From contig JAUHVK010000025.1 in the NCBI GenBank assembly GCA_030425145.1, positions 1-64,000 of the forward strand: a stretch of 64,000 nt of DNA, in the 5' to 3' direction. The stretch is from Alphaproteobacteria bacterium (lineage in GTDB: Bacteria; Pseudomonadota; Alphaproteobacteria; Rhodobacterales; Rhodobacteraceae). A model generated the notes under the pieces. It worked only from the letters and a program-made list of their open reading frames with translations. It was not told the origin of the DNA and ran no database searches. The position numbers and the translations under genes were made by a program. Positions 1 through 64,000 of the stretch are shown here, piece after piece. How positions within the stretch are numbered: the first letter of the stretch is position 1; each line of letters begins with the position of its first letter.

Positions 1-15
1 TACATCGCATCGCGC

Positions 16-567
16 ATGACCGCTGACTTGCTTAGCGATCTTCGCACCCATTACTTGCCGTCCGGAGTTCTGATGCGTGACACTCAGTACATTCTTCGCC
101 GCCACCGCGACGATCTCGTCGAGGCGGGCCGTTTCGACGATCTCGATATTCCGCAGATGATCGATGACACGCTCTATATCGACGACGAGTTCGTCGCCGA
201 GCTTCTCGAGCTGATCGACAACCAGCCCGAGCCGGAGGCCGAGGTCGAGCACGCGGTCGTCGCGGGAGACTGCATCGCGGCCGTGGGTGAGACCCCTGCC
301 GAGGCCGCTGAGCTGACGGTCGAAAGGCTCCGCCGCGCTATGACCTGCGCCCGCCGGGACACGAAACTCGCTGGCGATGCGGTGGGCGCACTTCACGTCG
401 CTCTCCACAAGTCACCCGAGGACGCGGAGAAGGCCCTGTCATTCGCCAAAAGCCTCGGCCGCGGACTGACTCACTACATCGAAGCGATCGAGAAGGTCGC
501 ACGGGAAGACGGTGAGCACGAGCTCGAAGCCAGCTTGAACACGACCCGCGCGAACGCCTTCGCATGA
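16..567 (+). CDS. Hypothetical island protein, 183 aa
   Basis: I do not recognise this protein. It is acidic, has no signal peptide or membrane segment, and combines an N-terminal half rich in Asp/Glu (several Asp-Asp pairs) with a helical Ala-rich C-terminal half. The ATG at 16 is used; an ATG at 73 is a possible alternative. It is the first of four same-strand genes of unknown function. The gene ends ten bases before a structured leader that recurs in front of the third gene. Codon choice and the lack of any familiar domain fit mobile-element cargo. The frame is open to the left edge region, so a longer N-terminus cannot be excluded. Confidence 0.55.
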   Translation: MTADLLSDLRTHYLPSGVLMRDTQYILRRHRDDLVEAGRFDDLDIPQMIDDTLYIDDEFVAELLELIDNQPEPEAEVEHAVVAGDCIAAVGETPAEAAELTVERLRRAMTCARRDTKLAGDAVGALHVALHKSPEDAEKALSFAKSLGRGLTHYIEAIEKVAREDGEHELEASLNTTRANAFA

Positions 568-577
568 CGGTTACCCT

Positions 578-632
578 GGGGCCGCAGAACGCGGTCCCGC
601 CCCTCTTCGATCAACGCCGAGCAGAAGCGGGT
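578..632 (+). promoter_or_regulatory. Recurrent structured leader, copy A
   Basis: A hairpin with arms GGGGCCGC (578-585) and GCGGTCCC (591-598) around the loop AGAAC is followed by the box GCAGAAGCGGGT (621-632). A GAAAGGA ribosome site then lies just before the ATG at 664. The same three parts occur in the same order in front of the gene at 1209. The layout recalls the start-associated repeats that some phages place before small genes; that comparison is inference. Confidence 0.6.
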
Positions 633-663
633 AGAGATCAACTCAACGCTGAAAGGATCAGCT

Positions 664-1119
664 ATGAAAGACCTCATCTACGCAGTCATGAACGAGATGA
701 AGAAGAACAACAACTCGTCAGCAGTTGACCTGCTGAGCGACATTGACAGCCCTTTCGACACGCTGCGCAAGTCCGGAGACATCCCGTCTGGCGCCACCCA
801 CGTCGAAATCGCTGAGATGGTCGCAGACGAGTTCCGGAACCGCTTCGCAGAGATCGACCACCCCGACTACGGCTGGCAGCTCAGCTTCGAGGTCGAGGGG
901 CACGTGATGTATCTCGATATCTACTTGAACCACAGGCTCGGTTTCGTACGGAATATCGATAGCTGCACCGGGCTCCCGGACTTCGATCACGAGAGCCAGG
1001 CTCTGTGGGACGGGCTCGGCATGTGGCATTACAACAAGCACACCGCGTGCGGGAATTCTGCCGTCAGGTCGACTGAATGCCGGTACTGGCGCGTGAACCT
1101 GGACGAACAGTTCTCCTGA
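664..1119 (+). CDS. Hypothetical island protein, 151 aa
   Basis: This is a soluble, acidic protein of unknown function. Its middle (about residues 55-90) has the beta-rich pattern of a small alpha/beta fold, with clustered aromatics (YGW, YLDIYL). The C-terminal part is rich in His, Cys and Trp (WHYNKHTACG). No catalytic motif is evident. The ATG at 664 follows a good GAAAGGA site, which fixes the start. It sits between the two copies of the recurrent leader and is probably cotranscribed with its neighbours. I assign no function. Confidence 0.6.
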   Translation: MKDLIYAVMNEMKKNNNSSAVDLLSDIDSPFDTLRKSGDIPSGATHVEIAEMVADEFRNRFAEIDHPDYGWQLSFEVEGHVMYLDIYLNHRLGFVRNIDSCTGLPDFDHESQALWDGLGMWHYNKHTACGNSAVRSTECRYWRVNLDEQFS

Positions 1120-1130
1120 TCACCACCCCT

Positions 1131-1179
1131 GGGGCCGCAGAAGGCGGCCTCGTTGCGGGCGAGACGCGCAGAAGCGGGT
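1131..1179 (+). promoter_or_regulatory. Recurrent structured leader, copy B
   Basis: This is the second copy of the leader. The hairpin arms are GGGGCCGC (1131-1138) and GCGGCCTC (1144-1151) around AGAAG, and the box GCAGAAGCGGGT is at 1168-1179. The arm changes relative to copy A all keep base pairing through G-U pairs. GAAAGGA precedes the ATG at 1209. The spacing from box to start codon is 41 nt here and 43 nt in copy A. Confidence 0.6.
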
Positions 1180-1208
1180 CAAGCCACGTTCACACGAAAG
1201 GACACGAT

Positions 1209-1493
1209 ATGAACGTGAAACCCAACTTCTCGGGCCTTCAGCTCGCAGAGTGCCGCGCGATGATCGCCGCTCTTCGCGCCGGTGACGATCCGGCATACGA
1301 GACCTCGGCCGCCGAGGCCCGCAGGCTGGTCGAAGCGCAGATCGCCGACCACCTCGCCGCCGAGGCCGCGCTCGCACCCGAGGTGCAGGACGGACCGGTC
1401 CGGCCCGGCTACGCCGCCGCGATCACCGCCTACGCCGCCGCATCCACCCCGGACCAGCGCGACCGCAAGTTCAAGTTCGAGGTGACGGCATGA
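1209..1493 (+). CDS. Hypothetical small Ala-rich protein, 94 aa
   Basis: This short soluble protein is rich in Ala and Arg and likely mostly helical, with a disordered Pro-containing stretch in the second half. An earlier in-frame ATG at 1077 exists. The ATG at 1209 is preferred because it follows an AAAGGA site and the conserved leader, and because the upstream option would run through that leader and overlap the previous gene. Its TGA overlaps the ATG of the next gene (ATGA), so the two are almost certainly translationally coupled. Function unknown. Confidence 0.55.
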   Translation: MNVKPNFSGLQLAECRAMIAALRAGDDPAYETSAAEARRLVEAQIADHLAAEAALAPEVQDGPVRPGYAAAITAYAAASTPDQRDRKFKFEVTA

Positions 1494-2563
1494 TCAGCGA
1501 AAAAATTCTCGACGTCCGCGTTCAGACGCCGACGCTCACCCCGTTCGATGTCAAGATCGGTCGCCGCACGGTCAAGCTTGACCGGATCGAGATCGGGGAG
1601 CGCCAGTTCCGTAAGGTGATCTCGCAGACCCCGTCTGAGTTCTGGTACACGGACGAGTTCGACAAGATCTGTGACACGTCTTCCGGACATCGCGAGGCGC
1701 GCGAGTTCGACGTTCGGCGCCTTCCGGATATCTGCTTTCAGGGCCTGTCTGACCCCATCGACGCGCTCACTGCAGATGACGGCGAGGACATGGTCATGCA
1801 GGACATGTCTGAGCTGCTTGCAGCTCAGACGGCGATGCACGCTGTCGTCATCGCTCGGACCCTGTCGCTGGGGCTGGACCCGCACGAATGGTTCTCCTCG
1901 ACCCCCGAGGAGCGTGCTCGTCGTGAAAGGCTCCACGCTGATGAACCGCCCGCGTTTGCGGCCTCCGCAGCTGCTGTTCCGGACACCCGGACCGAACCGG
2001 AGCCCGCAGCAGATCCGGCACCCACGACCGCCCCGGAAGTGAAAAGGGCCGCGCCTGCGTCGCCGGGTGGGACCCTGTTCTGCGGCGACCCGGCGGACGT
2101 GAAAGCCCGCCGGGTGGTGGTCATCGACTTCACCGAAACCGGACTGAAGATCCGTGCGTTCCCGGAGACGAAAGCCGCGTTCGAAGAGACGGTCGATCTC
2201 ACCCCGCGCCAGATCGCGGTGTTCCGGGTCGCGATCCGGCACGTCTTCAAGAAGCCGCTGGACATGCCGCACCCGCCCGCCGTCCCGGACCCGCGCGCGG
2301 TCCGGACCGCGAACCGGGTCGTTGCATCGGTCGACGAGGGGGCGCTGCTCCTGCACCTGCTCTCCCGCGTCCGGCAGCGCGTGAACTGGGCGTTCACCTC
2401 CGCGCGCGGCTGGTCGTTGATCGAACTCGGGTCTGACAATCGCATGCCCGCGACGCCGCGCCCTACAATGGCAAGGATGGGTCGCGGTGAGCTGGTCCGG
2501 AAGCTGGGTGAAGGTCGGGCGGCGCTGGTCGGGCTCACGAAAGAGCGGGTGGTGCAGGCATAA
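1490..2563 (+). CDS. Hypothetical island protein, 357 aa
   Basis: This is an unrecognised two-part protein. Residues 1-150 form a soluble alpha/beta region. Residues about 155-195 are an Ala/Pro/Glu linker. Residues about 200-357 look like a second globular domain, with a VVVIDF strand near the start and a basic C-terminus. There are no transmembrane segments and no known catalytic signature. It overlaps the preceding 94-aa gene by 4 bp and ends at a strong terminator. As the last and largest gene of the small operon it may be the effector, but that is a guess from position only. Confidence 0.6.
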   Translation: MISEKILDVRVQTPTLTPFDVKIGRRTVKLDRIEIGERQFRKVISQTPSEFWYTDEFDKICDTSSGHREAREFDVRRLPDICFQGLSDPIDALTADDGEDMVMQDMSELLAAQTAMHAVVIARTLSLGLDPHEWFSSTPEERARRERLHADEPPAFAASAAAVPDTRTEPEPAADPAPTTAPEVKRAAPASPGGTLFCGDPADVKARRVVVIDFTETGLKIRAFPETKAAFEETVDLTPRQIAVFRVAIRHVFKKPLDMPHPPAVPDPRAVRTANRVVASVDEGALLLHLLSRVRQRVNWAFTSARGWSLIELGSDNRMPATPRPTMARMGRGELVRKLGEGRAALVGLTKERVVQA

Positions 2564-2589
2564 CGTTCAGGTAATCGCCGCGAATACTG

Positions 2590-5436
2590 TCAGGCCTGGG
2601 CTTTTCGCCTGGGCCTTTTCTTTTTCACCGTCTCCGACGCCCTTGTCGCGTCAAGCGGTGCCGCGTCCACCTCGAACAGCTTGAACAAGTGCTCAACCCG
2701 CTCCCGCTCAAACCGAAACCCACCCTTCTTGTAGAGCCGATCTACGGCCTTATCCAAGGCCTCATGCGCCCTTTTGAGGTCCCGCGGCATAGCGTCCGCG
2801 TCATAGAGGTCATCAAGGGTCTGACCTTCCGCGAAGTACCTGCTCCTGACGTCCAGGATATCCTGGGCAAGCTTTTCGACCTTCGCCTTCTGCGTTTCCG
2901 AGATCTCCGGCCAGATGAAGCTGTTATAAACGGCCGGTGCATAGCTGTATCGGCTTTCGAGCCTACCAGATACCGTTCTCATCCATGCCATGTGCATGGC
3001 AGAGGTCAGGACTGCGAAATAGAGCAGAGGCGCACCGACGATGATCTGAAGCTTATTTGACGCGATCACGTCAGGCTCCAGCACAGCCATCGGGATGTAT
3101 TCCCGGGTCTCCGATGAGACCTCCGGCATACCCAGATATGGCTCATCCGGCTGCCGGTCCTGCGTGAAGAGCCATGGGTACGCCGCAAACCCCTTGACGC
3201 TGGGTGTCGGGCTCAGGAGACGGCCCTCACGCACCCGATCAAGCCGCTCCTGGATTGCGTGCGATGACCTTAACTCAGAAGGCTTTGCGTCTTTGAGCCA
3301 TAAGCACCAGCGCCACTGACCGGATATCAACTCATCTCCGCCGACGTAGGGGCGCAGCCACTTTTCCGCCGACGGGTCCTTCGCGAGGAGGTCCGCGCGC
3401 TGATCGTTATCTAGGATCAGATTGCTCCGGGTGATGTATCCACCGCCCGGCTTTTTTAGGCGCGCCCCGTCCGTCGGCTGGCTGCCCTTGTGCATTCGCA
3501 GTTGACCGGCAGGGGGGCGAGATCTGGCCGGGACGGAGTACTGCGGACCGTCGATGAGGTAGCCGTTGATCCGGCTGACAGGGGACGCGTGCGGATCACC
3601 TCGAACGTGGTCGTACTCATAGATCGTCGAGTCGCGCCCCTCCTGGAAGGTCATGCCGACAATCACGCAATGTACAGCCGCCTTCCCCCTAGCTTCAGAG
3701 TTCCACTGGAACGGCCTGTGTGCAAAGTGGATGTTCACCCCATTCGAAAACATCCAAGGCCAGAGGATCCCGCACTGCTCCCCCTGCGTGATGGAGTTTG
3801 TCGACACCAGCGCGATATCGATCGCTTTGTTAGCGGAGGCGTACTCAACGGCGCGCCGGAACCAGCAGGTCACGTAGTCGAGGCGGTTGAACTGTCCGGT
3901 CTTCCCCCAGATCCGCTCCATGTCCGCCTGCTGATCTTTAGTACGGTACTGGTGGCCACGGAATGGCGGGTTCCCCAGGACGTAGGAGCAGTCCTTCGGC
4001 TCGATCACCTCGGACCAGTCGAGCTTGAGGGCGTTGTCTTGCACGATGCGCGGCGATTTCCGGAGAGGGATGCGGGTGTAGTAGGGGCCGAACTCGAGGC
4101 TCAGCCGGTTGTTCATGATGTGGTCCATCATCCACATCGCTGTTTCGGCGATCCGGGCTGCAAACTCTCCGATCTCAATGCCATAGAACTGATCGACGTT
4201 GACCCGAGAAAGGCTCGACACGTCAAGCGGCGCGGAGAACTGGCCGAATGAGTCGCGCTCATAGTCGACCAGCTCCCGCACCACCTCGATCTCGAGGAGG
4301 CGTAATTCGCGGTACGCGATGATCAAAAAGTTCCCGCATCCGCAAGCGGGGTCAAAGAATGTGAGCTTCCCAAGCTTCTCCTGGAATCTCGTCAGCTCCG
4401 ACTTTCGCCTGGTCCCTTTGCTGCTCTTTAACTTCTCGAATTCCGCCCAAAGCCCATCCATGAAAAGGGGGTTTATCACCTTCAGGATGTTTGCCTCATT
4501 AGTATAATGGGCGCCCTGGTTTCGCCTCTCATCTCGATCCATGACCGACTGAAATAGAGAGCCGAAAATCGCTGGTGATATCCCGGACCAGTCAAAGCGC
4601 GCCGCCTCCACAAGCTTTTCGCGCATACCTGAATCGAAGGCGGGAAGGCGCAAACCATCCCGGAAAAGGGAGCCATTGACGTAGGGGAACTGGGCGAGGT
4701 CATCATCGAGTGTGCGGGGGCGTTTTCCCACCTCGGTGTCCAGGGTCTGGAACAGCATGGTCAACCACCCACCCAGATCAGACCCGTCAACGTTTGTCCT
4801 TCGCTCGATAAGCTCCTCGAAAACCCCGCGCGGCTCGAAGATCCCGGTATCGTCCGCGAACAGGCAGAACACTATGCGAACCAGAAATCGTTCCAGGTCG
4901 TGGCCGGTATATCCGGAGTCCTCAAGGGCATCGTGGAGGGCGCCAACGAGCTCGGACGCCTCGATATTTACCGGGTCCTGATCTTTGAAGACCTTCTTTT
5001 CACGGCCGGTGATGAACCCGAACCGATCGATGTGGTCTGGCAGCTGATCCAGCCTGAACGCGGTCTCCTCCCCGGTCTCTAGGTCTGTCAGCTCGAATGA
5101 CTGAAAATCGCTCAGCAGAAGGAACCTCGGGAGCTCCGCGTCCTTCAGGCCAGGAAAATAGCCTAACGCCTGAGCCTTCGCCTTTTTCAGGTCGCGACCG
5201 GAGCTCTTTTGCTCGACGAGAAGAACACCCTTCCAGAAAAGGTCGATAAAGCCGCGCTTGTCGCCCAGGCCCTTTACCGGCTGTTCAAAAGACCCAACCC
5301 TCCTGACCGGAACCCCGAAAACATCGAAGAACTCTCGATAGAAAAGCTGCGTCTCGCCCTTCTCATATCCGCACCCGGCCCATTCGCGTGCGAACTCCGC
5401 AGCCCTTGATCGTATTTCGTTCTGCGATAAGGACAT
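2590..5436 (-). CDS. MmeI-type (Type IIL) restriction-modification enzyme
   Basis: This is a single polypeptide combining DNA cleavage and adenine-N6 methylation, guided by one shared target-recognition domain, so a single gene supplies both halves of a defence system. Numbering from the GTG at 5445, the nuclease motif is D68 (GFID), E78 and K80 (VEQKSS), matching the D-X9-EXK layout of MmeI. The SAM-binding motif I DPACGCGNF is at about 365-373 and the methyltransferase motif IV NPPF at 492-495. The C-terminal third should hold the recognition domain, followed by a basic tail. The ATG at 5436 is preferred over the GTG at 5445 because GGAG is better spaced (948 aa). All key motifs are intact, so it is probably active. 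Confidence 0.9.
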   Translation of the reverse strand: MSLSQNEIRSRAAEFAREWAGCGYEKGETQLFYREFFDVFGVPVRRVGSFEQPVKGLGDKRGFIDLFWKGVLLVEQKSSGRDLKKAKAQALGYFPGLKDAELPRFLLLSDFQSFELTDLETGEETAFRLDQLPDHIDRFGFITGREKKVFKDQDPVNIEASELVGALHDALEDSGYTGHDLERFLVRIVFCLFADDTGIFEPRGVFEELIERRTNVDGSDLGGWLTMLFQTLDTEVGKRPRTLDDDLAQFPYVNGSLFRDGLRLPAFDSGMREKLVEAARFDWSGISPAIFGSLFQSVMDRDERRNQGAHYTNEANILKVINPLFMDGLWAEFEKLKSSKGTRRKSELTRFQEKLGKLTFFDPACGCGNFLIIAYRELRLLEIEVVRELVDYERDSFGQFSAPLDVSSLSRVNVDQFYGIEIGEFAARIAETAMWMMDHIMNNRLSLEFGPYYTRIPLRKSPRIVQDNALKLDWSEVIEPKDCSYVLGNPPFRGHQYRTKDQQADMERIWGKTGQFNRLDYVTCWFRRAVEYASANKAIDIALVSTNSITQGEQCGILWPWMFSNGVNIHFAHRPFQWNSEARGKAAVHCVIVGMTFQEGRDSTIYEYDHVRGDPHASPVSRINGYLIDGPQYSVPARSRPPAGQLRMHKGSQPTDGARLKKPGGGYITRSNLILDNDQRADLLAKDPSAEKWLRPYVGGDELISGQWRWCLWLKDAKPSELRSSHAIQERLDRVREGRLLSPTPSVKGFAAYPWLFTQDRQPDEPYLGMPEVSSETREYIPMAVLEPDVIASNKLQIIVGAPLLYFAVLTSAMHMAWMRTVSGRLESRYSYAPAVYNSFIWPEISETQKAKVEKLAQDILDVRSRYFAEGQTLDDLYDADAMPRDLKRAHEALDKAVDRLYKKGGFRFERERVEHLFKLFEVDAAPLDATRASETVKKKRPRRKAQA
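2592..2625 (+). terminator. Rho-independent terminator of the island operon
   Basis: A ten-pair stem (arms AGGCCTGGGC at 2592-2601 and GCCTGGGCCT at 2607-2616, with two G-U pairs) encloses a 5-nt loop. It runs into TTTTCTTTTT. It lies 28 bp after the stop codon of the 357-aa gene. The whole structure is inside the last codons of the convergent restriction-modification gene, whose Lys/Arg-rich tail it encodes on the other strand. Confidence 0.8.
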
Positions 5437-5510
5437 GCTGATCACCCACTCCGGTTTTCCCGACCATCGCCTCGGACGCGCATCGGGTCAAGAATAAGCG
5501 TCCCGGATCG

Positions 5511-5621
5511 ATGAGAGACCTGAAACCCGGCGAGGAGGAGGTGCTGCGCGCCGCGATGCGGGAGGCCGGCCACGCCCCGCCGACCGCGCTCACCAGCCCC
5601 GGAAACCGTGAGAACGAATAA
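5511..5621 (+). CDS. Possible remnant or small ORF, 36 aa
   Basis: A short open frame (start MRDLKPGEEEVL, end NRENE) has island-like codon usage and lies between the restriction gene and the tRNA. It has no clear ribosome site or recognisable domain. It may be the tail of a gene cut by recombination at the island edge, or noise. Confidence 0.2.
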   Translation: MRDLKPGEEEVLRAAMREAGHAPPTALTSPGNRENE

Positions 5622-5714
5622 GGAACGCGTCAGATCCGACTTGCGCCCGCTCCCCTACGGACGCAAGACGCGCCACCAGCCCGGACATGAAACGCTTCAT
5701 TTTCAATGGGTTGG

Positions 5715-5804
5715 TGGCGGAGACGAAGGGATTCGAACCCTCGAGACCCTTCCGGGCCTACTCCCTTAGCAGGGGAGCGCCTTCGACCACTCGGCCACGT
5801 CTCC
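5715..5804 (-). tRNA. tRNA-Ser (anticodon GCT)
   Basis: This is a 90-nt class II tRNA with encoded CCA. The acceptor stem is GGAGACG/CGTCTCC with discriminator G. The anticodon stem CTCCC/GGGAG holds the loop CTGCTAA, so the anticodon is GCT. A long variable arm and the T-loop GGTTCGAATCC are present. The 3' end faces the island on its left, the usual orientation for a tRNA that served as an integrase attachment site. No flanking duplicate of the 3' end is visible inside the window. Confidence 0.95.
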
Positions 5805-5918
5805 GTCGACCCGTTTAAGGAAGCGTGCAGGCGGGGACAAGGCCAAATTGACCAAGGACAGATGAAAAGACTAGCTTGAGGGGCAAACGGTCTGATGCAG
5901 CCGAGAGGATAACCCGTT

Positions 5919-7196
5919 ATGCCCCCGTCCCCGCTTGCCGCGCCGCTTGATCTGCCCTGCGGCTTGCGCCTGGCGAACCGCATCGGCAAGAGCGCGATGA
6001 CTGAAGCGATCGCCGGAGCCGACGATGCGCCGAACGTGGCGCATGACACGCTTTACGCGCGCTGGTCCAAGGGTGGCATGGCAGTGCAGCTGACCGGAAA
6101 CGTGATGATCGACCGGCGATATCTGGAGCGCCCCGGCAACGTGGTGGTGGAGGATCGGCGCGACCTGCCAGCGTTGAAATCCTGGGCTGCCGCAGGGAAA
6201 TCAGGGGGCAGTCAGATCTGGATGCAGATCAGCCATCCGGGGCGGCAATGTCCGATTGTCGTGACCATGCGCCCGCTCTCGCCTTCAGCCGAGAAGCTCC
6301 GCATCCTTGGCCTCTTTGGCAAACCAAGGGAAATGACCGAGGCCGATATCGAAGACGCGATCCAGCGCTATGCCACCACCGCACAGATCGCGCAGGAGGC
6401 GGGCTTTGACGGTGTGCAGATCCACGCCGCGCATGGCTATCTCATAAGCCAGTTCCTGTCGCCGATCACCAACCGGCGCAGCGATCACTGGGGTGGTCCG
6501 GTCGAGAACCGCGGGCGGTTCCTGCGGCGGGTCTATTCTGCGGTGCGCGCGGCTGTCGGGCCCGGCTTTCCGGTGGCCGTCAAACTGAACTCCGCCGACT
6601 TCCAGAAGGGTGGGTTCAGCCTTGAAGACAGCACGCGCGTCGCGGCGTGGCTGGAGGAGGACGGCATCGACCTGATCGAACTGTCAGGCGGCACCTATGA
6701 GCAGATGAGTTTCGTCAACGGCACCGACACGTCCGAACAGCGCGACAGCACCAGGCGGCGCGAGGCGTATTTCCTCGATTACGCGCGCGAGCTGCGCAAA
6801 GCCGTGACCGTCCCGATCATGGTCACCGGCGGCTTCCGCAATACCGACGCAATGGAGCAGGCGCTGACAGAGGATGGCATCGACATGATCGGCCTCGCCC
6901 GGCCGCTCTGCATCGACCCGGACGCGGCGGGCAAGCTGATCGACGGGACCAAGCGGCAGGTGGGCATCGACGAGGCCGGGTTGATGCTGGGTACGGGTTC
7001 CTTGGGCGCCAACACCAAAAGCTGGTTCACCAACCTGGTGAACACCGCCTCAAGCGTCGAATACTACGTGTCGCAAATGACCCGGATATCGCGCGGGGAG
7101 CAGCCCCAGACCATCCACCGCATCAGCACGATCGGCACCTTCCTGTGGTATCTGACGATGACGACCGTGAATGGCGTACGCCGTAAGATCGGCTAA
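5919..7196 (+). CDS. NADH:flavin oxidoreductase, Old Yellow Enzyme family
   Basis: This FMN-dependent ene-reductase-type TIM barrel (425 aa) would take electrons from NAD(P)H and reduce activated C=C bonds; its natural substrate is unknown. Visible family marks are QISHPGRQ (about 103-110), the catalytic block HAAHGYLISQFLSP (about 168-181), NRRSDHWGG, the phosphate-binding strand MVTGGFR and the GLARPL turn near the barrel end. It is a single-domain OYE, without the C-terminal FeS/FAD domains of 2,4-dienoyl-CoA reductase. A LysR remnant lies directly downstream, so the gene may once have had a regulator beside it. Confidence 0.85.
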   Translation: MPPSPLAAPLDLPCGLRLANRIGKSAMTEAIAGADDAPNVAHDTLYARWSKGGMAVQLTGNVMIDRRYLERPGNVVVEDRRDLPALKSWAAAGKSGGSQIWMQISHPGRQCPIVVTMRPLSPSAEKLRILGLFGKPREMTEADIEDAIQRYATTAQIAQEAGFDGVQIHAAHGYLISQFLSPITNRRSDHWGGPVENRGRFLRRVYSAVRAAVGPGFPVAVKLNSADFQKGGFSLEDSTRVAAWLEEDGIDLIELSGGTYEQMSFVNGTDTSEQRDSTRRREAYFLDYARELRKAVTVPIMVTGGFRNTDAMEQALTEDGIDMIGLARPLCIDPDAAGKLIDGTKRQVGIDEAGLMLGTGSLGANTKSWFTNLVNTASSVEYYVSQMTRISRGEQPQTIHRISTIGTFLWYLTMTTVNGVRRKIG

Positions 7197-7418
7197 GGTC
7201 GCGCAGGCACGCCCAACCTGCTGATGGAGGCGGTACGCCAAGGGCTTGGGGCCACGCTGTTCAGCGAATAATTCACCCGCGAGCATCTTGCCACCGGGCG
7301 TCTTGCACAGGTGCCCCGGCCCAGAACCCTCTATGCGCGCTACCTTTCGGTAACGCCCAAAGGACCGCGCCACGCTCTGGTCGAACCGTTTGTTGAGTGG
7401 GCGCGCACGCTCTTCTGA
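7197..7418 (+). pseudogene. LysR-type regulator C-terminal remnant
   Basis: The 74 codons directly after the oxidoreductase stop translate, apart from one in-frame TAA, to a peptide with LLMEAVRQGLGATL, then LATGRLAQV and PRTLYARYLSV. This is the end of a GcvA-like LysR effector domain. There is no HTH domain, no start codon with a ribosome site, and an internal stop after about 24 codons. It is a decayed fragment that was probably joined here by deletion. Confidence 0.6.
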
Positions 7419-7430
7419 CGTGCGCCCTGA

Positions 7431-8528
7431 TCAGGTGTTGAAGAGGAAGTGCAGCACGTCGCCATCTTTGACGATATAGCTCTTCCCTTCAGCCCGCATC
7501 TTACCTGCTTCCTTGGCCGGGTTTTCACCACCCAGGGACACGTAGTCGTCATAGGCGATGGTTTCGGCGCGGATGAAACCCTTTTCGAAATCGCCATGGA
7601 TCACACCGGCGGCCTGCGGGGCAGCGGTGCCTTTGGTGATCGTCCAGGCGCGGGCCTCTTTCGGGCCGACGGTGAAATAGGTTTCCAGCTGCAGGAGTTC
7701 GTAGCCCGCACGGATCACGCGGTCGAGGCCCGCTTCCTCAAGACCCATTTCGGACAGGAATTCTTTCGCCTCTTCGGCGTCGAGCTGGCTGATCTCTTCT
7801 TCGATCTGGGCCGAGATGACCACGCGGCTGTTGCCTTGCGCGGCGGCCATTTCGCCAACCGCGTTCGACATGGCGTTGCCTTCGGCCGCATCCGCCTCGG
7901 ACACGTTACAGACGTAAAGCACGGGCTTCGTGGTCAGCAGTTGCAGCATGTCCCACGCCTTGCGGTCCTCATCGTCGACCGACACGGTGCGGGCGGGTTT
8001 GCCCTCTTCCAGCGCGGCCAGGGCGGCGCGCATCAGGCGTTCCTGCTGCACCGCATCCTTGTCACCGCCGCGCACCTTGCGGACAATGTTCTGAAGCCGC
8101 TTTTCGAGGCTCTCGATGTCCGCAAGCATCAGCTCGGTCTCAATTGTCTCGGCATCTGCCACAGGGTCCACCCGGCCATCCACATGCACCACATCGCCGT
8201 CTTCAAAGCAGCGCAGCACGTGGGCGATGGCGTCCACCTCGCGGATGTTGGCAAGGAACTGGTTGCCCAGACCTTCGCCCTTGGAGGCCCCCTTCACGAG
8301 GCCCGCGATGTCGACAAAGGTGATCCGCGTCGGGATGATCTGCTTGGACTTGGCGATCCCGGCCAGCGTATCCAGCCGCGCGTCAGGCACCGCCACATCA
8401 CCGACATTCGGCTCAATCGTGCAGAACGGAAAGTTCGCCGCCTGCGCCGCTGCGGTCTTGGTGAGCGCGTTGAAGAGGGTCGACTTGCCCACGTTCGGCA
8501 AACCCACGATTCCCACCTTAAAGCCCAT
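7431..8528 (-). CDS. ychF: Redox-regulated ATPase YchF
   Basis: This Obg-related P-loop protein (365 aa) prefers ATP to GTP and associates with ribosomes; in E. coli it is linked to the oxidative stress response. The P-loop GLPNVGKST is at residues 9-17, followed by the switch motif DIAGLV and the G4-like NVSEAD that explains the relaxed guanine specificity. A C-terminal TGS domain ends in the family-typical [12 protein letters not shown]. Length matches the family. It stands as a single minus-strand gene here, apart from pth and rplY, with which it often clusters in other bacteria. Confidence 0.95.
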
Positions 8529-8564
8529 GTCGATCTCTCCTGATCCTGCGAATTTGCGCCGCTT

Positions 8565-9947
8565 CTATGCGCTGACCGTCGGCGCTGCAAGACGGCTGAG
8601 ATCGGGCATCATGCGCCGCCAGAACCGGTGGTTCAACAGCACCGCCGCCCCGGCCAGACCAAACACCAGCCCGATCCAGATACCCGTGGCGCCCCATCCT
8701 ACGACAAAACCCAGCACATAGGCGGCTGGCAGGCCGATGCCGAAATAGGATACGGCGGCATAGATCATCGGCACGCGCGCATCCTGCACCCCGCGCAAGA
8801 GGCCCAGTGCCACGACCTGCGCGCCGTCCACCAGCTGGAAGATCGCAGCAAGGATCAGCAGGGTGATGCCCAGCGCAATGATTTCGGCCCGCGCAGGATC
8901 GTCGGGGTCGAGGAAGGCCGCGATCAGGGGTTCCGGCAGCGCGACGAACAGAACAATGGTGAGTGCCGCGACGAAAGCCGAGAGCGCCAGTGCCACGACG
9001 CCGCCCCGTGCCATATGCGGCCAATCCTTGCGCCCGAACGCATTGCCCGCGCGCACGGTGGCGGCGTTGGACAGGCCCAGATGAAGCATGAAGGTCATCG
9101 ACGCCAGTTGCAGCGCGATCCCGTGTGCGGCCAGCGGGATGGTCCCGAGCCAGCCCATCATGATGGCAGAGGCGGCAAAAAGCCCGGTCTCGGACAATGA
9201 GGTCAAGCCGATGGGCACACCCAGTTTGAAGACCTGCGCAAACATCTCGTTGTCCGACTTCCAGAGCCGCTGGAACAGGCTGTGTTCGGGCACGAAGGCG
9301 CGGATATAGACCACGATCACCAGCATCGAGAACACGTGTGTGCTGAGCGAGGCAATGGCTGCGCCCTGAAGGCCCAGTTCCGGAAAACCGAAATTGCCGA
9401 AGATCAGCGCGAAATTCGCCAATGCGTTGTAAGGCACGGCCACCGCTGTCACCCAGAACACAACCTTGGTTTTCTCCAGCGCGGCCAGATAGCTTTTCAG
9501 CACCATCGTCACTAGTGCAGGCAACAGTCCAAAGGCCAGCACCCGCAGGTAGACCTGCGCTTCGGCGGAGATTGCCCGCGTCTGCCCCAACCGTTGCAGC
9601 AAAGCTTCCGACCACCACAGCAGCGGGAACATCACCACGCAGAACAGCGCCGACAGCCACAACCCCATTCGCGTGGCACGGCGGACTTTCTGGTCATCGC
9701 CCTCGGCCGCGTAGGAGGCCACCATCGGCATCACCGCCCAGGCAAAACCGCATCCGAACAGGAACAGCGTGAAGAAAAGCGTGTTGGCCAATGTGACCGT
9801 GGCCAGCGCCTCGGCACCGTACCAGCCGACCATGATCGTGTCGGTCAGACCGATGGACATCTGCGCCATATGCCCGCCAACCAGCGGCAGCCCCAGAACG
9901 AGGATGGCCCGGATATGGGCCGGATATGACATCTCTTTTGTGTGCAT
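8565..9947 (-). CDS. MATE family efflux transporter
   Basis: This 460-aa inner-membrane protein has about twelve hydrophobic segments in two homologous halves, as in NorM-type Na+- or H+-coupled multidrug exporters. The start of TM1 and TM2 ([18 protein letters not shown]) is characteristic of the family, in which the early Gly/Asp residues are conserved. Two start codons are possible (9947 or 9932), neither with a strong ribosome site. Substrate cannot be predicted. A second, distinct MATE gene lies at 31.5-32.9 kb. Confidence 0.9.
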
Positions 9948-9995
9948 GATGGTCGGTTAGACCTGCCCCGTCACCGGAGCAAGCGTTTTGTCAGA

Positions 9996-10898
9996 TCAGA
10001 GTGCGCGGATCAGGAATTGTGAGGCCAGAATGGCAATGATCAGCCCAGCGCCGGTTTCAATCACCCCGGCGATCCGCGCGGTGTGCGGCCCGTTGGCGAA
10101 CCGCGCCAACGCGCCTTCGCGGAACGTGACCGCCCCGATGGCAGCGGCAAGAGTGACGCTTGCAGTGCCCAGCCCCATCGCAAATGTGCCAAGGATACCA
10201 GCCGCTTGTATCCCCATGCTGACCGAAAGGATCAACAGGAACAGCGCGCCAGTGCAGGGTCGGATCGCAATGGCTCCGATCAGCATCAGCGCATCACGCA
10301 GCGAGTGTACTTTCTTGACCTGCTCGGGCGTCGGCGCATGGGCGTGGCCGCATGTGCTGCACACACCGTCCTCACCGTGGTCGTGGTGGTGATCCGGCAC
10401 CGGCCAGTTCGACCAGAGCCGCGATGCCCCGCGCAGCGCCAGCCACGCGCCAATGGCGCAGATCGCGGCATAGCTGAACGGCGCGAACCAATCCTCGGCC
10501 GCGCCCACCATCTCTTCGCGGCCCAGCCCCAAAAGCCAGACCCCGGTATAGACCACGATGATCGCGGTCCCTGCCTGTGCAATGCTCGACAACACCGCAA
10601 GGACGGAAAGCCGTGTCAGCGCCACACGCTCGGCCACGCCGTAGCCTGCAATCAGGATCTTGCCGTGGCCGGGGCCGACCGCATGAAAGAACCCGTATCC
10701 GAAACAGACCGCCATCAATGTCAGGAGTGCGCCCGGTTCGTTGGCCCGTAGTGCCCGAAGTCCCTGCGCCATCCCGCTTTGTGCCGCGCGTTGGCCCTCG
10801 GCGGCCCAGCGTTCCAGCATCTGCGCCCCGTCAAAGCCCCAAAGCCAGACGGCAAGCGCAACGACGGCAACAGCAGCTAGTTGGAGGGCGGTGCGCAT
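9996..10898 (-). CDS. NicO-family nickel/cobalt transporter
   Basis: This multi-pass membrane protein (300 aa, about six to seven segments) has the NicO signature HAVGPGHGK (about residues 72-80). A His/Cys/Asp-rich loop (HHHDHGEDGVCSTCGHAHAP, near 170-190) is typical of divalent metal binding. Members such as RcnA export Ni2+ or Co2+; others may take up metal. It overlaps the upstream DUF1007 gene by 22 bp, so the two are cotranscribed. DUF1007-NicO pairs are frequent in Rhodobacteraceae and are often read as a metal-handling unit. Confidence 0.88.
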   Translation of the reverse strand: MRTALQLAAVAVVALAVWLWGFDGAQMLERWAAEGQRAAQSGMAQGLRALRANEPGALLTLMAVCFGYGFFHAVGPGHGKILIAGYGVAERVALTRLSVLAVLSSIAQAGTAIIVVYTGVWLLGLGREEMVGAAEDWFAPFSYAAICAIGAWLALRGASRLWSNWPVPDHHHDHGEDGVCSTCGHAHAPTPEQVKKVHSLRDALMLIGAIAIRPCTGALFLLILSVSMGIQAAGILGTFAMGLGTASVTLAAAIGAVTFREGALARFANGPHTARIAGVIETGAGLIIAILASQFLIRAL

Positions 10899-11518
10899 GA
10901 CATGGTGACCGTATCAGCGAAATGAATGCCGACGCGCATCTCGTTGAAGATGTCCTCCATCGACCCGCCGTTCAGTTCCTTATCCACGGCGGCCTGTGCG
11001 GCCGCCTGATCGGGATCGGTGACGGTGGCGGTGCAGCCGGAATCGGTCAGGGTCACGCCCTGCGACACGTCATACGCCACGTAATAGGTCGGGTCGTATT
11101 GCAGCACTTCGATCGCCTCGACCGCAACGGGCGGGATCTCTCGGAAATGCGTGGCGGTGATGAATCCACCCTCGACCTCAACACCAATCGGACGCGGGCG
11201 TGGCATCTCGATCTTTTCGCCATTGGAATAGACGTAGAGATCGCCTTCGAACCCTTCCGGCCATTCGATCAGGTCGAACCCGAACAGCGTGTCCAGTTCG
11301 GCCTCGGTCAACTCTCCGTCGCCATCGGAATCAAGGCCCATGTCCTCAAGGATCAGCAATGTGAAAAAGTCGTCATAGGTCCAGGAGACCGTGACGCCTG
11401 TCACCTCGCGATCATCGTTGATTTCAAACCGCAGAGCCGTTTCGACAAAGATATGTGGATGCGCGCCAAGAGGCGCGGCGACCAGACCGAGTGCGAGAGC
11501 GCAGAGAATATTCTTCAT
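10877..11518 (-). CDS. DUF1007 family periplasmic protein
   Basis: This exported protein (about 213 aa) starts with a signal peptide ending at APLGAHPH. The mature protein thus begins with an HPH motif that could bind metal. An EF-hand-like loop, DSDGDGELTEAE, lies near residues 64-75 and suggests Ca2+ binding. The start is taken at the ATG at 11518 rather than a GTG two codons earlier. It overlaps the NicO transporter gene, and I infer that it delivers or senses the metal the transporter moves. No enzymatic motif is seen. Confidence 0.85.
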   Translation of the reverse strand: MKNILCALALGLVAAPLGAHPHIFVETALRFEINDDREVTGVTVSWTYDDFFTLLILEDMGLDSDGDGELTEAELDTLFGFDLIEWPEGFEGDLYVYSNGEKIEMPRPRPIGVEVEGGFITATHFREIPPVAVEAIEVLQYDPTYYVAYDVSQGVTLTDSGCTATVTDPDQAAAQAAVDKELNGGSMEDIFNEMRVGIHFADTVTMSCAPPSN

Positions 11519-11593
11519 GGACACCGGAGGTAAGACCCCCGGCGCCCCAAGGCAAGCTGCTCCGGCGACGAACGGCAGAGATTTGCGCAGGTT

Positions 11594-12544
11594 TTAGCTG
11601 CGCGCCTTGCGTGTGTCCGGATGCAGCGATGTGCCCAGAATGTGGTCAGACCGATGGATCACATGCCCGGCCCCACCGACGATCAGCGGATCGGGCGCTG
11701 TGGCGATGCTGTGATCCTTGCCAGGATAGTCCAGTGTCGACAGGAAATGCTTCATGCAGTTCAGACGGGCGCGTTTCTTGTCGTCGGATTTGACAATGGT
11801 CCACGGCGCGTCGGCTGTGTCGGTGTAGAAAAACATCGCCTCTTTCGCCTCGGTGTAATCGTCCCACTTGTTAAGGCTCGCCTTGTCGATGGGCGACAGC
11901 TTCCACTGTTTCAGCGGGTCAGTCTCGCGACTGGCAAAGCGGCGTTTCTGTTCGGCCTGTGTGACCGAGAACCAGTATTTGTAGAGCCGGATGCCCGAGC
12001 GTGTCAGCATCCGTTCGAAATCCGGGGTCTGGCGCATGAACTCGAGGTATTCGCCGGGTTCGCAGAAGCCCATCACCCGCTCGACCCCGGCGCGGTTGTA
12101 CCAAGACCGGTCATAAAGCACGATTTCCCCGGCGGTCGGCAGATGTTCGATATAGCGCTGATAGTACCACTGCCCGCGTTCGACATCGGTCGGTTTGTTC
12201 AGCGCAACCACCCGTGCCGTCCGTGGATTGAGGTGCTCGGTGAACCGCTTGATCGTGCCGCCCTTGCCCGCCGCATCCCGACCTTCGAACAGCATCACGA
12301 ATTTCTGGCCGGTGTCCTGCGCCCAAAGCTGCACCTTGAGCAATTCAGCCTGAAGCGCGGCTTTTTCTGCCTCGTAACTGCTCCGGGAAAGCCGCGAACG
12401 GTACGGGTACTTGCCCGATTCAAATGCACGGCGCACCTCGTCGGCGGTGACCGCCTTTTGCGGCGAGACGGGCACTTCGGGAAGGGCTCCCTTCGGTTGC
12501 GGTTCGATTTTAGCGTCAGCGGCAATGGCTTGGGATGAAGGCAT
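11594..12544 (-). CDS. ppk2: Polyphosphate kinase 2
   Basis: PPK2 transfers phosphate between polyphosphate and nucleotides, mainly regenerating ATP or GTP from the diphosphate in the class I type. The 316-aa chain has Walker A GRDAAGKGG at 88-96, the lid motif following KPTDVERGQWYYQRY, and Walker B LYDRSWYNRAGVE at 143-156. The first 45 residues are a variable, Pro/Ala-rich extension. The conserved Asp of the first motif (GRDAAGK) marks a one-domain PPK2. A consensus FnrL box lies 65 bp upstream of the start, suggesting control by oxygen, possibly shared with the divergent trpA. Confidence 0.93.
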   Translation of the reverse strand: MPSSQAIAADAKIEPQPKGALPEVPVSPQKAVTADEVRRAFESGKYPYRSRLSRSSYEAEKAALQAELLKVQLWAQDTGQKFVMLFEGRDAAGKGGTIKRFTEHLNPRTARVVALNKPTDVERGQWYYQRYIEHLPTAGEIVLYDRSWYNRAGVERVMGFCEPGEYLEFMRQTPDFERMLTRSGIRLYKYWFSVTQAEQKRRFASRETDPLKQWKLSPIDKASLNKWDDYTEAKEAMFFYTDTADAPWTIVKSDDKKRARLNCMKHFLSTLDYPGKDHSIATAPDPLIVGGAGHVIHRSDHILGTSLHPDTRKARS

Positions 12545-12608
12545 GCAAAACTCCTGCTAATAAATGTGTTCGTCGCAGGCATCGTAACAGGATTGTAAAA
12601 AGGTCTCT

Positions 12609-12622
12609 TTGACACGCATCAA
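12609..12622. promoter_or_regulatory. FnrL-type box
   Basis: TTGAC-ACGC-ATCAA matches the FNR/FnrL consensus TTGAT-N4-ATCAA at nine of ten arm positions. It is centred in the 152-bp gap between the divergent ppk2 and trpA starts, 65 bp from ppk2 and 75 bp from trpA. It could serve either gene; ppk2 is the more likely target on functional grounds. The match is seen, the regulation is inferred. Confidence 0.5.
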
Positions 12623-12696
12623 AATCAGCCGCCCCTGCCCCATTGATTTTCCCGCTCAACTCCGGCAATCGGGTTCGGGCAATTCAGGAGATCGCC

Positions 12697-13488
12697 ATGA
12701 CCCGTATCGACGCCAAATTCGCAGAGCTTCGCAAAGCCGGAAAAAAGGCCTTTGTGTCCTACGTTATGGCGGGCGACCCCGACTTCGACACCTCGCTTGA
12801 GCTGGTCAAGGGTCTGCCGGGTGCTGGCGTGGACATCATCGAGCTGGGTCTGCCCTTCACCGACCCGATGGCCGATGGCAGCACGATCCAGCTAGCCGGT
12901 CAGCGCGCGCTGGAAGCCGGCATGACACTCGACCGTACGCTGGAGCTGGCGCGGATCTTCCGTGAAGGTGACGACACCACGCCCATCGTGATGATGGGCT
13001 ATTACAACCCGATCTATTCGCGCGGCGTGGATCTGTTCCTGACCCAGGCCAAAGAAGCAGGCATCGACGGTCTGATCATCGTCGACCTGCCGCCCGAAGA
13101 AGATGAAGAGCTTTGCATCCCGGCGCAGGCGGCGGGCTTGAACTTCATCCGTCTGGCAACACCGACCACCGATGACAAGCGTCTGCCCAAGGTGCTCCAG
13201 AACACGTCCGGTTTTGTCTACTACGTGTCGATCACCGGCATCACCGGCGCCGCCGAAGCGCAGGCCGCCGATGTTGGCCCCGAAGTTGCGCGAATCAAGG
13301 CCAAGACCGACCTGCCGGTCATCGTCGGCTTCGGCATCAAGACCCCCGACGCGTCGGAGGCGATTGCCGGTGTGGCGGATGGCTGCGTTGTGGGTTCGGC
13401 CATCGTCGCCGAACTGGCCAACGGCAAGCCGGTGAGCGAGGTTCTGGCCTTCGTCAAATCGCTGGCCGACGGCGCACACCGCGCCTGA
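12697..13488 (+). CDS. trpA: Tryptophan synthase alpha chain
   Basis: TrpA cleaves indole-3-glycerol phosphate to indole, which passes through a channel to the beta subunit. The protein is a 263-aa TIM barrel with the catalytic Glu in [13 protein letters not shown] (about 48-60) and the loop [10 protein letters not shown]. The catalytic Asp lies in IIVDLPPEE, and the phosphate site in VGFGIKTP and GSAIV. The ATG at 12697 follows a CAGGAG site; an earlier in-frame ATG at 12643 has none. trpB is not adjacent but at 30.2 kb, a split that is usual in this bacterial group. Confidence 0.96.
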
Positions 13489-13492
13489 TCGA

Positions 13493-14284
13493 ATGGCGGG
13501 ACGGGCGGCAGCAGAGACGCTCTATGCAGCGTTTCACGGCAACCGTCAGGTGCCGCCACTGACCGACACCCTGCCAGACCTGACACTGGATCAGGGCTAC
13601 AAGATCGCATCCGAAGTTCACGCCAAGCGGATTGCCAATGGCGCAAAAGTCGTCGGGCGCAAGATCGGGTTCACCAACCGCACCATCTGGCCCATCTACA
13701 ATGTACATGCGCCAGTCTGGGGCTGGATGTATGAGGACGGCGTCCACGATGTTCCAGCCGATGGCGTCATCACCCTACCCGCCCTTCCCGAACCCCGGAT
13801 CGAACCCGAGATCGTGTTCGGCTTCAAAGCCTCCCCCAGCCCCGACATGGACCTGTCCGAGTTGGCCGCGTGTATCGACTGGGTGGCGCACGGGTTCGAG
13901 ATCGTCGTCTCGCTCTATCCTGGCTGGCGGTTCACCGCACCTGACAGCGTGGCTGCAATGGCGATGCACGGTGCGCTTTGGATCGGCCCGCGACTGGAGC
14001 CAACGCCGGAGCGGCTGGAGGCGCTGCCCATCTGCAGCATCACCCTGACCGGGCCTGAGGAAAGGCTCACCGGCCACGGGGCAGATGTGCTGGGCGGACC
14101 GCTCAACGCATTTCAGTATCTCGTGGGCCAGATCGACCGAATGCCCGGCGCATCCATCATTCAGCCCAGTGAAATCGTCACCACCGGAACGCTTACCGAT
14201 GCCCGGCCGATTGCACCGGGACAACGCTGGACAACCACCTTCGACACACCGCTTCTGACAGGTCTGTCCGTCACCTTCGCCTGA
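13493..14284 (+). CDS. 2-keto-4-pentenoate hydratase-like protein
   Basis: This 263-aa protein belongs to the fumarylacetoacetate hydrolase fold group (MhpD/hydratase-decarboxylase branch). Such enzymes act on 2-oxo acids in aromatic meta-cleavage pathways with Mg2+ or Mn2+. The IEPEIVFGF segment carries the acidic metal ligands, VGRKIGFTN and GHGADVLGGPLNA are family blocks, and the IVTTGTLTDARP strand closes the active site. It starts 4 bp after the trpA stop, so it is cotranscribed. No other ring-cleavage genes are nearby, leaving the true substrate open. Confidence 0.8.
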   Translation: MAGRAAAETLYAAFHGNRQVPPLTDTLPDLTLDQGYKIASEVHAKRIANGAKVVGRKIGFTNRTIWPIYNVHAPVWGWMYEDGVHDVPADGVITLPALPEPRIEPEIVFGFKASPSPDMDLSELAACIDWVAHGFEIVVSLYPGWRFTAPDSVAAMAMHGALWIGPRLEPTPERLEALPICSITLTGPEERLTGHGADVLGGPLNAFQYLVGQIDRMPGASIIQPSEIVTTGTLTDARPIAPGQRWTTTFDTPLLTGLSVTFA

Positions 14285-14380
14285 CCCGAAGCCGCCACAC
14301 TCCCTTCACCTTCTATTTTTGGAATGTTTGTGCTACCGTGATCCCGAAGCGCGCGGTACACTAGAATGGAGGGGGTTATA

Positions 14381-14809
14381 ATGTTGACCCATTCACGAAA
14401 ACTGTACCTGATGAGTATTGCGGCTCTGGCACTTTCCAGCGCCGCACCGGTTTCCGCGCAAGACACAGGTTATGGGGAGAGCCTGTTTCAGGAGAATTGC
14501 GCAGTGTGTCACGGAGCAACAGGCGGAGGGGATGGCCCGGTCGCAGAGTTGTTTGCCCAGCGACCCCGAAACCTGAGACTGCTGGCGAAGGAAAACAACA
14601 ACACGTTTCCCTTCAGCGAGGTCTATCAGTCGATAGACGGGCGCCGCGATATCACCGCCCATGGCAACACGCAAATGCCGATCTGGGGTGACCTCTTCAC
14701 CGAGGACGCGCTGCCGCGCACCATCCATCCCGGCGTCACCGCCGAGGATGTTGTACAGGGGCGCATCCTGGGCTTGGTCTATTACCTGCAATCCGTTCAG
14801 GAGATGTAA
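14381..14809 (+). CDS. Secreted class I cytochrome c
   Basis: This small periplasmic electron carrier (142 aa) has a signal peptide cleaved after about residue 26 (APVSAQ). The heme site is CAVCHG (C40, C43, H44) and the likely distal ligand is M99 in TQMPIWGD. The ATG at 14381 is chosen because GGAGGGGG stands just before it; an ATG at 14366 would place that site inside the gene. There is one heme motif only. The partner enzyme is unknown: the gene lies alone between trpA's operon and a convergent marR. Confidence 0.88.
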   Translation: MLTHSRKLYLMSIAALALSSAAPVSAQDTGYGESLFQENCAVCHGATGGGDGPVAELFAQRPRNLRLLAKENNNTFPFSEVYQSIDGRRDITAHGNTQMPIWGDLFTEDALPRTIHPGVTAEDVVQGRILGLVYYLQSVQEM

Positions 14810-14872
14810 TCTCCCCCGCGCCTCGTGGCCTTCCGGGCTGCCGGGCGCGCCTGCATCTGCACTCGTTCTCGG

Positions 14873-15334
14873 TCAGTCCCTTGCCGCATCAAGCCTTTTG
14901 CGCAGCGTTTCCAGGCGTTCGATGAGGCCGCTCAGTTCATCCGGCGTAAACGTGTCGGATATCTCAGCCACATCCGGCATGAGGCTGGCGATAGCGTCCT
15001 GACGAAAACTGCGTCCGGCCTCGGTTAACCAGACCTGTTTGCTGCGCGCGTCTTTGGGATTGGCGCGCATCTCGATCAGACCGCGCTTTTCCAACCCAGC
15101 CAGCGTGTGGGTCATGCTGGTCTTGGGCACCTGAAACGCGCGCGCGAGTTGCAAGGGCGTGCGCCCGTCCTGCACCCGGATTAAATGGTTGATCACCGAG
15201 AAATGCGGCAACACCATCCCGTCCGGCAACCGCGCCTCAAAGGACGCGCGGCTTAATTGACTGATGATACCGATCTCATTGAAGAGTTCGAAATAGAGCC
15301 CGGTCAGGTCGGGTGCCGAGTGTGTGTCAGGCAT
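14873..15334 (-). CDS. MarR family transcriptional regulator
   Basis: This 153-aa winged-helix repressor of the MarR type has its DNA-binding core (LQLARAFQVPKTSMTHTLAGLEKRGLIE) in the middle and a wing ending KQVWLTEAG. The N- and C-terminal helices form the dimer interface. Its start overlaps the end of the Tat nitroreductase gene by 8 bp, so the two form an operon. MarR proteins usually bind palindromes and leave DNA when they bind phenolic or oxidising ligands. The repeats in front of the operon at 16463-16496 are the likely autoregulatory site. Confidence 0.88.
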   Translation of the reverse strand: MPDTHSAPDLTGLYFELFNEIGIISQLSRASFEARLPDGMVLPHFSVINHLIRVQDGRTPLQLARAFQVPKTSMTHTLAGLEKRGLIEMRANPKDARSKQVWLTEAGRSFRQDAIASLMPDVAEISDTFTPDELSGLIERLETLRKRLDAARD

Positions 15335-16448
15335 TATTCGATATTGGCCTCATCCGGGTTTCCAGCGCCCAGCGTGGGGTGCGTGACGTCGGCACAGCGT
15401 AGCCCAGAAGACCGAGCATTTGAACCGTGCCCCCCGCTGGGGCGTAGGCGTCATGGATCGCCTCATAGAGGTCGGCCATTTCCGGGTATTCCTGCAACGC
15501 CTGACTGACCGGGCGGAGTCCCAATCCGGCCCCGGTCGCCGCAAGGTTCGCCCGTAACCAGCGGGCGCCCGCACCGATCTGATCTTCGCGCGTGTTGCCG
15601 TCTGTGGTCAGCAGCACCAGTGCCGGGGCCGAGGCGATGGCGTCCACAGTTCCCTTAATGGCCCCCTGCGCCGCCATCGTTGTTGGGTCGAGCGAGGCTT
15701 CGCGGGTCAACACACCAGCCTTGGCCAGCGCTTCGAACATCGGACCGCCAAGGTCGATCCCGTCGGGATTTGCGTTGATCTCGGCTTTCCCGATGCGCAC
15801 AAGGTCGATGCTTTCCTTCCACGCATCCCGCGTTGCGGCCTCGACAAGCCACGCCTCAGTCGCAATTTCGCGCAGCGCGTCGGCTTCGCTATCTTCGGCC
15901 AGCAGGGACAAGTGAGGCATCATCGCCGCGCGGGCGGCCGCGTCGAGGCTTTGGGGCTCGAACACTTCCTTGTGCGACCGTCGCTCCATCACATGCGCAA
16001 AAAGTGGATCGGACGTGGCGGCCCCCGCAACAAAGCGGCAGATCGCGACCGGGCCAGTCTCTCCTTCGGGATAAAGCGTCTGGTCGATCCCATATCCCTC
16101 TTGGGCAGCAGCCATGCGCATCAGCTCCAGAAAACAGCCCATGCCGATGGTCAACTGCCGTGCAAACGGGTCGGTCACCGGAAGATTGCGCGCGGGATCG
16201 CGCCAAATCGCAACGGTGTCGTCGCCAACCAGCCCTGCCTCCCACGGCTGGCGATTGTGCGGGTTTGGTGCAAGCAAGGCGTAGGACAGCGCGCGCAGAC
16301 GTGGATCGTCATAGTTCCCCGCCATGTCCCAGGGCGCCAGTGCCTTTGTCGGGGTACGGGTCTTTGCGAAAACGGCGATGCCCCCAGTCGCGGCAACAAT
16401 GGTACCACCACCAATCAGTCCAAGTGTCTTTCGTCTTGAATAGGTCAT
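15327..16448 (-). CDS. Tat-exported nitroreductase-like flavoprotein (Acg type)
   Basis: This 373-aa protein starts with a twin-arginine signal (SRRKTLGLIGGG followed by a hydrophobic stretch), so it should be folded with its cofactor before export. The body resembles the Acg-like nitroreductase group. PNPHNRQPW provides the first FMN-contact block, RRSHKEVF the second, and GAGLGLRPVSQALQEYP the C-terminal helix region. Substrate unknown. It is first in an operon with marR and has a strong AAAGGAG ribosome site, so it is probably the main target of that regulator. Confidence 0.8.
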   Translation of the reverse strand: MTYSRRKTLGLIGGGTIVAATGGIAVFAKTRTPTKALAPWDMAGNYDDPRLRALSYALLAPNPHNRQPWEAGLVGDDTVAIWRDPARNLPVTDPFARQLTIGMGCFLELMRMAAAQEGYGIDQTLYPEGETGPVAICRFVAGAATSDPLFAHVMERRSHKEVFEPQSLDAAARAAMMPHLSLLAEDSEADALREIATEAWLVEAATRDAWKESIDLVRIGKAEINANPDGIDLGGPMFEALAKAGVLTREASLDPTTMAAQGAIKGTVDAIASAPALVLLTTDGNTREDQIGAGARWLRANLAATGAGLGLRPVSQALQEYPEMADLYEAIHDAYAPAGGTVQMLGLLGYAVPTSRTPRWALETRMRPISNNA

Positions 16449-16462
16449 GTAAATCTCCTTTT

Positions 16463-16496
16463 GTACGACATCGCACTATTTAGTACGAAATCGAAC
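16463..16496. promoter_or_regulatory. Paired operator candidate for the MarR operon
   Basis: Two direct repeats, GTACGAcATCGcAC (16463-16476) and GTACGAaATCGaAC (16483-16496), are exactly 20 bp apart, two helical turns. The second overlaps an imperfect palindrome, ATTTaGTACgAAAT (16478-16491). They lie 15-48 bp before the nitroreductase start, where repressor binding would block transcription. Confidence 0.5.
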
Positions 16497-16545
16497 CAGT
16501 TAAGCGAAAGCGGACAAAAATGCCACGTTGCGCGATTGCGACCTC

Positions 16546-16568
16546 ATTGGTAAAGAAAACTAACCAAT
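16546..16568. promoter_or_regulatory. Inverted repeat before lldD
   Basis: ATTGGT and ACCAAT are separated by 11 bp and end 19 bp before the lldD ATG. The half-sites resemble those of GntR-family regulators of lactate and pyruvate genes (PdhR/LldR type, TGGT-N3-ACCA), but the spacer is longer than in that consensus. No GntR gene is in the window. Confidence 0.35.
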
Positions 16569-16587
16569 ACATCCGAGGGGCCAACTC

Positions 16588-17754
16588 ATGTCCGTGATCA
16601 CCGAAATCGAAGACCTTCGCCGAATCTACAAACGCCGGGTGCCCAAGATGTTCTTCGACTACACGGAGTCGGGCAGTTGGACCGAGCAGACCTTCCGCGA
16701 GAACTCCTCGGATTTCGACAAGATCTACCTGCGTCAACGCGTTGCCATCGACATGGAAGGCCGCAAGACCGCGTCACAGATGATCGGTCAGGATGTGTCC
16801 ATGCCTGTGGCTCTGGCCCCGGTGGGCCTGACGGGGATGCAGCATTTCGACGGTGAGATCAAAGCGGCCAAAGCGGCGGAAAAGTTCGGCGTGCCCTATT
16901 CCCTCAGCACCATGTCGATCTGTTCGATCGAGGATGTGGCCGCGAACACGTCCAAGCCGTTCTGGATGCAGGTCTACACGCTTAAAGACGACGATTTCAT
17001 GCAGCGCCTGTTCGATCGCGCCAAGGACGCCAAGTGCTCGGCCGCGATCATCACGGTCGATCTGCAACTGCTGGGCCAGCGTCACAAGGACCTCAAGAAC
17101 GGTCTTTCCGCCCCGCCCAAGCTGACCCCTTCCTCGGTCGCCAACATGATGACCAAGGTGCAGTGGGGTCTGGGGATGCTCCAGACCAAGCGGCGGTTCT
17201 TCGGCAATATCGTGGGGCACGCGAAAGGGGTGAAAGACCCGTCCTCGCTTTCGTCATGGACGGCGCAGGCGTTCGATCAGTCGCTCAATTGGGACCGCAT
17301 CCGCGAGTTCCGCAAGATGTGGGACGGTCCGCTCATCATCAAGGGGATCATTGATCCGCGCGACGCGCTGGAAGCGCTGAACGTGGGCGCAGATGCGATC
17401 ATCGTGTCGAACCACGGCGGTCGTCAGCTTGACGGCGCGCTGTCGTCGATCCGCGCTCTGGAACCGATCCTCGACGCGGTGGGTGACAAGATCGAGGTGC
17501 ATCTCGACAGCGGAATCCGCTCCGGTCAGGACGTGCTGAAGGCGCTCGCGATGGGAGCCAAGGGCACCTATATCGGCCGCGCCTATGTCTACGGGCTCGG
17601 AGCCAAGGGGGAACAGGGCGTCACCGACGCGCTGAACGTGATCCACAAGGAACTCGAGGTGTCGATGGGTCTTTGCGGGCGCACCGATGTAAACACGCTC
17701 GACCGCGATATCCTGATGATCCCGAAGGGGTTTTCCGGCGATTGGGAAGAGTGA
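16588..17754 (+). CDS. lldD: L-lactate dehydrogenase / alpha-hydroxy-acid oxidizing flavoprotein
   Basis: This FMN-dependent TIM barrel (388 aa) oxidises L-lactate or a related 2-hydroxy acid, passing electrons to the quinone pool. The N-terminal KMFFDYTESGSW segment, PVALAPVGLTGM and the active-site block SNHGGRQLDG with its catalytic His are visible. The DSGIRSGQDVLKA strand and the GRAYVYGL phosphate turn follow. Length and order match LldD. The family also includes glycolate and mandelate oxidising enzymes, so the substrate is probable rather than proved. It stands alone and is preceded by an ATTGGT/ACCAAT inverted repeat. Confidence 0.85.
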   Translation: MSVITEIEDLRRIYKRRVPKMFFDYTESGSWTEQTFRENSSDFDKIYLRQRVAIDMEGRKTASQMIGQDVSMPVALAPVGLTGMQHFDGEIKAAKAAEKFGVPYSLSTMSICSIEDVAANTSKPFWMQVYTLKDDDFMQRLFDRAKDAKCSAAIITVDLQLLGQRHKDLKNGLSAPPKLTPSSVANMMTKVQWGLGMLQTKRRFFGNIVGHAKGVKDPSSLSSWTAQAFDQSLNWDRIREFRKMWDGPLIIKGIIDPRDALEALNVGADAIIVSNHGGRQLDGALSSIRALEPILDAVGDKIEVHLDSGIRSGQDVLKALAMGAKGTYIGRAYVYGLGAKGEQGVTDALNVIHKELEVSMGLCGRTDVNTLDRDILMIPKGFSGDWEE

Positions 17755-17770
17755 CGCCACGCATTAGAGG

Positions 17771-17830
17771 CATCCTTGGGCCTGACCCGAGGATGTCTTT
17801 GGATTGAATTCCTCGGGTCTTCGCCCGAGG
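17771..17830. repeat. Two tandem REP-like hairpins
   Basis: The first hairpin has arms CATCCTTGGG (17771-17780) and CCCGAGGATG (17786-17795). The second has arms CCTCGGG (17811-17817) and CCCGAGG (17824-17830), and is followed by ATGACG. The two share CCCGAGGATG, so they are copies of one palindromic unit. They sit just after lldD and could also end its transcript, though no T-run follows. The remaining gap to 18086 shows no credible gene. Confidence 0.55.
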
Positions 17831-18086
17831 ATGACGTTTGTATCGAAGAAGAAGCGGCGCCGCCCTTGTGGGCCTGACGTTTCTCTCATCTGCCGGGGTC
17901 TCCCCCGGGACCTGTGCCCCTGTCGGGGCCTTCTGAAACCGGTTTCTCATGGTCGCCCCTTTCGGGGATCAAGAGAGTGTCAGTTCATGGTGTCGCGGCA
18001 TGGGAGTGACCCTTCCCGCTCGATGCGCATCGTGGGCAGGGGTATGCGGTGCCAGTCGTTAAGGATTTGGAAACCGTGCGGACGGT

Positions 18087-18152
18087 GCGAAGACCTTTCG
18101 GAAGGTCTTCGCAGAGCCTTCAAAGGCTCTGACCCGCATTTTCGAAAATGCG
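18087..18152. repeat. Array of three perfect hairpins
   Basis: Three palindromes stand almost end to end. The first has arms CGAAGACCTT/AAGGTCTTCG around TCGG (18087-18110). The second has arms CAGAGCCT/AGGCTCTG around TCAA (18111-18130). The third has arms CCGCATTT/AAATGCGG around TCGA (18133-18152). They begin 8 bp beyond the MFS stop codon, so on the minus strand they would form a compact structured 3' end. Confidence 0.75.
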
Positions 18153-18159
18153 GCCCGCC

Positions 18160-19317
18160 TCACACCCGTCGCAGCGCGACGCGGCTGAGAACCGGCAGCA
18201 AAACCAGCGTCACGGCAAATAGCAGCACACCGATCACCGCAAAAGAAGTGGACAGTCCGAACCCTTCGGACAGGAACCCCATCATCGGCGGGCCAATAAA
18301 GAACCCGGCATAACCCACCACCGAAATCCGCGAAATCGCATGGCTGCGGTAGCGGTTGGGCACCATGCGCCCGATCCACGCATAGGCCATCGGTGCCATC
18401 ACCGATACGCCCAGCCCGAGGATCGAAAACCCGAGATAGGCTACCATCAACGATGGCGCTGCAGCCGCAATGCATGCGCCGATCCCGGCGGTGACGGCCG
18501 CCCAGCGGATCACGGCCTGCTCGGACACGCGGTTGGCCACGATCTGACCAGCCAATCGTCCCACCGCCATGGTCACACCCAGAAGCGCCGGACCGACAGC
18601 GCCCTGTGCGGCACCAGCCCCCAGATTGCGCTCCAGATGCAGAGCCGACCAACCTTCGGTCGCCTGTTCCGACATGAAGGCAATAAGGATGATCATCCCG
18701 CCGGGCAGCAGCAGCGTCCAGGGCAACGGCGCGACCTCCACCCCGTCAGCCTCGTGTTCGGCATCGGCTACAGGCGCGGCGAAGGTCTGAAGCATCAGCA
18801 GCCCGATCACCAGACCACCCCCGGTGAGGACGGCCGCCGGGCCGAACCCCGCCTCGCGCGCAAAGCCCGTTGCCATGGCGCAGATCGCATAGGCCACGGA
18901 AAACACCGCGTGGTTAAGGTTCATCAGGCTGCGTTTGACCTGCGCCTCAAGCGCACTGACCCGCGCGTTCATTGCCACGTCGAGCGTGCCCGAGCTCATC
19001 GTCACCCCCAGCATCGCCAGCGTGAACATCACGCCATTGGTGGTGTGGCCGGGCAGAAACGTCGCCACGGCCAGCATGGCCGTAAGAACCCCCAAGGCCC
19101 GCGCGCCAAGGCCACGTTCGGCCAGCGGGGCCAGCCACATCGCCATCACGGCGCCCACCGAAGTGATGAGCAGCGCCAGCCCAAACTGTCCGTCCGACAG
19201 CCCGACTTGCGGCTTGAGAACCGGAACAAGGGCGGCGAAACTGCCCCAGAACACGCCAACGGCTGCGAATCCGGCGGCCGGTCCGCGACTGATGTAAAGA
19301 TCACGCAAAAGGCTCAT
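18160..19317 (-). CDS. MFS transporter
   Basis: This is a twelve-segment major facilitator protein of about 385 aa. The loop after TM2 (PLAERGLGAR) and a polar linker between the halves (APVADAEHEADGVEV) fit the fold, and FMSEQATEGWSALHL begins the second half. The sequence resembles the group of small carriers often annotated as FucP/YbjJ-like, but the substrate is unknown. The start is uncertain: the ATG at 19317 gives a normal first membrane segment, while a GTG at 19368 would add 17 residues. The three-hairpin array follows its stop codon. Confidence 0.82.
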   Translation of the reverse strand: MSLLRDLYISRGPAAGFAAVGVFWGSFAALVPVLKPQVGLSDGQFGLALLITSVGAVMAMWLAPLAERGLGARALGVLTAMLAVATFLPGHTTNGVMFTLAMLGVTMSSGTLDVAMNARVSALEAQVKRSLMNLNHAVFSVAYAICAMATGFAREAGFGPAAVLTGGGLVIGLLMLQTFAAPVADAEHEADGVEVAPLPWTLLLPGGMIILIAFMSEQATEGWSALHLERNLGAGAAQGAVGPALLGVTMAVGRLAGQIVANRVSEQAVIRWAAVTAGIGACIAAAAPSLMVAYLGFSILGLGVSVMAPMAYAWIGRMVPNRYRSHAISRISVVGYAGFFIGPPMMGFLSEGFGLSTSFAVIGVLLFAVTLVLLPVLSRVALRRV

Positions 19318-19488
19318 ACCGCAGTCCGTGCCACGGAGCAGAGCGGTGGTCCAGCCCACAAACGCCACATTCGGGGTGGAATCTGGCTCCTAGGCACTTG
19401 CCCTGCGGCGCAATCCGGTCTATCGCGCAGCCTTCACGCGGGGTGACAGCCTTGGAGGCACCCTGCCCTTACAATTTGGAGATATATC

Positions 19489-20133
19489 ATGGCTGGTGAG
19501 ATTCCTGATCTCGTAGCTCTGGAACGGACGGGGACAGGCAAGGGCGCCGCTCGTCAGGCACGCCGCGACGGCATGGTTCCGGGCATTGTTTTCGGTGGCG
19601 AGAAAGAGCCGCTTCCGATTCAGCTTCAGTTCAACGAACTGTTCAAGCGCCTCAAGCAAGGCCGGTTCAAGTCGACGCTGTTCAACCTCAAGGTTGAAGG
19701 CCACGACGATGTGCGCGTGATCTGCCGCGACGTTCAGCGCGATGTTGTCAAAGACCTGCCGACGCACGTCGACTTCATGCGTCTGCGCCGCACGACCAAA
19801 GTGAACCTGTTCATTCCGGTCGAATTCCTCAACGAAGGTGCAGCACCGGGCATCAAGCGCGGCGGCGTTCTGACCGTTGTGCGGCCTGAAGTGGAACTGG
19901 TTGTGACCGCAGGTGACATCCCCGAGAAGCTGACCGTCGATCTGACCGGCCTGAACATCGGTGACACCGTCACGATTTCCGACATCACGCTGCCGGAAGG
20001 CACCAAGCCGACCATCGACCGCGACTTCGTGATCGCGAACATCTCGGCTCCGTCGGGTCTGCGTTCGTCCGACAACGAAGAAGGCGAAGCAGAAGCAGAC
20101 GAAGTTCCGGCAACCGAGCAGTCCGAAGACTGA
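19489..20133 (+). CDS. rplY: 50S ribosomal protein L25/general stress protein Ctc
   Basis: L25 binds 5S rRNA in the large ribosomal subunit. This 214-aa version is the long CTC form, with an N-terminal L25 domain (residues 1-95, beginning [19 protein letters not shown]) and a C-terminal TL5-like beta domain. It ends in a Glu-rich acidic tail that is common in alphaproteobacteria. The start is supported by GGAG seven bases before the ATG. A strong terminator follows. Genes for Pth and YchF, its frequent partners, are elsewhere in the window. Confidence 0.95.
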
Positions 20134-20160
20134 TCCTGCCGGACCTGCTCAAGGTTCGAA

Positions 20161-20195
20161 CGGCCTCGCCTCTCCGGGCGGGGCCGTTTTCTTTT
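20161..20195 (+). terminator. Rho-independent terminator after rplY
   Basis: A ten-pair stem (arms CGGCCTCGCC at 20161-20170 and GGCGGGGCCG at 20177-20186, one G-U pair) is followed by TTTTCTTTT. It lies 27 bp after the rplY stop and between convergent genes. Confidence 0.88.
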
Positions 20196-20218
20196 GTGCC
20201 GCTCACTCGCCGTAGCTC

Positions 20219-21052
20219 TTATGCCGAACGCTTGCGTGCGTGGATCTCGATGGGCGAAATGCGCCCGGACCGGACATTTTCGACCATGTTTCGCAATTTG
20301 GTCGCAGTTGTGTCGCCCATCACCAGATGCAGCCCCAGCGGCGGCGGGCCTTTCGCAGCACGTTGCGCCGCCGCGATATCAGCGAAGAACTGTTTGGCGA
20401 AATCGGTGCGGTCGATCTGCTGGGTGATCTCGAACCCGGCCTCGGTCAACGCCGAGCGATAATGATCTGGCGACGCAAGGGCGCTTTGCTCGGCGGAAGA
20501 GGCCCAAGGCACCGGAAAGGTGATGTCCCCCATTCCGACCTGCATCACGTCGTAAATCGCAAACACCCCACCGGGTTTGAGCACCCGCGCCGCCTCGCGG
20601 GCCAATCCGGTCTTGTCCGCGATATTCATGCCAACGTGGATCATGTAGGCGGCATCCATGGTGCCGGCCTCTAATGGCAGATCGAGGATGCTGCCCTGGA
20701 TCAGGTCAATCCGGTCCTCAAGCCCCGTCCATTCGGTCAGCGCTTGCGCGGTATCGACAAATTCCTGTGTGAGGTCGATGCCTGTCACCTGCGCACCCGT
20801 ATTTGCCGCCACATAGCGCGCCGGACCGCCGAGCCCGCAGCCAAGGTCGAGCACGCGGTCCTTGGAGGTGAGCCCAAGCGCCGCCATAAACGGCACAGTC
20901 GCAAACCGTCCGCCGATGTGGAACTCGTCCACCGGGGCCAGCGCGTCGGGGTCAATCGGCGGCGTCAGGTTCAAAGCCGCACAGCCACCGGATATGCGTT
21001 TGAGCAACGCACCAGGCGCGTAGTGCTCTGCAACACTGTCTGTATGGGTCAT
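20219..21052 (-). CDS. Class I SAM-dependent methyltransferase
   Basis: This soluble Rossmann-fold methyltransferase (277 aa) has motif I VLDLGCGLGGPARYVA at about 68-83, the acidic residue after strand 2 in VTGIDLT, the DLPLEAGTMDAAYMIHVGMN region, and ARVLKPGGVFAIYDV. The layout is of the Methyltransf_11 type, as in sarcosine/dimethylglycine or UbiE-like enzymes. The substrate is not predictable from these motifs. It is convergent with rplY and has no functional neighbours. Confidence 0.85.
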   Translation of the reverse strand: MTHTDSVAEHYAPGALLKRISGGCAALNLTPPIDPDALAPVDEFHIGGRFATVPFMAALGLTSKDRVLDLGCGLGGPARYVAANTGAQVTGIDLTQEFVDTAQALTEWTGLEDRIDLIQGSILDLPLEAGTMDAAYMIHVGMNIADKTGLAREAARVLKPGGVFAIYDVMQVGMGDITFPVPWASSAEQSALASPDHYRSALTEAGFEITQQIDRTDFAKQFFADIAAAQRAAKGPPPLGLHLVMGDTTATKLRNMVENVRSGRISPIEIHARKRSA

Positions 21053-21138
21053 GGCCCGCCCCCTTTGAACGAGGGTCAGTCTATATCAGGGCACCTTTTT
21101 TGTCATTGCGGGGGGCCGCAAAACACAGACCACGACGG

Positions 21139-22569
21139 TCACTGACAGAAGGTTTGGCCGTTGAACTGGAAGCAGCTTGAACTTTTGCGCGTTCCGCTGG
21201 AACTGCTGCGGCTGGTGGTGGTCTGCGGGGTGAAACACACACCCTTGGATGACAATCGTTGTCCTGATGGGCATGTCTTGCGGACACAGCTATCGCCGAC
21301 AAGGTCTTCCGTGGCCTCACAAACCAGCGGACAAATCCGCCCGTCCATCCGTTCCATCTGCCGCAACAGGTCTTCGCTCGGGTCCAATCCGGCCAATTCG
21401 ATCTGAGGGGCGTGTTCGGACAGGCGTTCAAGGGCGCTGCGGCTGTTCCGACCCCAGATACCGTCCTCGACCCCGGCGTCGCAGCCCAGCCGGTTCAGTT
21501 CGGCCTGCGCCTGCTGCGCGATCTCTTTGTCCGAAAGGGGCGCTTCAACAACCGGTGCTTCGTCCACCACCGGCGACGGATCGGCAAGCGGCTCGGGCGC
21601 TGTCTCAGGCACCGCCGCATCAAGAGCGGGCTCGGGCTGAAGCGCTTCCGGCGTGGGTTCGGCTTCAGGTGCGTCGGGCAACGGGGCGTCGGTCACCGGC
21701 TCGGGCGTTTCGCTTCTGGTGGGCTCCTCGACCTCGGGAACCGCGAGCACTGCGATCTGTGGCAATTCCGGGGCCACCTGTGGCGCCTCTTGCAGTTTGA
21801 AGGCGAAACTGCCGGTCAGAGACGAACTGCTCCACGGCACCTGCTGCCCGGCGGTCTGATCCATCACATCGCGGCGCACACGGCGCATCATGATTTCCAC
21901 GTCCAGCGCCGGGGTCGCGATATGCGCCAGCAGCGCCGAGGTGAACGGGCTGTGCTGTCCTACCCCATCAAGCGCGACATTGCCGGGTTGCGTGGCATAG
22001 GCAATCATCGTGCCCACCCCGGTATCCACCCGCGCCAGACCCCGACCGATAAAGGCCGAGCGAGTACCCATGCTCCGCGCCAGATTGCCCGCCATCGGGT
22101 TGTCGCGGCAGGCGTCGAGAAAGATCAGGTTGGTGCGGTTTTCGCGCTCCATCAGTTGCAAGATGTCGGTGAGATTGATCGTCTCGAACTTGAGGTCCGC
22201 CTCATCACGGATCTGCGCATCGACCGGTACCAGATAATTGACCCCACCCACTTCGAGACCATGCCCCGCGTAGTAGAGCAGCGCCGTGGTGGCCTCTCCT
22301 GCAGCGCGTGCGAAGTCGCGGATCAAATCCTCGGTTGCGGCCCGCCCCAGATCGAACCCGTCAAACACCTCGAACCCCAGATCGGACAGGGCGGCGGAAA
22401 TGGCTTCGGCATCATTGCGCGGATTGGCCAGTGGGACGGTATGTTCGTATTCGGCATTTCCAAGGACAAGCGCCACCCGCCCGGCCAAAGCCGGGGTCGC
22501 GGCGAAAACAAACGCAAAAACAATAACAACCGCGGGAATCGCGGCCCTTAAAACAGCAGAACCGTACAT
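21139..22569 (-). CDS. Secreted caspase-like (peptidase C14) protein
   Basis: This exported protein (476 aa from the ATG at 22569, which follows GGAG) has a signal peptide ending TPALAG. A p20 caspase-like domain runs from residue 31, with catalytic His H103 in YYAGHG and Cys C154 in LDACRDNP, both intact. A Pro/Glu/Ala-rich spacer follows (about 270-380). Next is a short region like a peptidoglycan-binding repeat (GCDAGVEDGIWGRNSRSAL) and a Cys-rich C-terminus with about eight cysteines that probably form disulfides. Orthocaspases of this type cleave after basic residues; targets are unknown. Confidence 0.88.
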   Translation of the reverse strand: MYGSAVLRAAIPAVVIVFAFVFAATPALAGRVALVLGNAEYEHTVPLANPRNDAEAISAALSDLGFEVFDGFDLGRAATEDLIRDFARAAGEATTALLYYAGHGLEVGGVNYLVPVDAQIRDEADLKFETINLTDILQLMERENRTNLIFLDACRDNPMAGNLARSMGTRSAFIGRGLARVDTGVGTMIAYATQPGNVALDGVGQHSPFTSALLAHIATPALDVEIMMRRVRRDVMDQTAGQQVPWSSSSLTGSFAFKLQEAPQVAPELPQIAVLAVPEVEEPTRSETPEPVTDAPLPDAPEAEPTPEALQPEPALDAAVPETAPEPLADPSPVVDEAPVVEAPLSDKEIAQQAQAELNRLGCDAGVEDGIWGRNSRSALERLSEHAPQIELAGLDPSEDLLRQMERMDGRICPLVCEATEDLVGDSCVRKTCPSGQRLSSKGVCFTPQTTTSRSSSSGTRKSSSCFQFNGQTFCQ

Positions 22570-22695
22570 GGCTCCAGTCCAGAAATACGTTGACAGGTCG
22601 CCAACATGCCGAAAGCCTAGCAAGAATATCACCGCAGAGTCGACTGCCATCGCCGCGGCACATTTATTTTAAAGACCAAATTTCAGGGGGATTTT

Positions 22696-23097
22696 ATGAA
22701 CCGGCACAGGAGTCTTTTTTCTATAATTCTGACATTGCTTGTCGCAACAGCTTTCTTTCTGACTGAAACCCAGACAGCCCACGCCCAAAGCCTGCGTTAC
22801 CTCAGCCGCACCGTCGAAGCGGGTAAGCAGATTGAATTCCAGTGGCTCAATTACGATGAACGCACCTGCACCGACCGGGGCTATCCGAAGCTCGTGGTTG
22901 AAGAAGCACCGTCGCTGGGCAAGTTCCGCACAGTGAGACGGAAATTCACACCGCAGAACGGCCCCTGCAAGGGCAAGCGCTTCAGCGTACTGCTGGTCTA
23001 TTACGTGGCCGGGCGCAGAAAAGGTCAGGACAGCACCACCTTTGTCATTCAAGGCCGGACCAACATCCGCATCGCCCTGAGCATCACCGTGACGTGA
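22696..23097 (+). CDS. Small secreted protein, 133 aa
   Basis: I do not recognise this family. It has a clear signal peptide (hydrophobic stretch residues 8-22, cleavage after AHA). The mature part is about 100 residues, basic, predicted beta-rich, with two cysteines about 50 residues apart that could pair. It is divergent from the caspase gene, with 126 bp between the starts, and 42 bp upstream of the DUF1906 gene on the same strand. The trio may share a role in the periplasm, but that rests on position only. Confidence 0.65.
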   Translation: MNRHRSLFSIILTLLVATAFFLTETQTAHAQSLRYLSRTVEAGKQIEFQWLNYDERTCTDRGYPKLVVEEAPSLGKFRTVRRKFTPQNGPCKGKRFSVLLVYYVAGRRKGQDSTTFVIQGRTNIRIALSITVT

Positions 23098-23139
23098 ACC
23101 TACCCTGAGCGGTCCCTGCCCCAAGAGCGGAGGCGCCTC

Positions 23140-24318
23140 ATGTTCAGAACCGCCTTTATCCGTTGCGCCGTCGCACTCTCCTTGCTGGCCTCAGTGGTCG
23201 CTGCCGAAACCCGTGTGGCGATTATCGATACCGCCTATGACACCCGCCCCTATCTCGACCGGTTGAAAGAGAGCGGTGTCGTTGCCATCGGGCGCTACTA
23301 CGCGCGATGCGATCAGCCGGAATACGGACTGACCGAAAAGCGGCTCATCAATCAGGGGCGCCCCAGCGACCCCGGCAGCGAGATTGCGCAGATGTTCGCC
23401 AAGGGCTTCGCATTGCTGTCGGTCTACCAGTATTACAGCAACACCCCGAACAAGTTTCGCGGACAGAACCGCGATGGAAAAGCCCTGCCAGATGCCAATT
23501 GCAACTGGACAGGTGTGGGGCGCAGCGTGGAAGAGGAAGCGGAACTTGATGTGCAGGCGGCCATCTCTCAGGCGCAGGCCTTGGGGCAGCCGCGTGGCAC
23601 CGCGATCTATTTCGGAGTGGATTTCAACTTTGCCGACAGCGACACCGAGACCATTGACCTGATGGTGCGTTATTTCCGGGTGATCAAAGCGCGGATGGAT
23701 GCGGCAGGCTATCGGACCGGAGCCTATGGAAGCGGGCACGCGCATCAGATCCTGAAGGGTGCCGGGCTGATCGAGTATTCATGGATCTCCGCCTCGCGCG
23801 CCTTTTCCCGCACCAGCGAATTTCACCGATCTGGCAACTGGCATCTCTTCCAGAACCAGGTTGATCGGGAATGGTTCGGCAGCAGCGGATCGGGGTGCTC
23901 GCGTGGTTTGCCGCTCGATACCAATGTGCAGAACATGTTTCAGGACTCTGATGTGGGCCTCTGGCGGCAAAGCGAGAGCTTTATCATCGACGAAGGGCGC
24001 ACTTTCGACATCTTCGCAACCCGGCGCTTTGCCTGCGACGGCGACGCGGTGGTACGGCGCGACAAGGTATCATCCTCGTCCGACGTGGCGCGGATCACCG
24101 AGTGCAAGGCGGGCAAGGCCAAAGCGCTGCCGCCCAAGATCGACTTCGCCAATGCCGCGCGGGTCGGGGCTGCGACGGACACGCTGATCGAGGTCGATGT
24201 GGACGATGATGGCGAGTTTGACGGCTGGACGCATCACAGCAACCTGACGGCGCATTTCGGCTACAAGCCCGACTGGATCTTCGAAACCGCACGGCGCAAC
24301 GCGACATCCTGCAACTGA
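23140..24318 (+). CDS. Secreted DUF1906 glycoside-hydrolase-like protein
   Basis: This 392-aa exported protein has a signal peptide ending VVAAE. A DUF1906 TIM barrel (Rv2525c-like, related to GH25 lysozymes) starts at about residue 22, with AIIDTAYDTRPYLDRL, AIGRYYARC, the barrel strand AIYFGVDFNFAD and the late strand YSWISASRAF. The Asp in FGVDFNF and the nearby acids are candidates for catalysis on cell-wall glycans. About 120 C-terminal residues follow, ending in a DVDDDGEFDGW stretch that resembles a Ca-binding loop. The target polymer is unknown. It is probably cotranscribed with the small secreted protein upstream. Confidence 0.8.
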   Translation: MFRTAFIRCAVALSLLASVVAAETRVAIIDTAYDTRPYLDRLKESGVVAIGRYYARCDQPEYGLTEKRLINQGRPSDPGSEIAQMFAKGFALLSVYQYYSNTPNKFRGQNRDGKALPDANCNWTGVGRSVEEEAELDVQAAISQAQALGQPRGTAIYFGVDFNFADSDTETIDLMVRYFRVIKARMDAAGYRTGAYGSGHAHQILKGAGLIEYSWISASRAFSRTSEFHRSGNWHLFQNQVDREWFGSSGSGCSRGLPLDTNVQNMFQDSDVGLWRQSESFIIDEGRTFDIFATRRFACDGDAVVRRDKVSSSSDVARITECKAGKAKALPPKIDFANAARVGAATDTLIEVDVDDDGEFDGWTHHSNLTAHFGYKPDWIFETARRNATSCN

Positions 24319-24349
24319 TCTGTCATGGAAGGGGACAAGTGTCATCGCG

Positions 24350-25633
24350 ATGACACGCAGATCAGAGACACCGCCCCTCATGTCGCCCAGCCTTGCCCAG
24401 ATCTTTGCCGTCTTCCTCAAAATCGGTTTGCTGTCCTTTGGCGGCCCTGCGGCGCAGATCGCGCTTATGCATCGAATGCTGGTGGATGAGCGCGGCTGGC
24501 TGACGGAAAAGCAGTTTCTCAACGCGTTGAGCTTTTGCATGTTGCTCCCCGGGCCGGAGGCAATGCAGTTGGCCACCTATTCCGGTTGGCGGCTGCATGG
24601 CATCTTGGGTGGTCTGATTGCGGGGCTGCTGTTTGTGCTGCCGGGGGCAGCGGTGATCTTTGCGCTGTCGCTGCTCTACGTGACCTATGGCGACCTGCCT
24701 TTGGTGGACACGTTGTTCCTGGGCGTGCAGGCGGTGGCCGTGGTGATCGTCGTCGAAGCGCTGCTGAAAGTTTCCAAGCGCGCGCTTCATGGGGTGGCGC
24801 ATTGGGTGCTGGCGGGCCTCGCGTTTGTTGCGATCTTCTTCTTTGCGGTACCGTTCCCGGTGATCGTTCTGGCGGCAGGGCTATACGGCGCGATGGTGGC
24901 GACGATCGAGGCGACCCCTGCCCTGCCCATCGCGGTGTCGGCAAAGCGCAGCTTAGTGACGATCCTGATCGGACTGGCCGCATGGGGCTTGCCTGTGCTG
25001 GTCGTCGATCTGGCCTTTGGCGGTACGATCCTGACCGAGATCGCGCTCTTCTTCTCCAAACTCGCGGTTGTGACCTTTGGCGGCGCCTATGCGGTGCTGG
25101 CGTATATGGCGCAGGACGTGGTGGGGCTTTACGGCTGGCTCACCCCGACCGAGATGATGGACGGGTTGGGTCTTGCCGAAACCACCCCCGGTCCGCTGAT
25201 CCTTGTCACGCAGTTCGTCGGCACTTTGGCTGCGTTCCGCGAAGGTGGATATGCGCTGGCCATCTTAGGTGGGGCGATGACGCTTTGGGTGACCTTTATA
25301 CCCTGTTTTCTATGGATTTTTGTCGGTGCGCCCTACATCGACTGGATTTCCGCGCAGCCGCGTCTGAACGGTGCCCTGCGCGCGATCACGGCGGCTGTGG
25401 TTGGGGTGATCCTGAACCTGTCACTCTGGTTCGCGCTGCATGTGCTGTTCGGCACGGTGACGGAGACACGTATCGGAGTGCTGCGGCTCTGGTCGCCGGA
25501 CATCGCAACGATCAACTGGCAAGCCATCGCCCTGATCGCGATGTCGGCAGTGCTGCTGTTGCGCGCGCATTTGGCGATTGGCTGGGTTCTGGGCATCTCT
25601 GCCGCTGCGGCCCTTGTTCTGGCGCAGATCTGA
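24350..25633 (+). CDS. chrA: Chromate transporter, ChrA family
   Basis: This membrane protein (427 aa) is built from two homologous CHR domains of about six segments each. The first half has LLSFGGPAAQIALMH and LPGPEAMQLATYSGW. The second repeats the signature as VTFGGAYAVLAYMAQ and ETTPGPLILVTQFVG. Long-form ChrA proteins export chromate, with cross-resistance to sulfate analogues inferred for some members. The ATG at 24350 or at 24380 (MSPSLAQ) may be the start. It is flanked by unrelated genes, and no ChrB regulator is near, so constitutive expression or a different anion substrate is possible. Confidence 0.9.
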   Translation: MTRRSETPPLMSPSLAQIFAVFLKIGLLSFGGPAAQIALMHRMLVDERGWLTEKQFLNALSFCMLLPGPEAMQLATYSGWRLHGILGGLIAGLLFVLPGAAVIFALSLLYVTYGDLPLVDTLFLGVQAVAVVIVVEALLKVSKRALHGVAHWVLAGLAFVAIFFFAVPFPVIVLAAGLYGAMVATIEATPALPIAVSAKRSLVTILIGLAAWGLPVLVVDLAFGGTILTEIALFFSKLAVVTFGGAYAVLAYMAQDVVGLYGWLTPTEMMDGLGLAETTPGPLILVTQFVGTLAAFREGGYALAILGGAMTLWVTFIPCFLWIFVGAPYIDWISAQPRLNGALRAITAAVVGVILNLSLWFALHVLFGTVTETRIGVLRLWSPDIATINWQAIALIAMSAVLLLRAHLAIGWVLGISAAAALVLAQI

Positions 25634-25709
25634 CGCTTGGGCTTTTGCCCTTGGCCCCGGTTTCGCCTAGAGAGGGGCAAAGGCGATGCACTTGGAGGCA
25701 CGGGCAGCG

Positions 25710-26405
25710 ATGAAACTCTTTGTGGGACTGGGCAATCCGGGGTCGGGCTACGCCAGGAACCGGCACAATATCGGCTTCATGGCGATGGATCAGATCGCGT
25801 CGGATCATGGATTTGGCCCGTGGAAATCCAAGTTTCAAGGGGAAGTCACCGAAGGGCGGCTGGGCAGCGACAAGGTGCTTCTGCTGAAACCCGGCACTTT
25901 CATGAACCGATCCGGTCAGTCGGTGCAGGCGGCGATGCAGTTCTACAAGCTGGAGCCTGCGGATGTGGTGGTGTTCCACGACGAGCTGGACCTCGCCCCC
26001 GGAAAGTGCCGCGTCAAGCAAGGTGGCGGTCATGCCGGGCATAACGGGTTACGGTCGATCCACGGGCATATCGGTGAGGCTTACGGTCGGGTGCGGTTGG
26101 GCATCGGGCATCCGGGCCACAAAGACGCCGTGGCGGGATACGTGCTGCACGATTTCCCAAAAGCGGATGAGGTCTGGTTGGACGACCTTCTGCGCGGAAT
26201 TTCGGATGGCGCCGCCAATCTGGCGGATGGCGACACCGGCAAGTTCATGAACGCCGTGGCGTTACGCGTCGCCCCACCCCGGTCGTCGAAAACCCCGGCG
26301 AAGGCAGAAAAGGCGGATGTACCGAAACCGGCCCCGAAGCCCGAGGCCGAACCGGAGCCCGACACCCGCAACCCGCTGCAAAAGCTGGTGGACCGCTTCC
26401 GGTGA
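25710..26405 (+). CDS. pth: Peptidyl-tRNA hydrolase
   Basis: Pth releases peptides from tRNAs that dropped off the ribosome and is essential in most bacteria. The start at the ATG at 25710 gives the family N-terminus MKLFVGLGNPG; an in-frame ATG at 25686 adds eight atypical residues. The catalytic His is H19 in NRHNIGF and the acidic partner lies in FHDELDL. The block GGGHAGHNGLRSI binds the tRNA end. A Lys/Pro/Ala-rich tail of about 45 residues extends beyond the usual length. Its stop codon overlaps the GTG start of the next gene. Confidence 0.95.
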   Translation: MKLFVGLGNPGSGYARNRHNIGFMAMDQIASDHGFGPWKSKFQGEVTEGRLGSDKVLLLKPGTFMNRSGQSVQAAMQFYKLEPADVVVFHDELDLAPGKCRVKQGGGHAGHNGLRSIHGHIGEAYGRVRLGIGHPGHKDAVAGYVLHDFPKADEVWLDDLLRGISDGAANLADGDTGKFMNAVALRVAPPRSSKTPAKAEKADVPKPAPKPEAEPEPDTRNPLQKLVDRFR

Positions 26406-27439
26406 GCCTTTCAGACGCACTGGCCGATCAGGCTGGGCATTGCGCGGCACTCGGCTCGCCTTTCATGGCGCGGATGCTGCCGCTTCTGGCAGAGGTCTGG
26501 CCGGAGGGGTCGGCATTGGACGCGGCGGTGCGCGGGTTTACCGGTGACATCGGCCCGAAAGGCCATTCCCTGCCCTTGCGATTGGCCTCAGGGTTACATG
26601 CGTTGGTGCTGACCGGGCAGGACGCCGAGCTGATCGCGGCCTACCCGCCCAATGATGTGTCGGATCAATCTCTGAAAACGGCCCTGACCGGCGCGCTGGC
26701 GCGGTATGAGGCCTTCTTGACCCAATGGATCACCTCGCCACCCCAGACCAACGAGGTGCGCCGCTCGGCGGTTCTGATCGCAGCAGCGCATGAATTGGTG
26801 CATCGGACCGGCGTGACCGATCTGCGCCTGTCGGAACTGGGAGCCAGTGCTGGGCTGAACCTGATGTTCGACCGCTACGCGCTGGACGCAAGCGGAACTC
26901 GGCTGGGGCCGGGGGACGCAGCGCTGACGTTGTCACCGGATTGGGTCGGGCCTGCCCCTCAGGCTGCGCCGTTTACCGTAAGCGAACGGCGGGGTGTGGA
27001 CCTCAACCCGCTTGATCCGCACAACCCCGATCACGCGCTGCGCCTGCGCGCGTATCTCTGGGCGGATCAGGAACATCGGCTGACGCTTACCAACGCGGCG
27101 ATCCGGGCGAACGCGGCAGAGGTCGACAAGGGCGATGCGGTGGATTGGTTGGAGAAACGATTGGTTGATGCCCCCGCAGGTCATATGCACCTGATCTACC
27201 ACACCATCGCGTGGCAATACTTCCCGGCCGAGCGTCAGGCCACAGGAACCGCCCTGATCGAAGCGGCGGGTGCGCGGGCAACGGCAGAAGCGCCTCTGGC
27301 GTGGCTGCGTATGGAAGCAGATGGAGAGACACGGGGCGCGTCGGTGACCGCACGGCTTTGGCCCGGCGATCATCACATCACCTTGGGACGGGCAGATTTT
27401 CACGGGCGCTGGGTGGATTGGGCGGACAATCGCGCTTAG
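26402..27439 (+). CDS. DUF2332 family protein
   Basis: This soluble 345-aa protein belongs to the DUF2332 family. Its layout resembles a degenerate methyltransferase-like fold: an LSELGASAGLNLMFDRY segment (about 141-157) could form a SAM- or nucleotide-type loop, and LIYHTIAWQYFP is conserved near residue 262. The gene begins with GTG inside the pth stop (GTGA), so it is translationally coupled to pth. The biochemical activity of the family is unknown to me. Confidence 0.82.
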   Translation: MSLSDALADQAGHCAALGSPFMARMLPLLAEVWPEGSALDAAVRGFTGDIGPKGHSLPLRLASGLHALVLTGQDAELIAAYPPNDVSDQSLKTALTGALARYEAFLTQWITSPPQTNEVRRSAVLIAAAHELVHRTGVTDLRLSELGASAGLNLMFDRYALDASGTRLGPGDAALTLSPDWVGPAPQAAPFTVSERRGVDLNPLDPHNPDHALRLRAYLWADQEHRLTLTNAAIRANAAEVDKGDAVDWLEKRLVDAPAGHMHLIYHTIAWQYFPAERQATGTALIEAAGARATAEAPLAWLRMEADGETRGASVTARLWPGDHHITLGRADFHGRWVDWADNRA

Positions 27440-27474
27440 ATTTTGTGGAAACCACCGCAACGCAGGAGGCCCCG

Positions 27475-27858
27475 ATGGAACCCGACGACCCAATCAACGT
27501 GCTGGGCGGCCCGCTTCAAGGGTGCTCTACAGAACCGCTCACCGGGTTCTTCCGCGACGGCCATTGCAACACATGCGCTGCCGATCAGGGCAGCCACACA
27601 GTTTGCGCGGTGATGACGGCGGAATTCCTCGCTTATTCGAAATATGTGGGCAACGACCTGAGCACCCCGGTACCGCAATTCCGCTTTCCGGGGCTCAAAC
27701 CCGGCGATCATTGGTGCCTGTGCGCCTCGCGTTTCCTGCAAGCCCATGACGAAGGCTGCGCACCGATGGTGAACCTTACCGCCACGCACAAGCGGGCGCT
27801 GGACATCGTGCCGATGCGGGTTCTGGAGCAATACGACATCAACGCCTCGGAGGCCTGA
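27475..27858 (+). CDS. DUF2237 family protein
   Basis: This 127-aa soluble protein begins NVLGGPLQGCSTEPLTGFFRDG and has repeated Cys (GHCNTCAADQGSHTVC, DHWCLCASRFLQAH), the hallmark of DUF2237. The cysteines may bind a metal. The start at the ATG at 27475 follows a CAGGAGG site and gives the standard family length. It lies 35 bp after the DUF2332 gene and probably ends the pth operon. Function unknown. Confidence 0.85.
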   Translation: MEPDDPINVLGGPLQGCSTEPLTGFFRDGHCNTCAADQGSHTVCAVMTAEFLAYSKYVGNDLSTPVPQFRFPGLKPGDHWCLCASRFLQAHDEGCAPMVNLTATHKRALDIVPMRVLEQYDINASEA

Positions 27859-27864
27859 CGCGGA

Positions 27865-28419
27865 TCAGGAGGCTTTTTCGATCACCGCCGTTGTGTCGCT
27901 TGGCGGCACAACAGCGATTGGCTCGCCCATCAGTTCTTCGATGAAAAGGCTCAGAAGCTGCGGGCGGCCCGACACCCCGGCCTTGCGGTAGATGGCGTTG
28001 GTCTGGGCCTTTACGGTGCCTTCGGAGGTGTTGCGCAATCCGGCAATATCCGCGGTGCTCAACCCCTTGATCGAGAACAGTGCGACGTCCTTTTCCGCCG
28101 GGGTCAGTTCCCATTCAGCGAACCGTTCCTGCAATACATCCATGAAAGCGCCCGAAGCCAACCGCAGGCTTTCCTCGGCCGCGCGCTGACGACGGATCGA
28201 GCGCAGCATGAGCGATGCGCTGACCACCATGCCAAGGATCAGGCCGATCACAGCACCGATCTGCGCAAGTTCGTAATAAACCCAGGCAATGGGTGACGAT
28301 GAAATGCCAAGGATGCTGCCCACGATATCCCACAACAGGAACAGGCCGCTGCACAATTGCAGCGCCAGAAGTGGAAAGAGGACCACCCAGATTCTCACAG
28401 TCCCGTCGAGGCTCCTCAC
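27865..28419 (-). CDS. Membrane-anchored LuxR-type regulator
   Basis: This 184-aa protein has two transmembrane segments (about residues 9-33 and 44-72), a helical linker rich in Arg/Glu (RRQRAAEESLRLA), and a C-terminal LuxR/NarL HTH. The HTH reads LTPAEKDVALFSIKGLS, then IAGLRNTSEGTVKAQTNAIYRKAGV. DNA binding from the inner membrane is implied, with the short external loop as the only possible sensor. It has no receiver or autoinducer domain. The gene lies 9 bp after the first acidic-tail gene on the same strand, suggesting one transcript and a regulatory link. Confidence 0.83.
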   Translation of the reverse strand: MRSLDGTVRIWVVLFPLLALQLCSGLFLLWDIVGSILGISSSPIAWVYYELAQIGAVIGLILGMVVSASLMLRSIRRQRAAEESLRLASGAFMDVLQERFAEWELTPAEKDVALFSIKGLSTADIAGLRNTSEGTVKAQTNAIYRKAGVSGRPQLLSLFIEELMGEPIAVVPPSDTTAVIEKAS

Positions 28420-28428
28420 CGAGGCTGA

Positions 28429-28932
28429 TCAATCGTCGTCATCATCATCGTCGTCATCATCGTCATCATCGTCGTCGTCATCATCGTCGCGATCGTCGCG
28501 GCCGCTGTTGCTGCTGCCGCTGCCGCTGTTGTCCTCGCGGTCGTCATCGCGATCATCATCGTCGTCGTCGTCATCGTCGTCACGACCGCTGTTGCTGCTG
28601 CCGCTGTTGTCATCGCGGTCGTCATCGTCGTCATCACTACTGCCGCTGCTGCTGTCGTCCTCGCGGTCGTCGTCGAGGTCATCATTGTCCGAGCGCTCCA
28701 CGTAGTCCCGCAGGATGGCGCCGGTGGAGGGATTGAGGATGATCTCGCGGCTTCCGCGCGGCCCCGTAGCAACAATTCGCGTACGCCCAAGCAAGGTCCG
28801 CGCAATTCTGATCCGACGATAGCCCTGGCGCTTGAGCTGATTGATCACCTGATCCTCAGCCGTCTGCGCAAGAAGCGTGCCGGGCATCGCCGCGCTGGCG
28901 AGCAGACCTGCCAAAAGCTGTCTTCGTTTCAT
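28429..28932 (-). CDS. Secreted PepSY-like protein with poly-Asp tail, 167 aa
   Basis: A signal peptide (cleavage near LLAQ) is followed by one PepSY-like module (residues about 24-78: EDQVINQLKRQGYRRIRIAR, ending STGAILRDYVE). The tail of about 85 residues is made almost only of Asp, Ser, Asn, Gly, Glu and Arg and ends in an unbroken Asp run. The start follows a GGAGGGAG site. It is a paralogue of the larger neighbour upstream. Such tails bind Ca2+ or other divalent cations in known acidic proteins; that role is inferred here. Confidence 0.75.
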   Translation of the reverse strand: MKRRQLLAGLLASAAMPGTLLAQTAEDQVINQLKRQGYRRIRIARTLLGRTRIVATGPRGSREIILNPSTGAILRDYVERSDNDDLDDDREDDSSSGSSDDDDDDRDDNSGSSNSGRDDDDDDDDDDRDDDREDNSGSGSSNSGRDDRDDDDDDDDDDDDDDDDDDD

Positions 28933-28996
28933 TGTCTCCCTCCAAAAGGCTCCCGCCGACCCGGCGGAAGCCCCTGTTCTTCAGCTATCAGATGGA

Positions 28997-29995
28997 TCAA
29001 TCGTCGTCACTGTCGTCATCGTCGCTGTCGTCGTCATCGCTATCATCGTCGTCGTCGGCATCATCATCGTCGCTGTCGTCATCATCGTCGTCATCATCAT
29101 CGTCGTCGTCACCGCCCGAGCTACCGCTGCGGTCGTCATCACCATCGTCGTCACTACCCGAGCTACCGCTGCGGTCGTCATCATCGTCGTCGTCACTACC
29201 CGAGCTACCGCTGCGGTCGTCATCATCATCGTCGTCACTACCCGAGCTACCGCTGCGGTCGTCACCATCATCGTCGTCACTACCCGAGCTACCGCTGCGG
29301 TCGTCATCACCATCGTCGTCGTCATCATCACGGCCGCTGCTGCGATCATCATCGTCGTCGTCATCGTCGGACCCGGCGCCATCGACAAAATCGCGGTCGC
29401 GGGTACGCACCTCGACTCCGGGGCGGGTGTCGTCATCCGAGTCGACGGTTTCGACTTCCTGCTTGATGACGTCGCCGGTGGCACTGTCAAAGACAGTCTC
29501 GACCTTTTCGGTGCCGCGGATTGCCTCGACCTTGGTCTGCGTCAGACCCGTCTTGACTTCGATACGGGTGAAGCCTTGCTCTTGAAGATCGTTCACAAGC
29601 TGATCGGTCGACGTGCTGCCAGTCGTGACGTTGGCTGTCGTCGTTGTTGTTGTTGTCGATGTGACCGTCGCGCGGCTGTCATCGGACTGGCTGGCAACAT
29701 CGATGAAATCCCGGTCACGGTTGCGGATCTGGACGCCCGGAGTGGTGTCTTCGCCAGCGCGCACACGCTCGACTTCCTGCTTGAGAATGTTGCCGGTGGC
29801 GCGGTCATAGATGACCTCAAGCTTCTGCGTGCCGCGGATCGCCTCGACCTTGATCTGGCCGATGCCATTGTCGATCTCGATGTGTTGGAAACCTTGACTG
29901 GTCAGATCACTGATAATCTGATCGGTTGCGGATTGGGCGAATGCCATTGTCCCTGCGAAGGTCGCTACAACGGCGGAAAGCAATGTCTTTTTCAC
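28997..29995 (-). CDS. Secreted double-PepSY protein with Asp/Ser/Gly repeats, 332 aa
   Basis: The GTG at 29995 is chosen because AAAGGAC stands eight bases before it and the protein then opens with a normal signal peptide ending AFAQ. Two PepSY-like modules follow (about residues 22-76 and 132-186), each ending TG-xx-KQEVE and each trailed by a related TRPGVEVRTRDRDF-type segment. From about residue 205 the chain is an acidic low-complexity region with 14-residue repeats of the type RSGSSGSDD plus Asp, then a terminal Asp/Ser tract. The coding strand is strongly periodic. An exported cation-binding role is likely but unproved. Confidence 0.78.
   Translation of the reverse strand: MKKTLLSAVVATFAGTMAFAQSATDQIISDLTSQGFQHIEIDNGIGQIKVEAIRGTQKLEVIYDRATGNILKQEVERVRAGEDTTPGVQIRNRDRDFIDVASQSDDSRATVTSTTTTTTTANVTTGSTSTDQLVNDLQEQGFTRIEVKTGLTQTKVEAIRGTEKVETVFDSATGDVIKQEVETVDSDDDTRPGVEVRTRDRDFVDGAGSDDDDDDDDRSSGRDDDDDDGDDDRSGSSGSDDDDGDDRSGSSGSDDDDDDDRSGSSGSDDDDDDDRSGSSGSDDDGDDDRSGSSGGDDDDDDDDDDDDSDDDDADDDDDSDDDDSDDDDSDDD
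29118..29340 (-). repeat. 42-bp tandem repeat inside the acidic gene
   Basis: The block GAGCTACCGCTGCGG starts at 29118, 29160, 29202, 29244 and 29286, exactly 42 bp apart, giving five in-frame 14-residue units. The variable part of each unit is a GAT/GAC run. Near-identity of the units implies recent expansion or slippage, which would change length without shifting frame. Confidence 0.9.
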
Positions 29996-30082
29996 TGGTA
30001 AAGTCCTTTCGTGTCCGGTGGCCTGCACATCAGCAGGTACGACGACCCTGACCGCCTCCGTCGCTTCGGGACATTTGCAGAT

Positions 30083-30135
30083 GGTTTAATTCGGGGTCCA
30101 TAAACCCATGCCCCACACGTCTAAACCGAGGTTTA
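30083..30135. promoter_or_regulatory. Cluster of GGTTTA/TAAACC half-sites
   Basis: Upstream of the larger acidic gene, GGTTTA (30083) and TAAACC (30101-30106) form a spaced inverted repeat. TAAACC-GA-GGTTTA (30122-30135) forms a compact one. A further GGTTTA is near 30204. The same arms form GGTTTAG-CT-CTAAACC in front of the malic enzyme gene. This is a candidate operator; no regulator can be named. Confidence 0.35.
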
Positions 30136-30166
30136 TACGGACCCTTGAGGATTTTATGGAAAAGAA

Positions 30167-30196
30167 AAACCCCTCGCACCGGAGAGCGAGGGGTTT
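30167..30196 (-). terminator. Rho-independent terminator after trpB
   Basis: An eleven-pair perfect stem (arms AAACCCCTCGC at 30167-30177 and GCGAGGGGTTT at 30186-30196) is followed on the minus strand by TTTCTTTTCC. It lies 39 bp beyond the trpB stop and separates trpB from the acidic-protein genes. Confidence 0.88.
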
Positions 30197-30234
30197 GATG
30201 TCCGGTTTAGACCGCAAGTTTATGCGGCGGGCCC

Positions 30235-31455
30235 TCAGCCCATGTCGAATCCGAGATGTTTGGCGACCGTGAAGATGTCCTTGTCGCCGCGTCCGCACAT
30301 GTTCATGCAGATGATGTGATCCTTCGGCAGTTCGGGTGCGATCTTCATCACATGGGCCAGCGCGTGGCTGGGTTCGAGTGCCGGGATGATACCCTCGGTC
30401 TCACAGCAAAGCTGGAATGCGGCCAGCGCCTCCTTATCGGTGATCGCAACGTATTCGGCGCGGCCGATGTCATGCAGCCAGGCGTGCTCCGGCCCGATGC
30501 CCGGATAGTCGAGACCGGCGGAAATGCTGAACCCTTCGAGGATCTGGCCGTCCTCGTCCTGCAACAGATAGGTGCGGTTGCCGTGCAGCACGCCGGGGCG
30601 CCCGCCGGTGAGCGAGGCGCAGTGCTCCATCTTTTCGTTCACGCCCTTGCCGCCCGCTTCGACACCGATGATGCGCACGTCTTTGTCGTCAAGGAACGGG
30701 TAGAACAGCCCCATCGCGTTCGAGCCACCGCCGATGGCGGCGATGATGGTGTCGGGCAGACGGCCTTCGGCCTCCATCATCTGTTCCTTGGCTTCCTTGC
30801 CGATGATCGCCTGGAAATCGCGCACCATGGCCGGATACGGGTGCGGACCTGCGACAGTGCCGATGCAGTAGAACGTGTCGCGCACATTGGTCACCCAGTC
30901 GCGCAGCGCGTCGTTCATCGCGTCCTTGAGAGTGCCGCGCCCCGAAGTCACGGGGATAACCTCGGCGCCAAGCAGCTTCATACGGAACACGTTGGGCTGC
31001 TGGCGTTCGACATCGTGCGCGCCCATGTAGACGACGCATTTCAGACCGAACTTGGCGCAGACGGTGGCGGTTGCCACGCCGTGCTGACCGGCGCCGGTTT
31101 CCGCGATGATGCGGGTCTTGCCCATACGGCGGGCAAGGATGATCTGGCCCAGCACGTTGTTGATCTTGTGCGCGCCGGTGTGGTTCAACTCGTCGCGCTT
31201 CATGTAGACCTTGGCACCGCCCAGACGCTCGGACAGGCGTTCGGCATGATAGAGCGGCGACGGACGGCCGACATAATGCTTCCAGAGGAAGTCCATCTCT
31301 GCCCAGAAGCTCTCATCGGTCTTGGCGCGCTCGTACTGTTCTTCCAGTTCGAGGATGAGCGGCATCAGCGTTTCCGAGACGAACCGCCCGCCGAAGATAC
31401 CGAACCGGCCCTTTTCGTCGGGACCGGTCATGAAGCTGTTGAATAGATCGTTCAT
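30235..31455 (-). CDS. trpB: Tryptophan synthase beta chain
   Basis: TrpB is a PLP enzyme that joins indole and serine to make tryptophan. The 406-aa protein has the PLP Lys in the block [12 protein letters not shown] (about residue 97), the [10 protein letters not shown] loop, [13 protein letters not shown] for phosphate binding, and the late [10 protein letters not shown]-type segment, here [16 protein letters not shown]. All catalytic blocks are intact. It is alone here, with trpA about 18 kb away. trpF is not in the window. A strong terminator follows. Confidence 0.97.
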
Positions 31456-31533
31456 CGCGCGCCTCTTTTGTCGAACGGGACACAGGTAGCGGGGTGATGC
31501 GGGATGAGCAAGGGGAAGCGCTTCTTTGAACGG

Positions 31534-32862
31534 CTATTCGGACACCGCCCGTTCCAGCGCCGGGTAGCGCGCCGCGAGTGTTGCGCCGCGCGCCACGAAG
31601 GACACCAGCAGCGCAATCCACAGGCCGTGATTTCCGAAAACCGGGACAAGCGCCATGGCCGCCCCGCCATAGATCAGCGCCGACAGAGCCATCATGTTGC
31701 GCATGTCGGCGGTGCGTGTGGCACCGATGAAGATGCCGTCCAGCATAAAGGACGCGAGCGCCAGAACCGGCGCGTAGACCATCCATGGCAGATAGGTGGC
31801 TGCCGCCGCCTGCACCTCGGCGTTTTTGGCCATGATCGCGACGATGTCATTGCCGAACACCCAGAACCCAACCGCCAGAAGAACCGAGGCCGCCAGCCCC
31901 CAGAGGCTCGCCACCCAAACCGAGCGGCGCAGCAGCGGCACCGCCCGCGCGCCCACGGCCTGCCCGACCAGCGCCTCGGCAGAAATGGCAAATCCATCGA
32001 GCGCATAGGAGGTGATGCTCAGGAATTGCAGCAGAACCTGATTGGCCGCCAGCGTTACATCTCCGAAATCGGCCGCGAGGAAGAGAAACGACAGGAAGAT
32101 CACCTGAAGCAGCAGCGACCGGATCAGGATGTCCGAATTGACCTGCGCCATGCGCCGCAGCTTGACGCGGTCAAACACCCGCGCCCAGTCGCGCCAGTCG
32201 GGCACGCGAAACGCGCTGCGGCAGAGGTAGAGCCCCATCGCAAGAGCGCTCCAATCCGCGAGGAAGGTGGCAAAGGCCACGCCGTTCACGCCCCAGCCGA
32301 GGCCCAGCACGAACCACAGGTTCAGCAACACGTTGATCCCGTTCATCCAGACCTGCAACACCAGCACGGCGCGGGTGCGTTCCTGGGCAATGAGCCAGCC
32401 GGTGATGCCGAACACGGAAATGGCGGCGGGGGCCGACCAGATGCGGATCTGCATATATCCACGGGCCAATGTCTCGACCTCGGCACTGGCCGGGGACAGG
32501 CGGAAGGCGGCCCAAAGGATCGGAACTTGCAGCAAGATGATCAGCGCCCCACCAACAAAGCCGATCATCAGCACCCGCGTCAGCAGCGCCGCCACCTCGG
32601 CGCGGTTGCCCTGCCCCAACGCCTGCGCCGCCAGTCCCGTGGTACCCATGCGCAGAAAACCGAAGATCCAGTAGATTGCCGTCAACACGACAGCGCCGAT
32701 CCCCACCGCACCGATGGGTGCGGCCTCGCCCATCTGGCCGACCACACCCGTATCCACCGCGCCCAATATGGGGATGGTGACATTGGACAGAACAATCGGC
32801 AGCGCGATCTTGAGAACGCGCCGATTGGTGATGTCCTGCGGCGCGAGGTCCGCGTCAGTCAC
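31534..32862 (-). CDS. MATE family efflux transporter, DinF-like
   Basis: This is a second MATE carrier (442 aa), with about twelve membrane segments and the opening LKIALPIVLSNVTIPILGAVDTGVVGQ typical of the DinF branch, with the conserved Asp in AVDTGVVG. It differs clearly from the NorM-like protein at 8.6-9.9 kb. Its start overlaps the end of the thioesterase gene by 8 bp, so it is cotranscribed with two hotdog thioesterases. Substrate unknown. Confidence 0.88.
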   Translation of the reverse strand: MTDADLAPQDITNRRVLKIALPIVLSNVTIPILGAVDTGVVGQMGEAAPIGAVGIGAVVLTAIYWIFGFLRMGTTGLAAQALGQGNRAEVAALLTRVLMIGFVGGALIILLQVPILWAAFRLSPASAEVETLARGYMQIRIWSAPAAISVFGITGWLIAQERTRAVLVLQVWMNGINVLLNLWFVLGLGWGVNGVAFATFLADWSALAMGLYLCRSAFRVPDWRDWARVFDRVKLRRMAQVNSDILIRSLLLQVIFLSFLFLAADFGDVTLAANQVLLQFLSITSYALDGFAISAEALVGQAVGARAVPLLRRSVWVASLWGLAASVLLAVGFWVFGNDIVAIMAKNAEVQAAAATYLPWMVYAPVLALASFMLDGIFIGATRTADMRNMMALSALIYGGAAMALVPVFGNHGLWIALLVSFVARGATLAARYPALERAVSE

Positions 32863-33385
32863 TGCTGGAATCGGTGGATTGGTCCTGTCTTGGCATCAGG
32901 AAATGCGCGGTGGCCTGCGCAAAGGGGCGGTCGCGGTTGTCCTGCCATGCTTCGGCCTGCACGCTGGCATATCGCCGTCCCGCGCGGGTGATCGTGGCGC
33001 GGGCATAGGCGTCGCGTGGAAGACCCGAACGCAGATAGTCCACGGTGAAATCGATGGTCTTGGGCAGGCGCGGCAGGTTGCCGGCGGCCAAAGCCTCGGC
33101 ATCGAGCGCCCCGCTTTCGAAATCTTCCCAAATATAGGCCCAGCTGAGCGAGATCATCGCGGTGACCTCCAGAAAAGCCGCCGTCACGCCCCCGTGGATC
33201 GCAGGCAGAAACGGATTGCCGATCAGTTTTTCGTCGAAGAACAGGACACCGGTGAGTTCGTCCCCGCGCCGGTCGAAGCTGATGCCCATGAAGGTGATGT
33301 AGGGCACACCGCCCACCAGCGCCTTGAGCGCGGCATCGCGGCGTTGTTTCACCACCTGGACGGGTTCGGGAGCCTTGCGTGCCAT
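32855..33385 (-). CDS. PaaI-type hotdog thioesterase
   Basis: A 176-aa hotdog-fold protein of the PaaI group, which hydrolyses acyl-CoA thioesters. NPFLPAIHGGVTAAFLE contains the HGG block with the catalytic region, and KTIDFTVDYLRSGLPRDAYARATI forms the long central strand. The ATG at 33385, directly after the stop of the neighbouring thioesterase and behind a GGAGGG site, is preferred over a start at 33469. It is larger than a usual PaaI domain because of an insertion around WAYIWEDFESGALDAEAL. CoA substrate unknown. Confidence 0.82.
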   Translation of the reverse strand: MARKAPEPVQVVKQRRDAALKALVGGVPYITFMGISFDRRGDELTGVLFFDEKLIGNPFLPAIHGGVTAAFLEVTAMISLSWAYIWEDFESGALDAEALAAGNLPRLPKTIDFTVDYLRSGLPRDAYARATITRAGRRYASVQAEAWQDNRDRPFAQATAHFLMPRQDQSTDSSSD

Positions 33386-33386
33386 G

Positions 33387-33809
33387 TCAGCGGCCCTCCA
33401 CGGTAAAGGCCCCGGTGGCGGTGGCCACGGGGCGGTCGGTGTCGTCGTCGCAGGCAGTGGCGCGGACAAAGGCGACCGAGCGCGTGATGTGATAGACCTC
33501 GGCCCGTGCCGTAATCATCTGCCCGGGAGTGGCGGCACGCATGTAGTCGATACGCAGGTCGATGGTGGCCGTACCCGCAGGCGCGTCTGGATGGCTCATC
33601 ACCGCAGCCCCGCCGCAGGTATCCATCAGCGCCGAGACCGCGCCACCGTGAATCACCCCTGTCTTGGGGTCGCCGATAAAGCGTTCGTCATAAGGCATGG
33701 TGATTTCGGCCATACCATCGCCCAGCGCGGTGATTTCCATGCCCAGCGCCTTGGAATGCGGAATGGTCTGGATGAATTGCCGGGCGATCTTGGCTTTGTC
33801 GACGGTCAT
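33387..33809 (-). CDS. PaaI-type hotdog thioesterase
   Basis: This compact 140-aa hotdog thioesterase has the family blocks KTGVIHGGAVSALMDTCGG (with the catalytic Asp), TIDLRIDYMRAATPG and a final strand with VATATGAFTV. It stands first in a three-gene operon with the larger thioesterase, whose ATG follows its stop by one base, and the DinF-like MATE gene. Sequence divergence suggests the two thioesterases do not act on the same CoA ester. The divergent neighbour is a MerR regulator. Confidence 0.87.
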   Translation of the reverse strand: MTVDKAKIARQFIQTIPHSKALGMEITALGDGMAEITMPYDERFIGDPKTGVIHGGAVSALMDTCGGAAVMSHPDAPAGTATIDLRIDYMRAATPGQMITARAEVYHITRSVAFVRATACDDDTDRPVATATGAFTVEGR

Positions 33810-33930
33810 ACTATGTCCTTCGTTGCTGTGCCCGGTTTACGATGGATTGTTCTGGGAAGCCAGCCACGCCATCAGCCTGTTGCCCTACCCGCTGAGCGCT
33901 TTTATGGTCGCCTAGGGAGAAGGAAAATTC

Positions 33931-34302
33931 ATGAGCGACAAGCGTCTGAGTTTCAAGGAGATGTGTGCCAAGTTCGATGTGACACCGCGCACCCTCAGAT
34001 ACTACGAATATATCGAACTCCTACAACCGGAGCGCGACGGCCGGGCGCGCTGGTACGGCGCTAAAGAGATCGCACGGATGACCCTGATCCTGCGCGGGCG
34101 CAAATTCGGGTTCCAGCTTGAAGACATCCGTCAGTGGCTTTTGATCTATGAAAACGAAGGCACCGATGCCCAGATGCGTGCATGGATTGCGATGGCCGAT
34201 CGGCAATTGGGCGAATTGGCCGAACAGCGCGCACAGCTGGATGTGGCCATCGACGAATTGCAGAAATTGCGCGACGACACCGCCGCCAGCCTTGGCGACT
34301 GA
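33931..34302 (+). CDS. MerR family regulator
   Basis: This 123-aa MerR protein has the winged [30 protein letters not shown] and a C-terminal coiled-coil dimer helix (LAEQRAQLDVAIDELQKL). It lacks the Cys-rich metal-binding end of heavy-metal MerR proteins. It is closely related to the 134-aa MerR gene 280 bp downstream, so the two are probably tandem duplicates that diverged. Its own upstream region has no TTACGT palindrome. Targets might include the divergent thioesterase operon. Confidence 0.85.
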   Translation: MSDKRLSFKEMCAKFDVTPRTLRYYEYIELLQPERDGRARWYGAKEIARMTLILRGRKFGFQLEDIRQWLLIYENEGTDAQMRAWIAMADRQLGELAEQRAQLDVAIDELQKLRDDTAASLGD

Positions 34303-34464
34303 GCCAATCTGACCCCCCGAAACGCACAGCGTTCGCACGGCTTGGACTGAGTCGCGACCGGGATCGCGTTGCCCTTGGGCAGGAATTCCTTACCCAACAG
34401 CACGCTCACAGCCAAAGCGCTTTGAAAGAAAGTTTCAGGAACCTGTGGCTGACGTTGCCTGATC

Positions 34465-34511
34465 TTACGTCAACCTAAATGTGACGTGGCGTCTGAGTTA
34501 CGTCAACGTAA
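34465..34511. promoter_or_regulatory. Two TTACGT palindromes, MerR operator candidates
   Basis: TTACGT-CA-ACCTAA (34465-34478) and the symmetric TTACGT-CA-ACGTAA (34498-34511) are 33 bp apart, three helical turns. They lie 71-117 bp before the second merR gene. Their form resembles the palindromes described for LiuR, a MerR regulator of branched-chain and fatty acid oxidation in proteobacteria. The match to LiuR is from memory and not scored. Confidence 0.55.
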
Positions 34512-34581
34512 ATTCCCATTGTAAGAAACCCGCAACCTTCGCATTTCGATGCCGTCACGGCACCGAAAAAGGATGATCAAA

Positions 34582-34986
34582 ATGACCGACGACCGCATCA
34601 TGACCATCAGGGAGATGTGTGACGCCTATGACGTCACACCGCGCACCCTGCGGTTCTATGAAGCCAAAGAACTGCTGTTTCCGATCCGCGAAGGTCAGAA
34701 ACGCCTGTTTACCAAGCGTGACCGTGCGCGCCTCAAGCTGATCCTGCGCGGCAAGCGCTTTGGTTTCAGCCTCGAAGAAATCCGTCAGCTTCTGGACCTC
34801 TACCACATGGGTGACCAGCAGCAGACCCAATTGGCCCGGACCTATGAGATCGCCCAGCAGCGCCTTTCCGACATGGAAGAGCAGCGGGACGAGCTGAACC
34901 AGGCCATTGACGAGCTCAAGGAACAGATGCGTTGGGGCGAGAAAATGCTCGCGTCAATGGATCAGACCCAAAAAGCGGCTGAGTAA
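34582..34986 (+). CDS. MerR family regulator of the acyl-CoA oxidation block
   Basis: This 134-aa MerR/LiuR-like protein has the [30 protein letters not shown], the second helix pair [24 protein letters not shown] and a long C-terminal coiled coil. No metal-binding cysteines are present. The ATG at 34582 is preferred over upstream ATGs because AAAAAGG is correctly spaced. It is first in line before two acyl-CoA dehydrogenases, thiolase and FadB, and palindromes lie in its promoter. It therefore most likely controls that operon and itself, probably in response to an acyl-CoA. Confidence 0.88.
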
Positions 34987-35012
34987 GCCGCATCGCATTT
35001 AGGGAGACCGCC

Positions 35013-36794
35013 ATGCCTAGCTATACCGCACCTCTGAAAGACATGCAGTTCATCCTGCATGACGTTCTGAACGCCTCGGAACAGGACATTCCCGGCTATG
35101 ACGAACTCGACCGCGATTTCACCGCTGCGGTGATCGAGGAAGCGGGTAAGCTGGCATCCGAAGTACTCATGCCGCTCAATGCCGTTGGCGATACCGAAGG
35201 CTGTGTGCTGGAAAACGGCGTGGTCCGCACGCCGACCGGCTTCAAGGAAGCCTTCGAGCAGATGAAAGAAGGCGGCTGGACCGCGCTGGATTGCGATCCG
35301 GAATATGGCGGTCAGGGCCTGCCCTACCTGATGCATACTGCGGCACAGGAACCCTTTGTGTCGTCCAACATGGCCTTCAACATGTATCAAGGCCTGACTC
35401 ACGGCGCCTATTCGGCAATCTACTTCCACGGCTCGGACGAGCAGAAGCAGACCTACCTGCCGAAGATGACGACCTGCGAATGGACAGGCACCATGAACCT
35501 GACCGAACCGCATTGCGGGACGGATCTGGGCCTGATGCGCACCAAGGCGGTTCCGCAGGAGGATGGCAGCTACAAGATTTCCGGCCAGAAGATTTTCATC
35601 TCGGCAGGTGATCACGACATGGCCGAGAACATCATTCACCTCGTTCTGGCAAAAATCCCCGGCGGCCCAGAGGGCATCAAGGGTGTGTCGCTGTTCATCG
35701 TACCGAAGTTCATCGTGAACGAAGACGGCAGCCTGGGCGAACGTAACGGCGTCTCGGTCGGCAAGATCGAAGAAAAGATGGGCATCCACGGCAACTCGAC
35801 CTGCGTCATGAACTATGACGAAGCGACCGGCTACCTGATCGGTGAGATGCACAAAGGTATGCGCGCCATGTTCACCATGATGAACGAAGCGCGTCTGGGT
35901 GTGGGTCTTCAGGGCTACGCGCAGGCGGAAGTGGCTTATCAGAACGCTGTGGCATACGCGAATGACCGGCTTCAGGGCCGCGACGTGACCGGGGCCAAAG
36001 CGCCCGAGAAATCGGCAGACCCGATCATCGTGCACCCCGATATCCGCCGCAACCTGATGGATCAGAAGTCCTTTACCGAAGGCGCCCGCGCCTTCACCTA
36101 TTGGGGCGCAAACCTGATCGACCGGGCACACAAGAACTCGGACGCGAAAGCCGACGGCCTGATTTCCCTGCTGACACCGATCATCAAGGGCTTCCAGACC
36201 GACAAGGGCTTCGAGATGGCGGTGAACGCCCAGCAGGTCTATGGCGGCCACGGTTATATCGAAGAATGGGGCATGTCCCAATTCGCCCGCGACGCCCGGA
36301 TTGCCATGATCTACGAAGGCGCAAACGGCATTCAGGCGCTTGACCTGGTGGGCCGCAAGCTCGCGCAGGACGGCGGCAAGCATGTCATGGCGTTTTTCGA
36401 GATGATCAAAACCTTTGCGGCTGAAAACAAAGGTCAGGACGAAGCCTTCGACCGCGACTTCCTCGACCCGCTGAAATCGGCATCGAAGGACCTGCAGGCG
36501 GCGGCAATGTACTTCATGCAGAACGGCATGAAGAACCCCAACAACGCGCTGGCCGGGTCGTATGACTTCATGCACATGTTCGGCCATGTCTGCCTTGGCT
36601 ACATGTGGGCGCGGATGGGGCTTGCAGCCTCGAAGGCTTTGAAGGACGGTGCGTCCGACGTTGCGTTCTACGAGACAAAGCTGGCCACCGGACGCTACTA
36701 CATGGCACGCCAGCTGCCTGCCACCAAGATGCACCTTGCGCGCATCGAAACCGGTGCCGATCCGGTGATGGCGCTGGAGGCGGCCAACTTTTAA
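35013..36794 (+). CDS. Acyl-CoA dehydrogenase, long form (593 aa)
   Basis: This FAD enzyme oxidises acyl-CoA to 2-enoyl-CoA. It is a long-form member with an N-terminal helical extension (residues 1-80) and a C-terminal domain beyond about 460 that ordinary dehydrogenases lack. Visible blocks are [34 protein letters not shown] for flavin contact, and [19 protein letters not shown], whose Glu is the expected catalytic base. The same architecture occurs in FadE-type enzymes and in DmdC of DMSP degradation; the sequence alone does not separate them. It begins 26 bp after merR. Confidence 0.9.
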
Positions 36795-36809
36795 AGTCCG
36801 GGAGGACAG

Positions 36810-37022
36810 ATGCCCAAACGCTTTCGACTGACCCGTCGCTTTCCGGCCGCAATGACCGAGGATGGCTATCGCCGCCTCAAGCGGTTTGCCGAAGAGGCGG
36901 GTCTGGACGAAGGTGAGGCGCTTTCCTTCCTCTTCGAGAATTTCGACAGCGTCACGGACAGCGAGGCGCTGGGACATCGGCTCAGGCTGTTCAATGCAGA
37001 GCTTGACGCACGCAAACGATAA
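36810..37022 (+). CDS. Small hypothetical protein, 70 aa
   Basis: A small charged helical protein with no signal peptide or cysteines. It has a good ribosome site (GGGAGGACAG before the ATG) and sits 15 bp after one acyl-CoA dehydrogenase and 20 bp before the next, so it is part of the operon. The N-terminus [26 protein letters not shown] suggests a short DNA- or protein-binding helix pair, similar in length to ribbon-helix-helix proteins, but no firm match can be made. Confidence 0.65.
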
Positions 37023-37042
37023 CGCGGGATGGGGGGGGAGCC

Positions 37043-38182
37043 ATGCGATCAAACTGGATGACCGACGAGCACGAGATGCTTGCCGAGATGACCTCAAAGT
37101 TCATCGAAACCGAATGGCAGCCGCTCTACGACAAGTGGCGCAAGCAGGGCCAGATGGACCGCGACACCTGGGTTCAGGCTGGCGAGCTTGGCCTGCTCTG
37201 CCCCTCCGTTCCCGAAGAATACGGCGGCGCTGGTGGTGATTTCGGCCATGAGGCGGTGATCCTGATCGAAGCCGGGCGCGCCAATCTGGCAAGCTGGGGT
37301 CACGGCATCCATTCCGGCATCGTCGCGCATTACATCCTTGCCTATGGCACCGAAGAGCAGAAGAAACGCTGGCTGCCCAAGATGGTCACGGGCGAACTGG
37401 TCGGTGCGTTGGCGATGACCGAGCCTTCGGGCGGGTCGGACGTGCAGGGTATCAAGACCCGCGCGGTCAAGGACGGCAACGCCTACCGCCTGTCAGGGCA
37501 AAAGACGTTCATCACCAACGGCCAACATGCCAACCTGATCGTCGTTGCGGCCAAGACCGACCCGTCGCTCGGATCAAAAGGAACGTCTTTGGTCGTCGTG
37601 GAAACCGATGGCGCAGACGGCTTCCAGCGTGGGCGCAATCTGGAAAAGATCGGCTGTCATGCGGCGGATACATCTGAGCTGTTCTTCGACAATGTCGAAA
37701 TCGCACCGGAAAACCTGCTGGGTGGCGAAGAAGGCCAGGGCTTCTACCAGATGATGAAGCAACTGCCGCAGGAACGCCTGATCATCGGCTGCGGCGCTGT
37801 TGGTGCAATGGAAGGCGCGGTTGAACGCACCATCGCCTACTGTAAGGAACGCGAAGCCTTCAGCGGGCCGCTGACCCAGTTCCAGAACACCCGGTTCAAG
37901 CTGGCGGAATGCCAGACCAAGACCACCGTCGCGCGCGCCTTCCTCGACAATTGCATGGAAGAACACCTGCGCGGCGAACTGAGCGTCGAAAAAGCCGCGA
38001 TGGCGAAATACTGGCTGTCGGACACCCAAGGCGAAGTGCTGGACGAATGTGTACAGCTGCATGGCGGCTACGGCTACATGCAGGAATACGCAGTGGCCGA
38101 GATGTGGGCGGATGCCCGCGTGCAGCGGATCTACGGCGGCACAAACGAGATCATGAAAGAGCTGATTGCGAGGGCGCTCTGA
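37043..38182 (+). CDS. Acyl-CoA dehydrogenase (379 aa)
   Basis: A standard-length acyl-CoA dehydrogenase. Blocks seen are [30 protein letters not shown] and the C-terminal [32 protein letters not shown]. The Glu of the common YEGT motif is Gly here. A Glu at 244 (LPQERLIIG) sits where isovaleryl- and long-chain type enzymes keep their catalytic base, so the enzyme should be active and of that subclass. It overlaps no neighbour but is spaced like an operon member. Two different dehydrogenases suggest two chain lengths or substrates. Confidence 0.92.
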
Positions 38183-38227
38183 TGCGCCCGATCAGTGCGC
38201 TTTCTGAAACCGAAGGAGCCTCCGGCG

Positions 38228-38327
38228 GAGGTATTTTTGAAACAGAGAAGACCATGCTCCGGCTTTCCCTTCTCTGTTTTCCAAATACCTCGGGGGAGTC
38301 GCTGAAAGCGACGGGGGCAGAGCCCCC
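38228..38327. repeat. Long inverted repeat plus GC hairpin
   Basis: Arms of 23 nt (38228-38250 and 38269-38291; core AACAGAGAAG/CTTCTCTGTT) match at 20 of 23 positions around an 18-nt loop. They are followed by GGGGGC-AGA-GCCCCC (38313-38327). The pair fills most of the 172-bp gap inside the operon. I recall similar palindromes scattered through Roseobacter genomes, which would make this a REP-like element, possibly also attenuating the downstream genes. Confidence 0.7.
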
Positions 38328-38354
38328 TGCAACATCAGATATGGGAGCATCGGC

Positions 38355-38993
38355 ATGACCATCCAACTCTATTGCTTTGGCGAATCCGGCAACGCCTACA
38401 AGGCGGCGCTCGCGCTGGAACTCAGTGGGCTCGACTGGACGCCGGTGAAAGTGGATTTCTTCAATGGCGAGACACGCACGCCGGAATACCGCGCCAACAT
38501 CAACGAGATGGGCGAAGCCCCCGTCCTCGTGGACGGCGATACGAAGCTGACACAGTCTGGCGTGATCCAGATGTACGTGACGGAGAAATCCGGCAAGTTC
38601 GGCGGCACGACGCCGGAGGAGGCACGCGAGGTGATGCGCTGGGTGTTCTGGGACAACCACAAGCTTTCGTCACAGGCGGGCATGACACGGTTTCTGATGA
38701 ACTTTCTGCCCGAAGACAAACGCCCGGCAGATGTGATCGGCTTCATGCAAGGCCGCCTGAAAGCCGCCTATCAGGTACTTGATGCGCATCTGGCGGAGCG
38801 CGACTGGATCGTCGGCGACGGCATCACCAACGCCGATATCTCTTGCTGCGGCTACCTCTTTTACCCCGAACCGTTCGGTTTTGACCGCGCGGACTGGCCG
38901 AATATCGACCGTTGGCTGTCCAATATTCAGGGACTGCCCGGTTGGAAACACCCTTACGATTTGATGCCCGGATCCCCTGCGGATCGGGCCTGA
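38355..38993 (+). CDS. Glutathione S-transferase family protein
   Basis: This 212-aa protein has a thioredoxin-fold N-terminal domain (QLYCFGESGNAYKAALALEL, with the ESGNAYK site in place of the usual Ser/Tyr/Cys contact) and an all-helical C-terminal domain (ADISCCGYLFYPEPFGFD). The family conjugates or reduces electrophiles with glutathione; a few members serve in degradation pathways. It lies inside the fatty acid oxidation block, 172 bp after the dehydrogenase and just before the thiolase gene. It may therefore detoxify enals or handle an unusual acyl-CoA. The substrate is inferred only. Confidence 0.85.
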   Translation: MTIQLYCFGESGNAYKAALALELSGLDWTPVKVDFFNGETRTPEYRANINEMGEAPVLVDGDTKLTQSGVIQMYVTEKSGKFGGTTPEEAREVMRWVFWDNHKLSSQAGMTRFLMNFLPEDKRPADVIGFMQGRLKAAYQVLDAHLAERDWIVGDGITNADISCCGYLFYPEPFGFDRADWPNIDRWLSNIQGLPGWKHPYDLMPGSPADRA

Positions 38994-39006
38994 GACGGAG
39001 AGCAGA

Positions 39007-40218
39007 ATGACTGAAGCGTATATCTATGACGCCGTGCGCACACCGCGCGGCAAGGGCCGGAAAGACGGCAGCCTGCACGAAGTGACCTCTGTCCGTTTGT
39101 CGGCGCAGGTGCTGGACGCGGTGAAAGATCGCAATGGTCTGGATGGCCACGCGGTTGAGGACGTGATCTGGGGCAACGTCACGCAGGTCGGTGAACAGGG
39201 CGGCTGCCTTGCGCGGACCGCCGTGCTGGCGTCGGGGCTGGATCAGTCGATCCCGGGCCTTGCGATCAACCGGTTCTGTGCGTCCGGCATGGAAGCGGTC
39301 AACCTTGCGGCCAACCAGGTCAAAGGCGGCGCGGGCGAAGCCTATATCGCCGGTGGTGTCGAGATGATGGGCCGAGTTGCCATGGGCAGCGATGGTGCTG
39401 CGATTGCCGTGGACCCATCAGTTGCGATGGAGACCTATTTCGTGCCGCAGGGCATTTCGGCGGACATCATCGCCACCGAATACGGGTTCTCCCGCGACGA
39501 TGCGGACAGTCTGGCGGTGGAAAGCCAGCGCCGCGCCAAGGCGGCGTGGGACGACAAGCGCTTTGCCAAGTCGGTCATCACCGTGCGCGACCAGAACGGT
39601 CTGGCGATCCTCGACCATGACGAATACATGCGCCCCGGCACCGACATGCAGAGCCTTGGTGCTCTCAACCCGTCCTTCCAGCAGATGGGTGAGGTGATGC
39701 CGGGCTTCGACGCGATTGCGCTGATGAAGTACCCGCATCTGGAGCGGATCAATCACATTCACCATGCGGGCAACTCCTCGGGCATCGTCGATGGCGCTGC
39801 CGGTGTACTGATCGGCAACAAGGAATTCGGTGAGAAATGGGGTCTCAAGCCCCGCGCCCGGATCAAGGCGACCGCCAAGATCGGCACCGATCCGACCATC
39901 ATGCTGACGGGCCCGGTCCCGGTGACCGAGAAGATCCTCGCCGATACCGGCATGAGCGTCAGCGACATTGACCTCTTCGAAGTGAACGAAGCGTTTGCCT
40001 CGGTCGTTCTGCGCTTCATGCAGGCGTTCAACGTGGACGACAGCGTGGTGAACGTGAACGGCGGCTCCATCGCGATGGGTCACCCGCTGGGGGCAACCGG
40101 CGCGATCATCATCGGCACGCTGCTGGACGAGCTGGAGCGCACTGGCAAAGGCACCGGTCTTGCCACGCTTTGCATCGCATCCGGCATGGGTGCGGCGACC
40201 ATCATCGAGCGCGTCTGA
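39007..40218 (+). CDS. fadA: Acetyl-CoA C-acyltransferase (thiolase)
   Basis: This enzyme performs the last step of beta-oxidation, cutting 3-ketoacyl-CoA with CoA. The 403-aa protein has the nucleophile C91 in [11 protein letters not shown], the NEAFA block, the catalytic His in [15 protein letters not shown], and the second Cys in [13 protein letters not shown]. It starts 13 bp after the GST stop, and FadB follows with a 23-bp gap. Degradative FadA-type function is more likely than biosynthetic acetoacetyl-CoA thiolase because of the operon partners. Confidence 0.93.
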
Positions 40219-40241
40219 TAACGCGATTAGGGATTACGGAT

Positions 40242-42428
40242 ATGACCGATTTCACAATGAAAACTGACGCCGAGGGCGTAGCAACGATCACGTGGGATGT
40301 CCCCGAAAAGTCCATGAACGTGCTGAGCTTCGAAGGCTTGCAGACGCTCAACGATCTGGTGGATGACGCGTTGGCGGATGAGGCTGTGAAGGGCATCATC
40401 ATCACTTCTGGCAAGGCCGATTTCGCCGCTGGTATGGACTTGAACGTGCTCGCCACGCTCAAGGAAGCGGGCGCCGAAGCGGTGTTCGACGGGATCATGA
40501 AAATGCACGGCGTGCTGCGCAAGATCGAACGCGCGGGCATGGATGCCAAGACCAACAAGGGTGGCAAGCCCGTGGCGGCGGTGCTTCCGGGTACGGCTCT
40601 GGGCATCGGCCTCGAGATCCCGCTCGCCTGCCACCGCGTCTTTGCGGCCGACAACCCGAAGGCCAAGATCGGCTTGCCCGAGATCCTTGTGGGTATCTTC
40701 CCAGGTGCTGGCGGCACAACCCGTGTGGCGCGCAAGATGGGCGCGATGGCGGCGTCGCCGTTCCTGCTGGAAGGCAAACTGTCCGACCCCGCCAAGGCCA
40801 AGGCGGCTGGTCTGATTGACGAAGTCTCCGCCGATCCGATGGCCGATGCGCGCGCCTGGGTGCTGAGCGCGGGTGATGCGGATATACTCAAGCCGTGGGA
40901 TGCCAAGGGCTACAAGATGCCAGGAGGCGCACCCTATCATCCGGCAGGTTTCATGACCTTTGTCGGCGCGTCCGCAATGGTCAACGGCAAGACCAAAGGC
41001 GTCTACCCAGCGGCCAAGGCGCTGCTGTCGGCGGTCTATGAAGGCGCGCTGGTGCCGTTTGACACCGCGCTCAAGATCGAAGCGCGCTGGTTCACATCCG
41101 TCATCATGAACCCGTCCTCCTCGGCGATGATCCGATCGCTGTTCATCAACAAGCAGGCGCTTGAGAAGGGTGCGGTCCGTCCGGCAGACGTGGCAGATCA
41201 GCGGGTCAAAAAGGTTGGCGTGCTGGGCGCGGGCATGATGGGCGCGGGCATTGCGCTGGTGTCGGCGCAGGCGGGCATCGAAGTTGTGCTGCTCGACCGC
41301 GATCAGGCGGCGGCAGACAAGGGCAAGGCCTATTCCGCCGATTACGCGGCCAAGGGCGTGTCGCGCAGGAAGATCACGCAGGACAAGGCCGATGCGATGC
41401 TGGAGCGGATCACGGCGACCACGGATTATAACGATCTGGCGGGCTGTGACCTGATTGTCGAAGCGGTTTTCGAAGACCCCAAGATCAAGGCCGAGGTGAC
41501 GGCACAGGTTGAGGCGGTGATTGGTGAGGACTGCATCTTTGCCACCAACACCTCGACCCTGCCGATCAGTGATCTGGCGAAGGCCAGCAAGCGGCCCGAG
41601 CAGTTCATCGGCATTCACTTCTTCTCGCCCGTCGAGAAGATGATGCTGGTCGAGATCATCAAGGGCAAGGAAACCGGGGATCGCGCGGTGGCGAAAGCTT
41701 TGGATTTCGTGCGTCAGATCCGCAAGACGCCGATCGTGGTCAACGACGCGCGCTTCTTCTACGCCAACCGCTGCATCATTCCGTACATCAACGAAGGGAT
41801 CCGGATGGTGAAGGAGGGCGTGTCCCCTGCCCTGATCGAGAACGCCGCCAAGATGGTTGGTATGCCGCTGGGTCCGCTTCAGCTGGTCGATGAAACCTCG
41901 ATTGATCTGGGGGCCAAGATCGCCCGTGCGACACGTGCAGCAATGGGCGATGCCTATCCCGATGGCGCGGTGGACGAGGTGATCTTCTGGATGGAAGAGC
42001 AAGGCCGTCTGGGCCGGAAGGCGAAGGCCGGGTTCTACGACTATGACGAGAAGGGCAAACGTCAGGGACTGTCCGAGGTGGTCAAGGCGCAATATCCGCA
42101 GGCCGAGGATCAGCCCGATCTGGTCGACGTGCAGCACCGTCTGCTGTTTGTGCAGTCTCTCGAGGCCGTCCGCGCACTGGAAGATGGCGTGCTGATGGAC
42201 ATCCGCGAAGGCGACGTGGGCGCGATCCTGGGCTGGGGCTTTGCGCCGTGGTCCGGTGGCCCGTTGTCCTGGCTCGACATGCTGGGATCGGAATACGCTG
42301 CAGAGCGCTGCGATCAACTGGTCGAAGCTTATGGCGACCGGTTCGCCTGCCCCAACCTTCTACGCGAGATGGCGGCGAAAGGTCAGAGCTTCTACGGTCG
42401 GTTTGCGCCGGAGAAATCGGCGGCCTGA
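40242..42428 (+). CDS. fadJ: FadB-type enoyl-CoA hydratase/3-hydroxyacyl-CoA dehydrogenase
   Basis: This 728-aa fused enzyme does two steps of beta-oxidation. The N-terminal crotonase domain (1-190) has GKADFAAGMDLNVL and LPGTALGIGLEIPLACH with the oxyanion loop. A linker is followed by the NAD-binding domain starting KKVGVLGAGMMGAGIALVSAQAG (about 320) and the catalytic His-Glu region FIGIHFFSPVEKMMLVEII. Two C-terminal 3HCDH domains follow. The ATG at 40242 is preferred over an in-frame upstream ATG at 40170 inside the thiolase gene. FadB and FadJ orthologues are not separable here. A terminator follows. Confidence 0.93.
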   Translation: MTDFTMKTDAEGVATITWDVPEKSMNVLSFEGLQTLNDLVDDALADEAVKGIIITSGKADFAAGMDLNVLATLKEAGAEAVFDGIMKMHGVLRKIERAGMDAKTNKGGKPVAAVLPGTALGIGLEIPLACHRVFAADNPKAKIGLPEILVGIFPGAGGTTRVARKMGAMAASPFLLEGKLSDPAKAKAAGLIDEVSADPMADARAWVLSAGDADILKPWDAKGYKMPGGAPYHPAGFMTFVGASAMVNGKTKGVYPAAKALLSAVYEGALVPFDTALKIEARWFTSVIMNPSSSAMIRSLFINKQALEKGAVRPADVADQRVKKVGVLGAGMMGAGIALVSAQAGIEVVLLDRDQAAADKGKAYSADYAAKGVSRRKITQDKADAMLERITATTDYNDLAGCDLIVEAVFEDPKIKAEVTAQVEAVIGEDCIFATNTSTLPISDLAKASKRPEQFIGIHFFSPVEKMMLVEIIKGKETGDRAVAKALDFVRQIRKTPIVVNDARFFYANRCIIPYINEGIRMVKEGVSPALIENAAKMVGMPLGPLQLVDETSIDLGAKIARATRAAMGDAYPDGAVDEVIFWMEEQGRLGRKAKAGFYDYDEKGKRQGLSEVVKAQYPQAEDQPDLVDVQHRLLFVQSLEAVRALEDGVLMDIREGDVGAILGWGFAPWSGGPLSWLDMLGSEYAAERCDQLVEAYGDRFACPNLLREMAAKGQSFYGRFAPEKSAA

Positions 42429-42454
42429 TCACCGCTTATTTGAGACACGAAGAA

Positions 42455-42487
42455 GCCGCCCGCCTTTGCGCGGGCGGTTTTCGTTTG
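42455..42487 (+). terminator. Rho-independent terminator after the beta-oxidation operon
   Basis: An eight-pair stem (arms CCGCCCGC and GCGGGCGG around CTTTGC) is followed by TTTTCGTTT. It lies 26 bp after the FadB stop and between convergent genes. Confidence 0.85.
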
Positions 42488-42530
42488 GGTGAAGCGCACG
42501 CTGTGCAAGACGCGTCGCCCAGCACAGGGT

Positions 42531-43181
42531 TCAGGCATCAAACCGATATCCAAACCGGGAAATGTCTTCGGCACACATGGCGGCCACGGCAGCGGCGGTC
42601 TGATCTGAATACGCACTGCGATAGTCACTTGGCCGGTCCGAGGCGTTTGCATGTGGCACCGTCAACCGGAACCCCAGATGGGCCTCCACCGGGGCCAGAT
42701 CGTCTGAAAGATGCTCCAACCGGACAAAGGCCGCCGCCCGTTCGGCCCCTGACGCATCGGTGACATAACGTACCGCCGGATAGGCGCGCAGGCTGGCATC
42801 GGTTTCGGGGTGCAGGACGAAACCCGCGAAATCGGTGGATTTGGCCAATTTCACCGACGGATGATCGAACCGCTGCTGCCGCAGCCAGTGGTAATAGCTG
42901 ACCATCCGGTCCCATGGGTTGCGCACGAGGGTGAAGACGAACATCCCGTCCAGATCCTCTGGAGACAACGCGCCATCGAGATCGGCCAGGGTGCTGTGCT
43001 TCCAAAGCCGCCCCTTCGCGTTCAGTGCCTTTACCCGACCCTTGCGCTTGATCGCCTTGGGCGTATCGCCAATGAGGATGTCATCCCGATGCGCACGCGC
43101 CTCCAGCGCCAAAGCCAGCGACGTGCCGCCGGTTTTCGGGATGTGAACAAAGATGAATTTTCGGGCGGGCGACAGGATCAT
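42531..43181 (-). CDS. Sulfotransferase family protein
   Basis: This 216-aa soluble protein is of the sulfotransferase_2 type. HIPKTGGTSLALAL (13-26) is the phosphate loop that binds the 5'-phosphosulfate of PAPS, and LVRNPWDRMVSYYHWLR is the second block, binding the 3' phosphate. Members sulfate polysaccharides or lipids. No glycosyltransferase or PAPS-synthesis gene is near, so the acceptor is unknown. It is a single gene between the beta-oxidation terminator and the acyl-CoA ligase. Confidence 0.85.
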   Translation of the reverse strand: MILSPARKFIFVHIPKTGGTSLALALEARAHRDDILIGDTPKAIKRKGRVKALNAKGRLWKHSTLADLDGALSPEDLDGMFVFTLVRNPWDRMVSYYHWLRQQRFDHPSVKLAKSTDFAGFVLHPETDASLRAYPAVRYVTDASGAERAAAFVRLEHLSDDLAPVEAHLGFRLTVPHANASDRPSDYRSAYSDQTAAAVAAMCAEDISRFGYRFDA

Positions 43182-43288
43182 GCGCCAGAGGTGCCAGTTT
43201 GGGGCATATCACGCAAGTTTTGGCTTTTCCCAACTTCGATCCCTGCGCTATGTCACCCCCTACGGATTGTCGCAGGGGAGGATGTGCG

Positions 43289-44917
43289 ATGGGTTGGATG
43301 CGGGATGAAACCGGGCTGGAGAAGCGCGCAGCGAATTTTGTGCCGTTGACGCCCCTATCGCATTTGCGGCGCGCCGTTGAGGTGTTTCCCGACACAATCG
43401 CCGTTGTGCATGGCCCACATCGCAAGACTTACCGTGAATACCACGAGCGGGTGACACGATTGGCTTCGGCCTTGTCCGCGATGGGTGTGAAGCCCGGCGA
43501 CGTGGTGGCGACAATCCTGCCAAACATCCCCGCACAGGCCGAGGCGCATTTTGGCGTGCCAGCCTGCGGCGCGGTTTTGAACACGATCAACACGCGTCTG
43601 GATGTAGACACCATCGCCTACATCCTCGACCACGGCGAAGCGAAGGTCGTCCTCTGTGATCCGCAGTTCATGTCAGTGCTGGCTGAGGCGATGGACCAGA
43701 TGGAGGGCCCTGCCCCAAAAGTGATCGAAGTCGCCGATCCGCATGAAGGCGTGAACGCGTCGAGCGATTACCCGGAATACGAGGATGTGCTGGCGGGCGC
43801 CGATCCGGATTTCGACTGGATCATGCCCGCGGACGAATGGGAGAGCCTTGCGCTCAACTACACCTCCGGCACGACCGGGCGGCCAAAAGGGGTCGTCTAT
43901 CACCACCGTGGCGCCTATCTGATGACGATGGGCACGGCCGTGAGCTGGGAAATGGCGCTGCGGCCCAAGTACCTGACCATTGTGCCGCTGTTCCACTGCA
44001 ACGGCTGGAACCACACCTGGATGATGCCATTGCTGGGCGGCACGGTTGTGTGCTGCCGCGACATCAGCGCGAAGGCGATCTACAATGCGATTGCCGACGA
44101 AGGGGTCACCCATTTCGGCGGTGCGCCCATCGTTCTGAACATGATCGTCAACTCTGACCCTGCGGACCGCCGGGAATTTGACCATCTGGTAAAAGTTTAC
44201 ACTGCTGGCGCGCCCCCTGCCCCGGCAACGCTCGCCAAGATCGGTGATCTGGGCTTTCACGTGATGCAGGTTTACGGGCTGACCGAAACCTATGGTCACG
44301 TTACCGAATGCGTCTGGAACGGCGATGCTTGGGACGGGTTGGCGCAGGATGCGCAATCCGCGATCAAGGCGCGTCAGGGTGTGGCCTTCCCGATGATGGA
44401 AAATATCGACGTGATCGGCGAGGACGGCGCGCCTGTTCCACGCGATGGCAAGACGCAGGGCGAGATCGTCATTCGTGGCAACTCGGTGATGAAAGGGTAT
44501 CTGAAGAACCCCAAAGCGACCGAAGAAGCGTTCGAAGGTGGGCATTTCCATTCCGGCGACATCGCGGTGATGCACCCGGACAATTACTGCCAGATCGCGG
44601 ACCGCGCGAAAGACATCATCATCTCGGGCGGTGAGAACATCTCCTCCGTTGAGGTGGAGGGGTGCCTGATGGCGCATGACGCGGTCCTGCTCTGCGCGGT
44701 CGTTGCCAAACCAGACGAGAAATGGGGTGAAGTGCCTTGCGCCTTTGTCGAACTGAAAGGCAACCACAACGCAACCGAAGAAGAGCTGATCGCATTTGCC
44801 CGGACAAAACTGGCGGGCTTCAAGACGCCGAAGAAAGTGGTGTTCGAGGAACTCCCCAAGACATCGACCGGAAAGATTCAGAAGTTCCAACTGCGCGAGC
44901 GGGCAAAGGCGCTTTGA
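43289..44917 (+). CDS. Acyl-CoA ligase, AMP-binding
   Basis: This 542-aa adenylate-forming enzyme activates a carboxylic acid to its CoA thioester. The start at the ATG at 43289 follows GGAGG. Blocks seen are A3 NYTSGTTGRPKGVVYHH, VPLFHCNGWNHTW, A5 VYGLTETYG, the A7 hinge GDIAVMHPDNYCQIADRAKDII and A10 KTSTGKIQKF with its catalytic Lys. It resembles medium-chain and methylmercaptopropionate-CoA ligases (DmdB group) of roseobacters. With a long-form dehydrogenase 8 kb away a DMSP role is possible, but fatty acid activation is equally likely. Confidence 0.88.
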   Translation: MGWMRDETGLEKRAANFVPLTPLSHLRRAVEVFPDTIAVVHGPHRKTYREYHERVTRLASALSAMGVKPGDVVATILPNIPAQAEAHFGVPACGAVLNTINTRLDVDTIAYILDHGEAKVVLCDPQFMSVLAEAMDQMEGPAPKVIEVADPHEGVNASSDYPEYEDVLAGADPDFDWIMPADEWESLALNYTSGTTGRPKGVVYHHRGAYLMTMGTAVSWEMALRPKYLTIVPLFHCNGWNHTWMMPLLGGTVVCCRDISAKAIYNAIADEGVTHFGGAPIVLNMIVNSDPADRREFDHLVKVYTAGAPPAPATLAKIGDLGFHVMQVYGLTETYGHVTECVWNGDAWDGLAQDAQSAIKARQGVAFPMMENIDVIGEDGAPVPRDGKTQGEIVIRGNSVMKGYLKNPKATEEAFEGGHFHSGDIAVMHPDNYCQIADRAKDIIISGGENISSVEVEGCLMAHDAVLLCAVVAKPDEKWGEVPCAFVELKGNHNATEEELIAFARTKLAGFKTPKKVVFEELPKTSTGKIQKFQLRERAKAL

Positions 44918-44978
44918 GCCGGAAGTCCCGTGCAGTTTCAACTGAAGTCGAATTGGACGCTGGGCCAATCGAATTCAT

Positions 44979-46847
44979 GTGTGGTGGTGTATGCAGATAA
45001 GAACAGTCCTTCTCGGTGCCACGAACAGGTTCTCCCGACATCCAGTGGTCCTGTTTTCTCTGGATGAGAAAAGCTCAACCGTGGCCGAAAAGCTGGCCCG
45101 GCAGGCTGTAGACGTTCAGAATTTGATGGGCGTTCCGGGGATGAGGATCGTTGAAACCGGGTTGGGCGACGGACAGTCAGGTTTCGAGTGTATCAATCCG
45201 GAACTCGGCCGCGACTTGATACGCTACATCTCGCTGCTTGCTTTTGAGATCGGTAAAAATGCGAACCAGACGGACCGCGCCCAACGGCTTGCGACTGAAC
45301 TGGCCCGTCAATGGAAACCGGGGATAGAGCATAATGCGGCGCAAGCCGCGGTTCGTCTGGGCATTCCCTGGGAAGTGGTAGCCAAAAGCGACCGCCCGCT
45401 AATTGCGCTTGGACAAGGGGTTCATCGGCGGCTTTTTTGGCAGGCTTTTACCCCCGCCTCATCGGAAATCGGTACGGTGTTCAGCACGCCCAAGAACATC
45501 ATGGGCAAGATGCTGTATGACGCAGGACTGCCTGTTCCAAAACAAGCCATGGCCGGCACCGTTGAGGACGCTCAGCGCGTGGCCGCAAAAATCGGGTGGC
45601 CCGTTGCCGTCAAACCAGCGCGTACCGATTTTGGCGTGGGGATCACCACCGGCATCCGTAATGCGCAGGAGCTTCGAGGTGCGTTTGATATAGCCAAAGA
45701 ATTTGGCGAGGTCCTTGTGCAAAAACACATTGAAGGGAACGGTCACCGCCTTCTTGTCCACAACGGAAAGTGTATTGCCGCCGTCCGCCAAATAGCGGCG
45801 CATGTGATTGGCGATGGCCGGTCTTCGGTGTCTGAACTGATCGCGAAAACAAACGAAACCCGCAAAGATTATCTCAGCCGCGACTGGAAAAAAATTGAGA
45901 TAAACGAGGGACTTATTCAAATGCTCAATCGAGTTGGGCTGGACTTGGATAGCGTCCCTGCCAGAGATCAGGTTGTTCGGCTCAGAGGCAATACAAACAT
46001 TTCACAAGGCGGGACGTGCGAACGCGTCACCGATGACGTTCATCCGGCAAACAAAGCATTGGCCGAGGCAGCGGCCGCTGTCTTTGGGCTCGATCTTGCT
46101 GGCGTGGACATGCAGACGACCGACATTGGGTCTCCGCTACTGGAGAAAAACGGCGCTATTATTGAAGTCAACGCAACGCCGGCGTGGTTCATGATGGAGG
46201 ACGGGACCTCCCTGGAAGACCAGATCGTGCGGAGTTTTTTCCCCGCTCCGACACATGGCCGAATTCCGATCATTGTGTGCATCGAGGAAAAACCAGAAAT
46301 CGCCGAATTGATTGCGTCTGCATTGGCCGCTTCACATGTCGTCGCAAAATCAACCTCGGACGGGTTGGCGGTGGGTGGACATGTCTTCACTCAAGACAAG
46401 AACGCGCGTTGTTCGAACCGAATACAAGCAGCTCTCAACAACCCGCTTGCTGAAATCGCCGTGGTATCAGCGACGGCAGAAGACTTGGTTCGATATGGTC
46501 TTGGGACCGATCGCGTTTCGCTTGTTGTTGGAGCGCGCGGTGTTGAACGGAGCGCATTACAGTGTCTGGGTCGCAGTTCCGACGCCACACTTGTTTTTGG
46601 GGAAGACTTAGGTGCGTTCGTGGGTGATCGCACGCCAGAAGGCGATTTGTGGTGTCTGACGGACATAACTACAGACGCTGCGCCGAATGGAGTGACGATA
46701 GTTGCATATGCTGGCGATGGTCTATTGCATGTTAAAAAGGCAGACGAGGCAATTCGCGAACTACACAGCGGACAGGCGTTAAGCTCGGAGGAACCATTGG
46801 CCCTTCAGGTGGCGGCTATGATGAGCCAAAGCTTCCTACCGACTTAG
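44979..46847 (+). CDS. Cyanophycin-synthetase-like ATP-grasp protein with degenerate Mur-ligase half
   Basis: The 622-aa chain follows the domain order of cyanophycin synthetase. An N-terminal domain (1-160, ending in LGQGVHRRLFWQAFTPASSE) precedes an ATP-grasp domain (165-415: MLYDAGLPVPKQ, WPVAVKPARTDFGVGITTGI, LVQKHIEGNGHRLLVHNGK, metal-site end IIEVNATPAWFMM). A Mur-ligase-like end begins GRIPIIV. In active cyanophycin synthetases that strand continues into a GTNGKTT loop; here it reads CIEEKPEIAE, so the ATP site is gone, and the later AEDHLG block is also absent. It is shorter than the usual 870 aa. Codons are more AT-rich than in the neighbours. One amide-forming site probably remains. 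Confidence 0.8.
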   Translation: MWWCMQIRTVLLGATNRFSRHPVVLFSLDEKSSTVAEKLARQAVDVQNLMGVPGMRIVETGLGDGQSGFECINPELGRDLIRYISLLAFEIGKNANQTDRAQRLATELARQWKPGIEHNAAQAAVRLGIPWEVVAKSDRPLIALGQGVHRRLFWQAFTPASSEIGTVFSTPKNIMGKMLYDAGLPVPKQAMAGTVEDAQRVAAKIGWPVAVKPARTDFGVGITTGIRNAQELRGAFDIAKEFGEVLVQKHIEGNGHRLLVHNGKCIAAVRQIAAHVIGDGRSSVSELIAKTNETRKDYLSRDWKKIEINEGLIQMLNRVGLDLDSVPARDQVVRLRGNTNISQGGTCERVTDDVHPANKALAEAAAAVFGLDLAGVDMQTTDIGSPLLEKNGAIIEVNATPAWFMMEDGTSLEDQIVRSFFPAPTHGRIPIIVCIEEKPEIAELIASALAASHVVAKSTSDGLAVGGHVFTQDKNARCSNRIQAALNNPLAEIAVVSATAEDLVRYGLGTDRVSLVVGARGVERSALQCLGRSSDATLVFGEDLGAFVGDRTPEGDLWCLTDITTDAAPNGVTIVAYAGDGLLHVKKADEAIRELHSGQALSSEEPLALQVAAMMSQSFLPT

Positions 46848-46912
46848 CCGCATTGCACGAAACACCGCACGGGTGTACCCTGCCGTGCAAATAATGAGGC
46901 AGAGCAGCCCGC

Positions 46913-47938
46913 ATGACCGCGCTGAAGGAATTTCAACGGCTGGAGGCCGAAGGTGTATGGCGTGCAACGCCCGCCGACCAGCGCAAGGACGTGATTGTGT
47001 CCCTGGGCGATGCCTCTTTGACGATCCTCGATCTGCGGGAAAACGTGCTGGCGCATTGGTCGGTTGCGGCGGTTGCGCGGGCTAACAAAGGGCAGATGCC
47101 GGCGATCTATCATCCTGACGGCGATCCGGGCGAAACGCTCGAATTCGGGGAAGACGGTTCGCAGATGATCGAGGCGATCGAACGCATTCGCTCGGCCATC
47201 GACCGGACGCGCCCGAAACCTGGCAAACTGCGGTTCTGGATCACCGGGCTGATCGCGGCAACGGTGATTGGTGGCATCTTGTTCTGGTTGCCCGATGCGT
47301 TGCTCAGACACACGGTTCAGGTGGTGCCTTCGGTCAAACGGGTCGAGATCGGCGATGCGTTGCTGGCACGGATCATGCGGATTTCCGGTCAGGCCTGCAT
47401 GACACGGGACGCACGGGAACCGCTGCGCCGTCTTGCCTCGCGGGTGCTGGGGCCTGCGCAGCGCGGTGCTTTGGTGGTGCTGCCCGGTGGCGTGGCCGAG
47501 ACAGCCCATCTTCCAGGCGGGCGCATTCTGTTGAACCGGTCGCTGATCGAAGATCCGGAAGAACCGGACGTGACCGCGGGCTATGTGCTGACCGAAAGGC
47601 TGCGGGCGCTGACGCAGGACCCGCTTGAGGAGATGCTTGTCCAGACTGGCCTCTGGTCAAGCCTGCGACTGCTGACGACCGGCGAGATGGCCGATGCGGA
47701 TTTGGACCGATACAGCGAGCACCTCTTGTCGCAGACACCGCAAAAGCTGTCGAATGACGTGGTCATCGCCGGGTTCGAAATGGCGAACCTGCGCACGACA
47801 CCTTATGCCTATGCCGTTGATATCACCGGCGAAAGCACTCTGCGACTGATCGAAGCCGACCCAATGGCGGGCAAGGATACCCGCCCTGTACTCAGCGATG
47901 CGGACTGGCTGAGGTTGCAGGGCATCTGCGGCGAGTGA
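46913..47938 (+). CDS. Membrane protein resembling an inactive M48 peptidase
   Basis: This 341-aa protein has a soluble N-terminal domain (1-95, with DASLTILDLRENVLAHWSV), one transmembrane segment (about 105-125) and a C-terminal domain probably in the periplasm. The C-terminal part has VLPGGVAETAHLPGGRILLNRSLIEDPEEPDVTAGYVLTERL, which follows the strand-helix order of M48 peptidases. The zinc motif HExxH is missing (AGYVLTERL instead). It may be a pseudoenzyme with a binding role. The gene follows the cyanophycin-synthetase-like gene by 65 bp. This assignment is tentative. Confidence 0.6.
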   Translation: MTALKEFQRLEAEGVWRATPADQRKDVIVSLGDASLTILDLRENVLAHWSVAAVARANKGQMPAIYHPDGDPGETLEFGEDGSQMIEAIERIRSAIDRTRPKPGKLRFWITGLIAATVIGGILFWLPDALLRHTVQVVPSVKRVEIGDALLARIMRISGQACMTRDAREPLRRLASRVLGPAQRGALVVLPGGVAETAHLPGGRILLNRSLIEDPEEPDVTAGYVLTERLRALTQDPLEEMLVQTGLWSSLRLLTTGEMADADLDRYSEHLLSQTPQKLSNDVVIAGFEMANLRTTPYAYAVDITGESTLRLIEADPMAGKDTRPVLSDADWLRLQGICGE

Positions 47939-48565
47939 TCAGTGGCCGAGGCCTTTGCCGCGACCCACAATGATCGGCTCTTTGATCTTCTGCCCCTCGC
48001 GCAGCAATTCCCGTGGCACCGTGTTGCTCCAGACCTGCTGGGTGGCGCGATGCCCCTGACGGGTCATATGCGCACGATGCGGGTTGAGGCGATCATCCTC
48101 CCAGGCGCGTTTGTAGCCCTTGGGCACCGGAGGCAGCGTTTTGACTTGCGCATCATAGACGTGTTTGGGCACGATCCGCTCTTCATAGACACGTGGTTGC
48201 GGCTGACTGAACTTCTGCGCCTGAGGCGTGCGGTTGGGGACCATCGGAACGATGCGCTGCGGGGTGATGATCACTGGCGCCGCTTCCGCCACGACTACGG
48301 GCGCCGGTGCAGCCCGCACGATGCTGGGAGTCTGTCCGCAAATCAACTGTCGATCACGTCCGACACGCGGCACCCAGGTCACTGCCCCGTCAATTCCGGC
48401 ACGCACATAGACACAGCCTCGGCTGTCGACATATTGCCGACCGTCATAGCTGGCAGGAGGGAGTTCGGCGGGCGGCGTGACCTGCAAGCCCTGCGCCGAA
48501 ACGGAGAAAGTTGACATCAGCAGCGCGGCCAGAGCCGCTGCGGCCTTGATACGGTTTACGGTCAT
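47939..48565 (-). CDS. Secreted hypothetical protein, 208 aa
   Basis: A signal peptide (cleavage after VSAQ) is followed by a conserved-looking block, [34 protein letters not shown], with two cysteines. A Pro/Val-rich region and a basic C-terminus follow ([27 protein letters not shown]). I recall this N-terminal block from Rhodobacteraceae proteins that sometimes carry a SPOR domain; no SPOR domain is evident here. It is a cell-envelope protein of unknown role and converges with the M48-like gene, with adjacent stop codons. Confidence 0.7.
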
Positions 48566-48622
48566 GGTCTGTCCCCACAGATGTGGGGTCAGACTGCCCC
48601 CCAGCCCTTTGGGTGTAAAGGG

Positions 48623-49255
48623 TTATTTGGTTCCGAACATCCGATCGCCCGCATCCCCGAGACCGGGAACGATGTAGCCCAGTTCGTTCAGGTGCGAATC
48701 CAGCGACGCGGTGACGATCGGCACATCCGGGTGCGCTTCTTTCATGCGGGCCACACCTTCGGGCGCGGCGAGCAGGCAGAGGAAGATGATGTTCTTGGCG
48801 CCTGCGTCTTTGAGCAGGTCAATCGCGGCGGCCGAGCTGTTGCCGGTGGCGAGCATCGGATCGACAACAATCGTAATACGATCTTCGAGTTGCGCGGGGA
48901 CCTTGAAGTAGTACTGCACCGGCTTGAGCGTTTCTTCGTCGCGATAGAGGCCGACAAAGCCAACCCGCGCCGCCGGGATCAGTTCGAGGATGCCGTCGAG
49001 CAGCCCGTTGCCCGCGCGCAGGATCGAAACCAGGGCGAGTTTCTTGCCGTCGATGACCGGCGCTTCCATTTCGCAGAGCGGCGTTTCGATCCACTTGGTG
49101 GTCAGCGGCAGGTTACGCGTGACCTCGTAGGCCAGCAAGTGACTGATTTCGCGCAGCAATTGGCGGAACGATTTGGTCGAGGTGTCTTTCTCGCGCATCA
49201 GGCTCAGCTTGTGCTGAACAAGCGGGTGGTCAACGATGGTCAGGTGATCGGTCAT
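48623..49255 (-). CDS. upp: Uracil phosphoribosyltransferase
   Basis: Upp makes UMP from uracil and PRPP in the pyrimidine salvage pathway. The 210-aa protein has the PRPP loop [15 protein letters not shown] (about 128-142), the uracil block near [13 protein letters not shown] at the C-terminus, and the usual N-terminal [15 protein letters not shown]. Length and blocks match the family. Its ATG overlaps the adenosine deaminase stop by 4 bp, so it is the last gene of the cdd-deoA-deoB-add-upp operon. Confidence 0.96.
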
Positions 49256-50292
49256 GTGCGCTCCAGTCGTTTCAGGACACGTTTGCGGGTGTCCTCATCG
49301 CAGAAGGCCGCGCGGGCGGCGGTGTCGTTCAGTTCGGCAAATACACCCTCGTCCCAGCGGAAGGTACGGGCAAGATTGACGTATTCGTCGCGCATCGTGG
49401 TGTGGAAGAAGGGCGGGTCGTCAGTAGAGACCGTAACCTTCACACCGCGTTTGCGCAGCTTCTCAATGGGGTGTTCGGCAAGGCTCGGGTAAACCTTAAG
49501 GTTCACGTTGGAACCCGGGCAAACTTCGAGGGTAATCTCGTTCTCCACAAGTTTGTCCACAAGGGCGAGATCGTTGATCGCGTGGACGCCGTGGCCGATG
49601 CGTTCGACGCGCAAATCTTCGACCGCATCACGCACCGATTGCGCGCCACCCCATTCGCCCGCGTGGGCTGTCAGGCGAAGCCCGGCTTCACGTGCCATGT
49701 CAAAGCTGTAGGCAAAGTCCTTGGGTTTGCCTTTCATTTCGTCACCCGCGATGCCAAAGCCGACGATCCAGTCGCCTGCTGTTTCAGCGGCGCACAACGT
49801 CGAAGCCTTGGCCTTTTCGGGACCGAAATGGCGAATGCAGGTGACGATACCGCGCAGGATGATGCCGTGATCGCGTTCGGCCTCATCAGCCGCGTCTTTG
49901 ATCGCGTGCAGGTATTCGCGCCATGCGCCCACATCACTGCCGCCGCAGAAATCCGGGGACAGGAAGGTCTCGGAATAGATGACGTCGTTTGCGGCGCTTT
50001 CTTCAAGCACAGCTTTGGTCAGGCGGGCGTAATCCTCGGGGGTCTTGAGCACGCTGGTCGCGGCTTCGTAGACACTCAGGAAATGGACAAAATCGCGGAA
50101 GGCGTAGCTGCCATCAGCTTTGAACACGCCGTCGAGGTTGACGGATTTTTCCTTGGCGAGCCCCCTGATGAAGGCCGGCGGAGCCGCGCCTTCGTGATGC
50201 AGGTGCAGTTCGACCTTGGGCAGGCGCATGATACGATCAAGCTGCTCTTCGTCCATCGGACGGCTCAGACGATCGCGTTCTTCTTCATCCAT
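49252..50292 (-). CDS. add: Adenosine deaminase
   Basis: This zinc enzyme deaminates adenosine to inosine (346 aa from the ATG at 50292, which overlaps the deoB stop as TGATG). The zinc motif HLHHEG replaces the usual HLHLDG. The second ligand is in [11 protein letters not shown] with the catalytic Glu, and the final Asp block is STDDPPFF, with EVCPGSNV preceding it. Deaminases acting on adenine or related nucleosides share these features, so specificity is inferred from the operon: cdd, deoA, deoB and upp all serve nucleoside breakdown. Confidence 0.88.
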
Positions 50293-51500
50293 CACAGGAA
50301 ACTCCGCCCCGATCCTTTTGACGCCACACCCAGATGTTTGGCGATGCTTGCTGCCACGTCGACAAACGCGATATGGCCGATCTTCCCGCTGTCTGTACCT
50401 GCGATCAACACAGGCACCCGTTCGCGGGTGTGGTCCGTTCCGGTCCACGTGGGGTCGTTGCCATGATCTGCGGTAATGAGCAACAGGTCATCGGGTTTGA
50501 GCCTTGGCAGCAATTTGGCGATTTCGGCATCGAACCATTCCAGCGCGCGTGCATAGCCGGACACATCGCGGCGGTGGCCGTATTTGCTGTCGAACTCCAC
50601 GAAATTCGCAAAGATCAGAGCTCCATCGGGAGCGGTGTCGATCTGATGCGCGAGGTGGGCCATCAGTTGCGCGTCAGACCCTTTGTGAACCGCATCAATG
50701 CCGGACATGGAAAAGATGTCACCGATTTTGCCAATCGCGATCACTGCTTGCCCAGCGTCCTGCACCCAGTTTGTCAGCACCGGTTTCGGCGGCGAAATAG
50801 CGTAGTCGTGGCGGTTGGTGGTTCGTTCAAAACTGCCCTCCTCCCCGACAAAGGGGCGCGCAATCACACGGCCGATCTTACGCGCGTGGCACATGGGCGC
50901 GAGGTCTTCGCAGAGCTTTAGCAGGCGGTCCAGGCCAAACGCCTCCTCATGCGCGGCGATCTGGAGGACGCTGTCGGCAGAGGTGTAGCCGATGGGTTTT
51001 CCGGTGCGCAGGTGTTCCGCGCCGAAATCCTCGATCACCTTCACGCCGTTGCTGTGACAGTTACCAAGGATACCGTCCGTGCCTGCCAATTCGCAGATGC
51101 GCTGGGTGATGTCGTCCGGGAAGGATGGCACGGTGTTCGGCAGATAGGTCCAGTCCCACGGCACCGGGAGACCCGCGAGTTCCCAGTGGCCGGAAGGGGT
51201 ATCCTTGCCTTTGGAAACCTCGGTGGCCGCGCCCCAGCGTCCGGTGGGTGTTGAGTCAAGACCGGGTGCGCGCTGGCCCGACGCCAATTCGACCGCGTGT
51301 CCAAGTCCCAACGCATCAAGGGTCGGCACGTTTAACGGGCCGCTGCGGCCCTCTTCGGCCTCGCCCGCCGCGCAGGCTTGGGCAATGTGCAGGACGGTGT
51401 TTGCGCCGGTATCGGGCAACGTGCCGTTGAAGAACTGGTCGGCGTCTGGTGCACCGCCGATGCCGACGGAATCGATCACGATGAGAAATGCGCGGCTCAT
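50292..51500 (-). CDS. deoB: Phosphopentomutase
   Basis: DeoB moves phosphate from C1 to C5 of (deoxy)ribose, linking nucleoside phosphorolysis to central metabolism. This alkaline-phosphatase-superfamily enzyme (402 aa) has the metal-binding DSVGIGGAPD at 9-18, the nucleophile region DTGANTVLH, and a second metal cluster, ITADHGNDPTWTGTDHTRE. The inserted cap domain is in place. It overlaps deoA by 4 bp and add by 1-3 bp, so the operon is translated as a coupled unit. Confidence 0.95.
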   Translation of the reverse strand: MSRAFLIVIDSVGIGGAPDADQFFNGTLPDTGANTVLHIAQACAAGEAEEGRSGPLNVPTLDALGLGHAVELASGQRAPGLDSTPTGRWGAATEVSKGKDTPSGHWELAGLPVPWDWTYLPNTVPSFPDDITQRICELAGTDGILGNCHSNGVKVIEDFGAEHLRTGKPIGYTSADSVLQIAAHEEAFGLDRLLKLCEDLAPMCHARKIGRVIARPFVGEEGSFERTTNRHDYAISPPKPVLTNWVQDAGQAVIAIGKIGDIFSMSGIDAVHKGSDAQLMAHLAHQIDTAPDGALIFANFVEFDSKYGHRRDVSGYARALEWFDAEIAKLLPRLKPDDLLLITADHGNDPTWTGTDHTRERVPVLIAGTDSGKIGHIAFVDVAASIAKHLGVASKGSGRSFL

Positions 51501-52789
51501 GTGATGTGCTCCAGAATAAGGGGCTGAGGCGTAGCGGGCCCGTCACCGATTGTGATCGCAGAGAGTACGGCTTTGACGGCGGCATCTGCCTGCGCCTCGC
51601 GGGCGGCGTGGATGCGGGCCAGCGGCTGGCCCTTGGTCAGCTTGTCCCCAATGGAGACCACATCACTCAAGCCAACGGCGGGATCGACAACGTCGGTTTC
51701 GATCTGCCGCCCGCCGCCAAGTTCCACCACTGCGAGGCCAAGAGCTTCGCCGTCGATGGCCGTGACCGTCCCGGTTTTGGGGGCTGATACTTCGCGGATG
51801 ACGGGCGCTTCGGGCAGGAAACGGGACCAGTCCTCGACAAAGTGCACCGGGCCGTCCATGGCGTAGACCATAGCACCGAACTTTTCGGCGGCCGCGCCAT
51901 TGGCGATTGCTTGGTCGATCTTCGCATTGCCATCGCTGATCCCGGCTTGTTCCAGCAACGCGCCGCCCAGCGCGATGGTCAGATCGAGCAATCGCCCCGA
52001 GCTTGCGCCGGTGAGAACGCGCATGACGTCGATGACCTCAAGAGCGTTGCCAAGGCTGGGGGCCAAAGGTTGTGACATATCGGTGATCAGCGCTGAGGTC
52101 GGGCAGCCGGTGGCCTTGGCCGTATCCACCAAGGCGCGGGCCAATGCTCGGGCGTCGTCCTGCGATTTCATAAACGCGCCAGAGCCGCATTTCACGTCGA
52201 GCACCAGCCCTTCGAGACCCGCTGCGAGTTTCTTGGACAGGATCGAAGCCGTAATCAGATCGAGGCTTTCCACCGTCGCCGTCACGTCACGGATCGCGTA
52301 AAGCCGTTTGTCGGCTGGGGCGATGTCAGCGCTGGCGCTGACGATGGCGCAGCCAACTTTTGCGACCACATGGCGGAACTGGTCTTCGGTCAGAGTGGTG
52401 CGAAAACCGGGGATCGCTTCCAGTTTGTCGAGTGTGCCACCGGTATGGCCCAGCCCGCGCCCCGAGATCATCGGAACATAGACACCGCAGGCCGCAAGCG
52501 CGGGTGCGAGGATCAGGCTGACGCAATCGCCCACACCGCCGGTCGAATGCTTGTCCAGTACTGGCGCGTCGAGATCCCAGTGGAGTACCTTCCCGCTGTC
52601 GCGCATGGCGGCGGTCAGGGCAGCGCGGCCTGTGTCGTCCAACCCATTCAGACAGACCCCCATGGCGAAGGCGCCGGCCTGCGCATCGCTTACGGTGCCG
52701 TCGGCAAGACCCTGTGCAAACCAGGCCAGCGAGTCGGCGTCCGGGGTGCCGCCTTTGCGCAGCGTTGCGATGATTGCCCGTGCGTCCAT
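51497..52789 (-). CDS. deoA: Thymidine phosphorylase
   Basis: This pyrimidine-nucleoside phosphorylase (430 aa) cleaves thymidine or deoxyuridine to base and deoxyribose-1-phosphate. The glycine-rich phosphate site is HSTGGVGDC (about 80-88), with SGRGLGHTGGTLDKLEAIPGF next, and GLVLDVKCGSGAF contributes to the base pocket. A biotin-like C-terminal domain ends the chain. The first Met overlaps the cdd stop codon (both meet at 52789). Roseobacter DeoA members sometimes accept uridine; specificity is not set by motifs. Confidence 0.95.
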   Translation of the reverse strand: MDARAIIATLRKGGTPDADSLAWFAQGLADGTVSDAQAGAFAMGVCLNGLDDTGRAALTAAMRDSGKVLHWDLDAPVLDKHSTGGVGDCVSLILAPALAACGVYVPMISGRGLGHTGGTLDKLEAIPGFRTTLTEDQFRHVVAKVGCAIVSASADIAPADKRLYAIRDVTATVESLDLITASILSKKLAAGLEGLVLDVKCGSGAFMKSQDDARALARALVDTAKATGCPTSALITDMSQPLAPSLGNALEVIDVMRVLTGASSGRLLDLTIALGGALLEQAGISDGNAKIDQAIANGAAAEKFGAMVYAMDGPVHFVEDWSRFLPEAPVIREVSAPKTGTVTAIDGEALGLAVVELGGGRQIETDVVDPAVGLSDVVSIGDKLTKGQPLARIHAAREAQADAAVKAVLSAITIGDGPATPQPLILEHIT

Positions 52790-53181
52790 CAGGTGCGGTC
52801 CATATGGCCGGCGTCGAACGCGCCGGGCAGTAGATCGCCGACGGTGGTCTTGAGCTCTGCGCCGTCAGTTGTTGCGAGCGTTACCGGGACGTCACGGCCC
52901 GCGAATTCGGACAGTTTCTGGCGGCACCCGCCGCAGGGCGGTACGGGATTTGGGCTGTCAGCGACAACATAGGCTTCGGCGATTTCCTGCACGCCGGAAG
53001 CGACCATGGCAGCAATCGCCCCAGCCTCGGCACAGGTGCCTTCCGGGTAGGCCACGTTTTCCACGTTGCAACCGACAAAAACCTGTCCGTCCGCCGTGCG
53101 CAGCGCCGCGCCCACTTTGAAATTGGAATAGGGTGCATAGGCTTTTTCCCGCACCCGAACTGCCGCATCTCTGAGGTTCAT
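52789..53181 (-). CDS. cdd: Cytidine deaminase
   Basis: This is a zinc-dependent deaminase that turns cytidine to uridine (130 aa, the small tetrameric form). The active site TCAEAGA has the Cys ligand and the catalytic Glu, and PCGGCRQ provides the other two Cys ligands. VGCNVEN contacts the ribose. The ATG at 53181 follows a CAGGGGAC site and gives the typical family length; an upstream in-frame start at 53334 would overlap the divergent small gene. It opens the nucleoside-salvage operon. Confidence 0.95.
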   Translation of the reverse strand: MNLRDAAVRVREKAYAPYSNFKVGAALRTADGQVFVGCNVENVAYPEGTCAEAGAIAAMVASGVQEIAEAYVVADSPNPVPPCGGCRQKLSEFAGRDVPVTLATTDGAELKTTVGDLLPGAFDAGHMDRT

Positions 53182-53300
53182 CTGTCCCCTGCCCCCGAAT
53201 TCATAAGCGTCATGATTGCGAGCCTGAGGCCCCGATTGCAAGGGCTGGCGGGAACCGCGACCGCTCACATCACGTTTTCCGTGAAGTAAAGGAGGCTCCC

Positions 53301-53492
53301 ATGCCAACGATAAACACCGTTGTAGTTGATCCAAACCTGAAACGGGACTCGGACGCCGAAGAATTAATGACCGAACAGCAAGCCATCACGCTGCGCGAAC
53401 TATCCAGCGAGGCGGATGAGCCCTTTGACGGCAGCCTCACGCACCGTCAGGCCGAACGCCGGATTGCGCTTCTTCAGGAATACCTGAAATGA
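53301..53492 (+). CDS. DUF3072 family small protein
   Basis: This 63-aa protein has the DUF3072 pattern: MTEQQAITLRELSSEADEPFDGSLTHRQAERRI near the C-terminus, a helix-turn-helix-like pair in which the second helix carries ALLQ. It has a strong AAAGGAGG ribosome site. It is divergent from cdd, with 119 bp between the starts. Function unknown; the family is common in soil and marine bacteria and often found singly. Confidence 0.8.
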   Translation: MPTINTVVVDPNLKRDSDAEELMTEQQAITLRELSSEADEPFDGSLTHRQAERRIALLQEYLK

Positions 53493-53540
53493 GTTTCTTG
53501 CCGCAGGGGTAACTGAGCGTCTTTCCCTCGGCCCAGAAAA

Positions 53541-53556
53541 GGTTTAGCTCTAAACC
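53541..53556. promoter_or_regulatory. Inverted repeat before the malic enzyme gene
   Basis: GGTTTAG and CTAAACC are separated by CT and lie 23 bp before the malic enzyme start. They share arms with the cluster upstream of the acidic-tail genes at 30083-30135. The position suits a repressor site near the transcription start. Confidence 0.4.
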
Positions 53557-53578
53557 AAATTTGAGCGGGATGGGATTC

Positions 53579-55858
53579 ATGTCGGACAATACCAACGAAA
53601 CGCTACGCCAGGCGGCCCTGTTTTATCACGAACACCCCAAGCCCGGTAAGCTTGAAATCCGTGCAACCAAGCCGCTGGCGAACGGCCGCGACCTAGCCCG
53701 CGCCTACAGCCCCGGCGTTGCCGAAGCCTGCCTTGAGATCAAGGCCGACGAAACAAACGCCGCGCGCTACACGGCCAAGGGCAACCTCGTGGCAGTGGTG
53801 TCAAACGGGACGGCAGTCCTCGGGCTGGGTAATATCGGCGCGCTGGCCTCCAAGCCGGTGATGGAAGGCAAGGCGGTCCTCTTCAAGAAATTCGCCAATA
53901 TCGACTGTTTTGACATCGAGGTGAACGAAACCGACCCGGAAAAGCTGGCCGACATCGTCTGCGCGCTGGAACCGACATTCGGCGCGGTGAACCTTGAGGA
54001 TATCAAAGCGCCGGACTGCTTTATCGTCGAAAAGCTGTGCCGTGAGCGAATGAACATTCCGGTGTTCCACGATGACCAGCACGGGACCGCGATCGTCGTG
54101 GGCGCTGCGGCAACCAACGCGCTGCACGTGGCGGGCAAGGCGTTCGAGGATATCAAGATCGTGTCGACCGGTGGTGGTGCGGCTGGCATCGCCTGTCTGA
54201 ACATGCTGCTCAAACTGGGGGTTAAGCGCGAAAACGTCTGGCTCTGCGACATTCACGGTTTGGTCTATGAAGGCCGGGCCGAGGACATGAACCCGCAAAA
54301 GGCGGCGTTTGCCCAGAAAACCGACCTGCGGACGCTGGATGACGTGGTTGACGGGGCAGACCTTTTCCTTGGCCTCAGCGGGCCGAAGGTGCTGAAGCCC
54401 GAGATGGTGGCGCGGATGGCGGACAGGCCGATCATTTTCGCGCTTGCCAACCCGACACCCGAGATTCTGCCTGAAGAGGTGCGCGCGGTGGCACCGAATG
54501 CCATCATGGCGACCGGACGCAGCGATTTTCCCAACCAGGTCAACAACGTGCTGTGCTTCCCTTTCATCTTCCGGGGTGCTCTGGATGTCGGCGCGACCGA
54601 GATTAACGACGAGATGCAGATCGCCTGTGTTGAGGGGATTGCCAAACTCGCCCGCGCGACAACAAGCGCCGAAGCCGCCGCAGCCTATCGCGGTGAACAA
54701 CTGACCTTTGGGGCGGACTACCTGATCCCGAAACCCTTTGACCCGCGACTGTCGGGTGTCGTGTCCACCGCCGTGGCCAAGGCTGCGATGGAATCGGGTG
54801 TGGCACTGCGCCCTCTGGACGATCTGGCGGCGTACAAGGCGCGGCTCGATGCGAGTGTCTACAAGTCCGCCCTGCTCATGCGTCCGGTCTTTGACGCCGC
54901 CGCCACGGCAGCGCGGCGCATCGTGTTTGCCGAGGGCGAAGACGAGCGTGTGTTGCGCGCGGCGCAGGCCATTCTGGAAGAAACCACAGAAACGCCAATC
55001 CTGATTGGCCGTCCCGAAGTGATTGCGTCGCGCTGTGAAAGGTTGGGTCTGGAAATCCGGCCCGAGCGCGACTTCACGCTGGTGAACCCGGAAAACGACC
55101 CGCGTTACCGGGATTACTGGGAAACCTATCACAAGATCATGTCGCGCCGTGGTGTGACGCCAGATCTGGCCCGCGCCATCATGCGCACCAACACCACCGC
55201 CATTGGCGCGGTCATGGTGCACCGTGGCGAGGCCGACAGTCTGATCTGCGGCACGTTTGGGGAATTCCGCTGGCACCTGAACTACGTGACGCAGGTTCTG
55301 GGAACCGAGCAACACACGCCTCACGGCGCTCTGAGCATGATGATCCTCGAAGATGGGCCATTGTTCATCGCTGACACCCATGTGCGGTCGTTGCCGACGC
55401 CGGAGGAACTGGCTCAAACGGCGATCGGCGCGGCACGGCATGTGCGGCGCTTCGGCCTGACGCCGAACATCGCATTCTGTTCACAGTCGCAGTTCGGCAA
55501 CCAGTCGGAAGGTTCGGGCAAGCGGCTGCGCGAGGCGATTGCGCTGCTCGATGCCGCGCCGCGTGACTTCTGCTACGAGGGCGAGATGAATGTGGACGCC
55601 GCGCTTGATCCGGAGCTGCGCGAGCGGCTTCTGCCGGGCAACCGCATGAAAGGTGTCGCAAACGTGCTGATCTTCGGCCATGCCGATGCGGCCTCGGCTG
55701 TGCGCAACATCCTCAAGATGCGCGCCGGTGGGCTTGAAGTGGGTCCGATCCTGATGGGCATGGGCAACCGGGCACATGTGGTGACACAGGGCATCACCGC
55801 GCGGGGCCTGCTGAACATGGCTGCCATCGCGGGTACGCCGGTGGCGCAGTACGGGTAA
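53579..55858 (+). CDS. maeB: NADP-dependent malic enzyme with phosphotransacetylase-like domain
   Basis: The enzyme decarboxylates malate to pyruvate with NADP. The 759-aa chain joins a malic domain (1-430) to a C-terminal phosphate acetyltransferase-like domain (about 440-755). Malic blocks are RDLARAYSPGVAEACLEI, GLGNIGALASKPVMEGKAVLF with its Lys, VFHDDQHGTAIV and VSTGGGAAGIACLNMLL for NADP. The PTA part starts AARRIVFAEGEDERVLRAAQ and contains FCSQSQFGNQ. In studied MaeB proteins the PTA domain lacks catalysis and serves allosteric control by acetyl-CoA. The ATG at 53579 is chosen; ATG 53570 and TTG 53561 are alternatives. Confidence 0.95.
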   Translation: MSDNTNETLRQAALFYHEHPKPGKLEIRATKPLANGRDLARAYSPGVAEACLEIKADETNAARYTAKGNLVAVVSNGTAVLGLGNIGALASKPVMEGKAVLFKKFANIDCFDIEVNETDPEKLADIVCALEPTFGAVNLEDIKAPDCFIVEKLCRERMNIPVFHDDQHGTAIVVGAAATNALHVAGKAFEDIKIVSTGGGAAGIACLNMLLKLGVKRENVWLCDIHGLVYEGRAEDMNPQKAAFAQKTDLRTLDDVVDGADLFLGLSGPKVLKPEMVARMADRPIIFALANPTPEILPEEVRAVAPNAIMATGRSDFPNQVNNVLCFPFIFRGALDVGATEINDEMQIACVEGIAKLARATTSAEAAAAYRGEQLTFGADYLIPKPFDPRLSGVVSTAVAKAAMESGVALRPLDDLAAYKARLDASVYKSALLMRPVFDAAATAARRIVFAEGEDERVLRAAQAILEETTETPILIGRPEVIASRCERLGLEIRPERDFTLVNPENDPRYRDYWETYHKIMSRRGVTPDLARAIMRTNTTAIGAVMVHRGEADSLICGTFGEFRWHLNYVTQVLGTEQHTPHGALSMMILEDGPLFIADTHVRSLPTPEELAQTAIGAARHVRRFGLTPNIAFCSQSQFGNQSEGSGKRLREAIALLDAAPRDFCYEGEMNVDAALDPELRERLLPGNRMKGVANVLIFGHADAASAVRNILKMRAGGLEVGPILMGMGNRAHVVTQGITARGLLNMAAIAGTPVAQYG

Positions 55859-55900
55859 GCGATGGGTCAACCCATCGCGGTTTTGGGATGACCCAGAACC

Positions 55901-57412
55901 CTAGCTCAACCCGTCGAGAAACGCCTCGGCTTCGGAGAGGATCGTTTGCTTGCGATCCTCCTCCATCCGCTTCCAGTTTGCGTAGATCTGGCTCATGCGG
56001 TTGTTGCCGCTGAACCGGTCCGCATGCCGATCCAGAAAGTGCCAATAGAGCAGGTTGAACGGGCACGCGTCTTCGCCCGTCTTGTCGTTCACCTTGTAGC
56101 GGCAGGATTTGCAGTAATCCGACATGCGATTGATGTAAGCCCCTGACGAAACGTAGGGTTTCGACGCGATGATGCCGCCATCGGCGAACTGGCTCATGCC
56201 TATGGTGTTCGGGGCCTCCACCCATTCGAACGCGTCGATATAGACGCGCAGATACCATTCGTGCACCTCGTGCGGGTTGATCCCGGCGAGCAGCGCAAAG
56301 TTACCCGTCACCATCAGGCGTTGGATATGGTGGGCATAGGCCTCTTCCGCGGTCTGGGTGATCGCTTTTGACAGGCAGTTCATCTCGGTCTCGCCCGTCC
56401 AGAAGAACTCCGGGAGTTTGCGCTGGTGATTGAGCGCGTTGCGGCGGGGATAGTCCGGGCCTTCGCGGAAATAGATGCCTCGCACGTATTCGCGCCAGCC
56501 GATGATCTGGCGGATGAACCCTTCGACCGCATTGAGCGGCGCGTGACCGTCTTTGTACGCCTCCTCCGCCGCCTTGCAGACCTCCATCGGGTCGAGCAGC
56601 CCGACATTCAGGTAAGGCGAGATCAGCGCGTGATAGAGGAAGCGGTTGTCGTTCATCATCGCATCCTGAAAATCGCCAAAGCGCGGCAGGGCGTAGGTGA
56701 TGAAATGCGCAAGCGCGCGGCGGGCCTGTCCCTGATCGGTGGCAAACCAGAACGGGCGCAGCGTGCCGAAGGAGTTTCCAAACCTCGCCTCGACCAGATC
56801 GAGCACCTCTTCCACGGTGTCGTCGGGGGTGAACTGCATCGGCCCGCTGAAGGCGATGTCGTCCGGAGCGGGTTTGCGGTTCTCGGAATCGTAATTCCAC
56901 TTGCCGCCCTCGGGGTCGTCGCCATCCATCAAGAGGCCGGTTTTGCGGCGCATGTCACGGTAGAAATACTCCATCCGCAGCGCCTTGCGGCCCTTGGCCC
57001 AAGCGTCGAATTCTTCTTGCGTGCTGACGAACCGCGTGTCGGGTCTCATCGTCAGCTTAAGCGGCATGTCCTCGAGCGCTTCGATCAGACGCCATTCGCC
57101 GGGCTGGGCGGCGATCACTTCGGACGCGCCGGTGTCCTCGGCGCGGCGCAGGAGTTCGGCGGGGATACTGCCTGCGTTCTCCGTGTCGTCGAGCTGCGTG
57201 TAACGCACGTCCCAGCCATCTTCGCGCAGGCGGGCGGCAAATTTGCGCATGGCGGCAAAGATGAAGGCGATCTTCTTGGGGTGGTGCTGGACATAAGTCG
57301 CCTCTTCGGCAACCTCGGCCATGACCACGACGTCCGTCAATTTGTCAGCCGCTTTCAAAGCCGACAGCGTGTCGGTCAGCTGATCCCCCAGCACAAGCAC
57401 CAGTCGGGTCAC
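55901..57412 (-). CDS. Cryptochrome/photolyase, FeS-BCP (PhrB) type
   Basis: This 503-aa FAD protein of the prokaryotic (6-4) photolyase/CryPro group repairs UV photoproducts or acts in light sensing. The N-terminal Rossmann domain begins RLVLVLGDQLTDTLSALK. The C-terminal FAD domain has RQIIGWREYVRG and MSQFADGGIIASKPYVSSG. The [4Fe-4S] cysteines are YCKSCRYKVNDKTGEDACPFN (three) and an earlier Cys in EMNCLSKAI, matching the four ligands of Agrobacterium PhrB. A lumazine-type second chromophore is likely. The GTG at 57412 overlaps the SDR stop (GTGA), so both genes share a message. Confidence 0.92.
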   Translation of the reverse strand: MTRLVLVLGDQLTDTLSALKAADKLTDVVVMAEVAEEATYVQHHPKKIAFIFAAMRKFAARLREDGWDVRYTQLDDTENAGSIPAELLRRAEDTGASEVIAAQPGEWRLIEALEDMPLKLTMRPDTRFVSTQEEFDAWAKGRKALRMEYFYRDMRRKTGLLMDGDDPEGGKWNYDSENRKPAPDDIAFSGPMQFTPDDTVEEVLDLVEARFGNSFGTLRPFWFATDQGQARRALAHFITYALPRFGDFQDAMMNDNRFLYHALISPYLNVGLLDPMEVCKAAEEAYKDGHAPLNAVEGFIRQIIGWREYVRGIYFREGPDYPRRNALNHQRKLPEFFWTGETEMNCLSKAITQTAEEAYAHHIQRLMVTGNFALLAGINPHEVHEWYLRVYIDAFEWVEAPNTIGMSQFADGGIIASKPYVSSGAYINRMSDYCKSCRYKVNDKTGEDACPFNLLYWHFLDRHADRFSGNNRMSQIYANWKRMEEDRKQTILSEAEAFLDGLS

Positions 57413-58074
57413 CAAGGCACCTCTTTTCCTTGCCAGTCGAAGAACTTGCCTGTGTCGTCAGGTGTCAAACCCTCGAGAACACCAAGCAGGTTTTCGGCCG
57501 CGTCCGAGGCAGGAACGGACGGGTTGTGGCCGACATATTTCTCGGTGAACCGGGTTTCGACTGTGCCGGGATGAAGCGCGACGCAAATCAGGTCTTTGTG
57601 GGTGCGCGCCAGTTCAATGGCGCTTCCGTGGATCATCTGGTTCAGCGCAGCCTTTGAGGTGCGGTAGCTGTACCAGCCGCCCAAGCGATTGTCCCCGATG
57701 GACCCCACACGCGCGGAGAGCGCAGCAAAGACCGCCCTCCCCTTGCGCGGCAAGAGCCGCATCGCATGTTTGAGAACAAGCGAAGGGCCGACCGTGTTCA
57801 GCTTGAACTGGTCGATCATGGCCTCGGCAGTCACGTGCTTCAGCGTCTTTTCCGGCTCCGCGTCGTTGATTTCCAAAGCCCCTGTGGCAACGAAGACAAG
57901 GTCGAACGGGCCGTCGAGCGCGTCCAGCGACGCTTTGATTCTGGCCTCGTCGGTCACGTCCAGCCCATCGTGTCTGCGAGACAGCCCGGTCACGGCAACG
58001 CCGCGCGCGGTCAGGGCGTCTGTCAGCGCCGATCCGATGCCGCCGCTTGATCCGATGATGAGTGCTGATTCCAT
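57409..58074 (-). CDS. Short-chain dehydrogenase/reductase (C-factor-like)
   Basis: This 221-aa Rossmann NAD(P)-dependent oxidoreductase has the cofactor loop IIGSSGGIGSAL (6-17), the catalytic YSYRTSKAALN (Tyr and Lys in the YxxxK order) and an upstream Ser in FAALSARVGSIGDN. The closing VALHPGTVETRFT is the usual PG loop. It resembles CsgA/C-factor type SDRs. It is cotranscribed with the photolyase through a 4-bp overlap, an arrangement seen in several alphaproteobacteria. Substrate unknown. Confidence 0.88.
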   Translation of the reverse strand: MESALIIGSSGGIGSALTDALTARGVAVTGLSRRHDGLDVTDEARIKASLDALDGPFDLVFVATGALEINDAEPEKTLKHVTAEAMIDQFKLNTVGPSLVLKHAMRLLPRKGRAVFAALSARVGSIGDNRLGGWYSYRTSKAALNQMIHGSAIELARTHKDLICVALHPGTVETRFTEKYVGHNPSVPASDAAENLLGVLEGLTPDDTGKFFDWQGKEVPW

Positions 58075-58114
58075 GATCCGCCAGCTAGGGCGGCGGATCC
58101 GCCGGTCAACGGGG

Positions 58115-58489
58115 TCAGATCAATCCGCGCCAGCGCAGGACAATGATGAAAAGGGTGACGGCAGCCAGAAAGTTGAACGCCATGCTGCCAAGCATCGACA
58201 GCACGATGCCTTTGCGTCGATCTGCAACATCAATGGCCTTTAGGTGCGCCGACGCGCGATCATAGGCGCTTTTCGTGGCATTCGGATCAAGGCGGATCGC
58301 AAGTTTCGGATTTTCGGCCATCTTTTCGGCTTCGGCAACGATGGCAATGTCGTTGCGCACACCAGCAGGAAGCCGTCGCCCAGCCTTGGCCACGCGGCGT
58401 GACAGAGACCCGCGCTTGAGGCCAAGTCGTTTGGCCATGAGCGCCCGTAATGCCGCTGCATTGGTCTTGATGGTCTCTGCATGTTCCAT
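58115..58489 (-). CDS. Hypothetical tail-anchored protein, about 124 aa
   Basis: This small protein has a basic helical N-terminal half (ALRALMAKRLGLKRGSLSRRVAKAGRRLP) and a middle helical part (VAEAEKMAENPKLAIRLDPN). A single C-terminal transmembrane segment (GSMAFNFLAAVTLFIIVLRW) ends just before the stop. The ATG at 58489 is preferred; an in-frame start at 58552 would reach across the divergent hydrolase start. It faces the cytoplasm with a tail anchor. The divergent alpha/beta hydrolase starts 63 bp away. Function unknown. Confidence 0.6.
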   Translation of the reverse strand: MEHAETIKTNAAALRALMAKRLGLKRGSLSRRVAKAGRRLPAGVRNDIAIVAEAEKMAENPKLAIRLDPNATKSAYDRASAHLKAIDVADRRKGIVLSMLGSMAFNFLAAVTLFIIVLRWRGLI

Positions 58490-58552
58490 CTCATCTACAT
58501 AAGCCTGTGCACCCTCTTGCTCAATACGGATGCGGCACAGTATGCAACGCAT

Positions 58553-59314
58553 ATGCTGAACACTTTGCTTACTGCCTCAACCGGCTCGGCGCGTCCGGTT
58601 CTCATCGTTCATGGCCTTTATGGGTCGGGTCGCAATTGGGGTGTGATTGCCAAACGCCTGTCGGATCGCGGCCCGGTGGTCGCCGTGGACCAGCGCAATC
58701 ACGGCGACAGTTTCTGGTCGGACAGTCATTCCTATTTCGATATGGCTGACGATCTGGCCAAGGTTATCGAGGCTCAGGGCGGACCGGTCGATGTGGTAGG
58801 TCATTCCATGGGCGGTAAAGCCTCCATGGTTTTGGCGCTGACACGGCCCGAATTGGTGGAGCGGCTGATCGTGGCGGATATCGCGCCGGTCGCCTACACC
58901 CATTCGCAGATTCAGTTCATCGAAGCGATGCGGGCCGTCGATCTGTCACAGGTGGAGAAACGCTCGGACGCATCCGAGCAGCTCAAGCAGCTTGTGGACG
59001 ATGCGACGCTTCAGGCGTTCTTTACGCAATCGCTCGATGTGAAAGGCAAGAAGTGGAAGCTGAACCTTGATGCGCTGGCGGCGGAAATGCCGAAAATACT
59101 GAGCTTTCCCGAGATCGACGCCAGCTTCGACAAGCCGACTTTGTTCCTGTCCGGAGCGTTGTCCGAATACGTTACACCCGAAGCGCGACCGGCGATCAAA
59201 CGACTGTTTCCGACGGCGCGTTTTGCCAAGATCCCCGGAGCGGGGCATTGGCTGCACGCCGAAAAACCGCGTGAGTTCGAAGCGTCAGTAAGGGCGTTTC
59301 TCGACCGAGTTTAG
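58553..59314 (+). CDS. Alpha/beta-fold hydrolase (YbfF-like esterase)
   Basis: This 253-aa soluble alpha/beta hydrolase has the oxyanion loop IVHGLYGSGRNW near residue 18, the nucleophile elbow VGHSMGGKASM with Ser at about 86, an Asp late in LSEYVTPEA and the catalytic His in GAGHWLHAEKP. Order and spacing match YbfF-like acyl-CoA or short-ester hydrolases. The ATG at 58553 gives the normal family start; an upstream ATG at 58481 adds an unneeded hydrophobic stretch. The substrate is not set. Confidence 0.88.
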   Translation: MLNTLLTASTGSARPVLIVHGLYGSGRNWGVIAKRLSDRGPVVAVDQRNHGDSFWSDSHSYFDMADDLAKVIEAQGGPVDVVGHSMGGKASMVLALTRPELVERLIVADIAPVAYTHSQIQFIEAMRAVDLSQVEKRSDASEQLKQLVDDATLQAFFTQSLDVKGKKWKLNLDALAAEMPKILSFPEIDASFDKPTLFLSGALSEYVTPEARPAIKRLFPTARFAKIPGAGHWLHAEKPREFEASVRAFLDRV

Positions 59315-59658
59315 TAACCGCGACAGGATTGTTCGGACCGCGCGGCGAATGCCTTGTAGCGTTCCCAGAACGTATCGTCCGAGCGTGACTGGGACATCCA
59401 AGTGTCATGCGCCGCCTGCGGATCGGAAAAGAACCGCGATGCCTTGCGCTGATCGGAGCCGGAGAGCGATTGGTTGGCCACGGTCTGAATGCAGCCACAG
59501 AGCCGCGCGTTGCGCGCCTTGCGATCGGATGACAAACACGCCCGGCTGATTGGCCCGGTCGAAAACCGCGTCACGACCCCGCTATCCCCGCGATCATACC
59601 GATTGCCGCCGCATCCCGCGACCAAAGCCGTCACCATTAGTGCTGCCAGGAGTCTCAT
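59311..59658 (-). CDS. Lipoprotein, 115 aa
   Basis: The ATG at 59658 gives a short signal peptide with a lipobox, ALVAGCGG, so the Cys at about 16 is lipid-modified and the protein is anchored in the cell envelope. The mature part has a CLSSDRKARNARLCGCIQTVANQSL block with three cysteines, which may form one disulfide and leave one free, and a SDPQAAHDTWMSQSRSDDTFWERYKAFA region. This pattern is recurrent in Rhodobacteraceae lipoproteins. Function unknown. It converges with the hydrolase (4-bp overlap of stops). Confidence 0.75.
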   Translation of the reverse strand: MRLLAALMVTALVAGCGGNRYDRGDSGVVTRFSTGPISRACLSSDRKARNARLCGCIQTVANQSLSGSDQRKASRFFSDPQAAHDTWMSQSRSDDTFWERYKAFAARSEQSCRGY

Positions 59659-59834
59659 TTCGCCTGTTCTCATCTGTCTGAGGCCAGCGCCCGGGTCTTT
59701 TGCCCAGTGACACGGCCAACTGCCTGCTGGAAACATGCCTGAAACGCAACGTGTTTTCAAATCACCTTTTGTCAAGCGGCGTGCCGGGTTCGCGCCACCT
59801 TGACCAGACCCCAAAACCGCATCATATCCGGCGC

Positions 59835-61637
59835 ATGACAGAGCTATCGCACATCCGCAATTTCTCCATTGTTGCCCATATCGACCACGGGAAATCCACC
59901 CTGGCCGACCGGCTGATCCAATCCACCAACACGGTGTCGGCACGGGAGATGAAGGAACAGCTTCTCGACTCGATGGATATCGAGCGGGAACGCGGCATCA
60001 CGATCAAAGCCAACACGGTTCGGATCGAGTACAAGGCCGAGGATGGCGAGGTCTATATCCTCAACCTGATCGACACGCCCGGACACGTGGACTTTGCCTA
60101 CGAAGTGTCGCGGTCGATGCGCGCGGTCGAAGGATCGCTGCTGGTGGTGGATGCCACGCAGGGCGTGGAAGCGCAGACACTGGCCAACGTCTATACCGCG
60201 ATTGACGCGGATCACGAGATCGTGCCGGTTCTGAACAAGATCGACCTGCCCGCATCCGAACCCGAGCGCGTGAAGGAACAGATCGAAGACGTGATCGGCA
60301 TTGACGCGTCGGATGCGTTGGAAATCTCTGCCAAGACCGGCGTGGGCATTCCCGCGGTGCTGGAAGCCATCGTCAAGCGCCTGCCGGCGCCGCTTGAGGG
60401 CGACCGGGACGCACCGCTCAAAGCGATGCTCGTGGACAGTAAATACGACCCCTATCTGGGCGTTGTGGTTATCGTGCGCGTGATCGACGGCATTCTGAAA
60501 AAAGGCCAGCGCATCAAGATGATGAAAACCGGCGGCACCTATGACATTGACCGGATCGGCGTCTACCGTCCGGCGATGCAGGCCGTCGATGAGCTGGGGC
60601 CGGGTGAGATCGGTTATATCACCGCACAGATCAAACAGGTCAGCGACACCCGTGTGGGTGACACGATCACCACGGAAAAGAAGGGCTGCGCGACACCCCT
60701 GCCCGGCTTCAAACCGTCGATCCCGGTAGTGTTCTGTGGACTTTTCCCCGTCGATGCCAACGATTTCGAAGACATGCGCGACGCGATGGAGAAGCTGGCG
60801 CTGAACGACGCCTCTTTCACCTTCGAGATGGAAACCTCTGCCGCTCTTGGCTTCGGTTTCCGCTGCGGGTTCCTTGGTCTGTTGCACCTCGAAGTGGTGC
60901 GCGACCGTCTGGAACGCGAGTATGACATTGACCTGATCACCACCGCGCCCTCGGTGATCTATCACGTCTACACCAAGGACGGTGCGATGCGGGAGCTGCA
61001 CAACCCCGCCGATATGCCCGACCCGTCGACCATCGACCATATCGAAGAGCCGCGCATCAAGGCGTCGATCCTTGTGCCGGATGAATATCTGGGCGATGTT
61101 CTCAAGCTCTGTCAGGACCGTCGCGGGCTTCAGCTTGACCTGACCTATGTCGGCAGCCGCGCGATGGTGGTCTATGACCTGCCACTGAACGAGGTGGTGT
61201 TCGATTTCTACGACCGTCTGAAGTCAGTGACCAAAGGCTATGCCAGTTTTGACTACCAGATGATCGGCTACCGCGAGGACAACCTCGTGAAGATGCAGAT
61301 CCTCGTGAACGATGAACCGGTGGATGCGCTGTCCACGATGGTTCACCGCGACCGCGCCGAAATGCGCGGCCGCGCCATGTGCGAAAAGCTCAAGGACCTG
61401 ATCCCGCGTCACATGTTCAAGATCCCGATCCAGGCGGCCATCGGCGGCAAGGTGATCGCCCGCGAAACCCTGTCTGCCCTGCGCAAGGATGTGACCGCCA
61501 AATGTTACGGCGGCGACGCGACCCGGAAGAAGAAGCTTCTGGAAAAGCAGAAGGCGGGCAAGAAGAAGATGCGCCAGTTCGGCAAGGTCGAGATTCCGCA
61601 GGAAGCGTTCATCTCGGCGTTGAAGATGGATTCCTGA
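59835..61637 (+). CDS. lepA: Elongation factor 4 (LepA)
   Basis: LepA is a translational GTPase that acts on stalled or misplaced ribosomes. The 600-aa protein has G1 AHIDHGKST, switch [11 protein letters not shown]4 NKIDLPA, the EF-G-like domains and the C-terminal domain specific to LepA ([36 protein letters not shown]). The ATG at 59835 matches the family N-terminus; the frame is open further upstream to a TTG at 59700. The whole gene is intact. Confidence 0.97.
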
Positions 61638-61810
61638 CGTTTCCGTATGGTGCGTGATGTCACGCGCCATATGACCCTCGCCCGACGAAAAGCGCGAAGC
61701 TCTCTCGGGCAACCCTCCGCCGATCCCTCTTTCGTGATGAGCACCCCCCTGCGCTGGAAGGCGGTTCTGCGGTAATCTGCACCAAAACAATCCGAGCAGG
61801 ACCAACAAAG

Positions 61811-62476
61811 ATGCGCCCGATTCTTCTTGCTGCCCTTCTGGCGGCCCCAACCCTCGTGCAGGCCGATATCTGCGATTTCCGACCCAGCATCCTTGCTGGC
61901 AAGGCCGGTCAGGCGGCCAAGGCAACGGCGGGGGCTGTGGCCTCTGCTGCAACGGAAACCGTGCGGGCTGTCGGGGTCTATGCGCTCGAAAATCCGGTTT
62001 CGGGTGTGAGCATGATCAGCAGTGGAGTCAGCAGTGCCGCAGCGGCGGGCAGCAGCGTGGCTGCCGGGGCTGGTGGTGCGATGACAACGGCGACCGCGAT
62101 CGCCACGGCACCTGTCACCATCGCGGTGGCCGGGCTGACGGCGGTGGCGCTCGGCAGCTATGAGGGGGCGTGTTACCTGCGGCAGGAGCGGATCACCGAC
62201 TACGACGAGATCCTCTATATCGTGTCGAACCTGTCGGCCAATTCGGACCCGACAATGTTCCGGCTGATCCCGAAGGGTACGGAGTATGTCACGCTTAAGG
62301 GCCGCAATGCACTGGCGAGCGAGGACAAGGTGCGGATCGCGTCTGCTGGCGTCGGGCCGTTTTTGATCGACGTGAAGAAGCTTTACATCGTCGATGGTGT
62401 GCTGATGCACCGGGATGCAGGGCGGAATACGGTTATCGGCAATGTCGGGCTTCAAGTGGTCGATGTTGAGGACTAA
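61811..62476 (+). CDS. Secreted Ala/Gly-rich protein, 221 aa
   Basis: A signal peptide (cleavage after VQA) is followed by a long Ala/Gly/Ser/Thr-rich middle (about 30-115) of moderate hydrophobicity and a more normal alpha/beta C-terminal part (120-221; YDEILYIVSNLSANSDPTMF). Two cysteines are near the ends of the middle. The middle could embed in a membrane or form a fibrous segment. No family is recognised. An ACAAAG leader precedes the ATG without a clear GGAG. Confidence 0.62.
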   Translation: MRPILLAALLAAPTLVQADICDFRPSILAGKAGQAAKATAGAVASAATETVRAVGVYALENPVSGVSMISSGVSSAAAAGSSVAAGAGGAMTTATAIATAPVTIAVAGLTAVALGSYEGACYLRQERITDYDEILYIVSNLSANSDPTMFRLIPKGTEYVTLKGRNALASEDKVRIASAGVGPFLIDVKKLYIVDGVLMHRDAGRNTVIGNVGLQVVDVED

Positions 62477-63187
62477 AAAACTTTTCCCGACCCAACGCCC
62501 TGCCCCGTCGCGATAATCGGCAACGATCCCCCAGTTATCCCCAATGCGGTCCAGAGATCTATCCCCAAGAAATTTGGCCGAGAGCTAAAATTCCCGTTGC
62601 GCGACTCGGGGGTGCTGAGCCAGCGTTGAGTTAACGCAAGGGGTCGCAAGACCCGGCGCGGGACGCGAAGGTCTTCCGGGGCTGGAGCGGGGAAAGACGG
62701 GCGCGAGCCGGACGGACCCCGTGTTGAGAGTTTCGGGACGCAGGTCGAAACGGGGCGCTTCATTGAAGTAAAACCGGGAAGGCGGCGCAGAAAGCCATCG
62801 TGTGGCCGGGGAAGGTGCAAACCGGAACCGGAGGGGGGACGGGCCGCAAGGTTCGATCCCGCGATGCTCGAAGCTCTTTGGAGCGGAGGCATTTGGACGG
62901 AAGGGTCTTGGACCCGGATGTTCCGGAAGGCGTCAGGATGGTGGCTTTAGCCACATTGCAAAGACCGCGTCTGAGCACCTGACGTCTTCTCTTTTTTCTC
63001 AACAGGACTGAGAATGGAACAGGGCCAAAGCTGGTGTTTCAGCCTTGGCCCCGAGCGTCAGAATTGCATACCGCGTCTATGCACCTAATGCATTTGAGGT
63101 AGCCTGCGGGTCAGTCCGGATCAAGCGGTGGCGCAGGGTGCGCCCCACATCTTGCGAGATGTTGCAGCTCTACCACGATTTCTAGCC
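62477..63187. other. Gene-free tract with DnaA-box-like sites and a strong hairpin
   Basis: This 711-bp region has no credible coding frame; the longest ones are low-complexity and lack ribosome sites. TTATCCCCA (62536-62544) and CTATCCCCA (near 62561) each differ from the DnaA box TTATCCACA by one or two bases and carry the TCCCCA core. A purine-rich stretch runs about 62640-62950. A hairpin with arms GGGCCAAAGCTG (63022-63033) and CAGCCTTGGCCC (63040-63051) has one mismatch. A structured RNA is possible; no known RNA family could be matched. Confidence 0.4.
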
Positions 63188-63709
63188 TCACTGCGGCGTC
63201 GAGAGTGTGTCGAGACAGGCAGCAGCGACGGGTTCGGGCAACGCTTTGGTAATGCGTGATGCCTCGGCCTCGACGAAAGGTGCTCGATCGTCTTCCGGTC
63301 TGTCTTCTGATCCGAAATAGGCAGACAAGTGGTGGCAGGTGGACGTGGCAAGCCACGGCGCATCCGACAGCACCGACAGGATGGTGTCCGGCTGCTCGCG
63401 GTAGAGCGGCAGTACATCCGCCGCATAGGATTGCGTCAGCCCCGCATCCACGCTGCGCAGCGCGATATCGCCGAGCAGCAGCCAAAGGCCAGCCGAGCCG
63501 GACTGCGCCTGTTCATGACTGCGACCGTAGAGGTCGGCCAAACCATGCATGGCGGCCAAGGGGGTGTCATGCCGGGACGGCACGCGGCCCAGCATCAGTT
63601 CAATCATCTCGACCGCATCTGCCGGATCGGGTGGACGCGCGTCTTGCGCCTCGGCCGTGGAAACGGCAAGGCACAGGCCCATGACGGCCCAAAGGCTTTG
63701 TCGGTCCAT
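63188..63709 (-). CDS. Secreted hypothetical protein, 173 aa
   Basis: The ATG at 63709 overlaps the stop of the upstream gene (TGATG) and gives a clean signal peptide (LWAVMGLCLAVSTAEA). The mature part is mostly helical, with a tetratricopeptide-like pattern (AMHGLADLYGRSHEQAQSGSAGLWLLLGDIAL) and two cysteines. Its translation is probably coupled to the L,D-transpeptidase-like gene upstream, so a periplasmic, cell-wall-linked role is likely. The family is unknown. Confidence 0.65.
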   Translation of the reverse strand: MDRQSLWAVMGLCLAVSTAEAQDARPPDPADAVEMIELMLGRVPSRHDTPLAAMHGLADLYGRSHEQAQSGSAGLWLLLGDIALRSVDAGLTQSYAADVLPLYREQPDTILSVLSDAPWLATSTCHHLSAYFGSEDRPEDDRAPFVEAEASRITKALPEPVAAACLDTLSTPQ

Positions 63710-64000
63710 CAGTCGAACGCGGGCATACCGCCCCAAAGCGTATGCATCTGCCGGGTACAGTCTGAATCCTGCGGACGGCCGCGTTCGACGGTCTCATCGG
63801 AAATGTTCACCGTGATGTTGCCGCTTTCTTTCGGAGTGATTTCCGACCACATCTGATAAACTTTGGCACCCGGCATCACGATGCAGCCATCTGACCATGA
63901 GGCGTTTGTGCCTTTGTGGATGAAGAACCCGTTCGCGGTATTGCCATTGCCGTTATAGGGCACATTGAGGCCAAGCCAGATCGCCTCGCGATTTCCGCCA
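63709..64000 (-). CDS. L,D-transpeptidase-like protein, C-terminal part
   Basis: The reading frame runs off the right edge of the window; 97 C-terminal residues are seen. The segment FFIHKGTNASWSDGCIVMP has the His, Ser/Gly and Cys of the YkuD catalytic motif (HxG..SxGC), so it probably cross-links peptidoglycan or attaches proteins to it. The end (SDETVERGRPQDSDC and beyond) is variable. It overlaps the stop of this frame with the downstream secreted gene. N-terminal features, including a signal peptide, are outside the window. Confidence 0.72.
   Translation of the reverse strand, partial: GGNREAIWLGLNVPYNGNGNTANGFFIHKGTNASWSDGCIVMPGAKVYQMWSEITPKESGNITVNISDETVERGRPQDSDCTRQMHTLWGGMPAFD

Follow-up and report, generated by a model that had tools for sequence, protein, structure and literature searches.

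Two exported poly-aspartate PepSY proteins and a membrane LuxR regulator share a conserved operon and a candidate operator in Rhodobacteraceae

A Marivita-like Rhodobacteraceae genome carries a conserved, yet seemingly unstudied, operon in which a promoter element of four half-sites is followed by the genes for two exported, poly-aspartate-tailed proteins (PepSY-A and PepSY-B) and a LuxR regulator with a two-helix membrane hairpin. The operon lies in the window analysed here, which is a 64,000-nt stretch of contig JAUHVK010000025.1, and all three reading frames are encoded on the minus strand. The locus seen in the first-pass annotation is confirmed as real. Searches of open-licence PMC papers returned no description of it, nor any result for the combination of PepSY, LuxR, and Rhodobacter. 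The new element here is the operator, TAAAC-N4-GTTTA...GTTTA-N12-TAAAC, and the best reading is that the membrane LuxR very probably regulates its own operon through this candidate site. The whole proposal, to which we assign a probability of roughly 0.45, is that of a self-regulated envelope operon in which the poly-Asp tails would act as a periplasmic metal buffer within a closed homeostatic loop.

PepSY-A (28997–29995) is exported and combines two PepSY modules with a poly-Asp tail. The listed reading frame reaches a GTG at 30028; the shorter extent is more likely because the Marivita orthologues begin at a codon aligned with the GTG at 29995, which is preceded by AAAGGA. Its signal peptide, VKKTLLSAVVATFAGTMAFAQ (29933–29995), is Sec-like as judged by eye. 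Pfam PepSY_2 (PF13670) matches the protein in two stretches at 29.8 bits, against a cutoff of 24.3. Module 1 (29780–29950) is detected by this model and by the PepSY-B profile (E 3.1e-10), and module 2 (29465–29620) by the PepSY-B profile (E 6.3e-7). A sequence search of solved structures gave as its best match an arginine repressor, at E 0.00031 across 38 positions, which was taken as chance. The tail (28997–29380; 127 aa plus the stop codon) consists of an Asp/Ser/Gly repeat and poly-Asp, comprising 75 Asp, 26 Ser, and 17 Gly, and contains a 42-nt tandem repeat. The net charge of the mature protein is about -82.

PepSY-B (28429–28932) is also exported, with a single module (28702–28878), an RR signal (MKRRQLL), and a poly-Asp tail (28429–28704; 91 aa plus the stop codon, 51 Asp), giving a mature net charge of about -39. 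Taken by itself, the window protein shows no match to Pfam PepSY at E <= 1. Its assignment as a PepSY module is supported by a profile–profile match (hhalign) to the A modules (E 2.4e-13), by weak matches of family members to PepSY (8/30) and PepSY_2 (8/30) at E <= 0.1 (best E 0.0022), and by an AlphaFold model, which shows one helix plus four strands. Conservation adds a motif, RTLLGR...REI..NP.TG.ILRD. Foldseek returned no significant fold match (best E 0.33), and the best hit in a sequence search of solved structures reached only E 0.22. The twin-arginine model PF10518 scores 12.6 bits, below its cutoff of 22.7; RRx followed by two hydrophobic residues occurs in 53 of 71 orthologues, and the strict RRxF[LIVM] in 31 of 71. 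Neither protein has hemolysin-type Ca2+-binding (RTX) repeats detectable by Pfam at E <= 1. The first-pass description of a one-module protein with a poly-Asp tail and a two-module paralogue with Asp/Ser/Gly repeats and a tail holds for both genes.

The LuxR regulator (177 aa; 27865–28398) consists of a two-helix membrane hairpin with a short loop (28192–28398), identified from hydropathy, an alignment of 35 sequences, and a structural model, and a C-terminal GerE/LuxR helix-turn-helix containing KAQTNAIYRKA (27949–28107, residues 105–157). The latter matches Pfam PF00196 at 27.8 bits against a cutoff of 23.5, and a Foldseek search (best E 0.014) recovered mainly LuxR/NarL-type DNA-binding domains. 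The hairpin residues Q21, W46, and E50 (184-aa numbering) are invariant in the 35 aligned sequences. The listed reading frame starts at a GTG at 28419, from which the first-pass distance of 9 bp downstream of PepSY-B is correct. Several orthologues start at a codon aligned with the GTG at 28398, however, so the gap is more likely about 30 nt.

Two familiar kinds of LuxR protein, the quorum-sensing regulators and the NarL-type response regulators, were rejected as descriptions of this one, as Pfam detected no autoinducer-binding or receiver domain at E <= 1 and the N-terminal part is the hydrophobic hairpin. ToxR/CadC-type membrane-integrated one-component regulators combine a winged helix with a large periplasmic domain. 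The window LuxR is likewise a single membrane-spanning DNA-binding protein, but it has a C-terminal LuxR/GerE domain, a two-helix hairpin, and a periplasmic loop of about 8–10 residues, too short for a classical sensor domain. A named family that comes close is the LIC13292 family regulator (NF047608), a 166-aa model of similar length that aligns over the helix-turn-helix half and is matched by all 35 aligned orthologues (E <= 0.001), although the window protein scores 64.4 bits, below the cutoff of 200. This family name was not found in the open-licence PMC papers searched.

Absence of the PepSY/LuxR pairing from other genomes was the first of two conditions under which the first-pass annotation would have given up its idea; the pairing clearly proved, instead, to be conserved across the family. 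The survey drew on 149 evenly sampled genomes, with a single one from each genus, and looked for PepSY-B within 1.8 kb upstream of strong LuxR matches (>=200 bits). PepSY-B lies just upstream of 58 of the 62 such matches, with no PepSY-B match by the other four, and only 2 of 83 matches to the PepSY-B profile (A modules included) lack a LuxR match downstream. The PepSY-B tails have an Asp+Glu fraction of at least 0.3 in 59 of 71 cases and below 0.3 in 12. An acidic protein A was not found by script in 13 of 71 loci with sufficient upstream sequence, a count that includes at least one script miss (L076), which arose because the script excludes reading frames holding LLGY-like strings.

The candidate operator comprises four half-sites in 52 bp, TAAAC-N4-GTTTA-N16-GTTTA-N12-TAAAC. 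Across the 4.9 Mb genome, half 1, the palindrome TAAAC-N4-GTTTA (30122–30135), has no other exact copy, and half 2 (30084–30105) is the sole match to GTTTAN{10,14}TAAAC. Reversed control patterns of the two halves match 7 and 12 times, so a pattern of such composition is not improbable as such; the striking point is that the sole site lies at the operon. The first-pass annotation, which had not seen this element, proposed a cation-buffering or sensing system; that interpretation is partly supported, since a sensing or regulatory role gains support from the element. Upstream of the operon, after what is presumably trpB, there is a hairpin resembling an intrinsic terminator (30167–30196, minus strand). 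No sigma-70 promoter was found within 27700–30300.

Orthologous promoters retain the element. The comparison covered 61 promoters, namely that of the window and those of 60 out of 80 loci, which were kept because the script found an acidic A and sufficient sequence there. The remaining 20 loci were set aside, and the L083 stretch resembles coding sequence. The exact palindrome is present in 50 of the 61 and the N12 form of half 2 in 36. In 47 of the 48 promoters that have a further TAAAC beyond the palindrome, the next one lies 31–34 nt away; the exact 33-nt spacing is common to 36 promoters, which yields a long consensus. K-mers such as AAGATGTC are explained by the 300-nt stretches used, which take in trpB codons. 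Promoter sequences were shuffled by permuting blocks of two bases, which differs from an exact dinucleotide shuffle.

Across genomes, the palindrome is present in 53 of 60 with a strong LuxR match versus 24 of 65 without any LuxR match (Fisher p 1.8e-9, with no phylogenetic correction). The reversed control pattern runs the opposite way, with means of 2.6 and 3.6 per genome, respectively. At least 75 palindrome sites were parsed; in the strong-LuxR genomes, 21 of 40 palindromes among the matches listed are not near a LuxR match. No common target was recognised by eye beside the palindromes in 20 stretches fetched from relatives. The exception is stretch L109, which precedes a reading frame resembling cytochrome b561; another stretch (L125) adjoins a LuxR relative. 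A broad LuxR regulon was looked for and rejected. In the window genome, both operator halves have a single exact occurrence. Allowing one mismatch gives 21 sites, exact match included, versus 74 for the reversed control, and there is therefore no sign of further targets.

The PepSY/LuxR pairing also occurs with small untailed PepSY proteins. Sister operons combine PepSY, cytochrome b561, and a related LuxR. The sister module of the window genome encodes a cytochrome b561 (Pfam E 1.1e-22), and inspection by eye finds its gene order in relatives and in other families. Sister promoters were taken from those of 30 loci with a clear small PepSY reading frame, 13 in total; L085–L088, L092, L094, L096, L098, L100, L102, L103, L146 (the window itself), L149, and L152–L155 were left out. 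A diverged motif, TRAAC-N4-GTT, chosen after seeing these promoter sequences, is present at 8 of the 13 against a shuffle mean of 0.042. Five promoters lack it, and the window-type GTTTA form occurs in none of the 13. The helix-turn-helix differs as well, with HLN in 8 of 12 matched sister sequences versus KAQT in all 80 window-type loci.

These sister loci point to iron or redox chemistry. In PepSY_TM metal/ferrisiderophore reductases (FoxB, VciB, CrpH) and flavinylation-linked PepSY systems, as far as the available texts describe them, periplasmic PepSY is tied to transmembrane electron transfer. Sister loci likewise carry cytochrome b561, ferric reductase, and PepSY_TM, with ApbE in one relative, whereas PepSY-A and PepSY-B have no PepSY_TM match (PF03929, E <= 1) and the window operon is without reductase or transporter genes. 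The window genome encodes one other poly-Asp protein, whose gene comes after PepSY_2 and ferric reductase genes and before a PepSY_TM reductase. In a further genome (G015), a LuxR relative lies directly upstream of a ferric reductase, with no PepSY neighbour recognised beside it.

Calsequestrin and the Asp-rich proteins of minerals bind Ca2+ with high capacity and resemble the window tails in being rich in Asp; to our knowledge, they are eukaryotic and have neither PepSY modules nor a linked regulator. In the proposed mechanism, LuxR would be held in the inner membrane by its hairpin, with the helix-turn-helix in the cytoplasm, and would bind the operator before its own operon, setting the level of the two exported proteins. 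The folded PepSY modules would probably touch the hairpin, and the tails would buffer periplasmic metal cations with high capacity and low affinity, the metal probably being iron or another transition metal and possibly Ca2+. A change in metal load or in free PepSY would then lead the membrane LuxR to alter operon output, closing a homeostatic loop with one genomic target by exact sequence. The metal-buffer step has about an even chance of being right. That the tails may bind metal is suggested by their charge, by a PepSY protein with published metal binding, and by relatives located next to cytochrome b561 or ferric reductase genes; the 12 of 71 PepSY-B tails that are not strongly acidic count against it.

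The alternative that survives best, although we consider it unlikely, is that the operon senses the state of the envelope, with no essential part for metal: the PepSY modules would serve as periplasmic inhibitors or chaperones that keep the membrane LuxR in check, and the tails would be soluble, disordered spacers. A role in regulating peptidases has been put forward for PepSY domains (Yeats et al. 2004, cited in PMC3240639), the operon persists despite the 12 PepSY-B tails that are not strongly acidic, and the pairing extends to small untailed PepSY proteins. However, acidity is kept in the other 59 tails. GAC and GAT codons are interleaved in the window (45:30 in the PepSY-A tail, 31:20 in the PepSY-B tail), and the tails are thus not a simple one-codon expansion. 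The tail can also outlive the module, since protein A of four loci (L053, L056, L058, and L071) retains a signal-like start and an acidic tail without a clear PepSY module (by eye).

It is more doubtful still that the two proteins are a lanthanide- or calcium-handling periplasmic pair, similar in function to LanP but with a dedicated regulator. LanP (LanPepSY) of Methylobacillus flagellatus is described as a periplasmic two-PepSY protein with acidic metal sites that binds lanthanides and Ca2+ (PMC11845868), and PepSY-A is likewise exported with two modules. The available text of that source mentions neither a poly-Asp tail nor an adjacent membrane LuxR for LanP. Moreover, no XoxF-like or uptake gene was seen by eye among the reading frames around the operon, LanP was found in Gammaproteobacteria in a survey of methane oxidisers, as far as its available text goes (PMC12482762), and the sister loci point to iron or redox.

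Least probable of all is that the tails are tolerated, functionless repeat expansions and that the operator serves a different, unlinked regulator. Asp repeats do differ in length and period between relatives and the operator–LuxR link is correlative. Against this reading, acidic tails are found on both PepSY-A and PepSY-B throughout the family, the Asp codons are mixed, and the operator halves are unique in the genome, associated with LuxR presence, and echoed by the diverged sister motif. The mixed codons and the recurrence of the tails also led to the rejection of chance or a repeat artefact; more than chance is likewise indicated by runs of eight GAY codons, which in the whole genome occur at this locus and at one other place.

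If the metal-buffering, self-regulated operon is correct, it would provide a function and a regulator for a family of extremely acidic exported proteins found in a widespread bacterial family, and would link poly-aspartate proteins to metal and redox processes in the periplasm. The 52-bp operator, unique by exact sequence in the genome, would be a test bed for partner sensing by a membrane LuxR nearly devoid of a periplasmic domain, and the tails would be natural, regulated examples of genetically encoded metal-binding polyanions. More tentatively, the short two-helix membrane LuxR, exported PepSY proteins, and a dedicated, co-evolving operator might constitute an undescribed class of one-component sensor across the Alphaproteobacteria, with a redox form (PepSY and cytochrome b561) and a poly-aspartate form that would be a self-titrating periplasmic metal buffer, like a calsequestrin store with its own gauge.

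On the minus strand of the window (bases 1-64000 of contig C61 in a genome of 4.9 Mb), the genes for two exported PepSY proteins with poly-Asp tails (PepSY-A and PepSY-B) and a membrane-anchored LuxR regulator are flanked by an ORF at 30235-31455, which we take to be trpB, and by a convergent ORF that ends at 27858. The closest named relatives are Marivita, with LuxR identities of up to 92% among the best 80 of 428 LuxR relatives. PepSY-A has two PepSY modules, recognised by Pfam and the PepSY-B profile, and a tail of 127 residues, 75 of them Asp, while PepSY-B has a single module and a 91-residue tail with 51 Asp. LuxR combines an N-terminal hydrophobic hairpin with a C-terminal GerE domain (hydropathy, model, and Pfam). 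Profiles, Pfam, and tail counts therefore bear out the architecture proposed in the first-pass annotation, that is, one-module and two-module poly-Asp proteins beside a membrane LuxR. Comparison with orthologues indicates likely starts at GTG 29995 for PepSY-A and GTG 28398 for LuxR. LuxR does directly follow PepSY-B, but because of its likely start the gap is probably about 30 nt, not the 9 nt first given. Long plus-strand open frames (28289-28736 and 28877-30001) oppose the poly-Asp tails; they are Ser-rich, His/Arg-rich or Val/Ile-rich, and look like by-products of GAY repeats, not genes.

Profile and structural comparisons indicate that PepSY-B is a PepSY relative. A Pfam search with the window protein gave no PepSY match, but the family profile aligned with the PepSY-A modules at E 2.4e-13, and among 30 family members, eight matched PepSY and eight PepSY_2, weakly (E <= 0.1). 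The predicted structure comprises one helix and four strands (mean pLDDT 87.5); its Foldseek matches are weak, the best at E 0.33, and among them are the C-terminal domain of YpeB and putative periplasmic proteins. A twin-arginine-like signal occurs in 53 of 71 orthologues, with the Pfam Tat model below cutoff, and would fit export after folding.

Co-occurrence of PepSY-B and LuxR elsewhere, on which, together with metal binding by the tails, the first-pass annotation had staked its proposal, was found across the family. Among 149 genomes, one per genus, a PepSY-B match lies upstream (within 1.8 kb, same strand) of 58 of 62 LuxR matches of at least 200 bits and is absent from four; the corresponding counts are 8/29 at 150-200 bits and 4/36 at 100-150 bits. 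Two of 83 PepSY-B profile matches lack a LuxR downstream, a total that takes in some PepSY-A modules and several matches per locus. In a biased sample, the best 80 of 428 from a scan for LuxR relatives, a pattern search placed PepSY-B immediately upstream of LuxR in 71 loci. ORF reading recovers it in seven of the nine others (L021, where a contig edge truncates it, L034, L048, L049, L068, L071, and L080); at L074 an acidic fragment alone is left, at a contig edge, and at L045 the contig starts at LuxR itself. Class-wide, LuxR matches (E <= 1e-25) occur in 9 of 190 genomes, three being Rhodobacteraceae. Within this sample the close LuxR form looks confined to Rhodobacteraceae, with no match of at least 200 bits outside the family.

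PepSY-B tails (n = 71) have a median length of 70 and a median Asp fraction of 0.45. This fraction is at least 0.4 in 43 tails, and Asp+Glu is below 0.3 in 12 (e.g., L060, L073, L077, and the Mameliella loci L025, L033, and L036). A script detected acidic PepSY-A in 58 of 71 loci, nine more being left out for short upstream sequence; at least one of the 13 non-detections is a script miss. By eye, protein A of L053, L056, L058, and L071 still begins like a signal peptide and ends in an acidic tail, but shows no clear PepSY module. Given these module-less proteins and the less acidic tails, tail and module can each be lost, with the tail usually retained. Besides this operon, one other site in the window genome has eight Asp codons in a row. 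The PepSY-less acidic protein at L056:4182-4589 resembles, by eye, a poly-Asp protein of contig C51 (L156:1525-1950) around 'ILA(R/S)DDDDDD..WRDG', which suggests one small acidic family serving both contexts.

Upstream of PepSY-A lies a candidate operator. In 61 promoters (the window and 60 loci), CATAAACC is found in 43 against 0.3 expected from block shuffles, the palindrome TAAAC-N4-GTTTA in 50 and, after it, GTTTA-N12-TAAAC in 36. The palindrome stands 31-34 nt from the next TAAAC in 47 of 48 promoters, and ends a median of 131.5 nt ahead of the PepSY-A start codon (129 in the window). The two halves, at 30122-30135 and 30084-30105, are each the sole match in the whole genome. Reversed control patterns match it 7 and 12 times, so a site of such composition could be chance; notable is that the genome's sole one lies in this promoter. 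With one mismatch allowed, the window genome has 21 sites versus 74 for the control. Two more GTTTA/TAAAC half-sites, at 30205-30222 between the presumed trpB stop and its terminator, are present, wholly or partly, in several Marivita loci.

Three lines of comparison point to use of this candidate operator by the operon's LuxR. The palindrome is present in 53/60 strong-LuxR genomes (at least 200 bits) versus 24/65 without a LuxR match and 11/24 with weak matches only, counts drawn from related, non-independent genomes; a control pattern has no such excess (means 2.6, 3.6, and 1.7, respectively). Among the 75 palindromes listed, 21 precede a LuxR match by about 0.65-1.7 kb, as do 19 of the 40 listed in strong-LuxR genomes. 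Sister operons, with a small PepSY, cytochrome b561, and a related LuxR, are on sequence comparison diverged in both partners, promoter motif and LuxR recognition region. TRAAC-N4-GTT, a pattern fixed after viewing the sequences, matches 8 of 13 sister promoters and fails in five (shuffle mean 0.042, maximum 1); it extends as GTTRTA in five of the eight, and the GTTTA form occurs in 0/13. The recognition-helix region has HLN in 8/12 matched sister LuxR and KAQT in 80/80 poly-Asp LuxR. At L109:149-162 (genome G133), an exact TAAACTTTGGTTTA palindrome 120 nt ahead of a cytochrome-b561-like start is a possible further target of the same regulator family.

The window genome has a second family LuxR on contig C40 (G000:C40:42500-48500, L084), after a small PepSY_2 protein and cytochrome b561, with a diverged motif, CTAAACCAGAGTTGCA, upstream; Pfam confirmation of sister-module genes covers this set. 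By eye, the PepSY-cytochrome b561-LuxR order is clear in 8 of 20 sister loci viewed, and also occurs in four other families of the class (L147, L148, L150, and L151). Adjoining the L150 module, outside Rhodobacteraceae, is a minus-strand frame (2673-3464) with, by eye, an Asp/His-rich stretch then RTX-like Asp/Gly repeats. The C51 cluster of the window genome (L178:555-7678) places the other poly-Asp exported protein after a PepSY_2 protein (whose acidic tail is short) and a ferric reductase, and before a PepSY_TM/flavodoxin/NAD reductase; it also includes a two-component pair (by eye). Its relative in another genus (L180) adds ApbE and has a 90% identical ferric reductase; no poly-Asp ORF was seen at the corresponding place. 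In genome G015, a family LuxR immediately precedes a ferric reductase, and no PepSY gene was recognised beside it. In published work, PepSY_TM proteins include ferrisiderophore reductases (PMC13038864), flavinylation clusters link PepSY-like proteins to iron reduction (PMC8238504), and LanP, a periplasmic two-PepSY protein, binds lanthanides and Ca2+ (PMC11845868). Because of the sister loci and these precedents, a metal role is favoured, not proven.

The component kinds, PepSY and GerE HTH, are already known; no description of the PepSY/poly-Asp/membrane-LuxR combination was found in searches of the open-licence PMC literature. The anatomy, conservation, and operator are observed; LuxR-operator binding, partner contact, and the metal role are inferred. 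The membrane LuxR would hold its helix-turn-helix at its own promoter. In its AlphaFold model, the second membrane segment continues as an unbroken helix (H46-102) in the direction of the HTH, which would be a natural signal path. The outside loop has about 8-10 residues; in the alignment, the W at the loop's end and the E that starts the second helix are both invariant. As the loop is so short, sensing probably occurs within the membrane or via a partner. PepSY-B, the most constant neighbour, would be the prime candidate for this partner, and the poly-Asp tails would hold cations.
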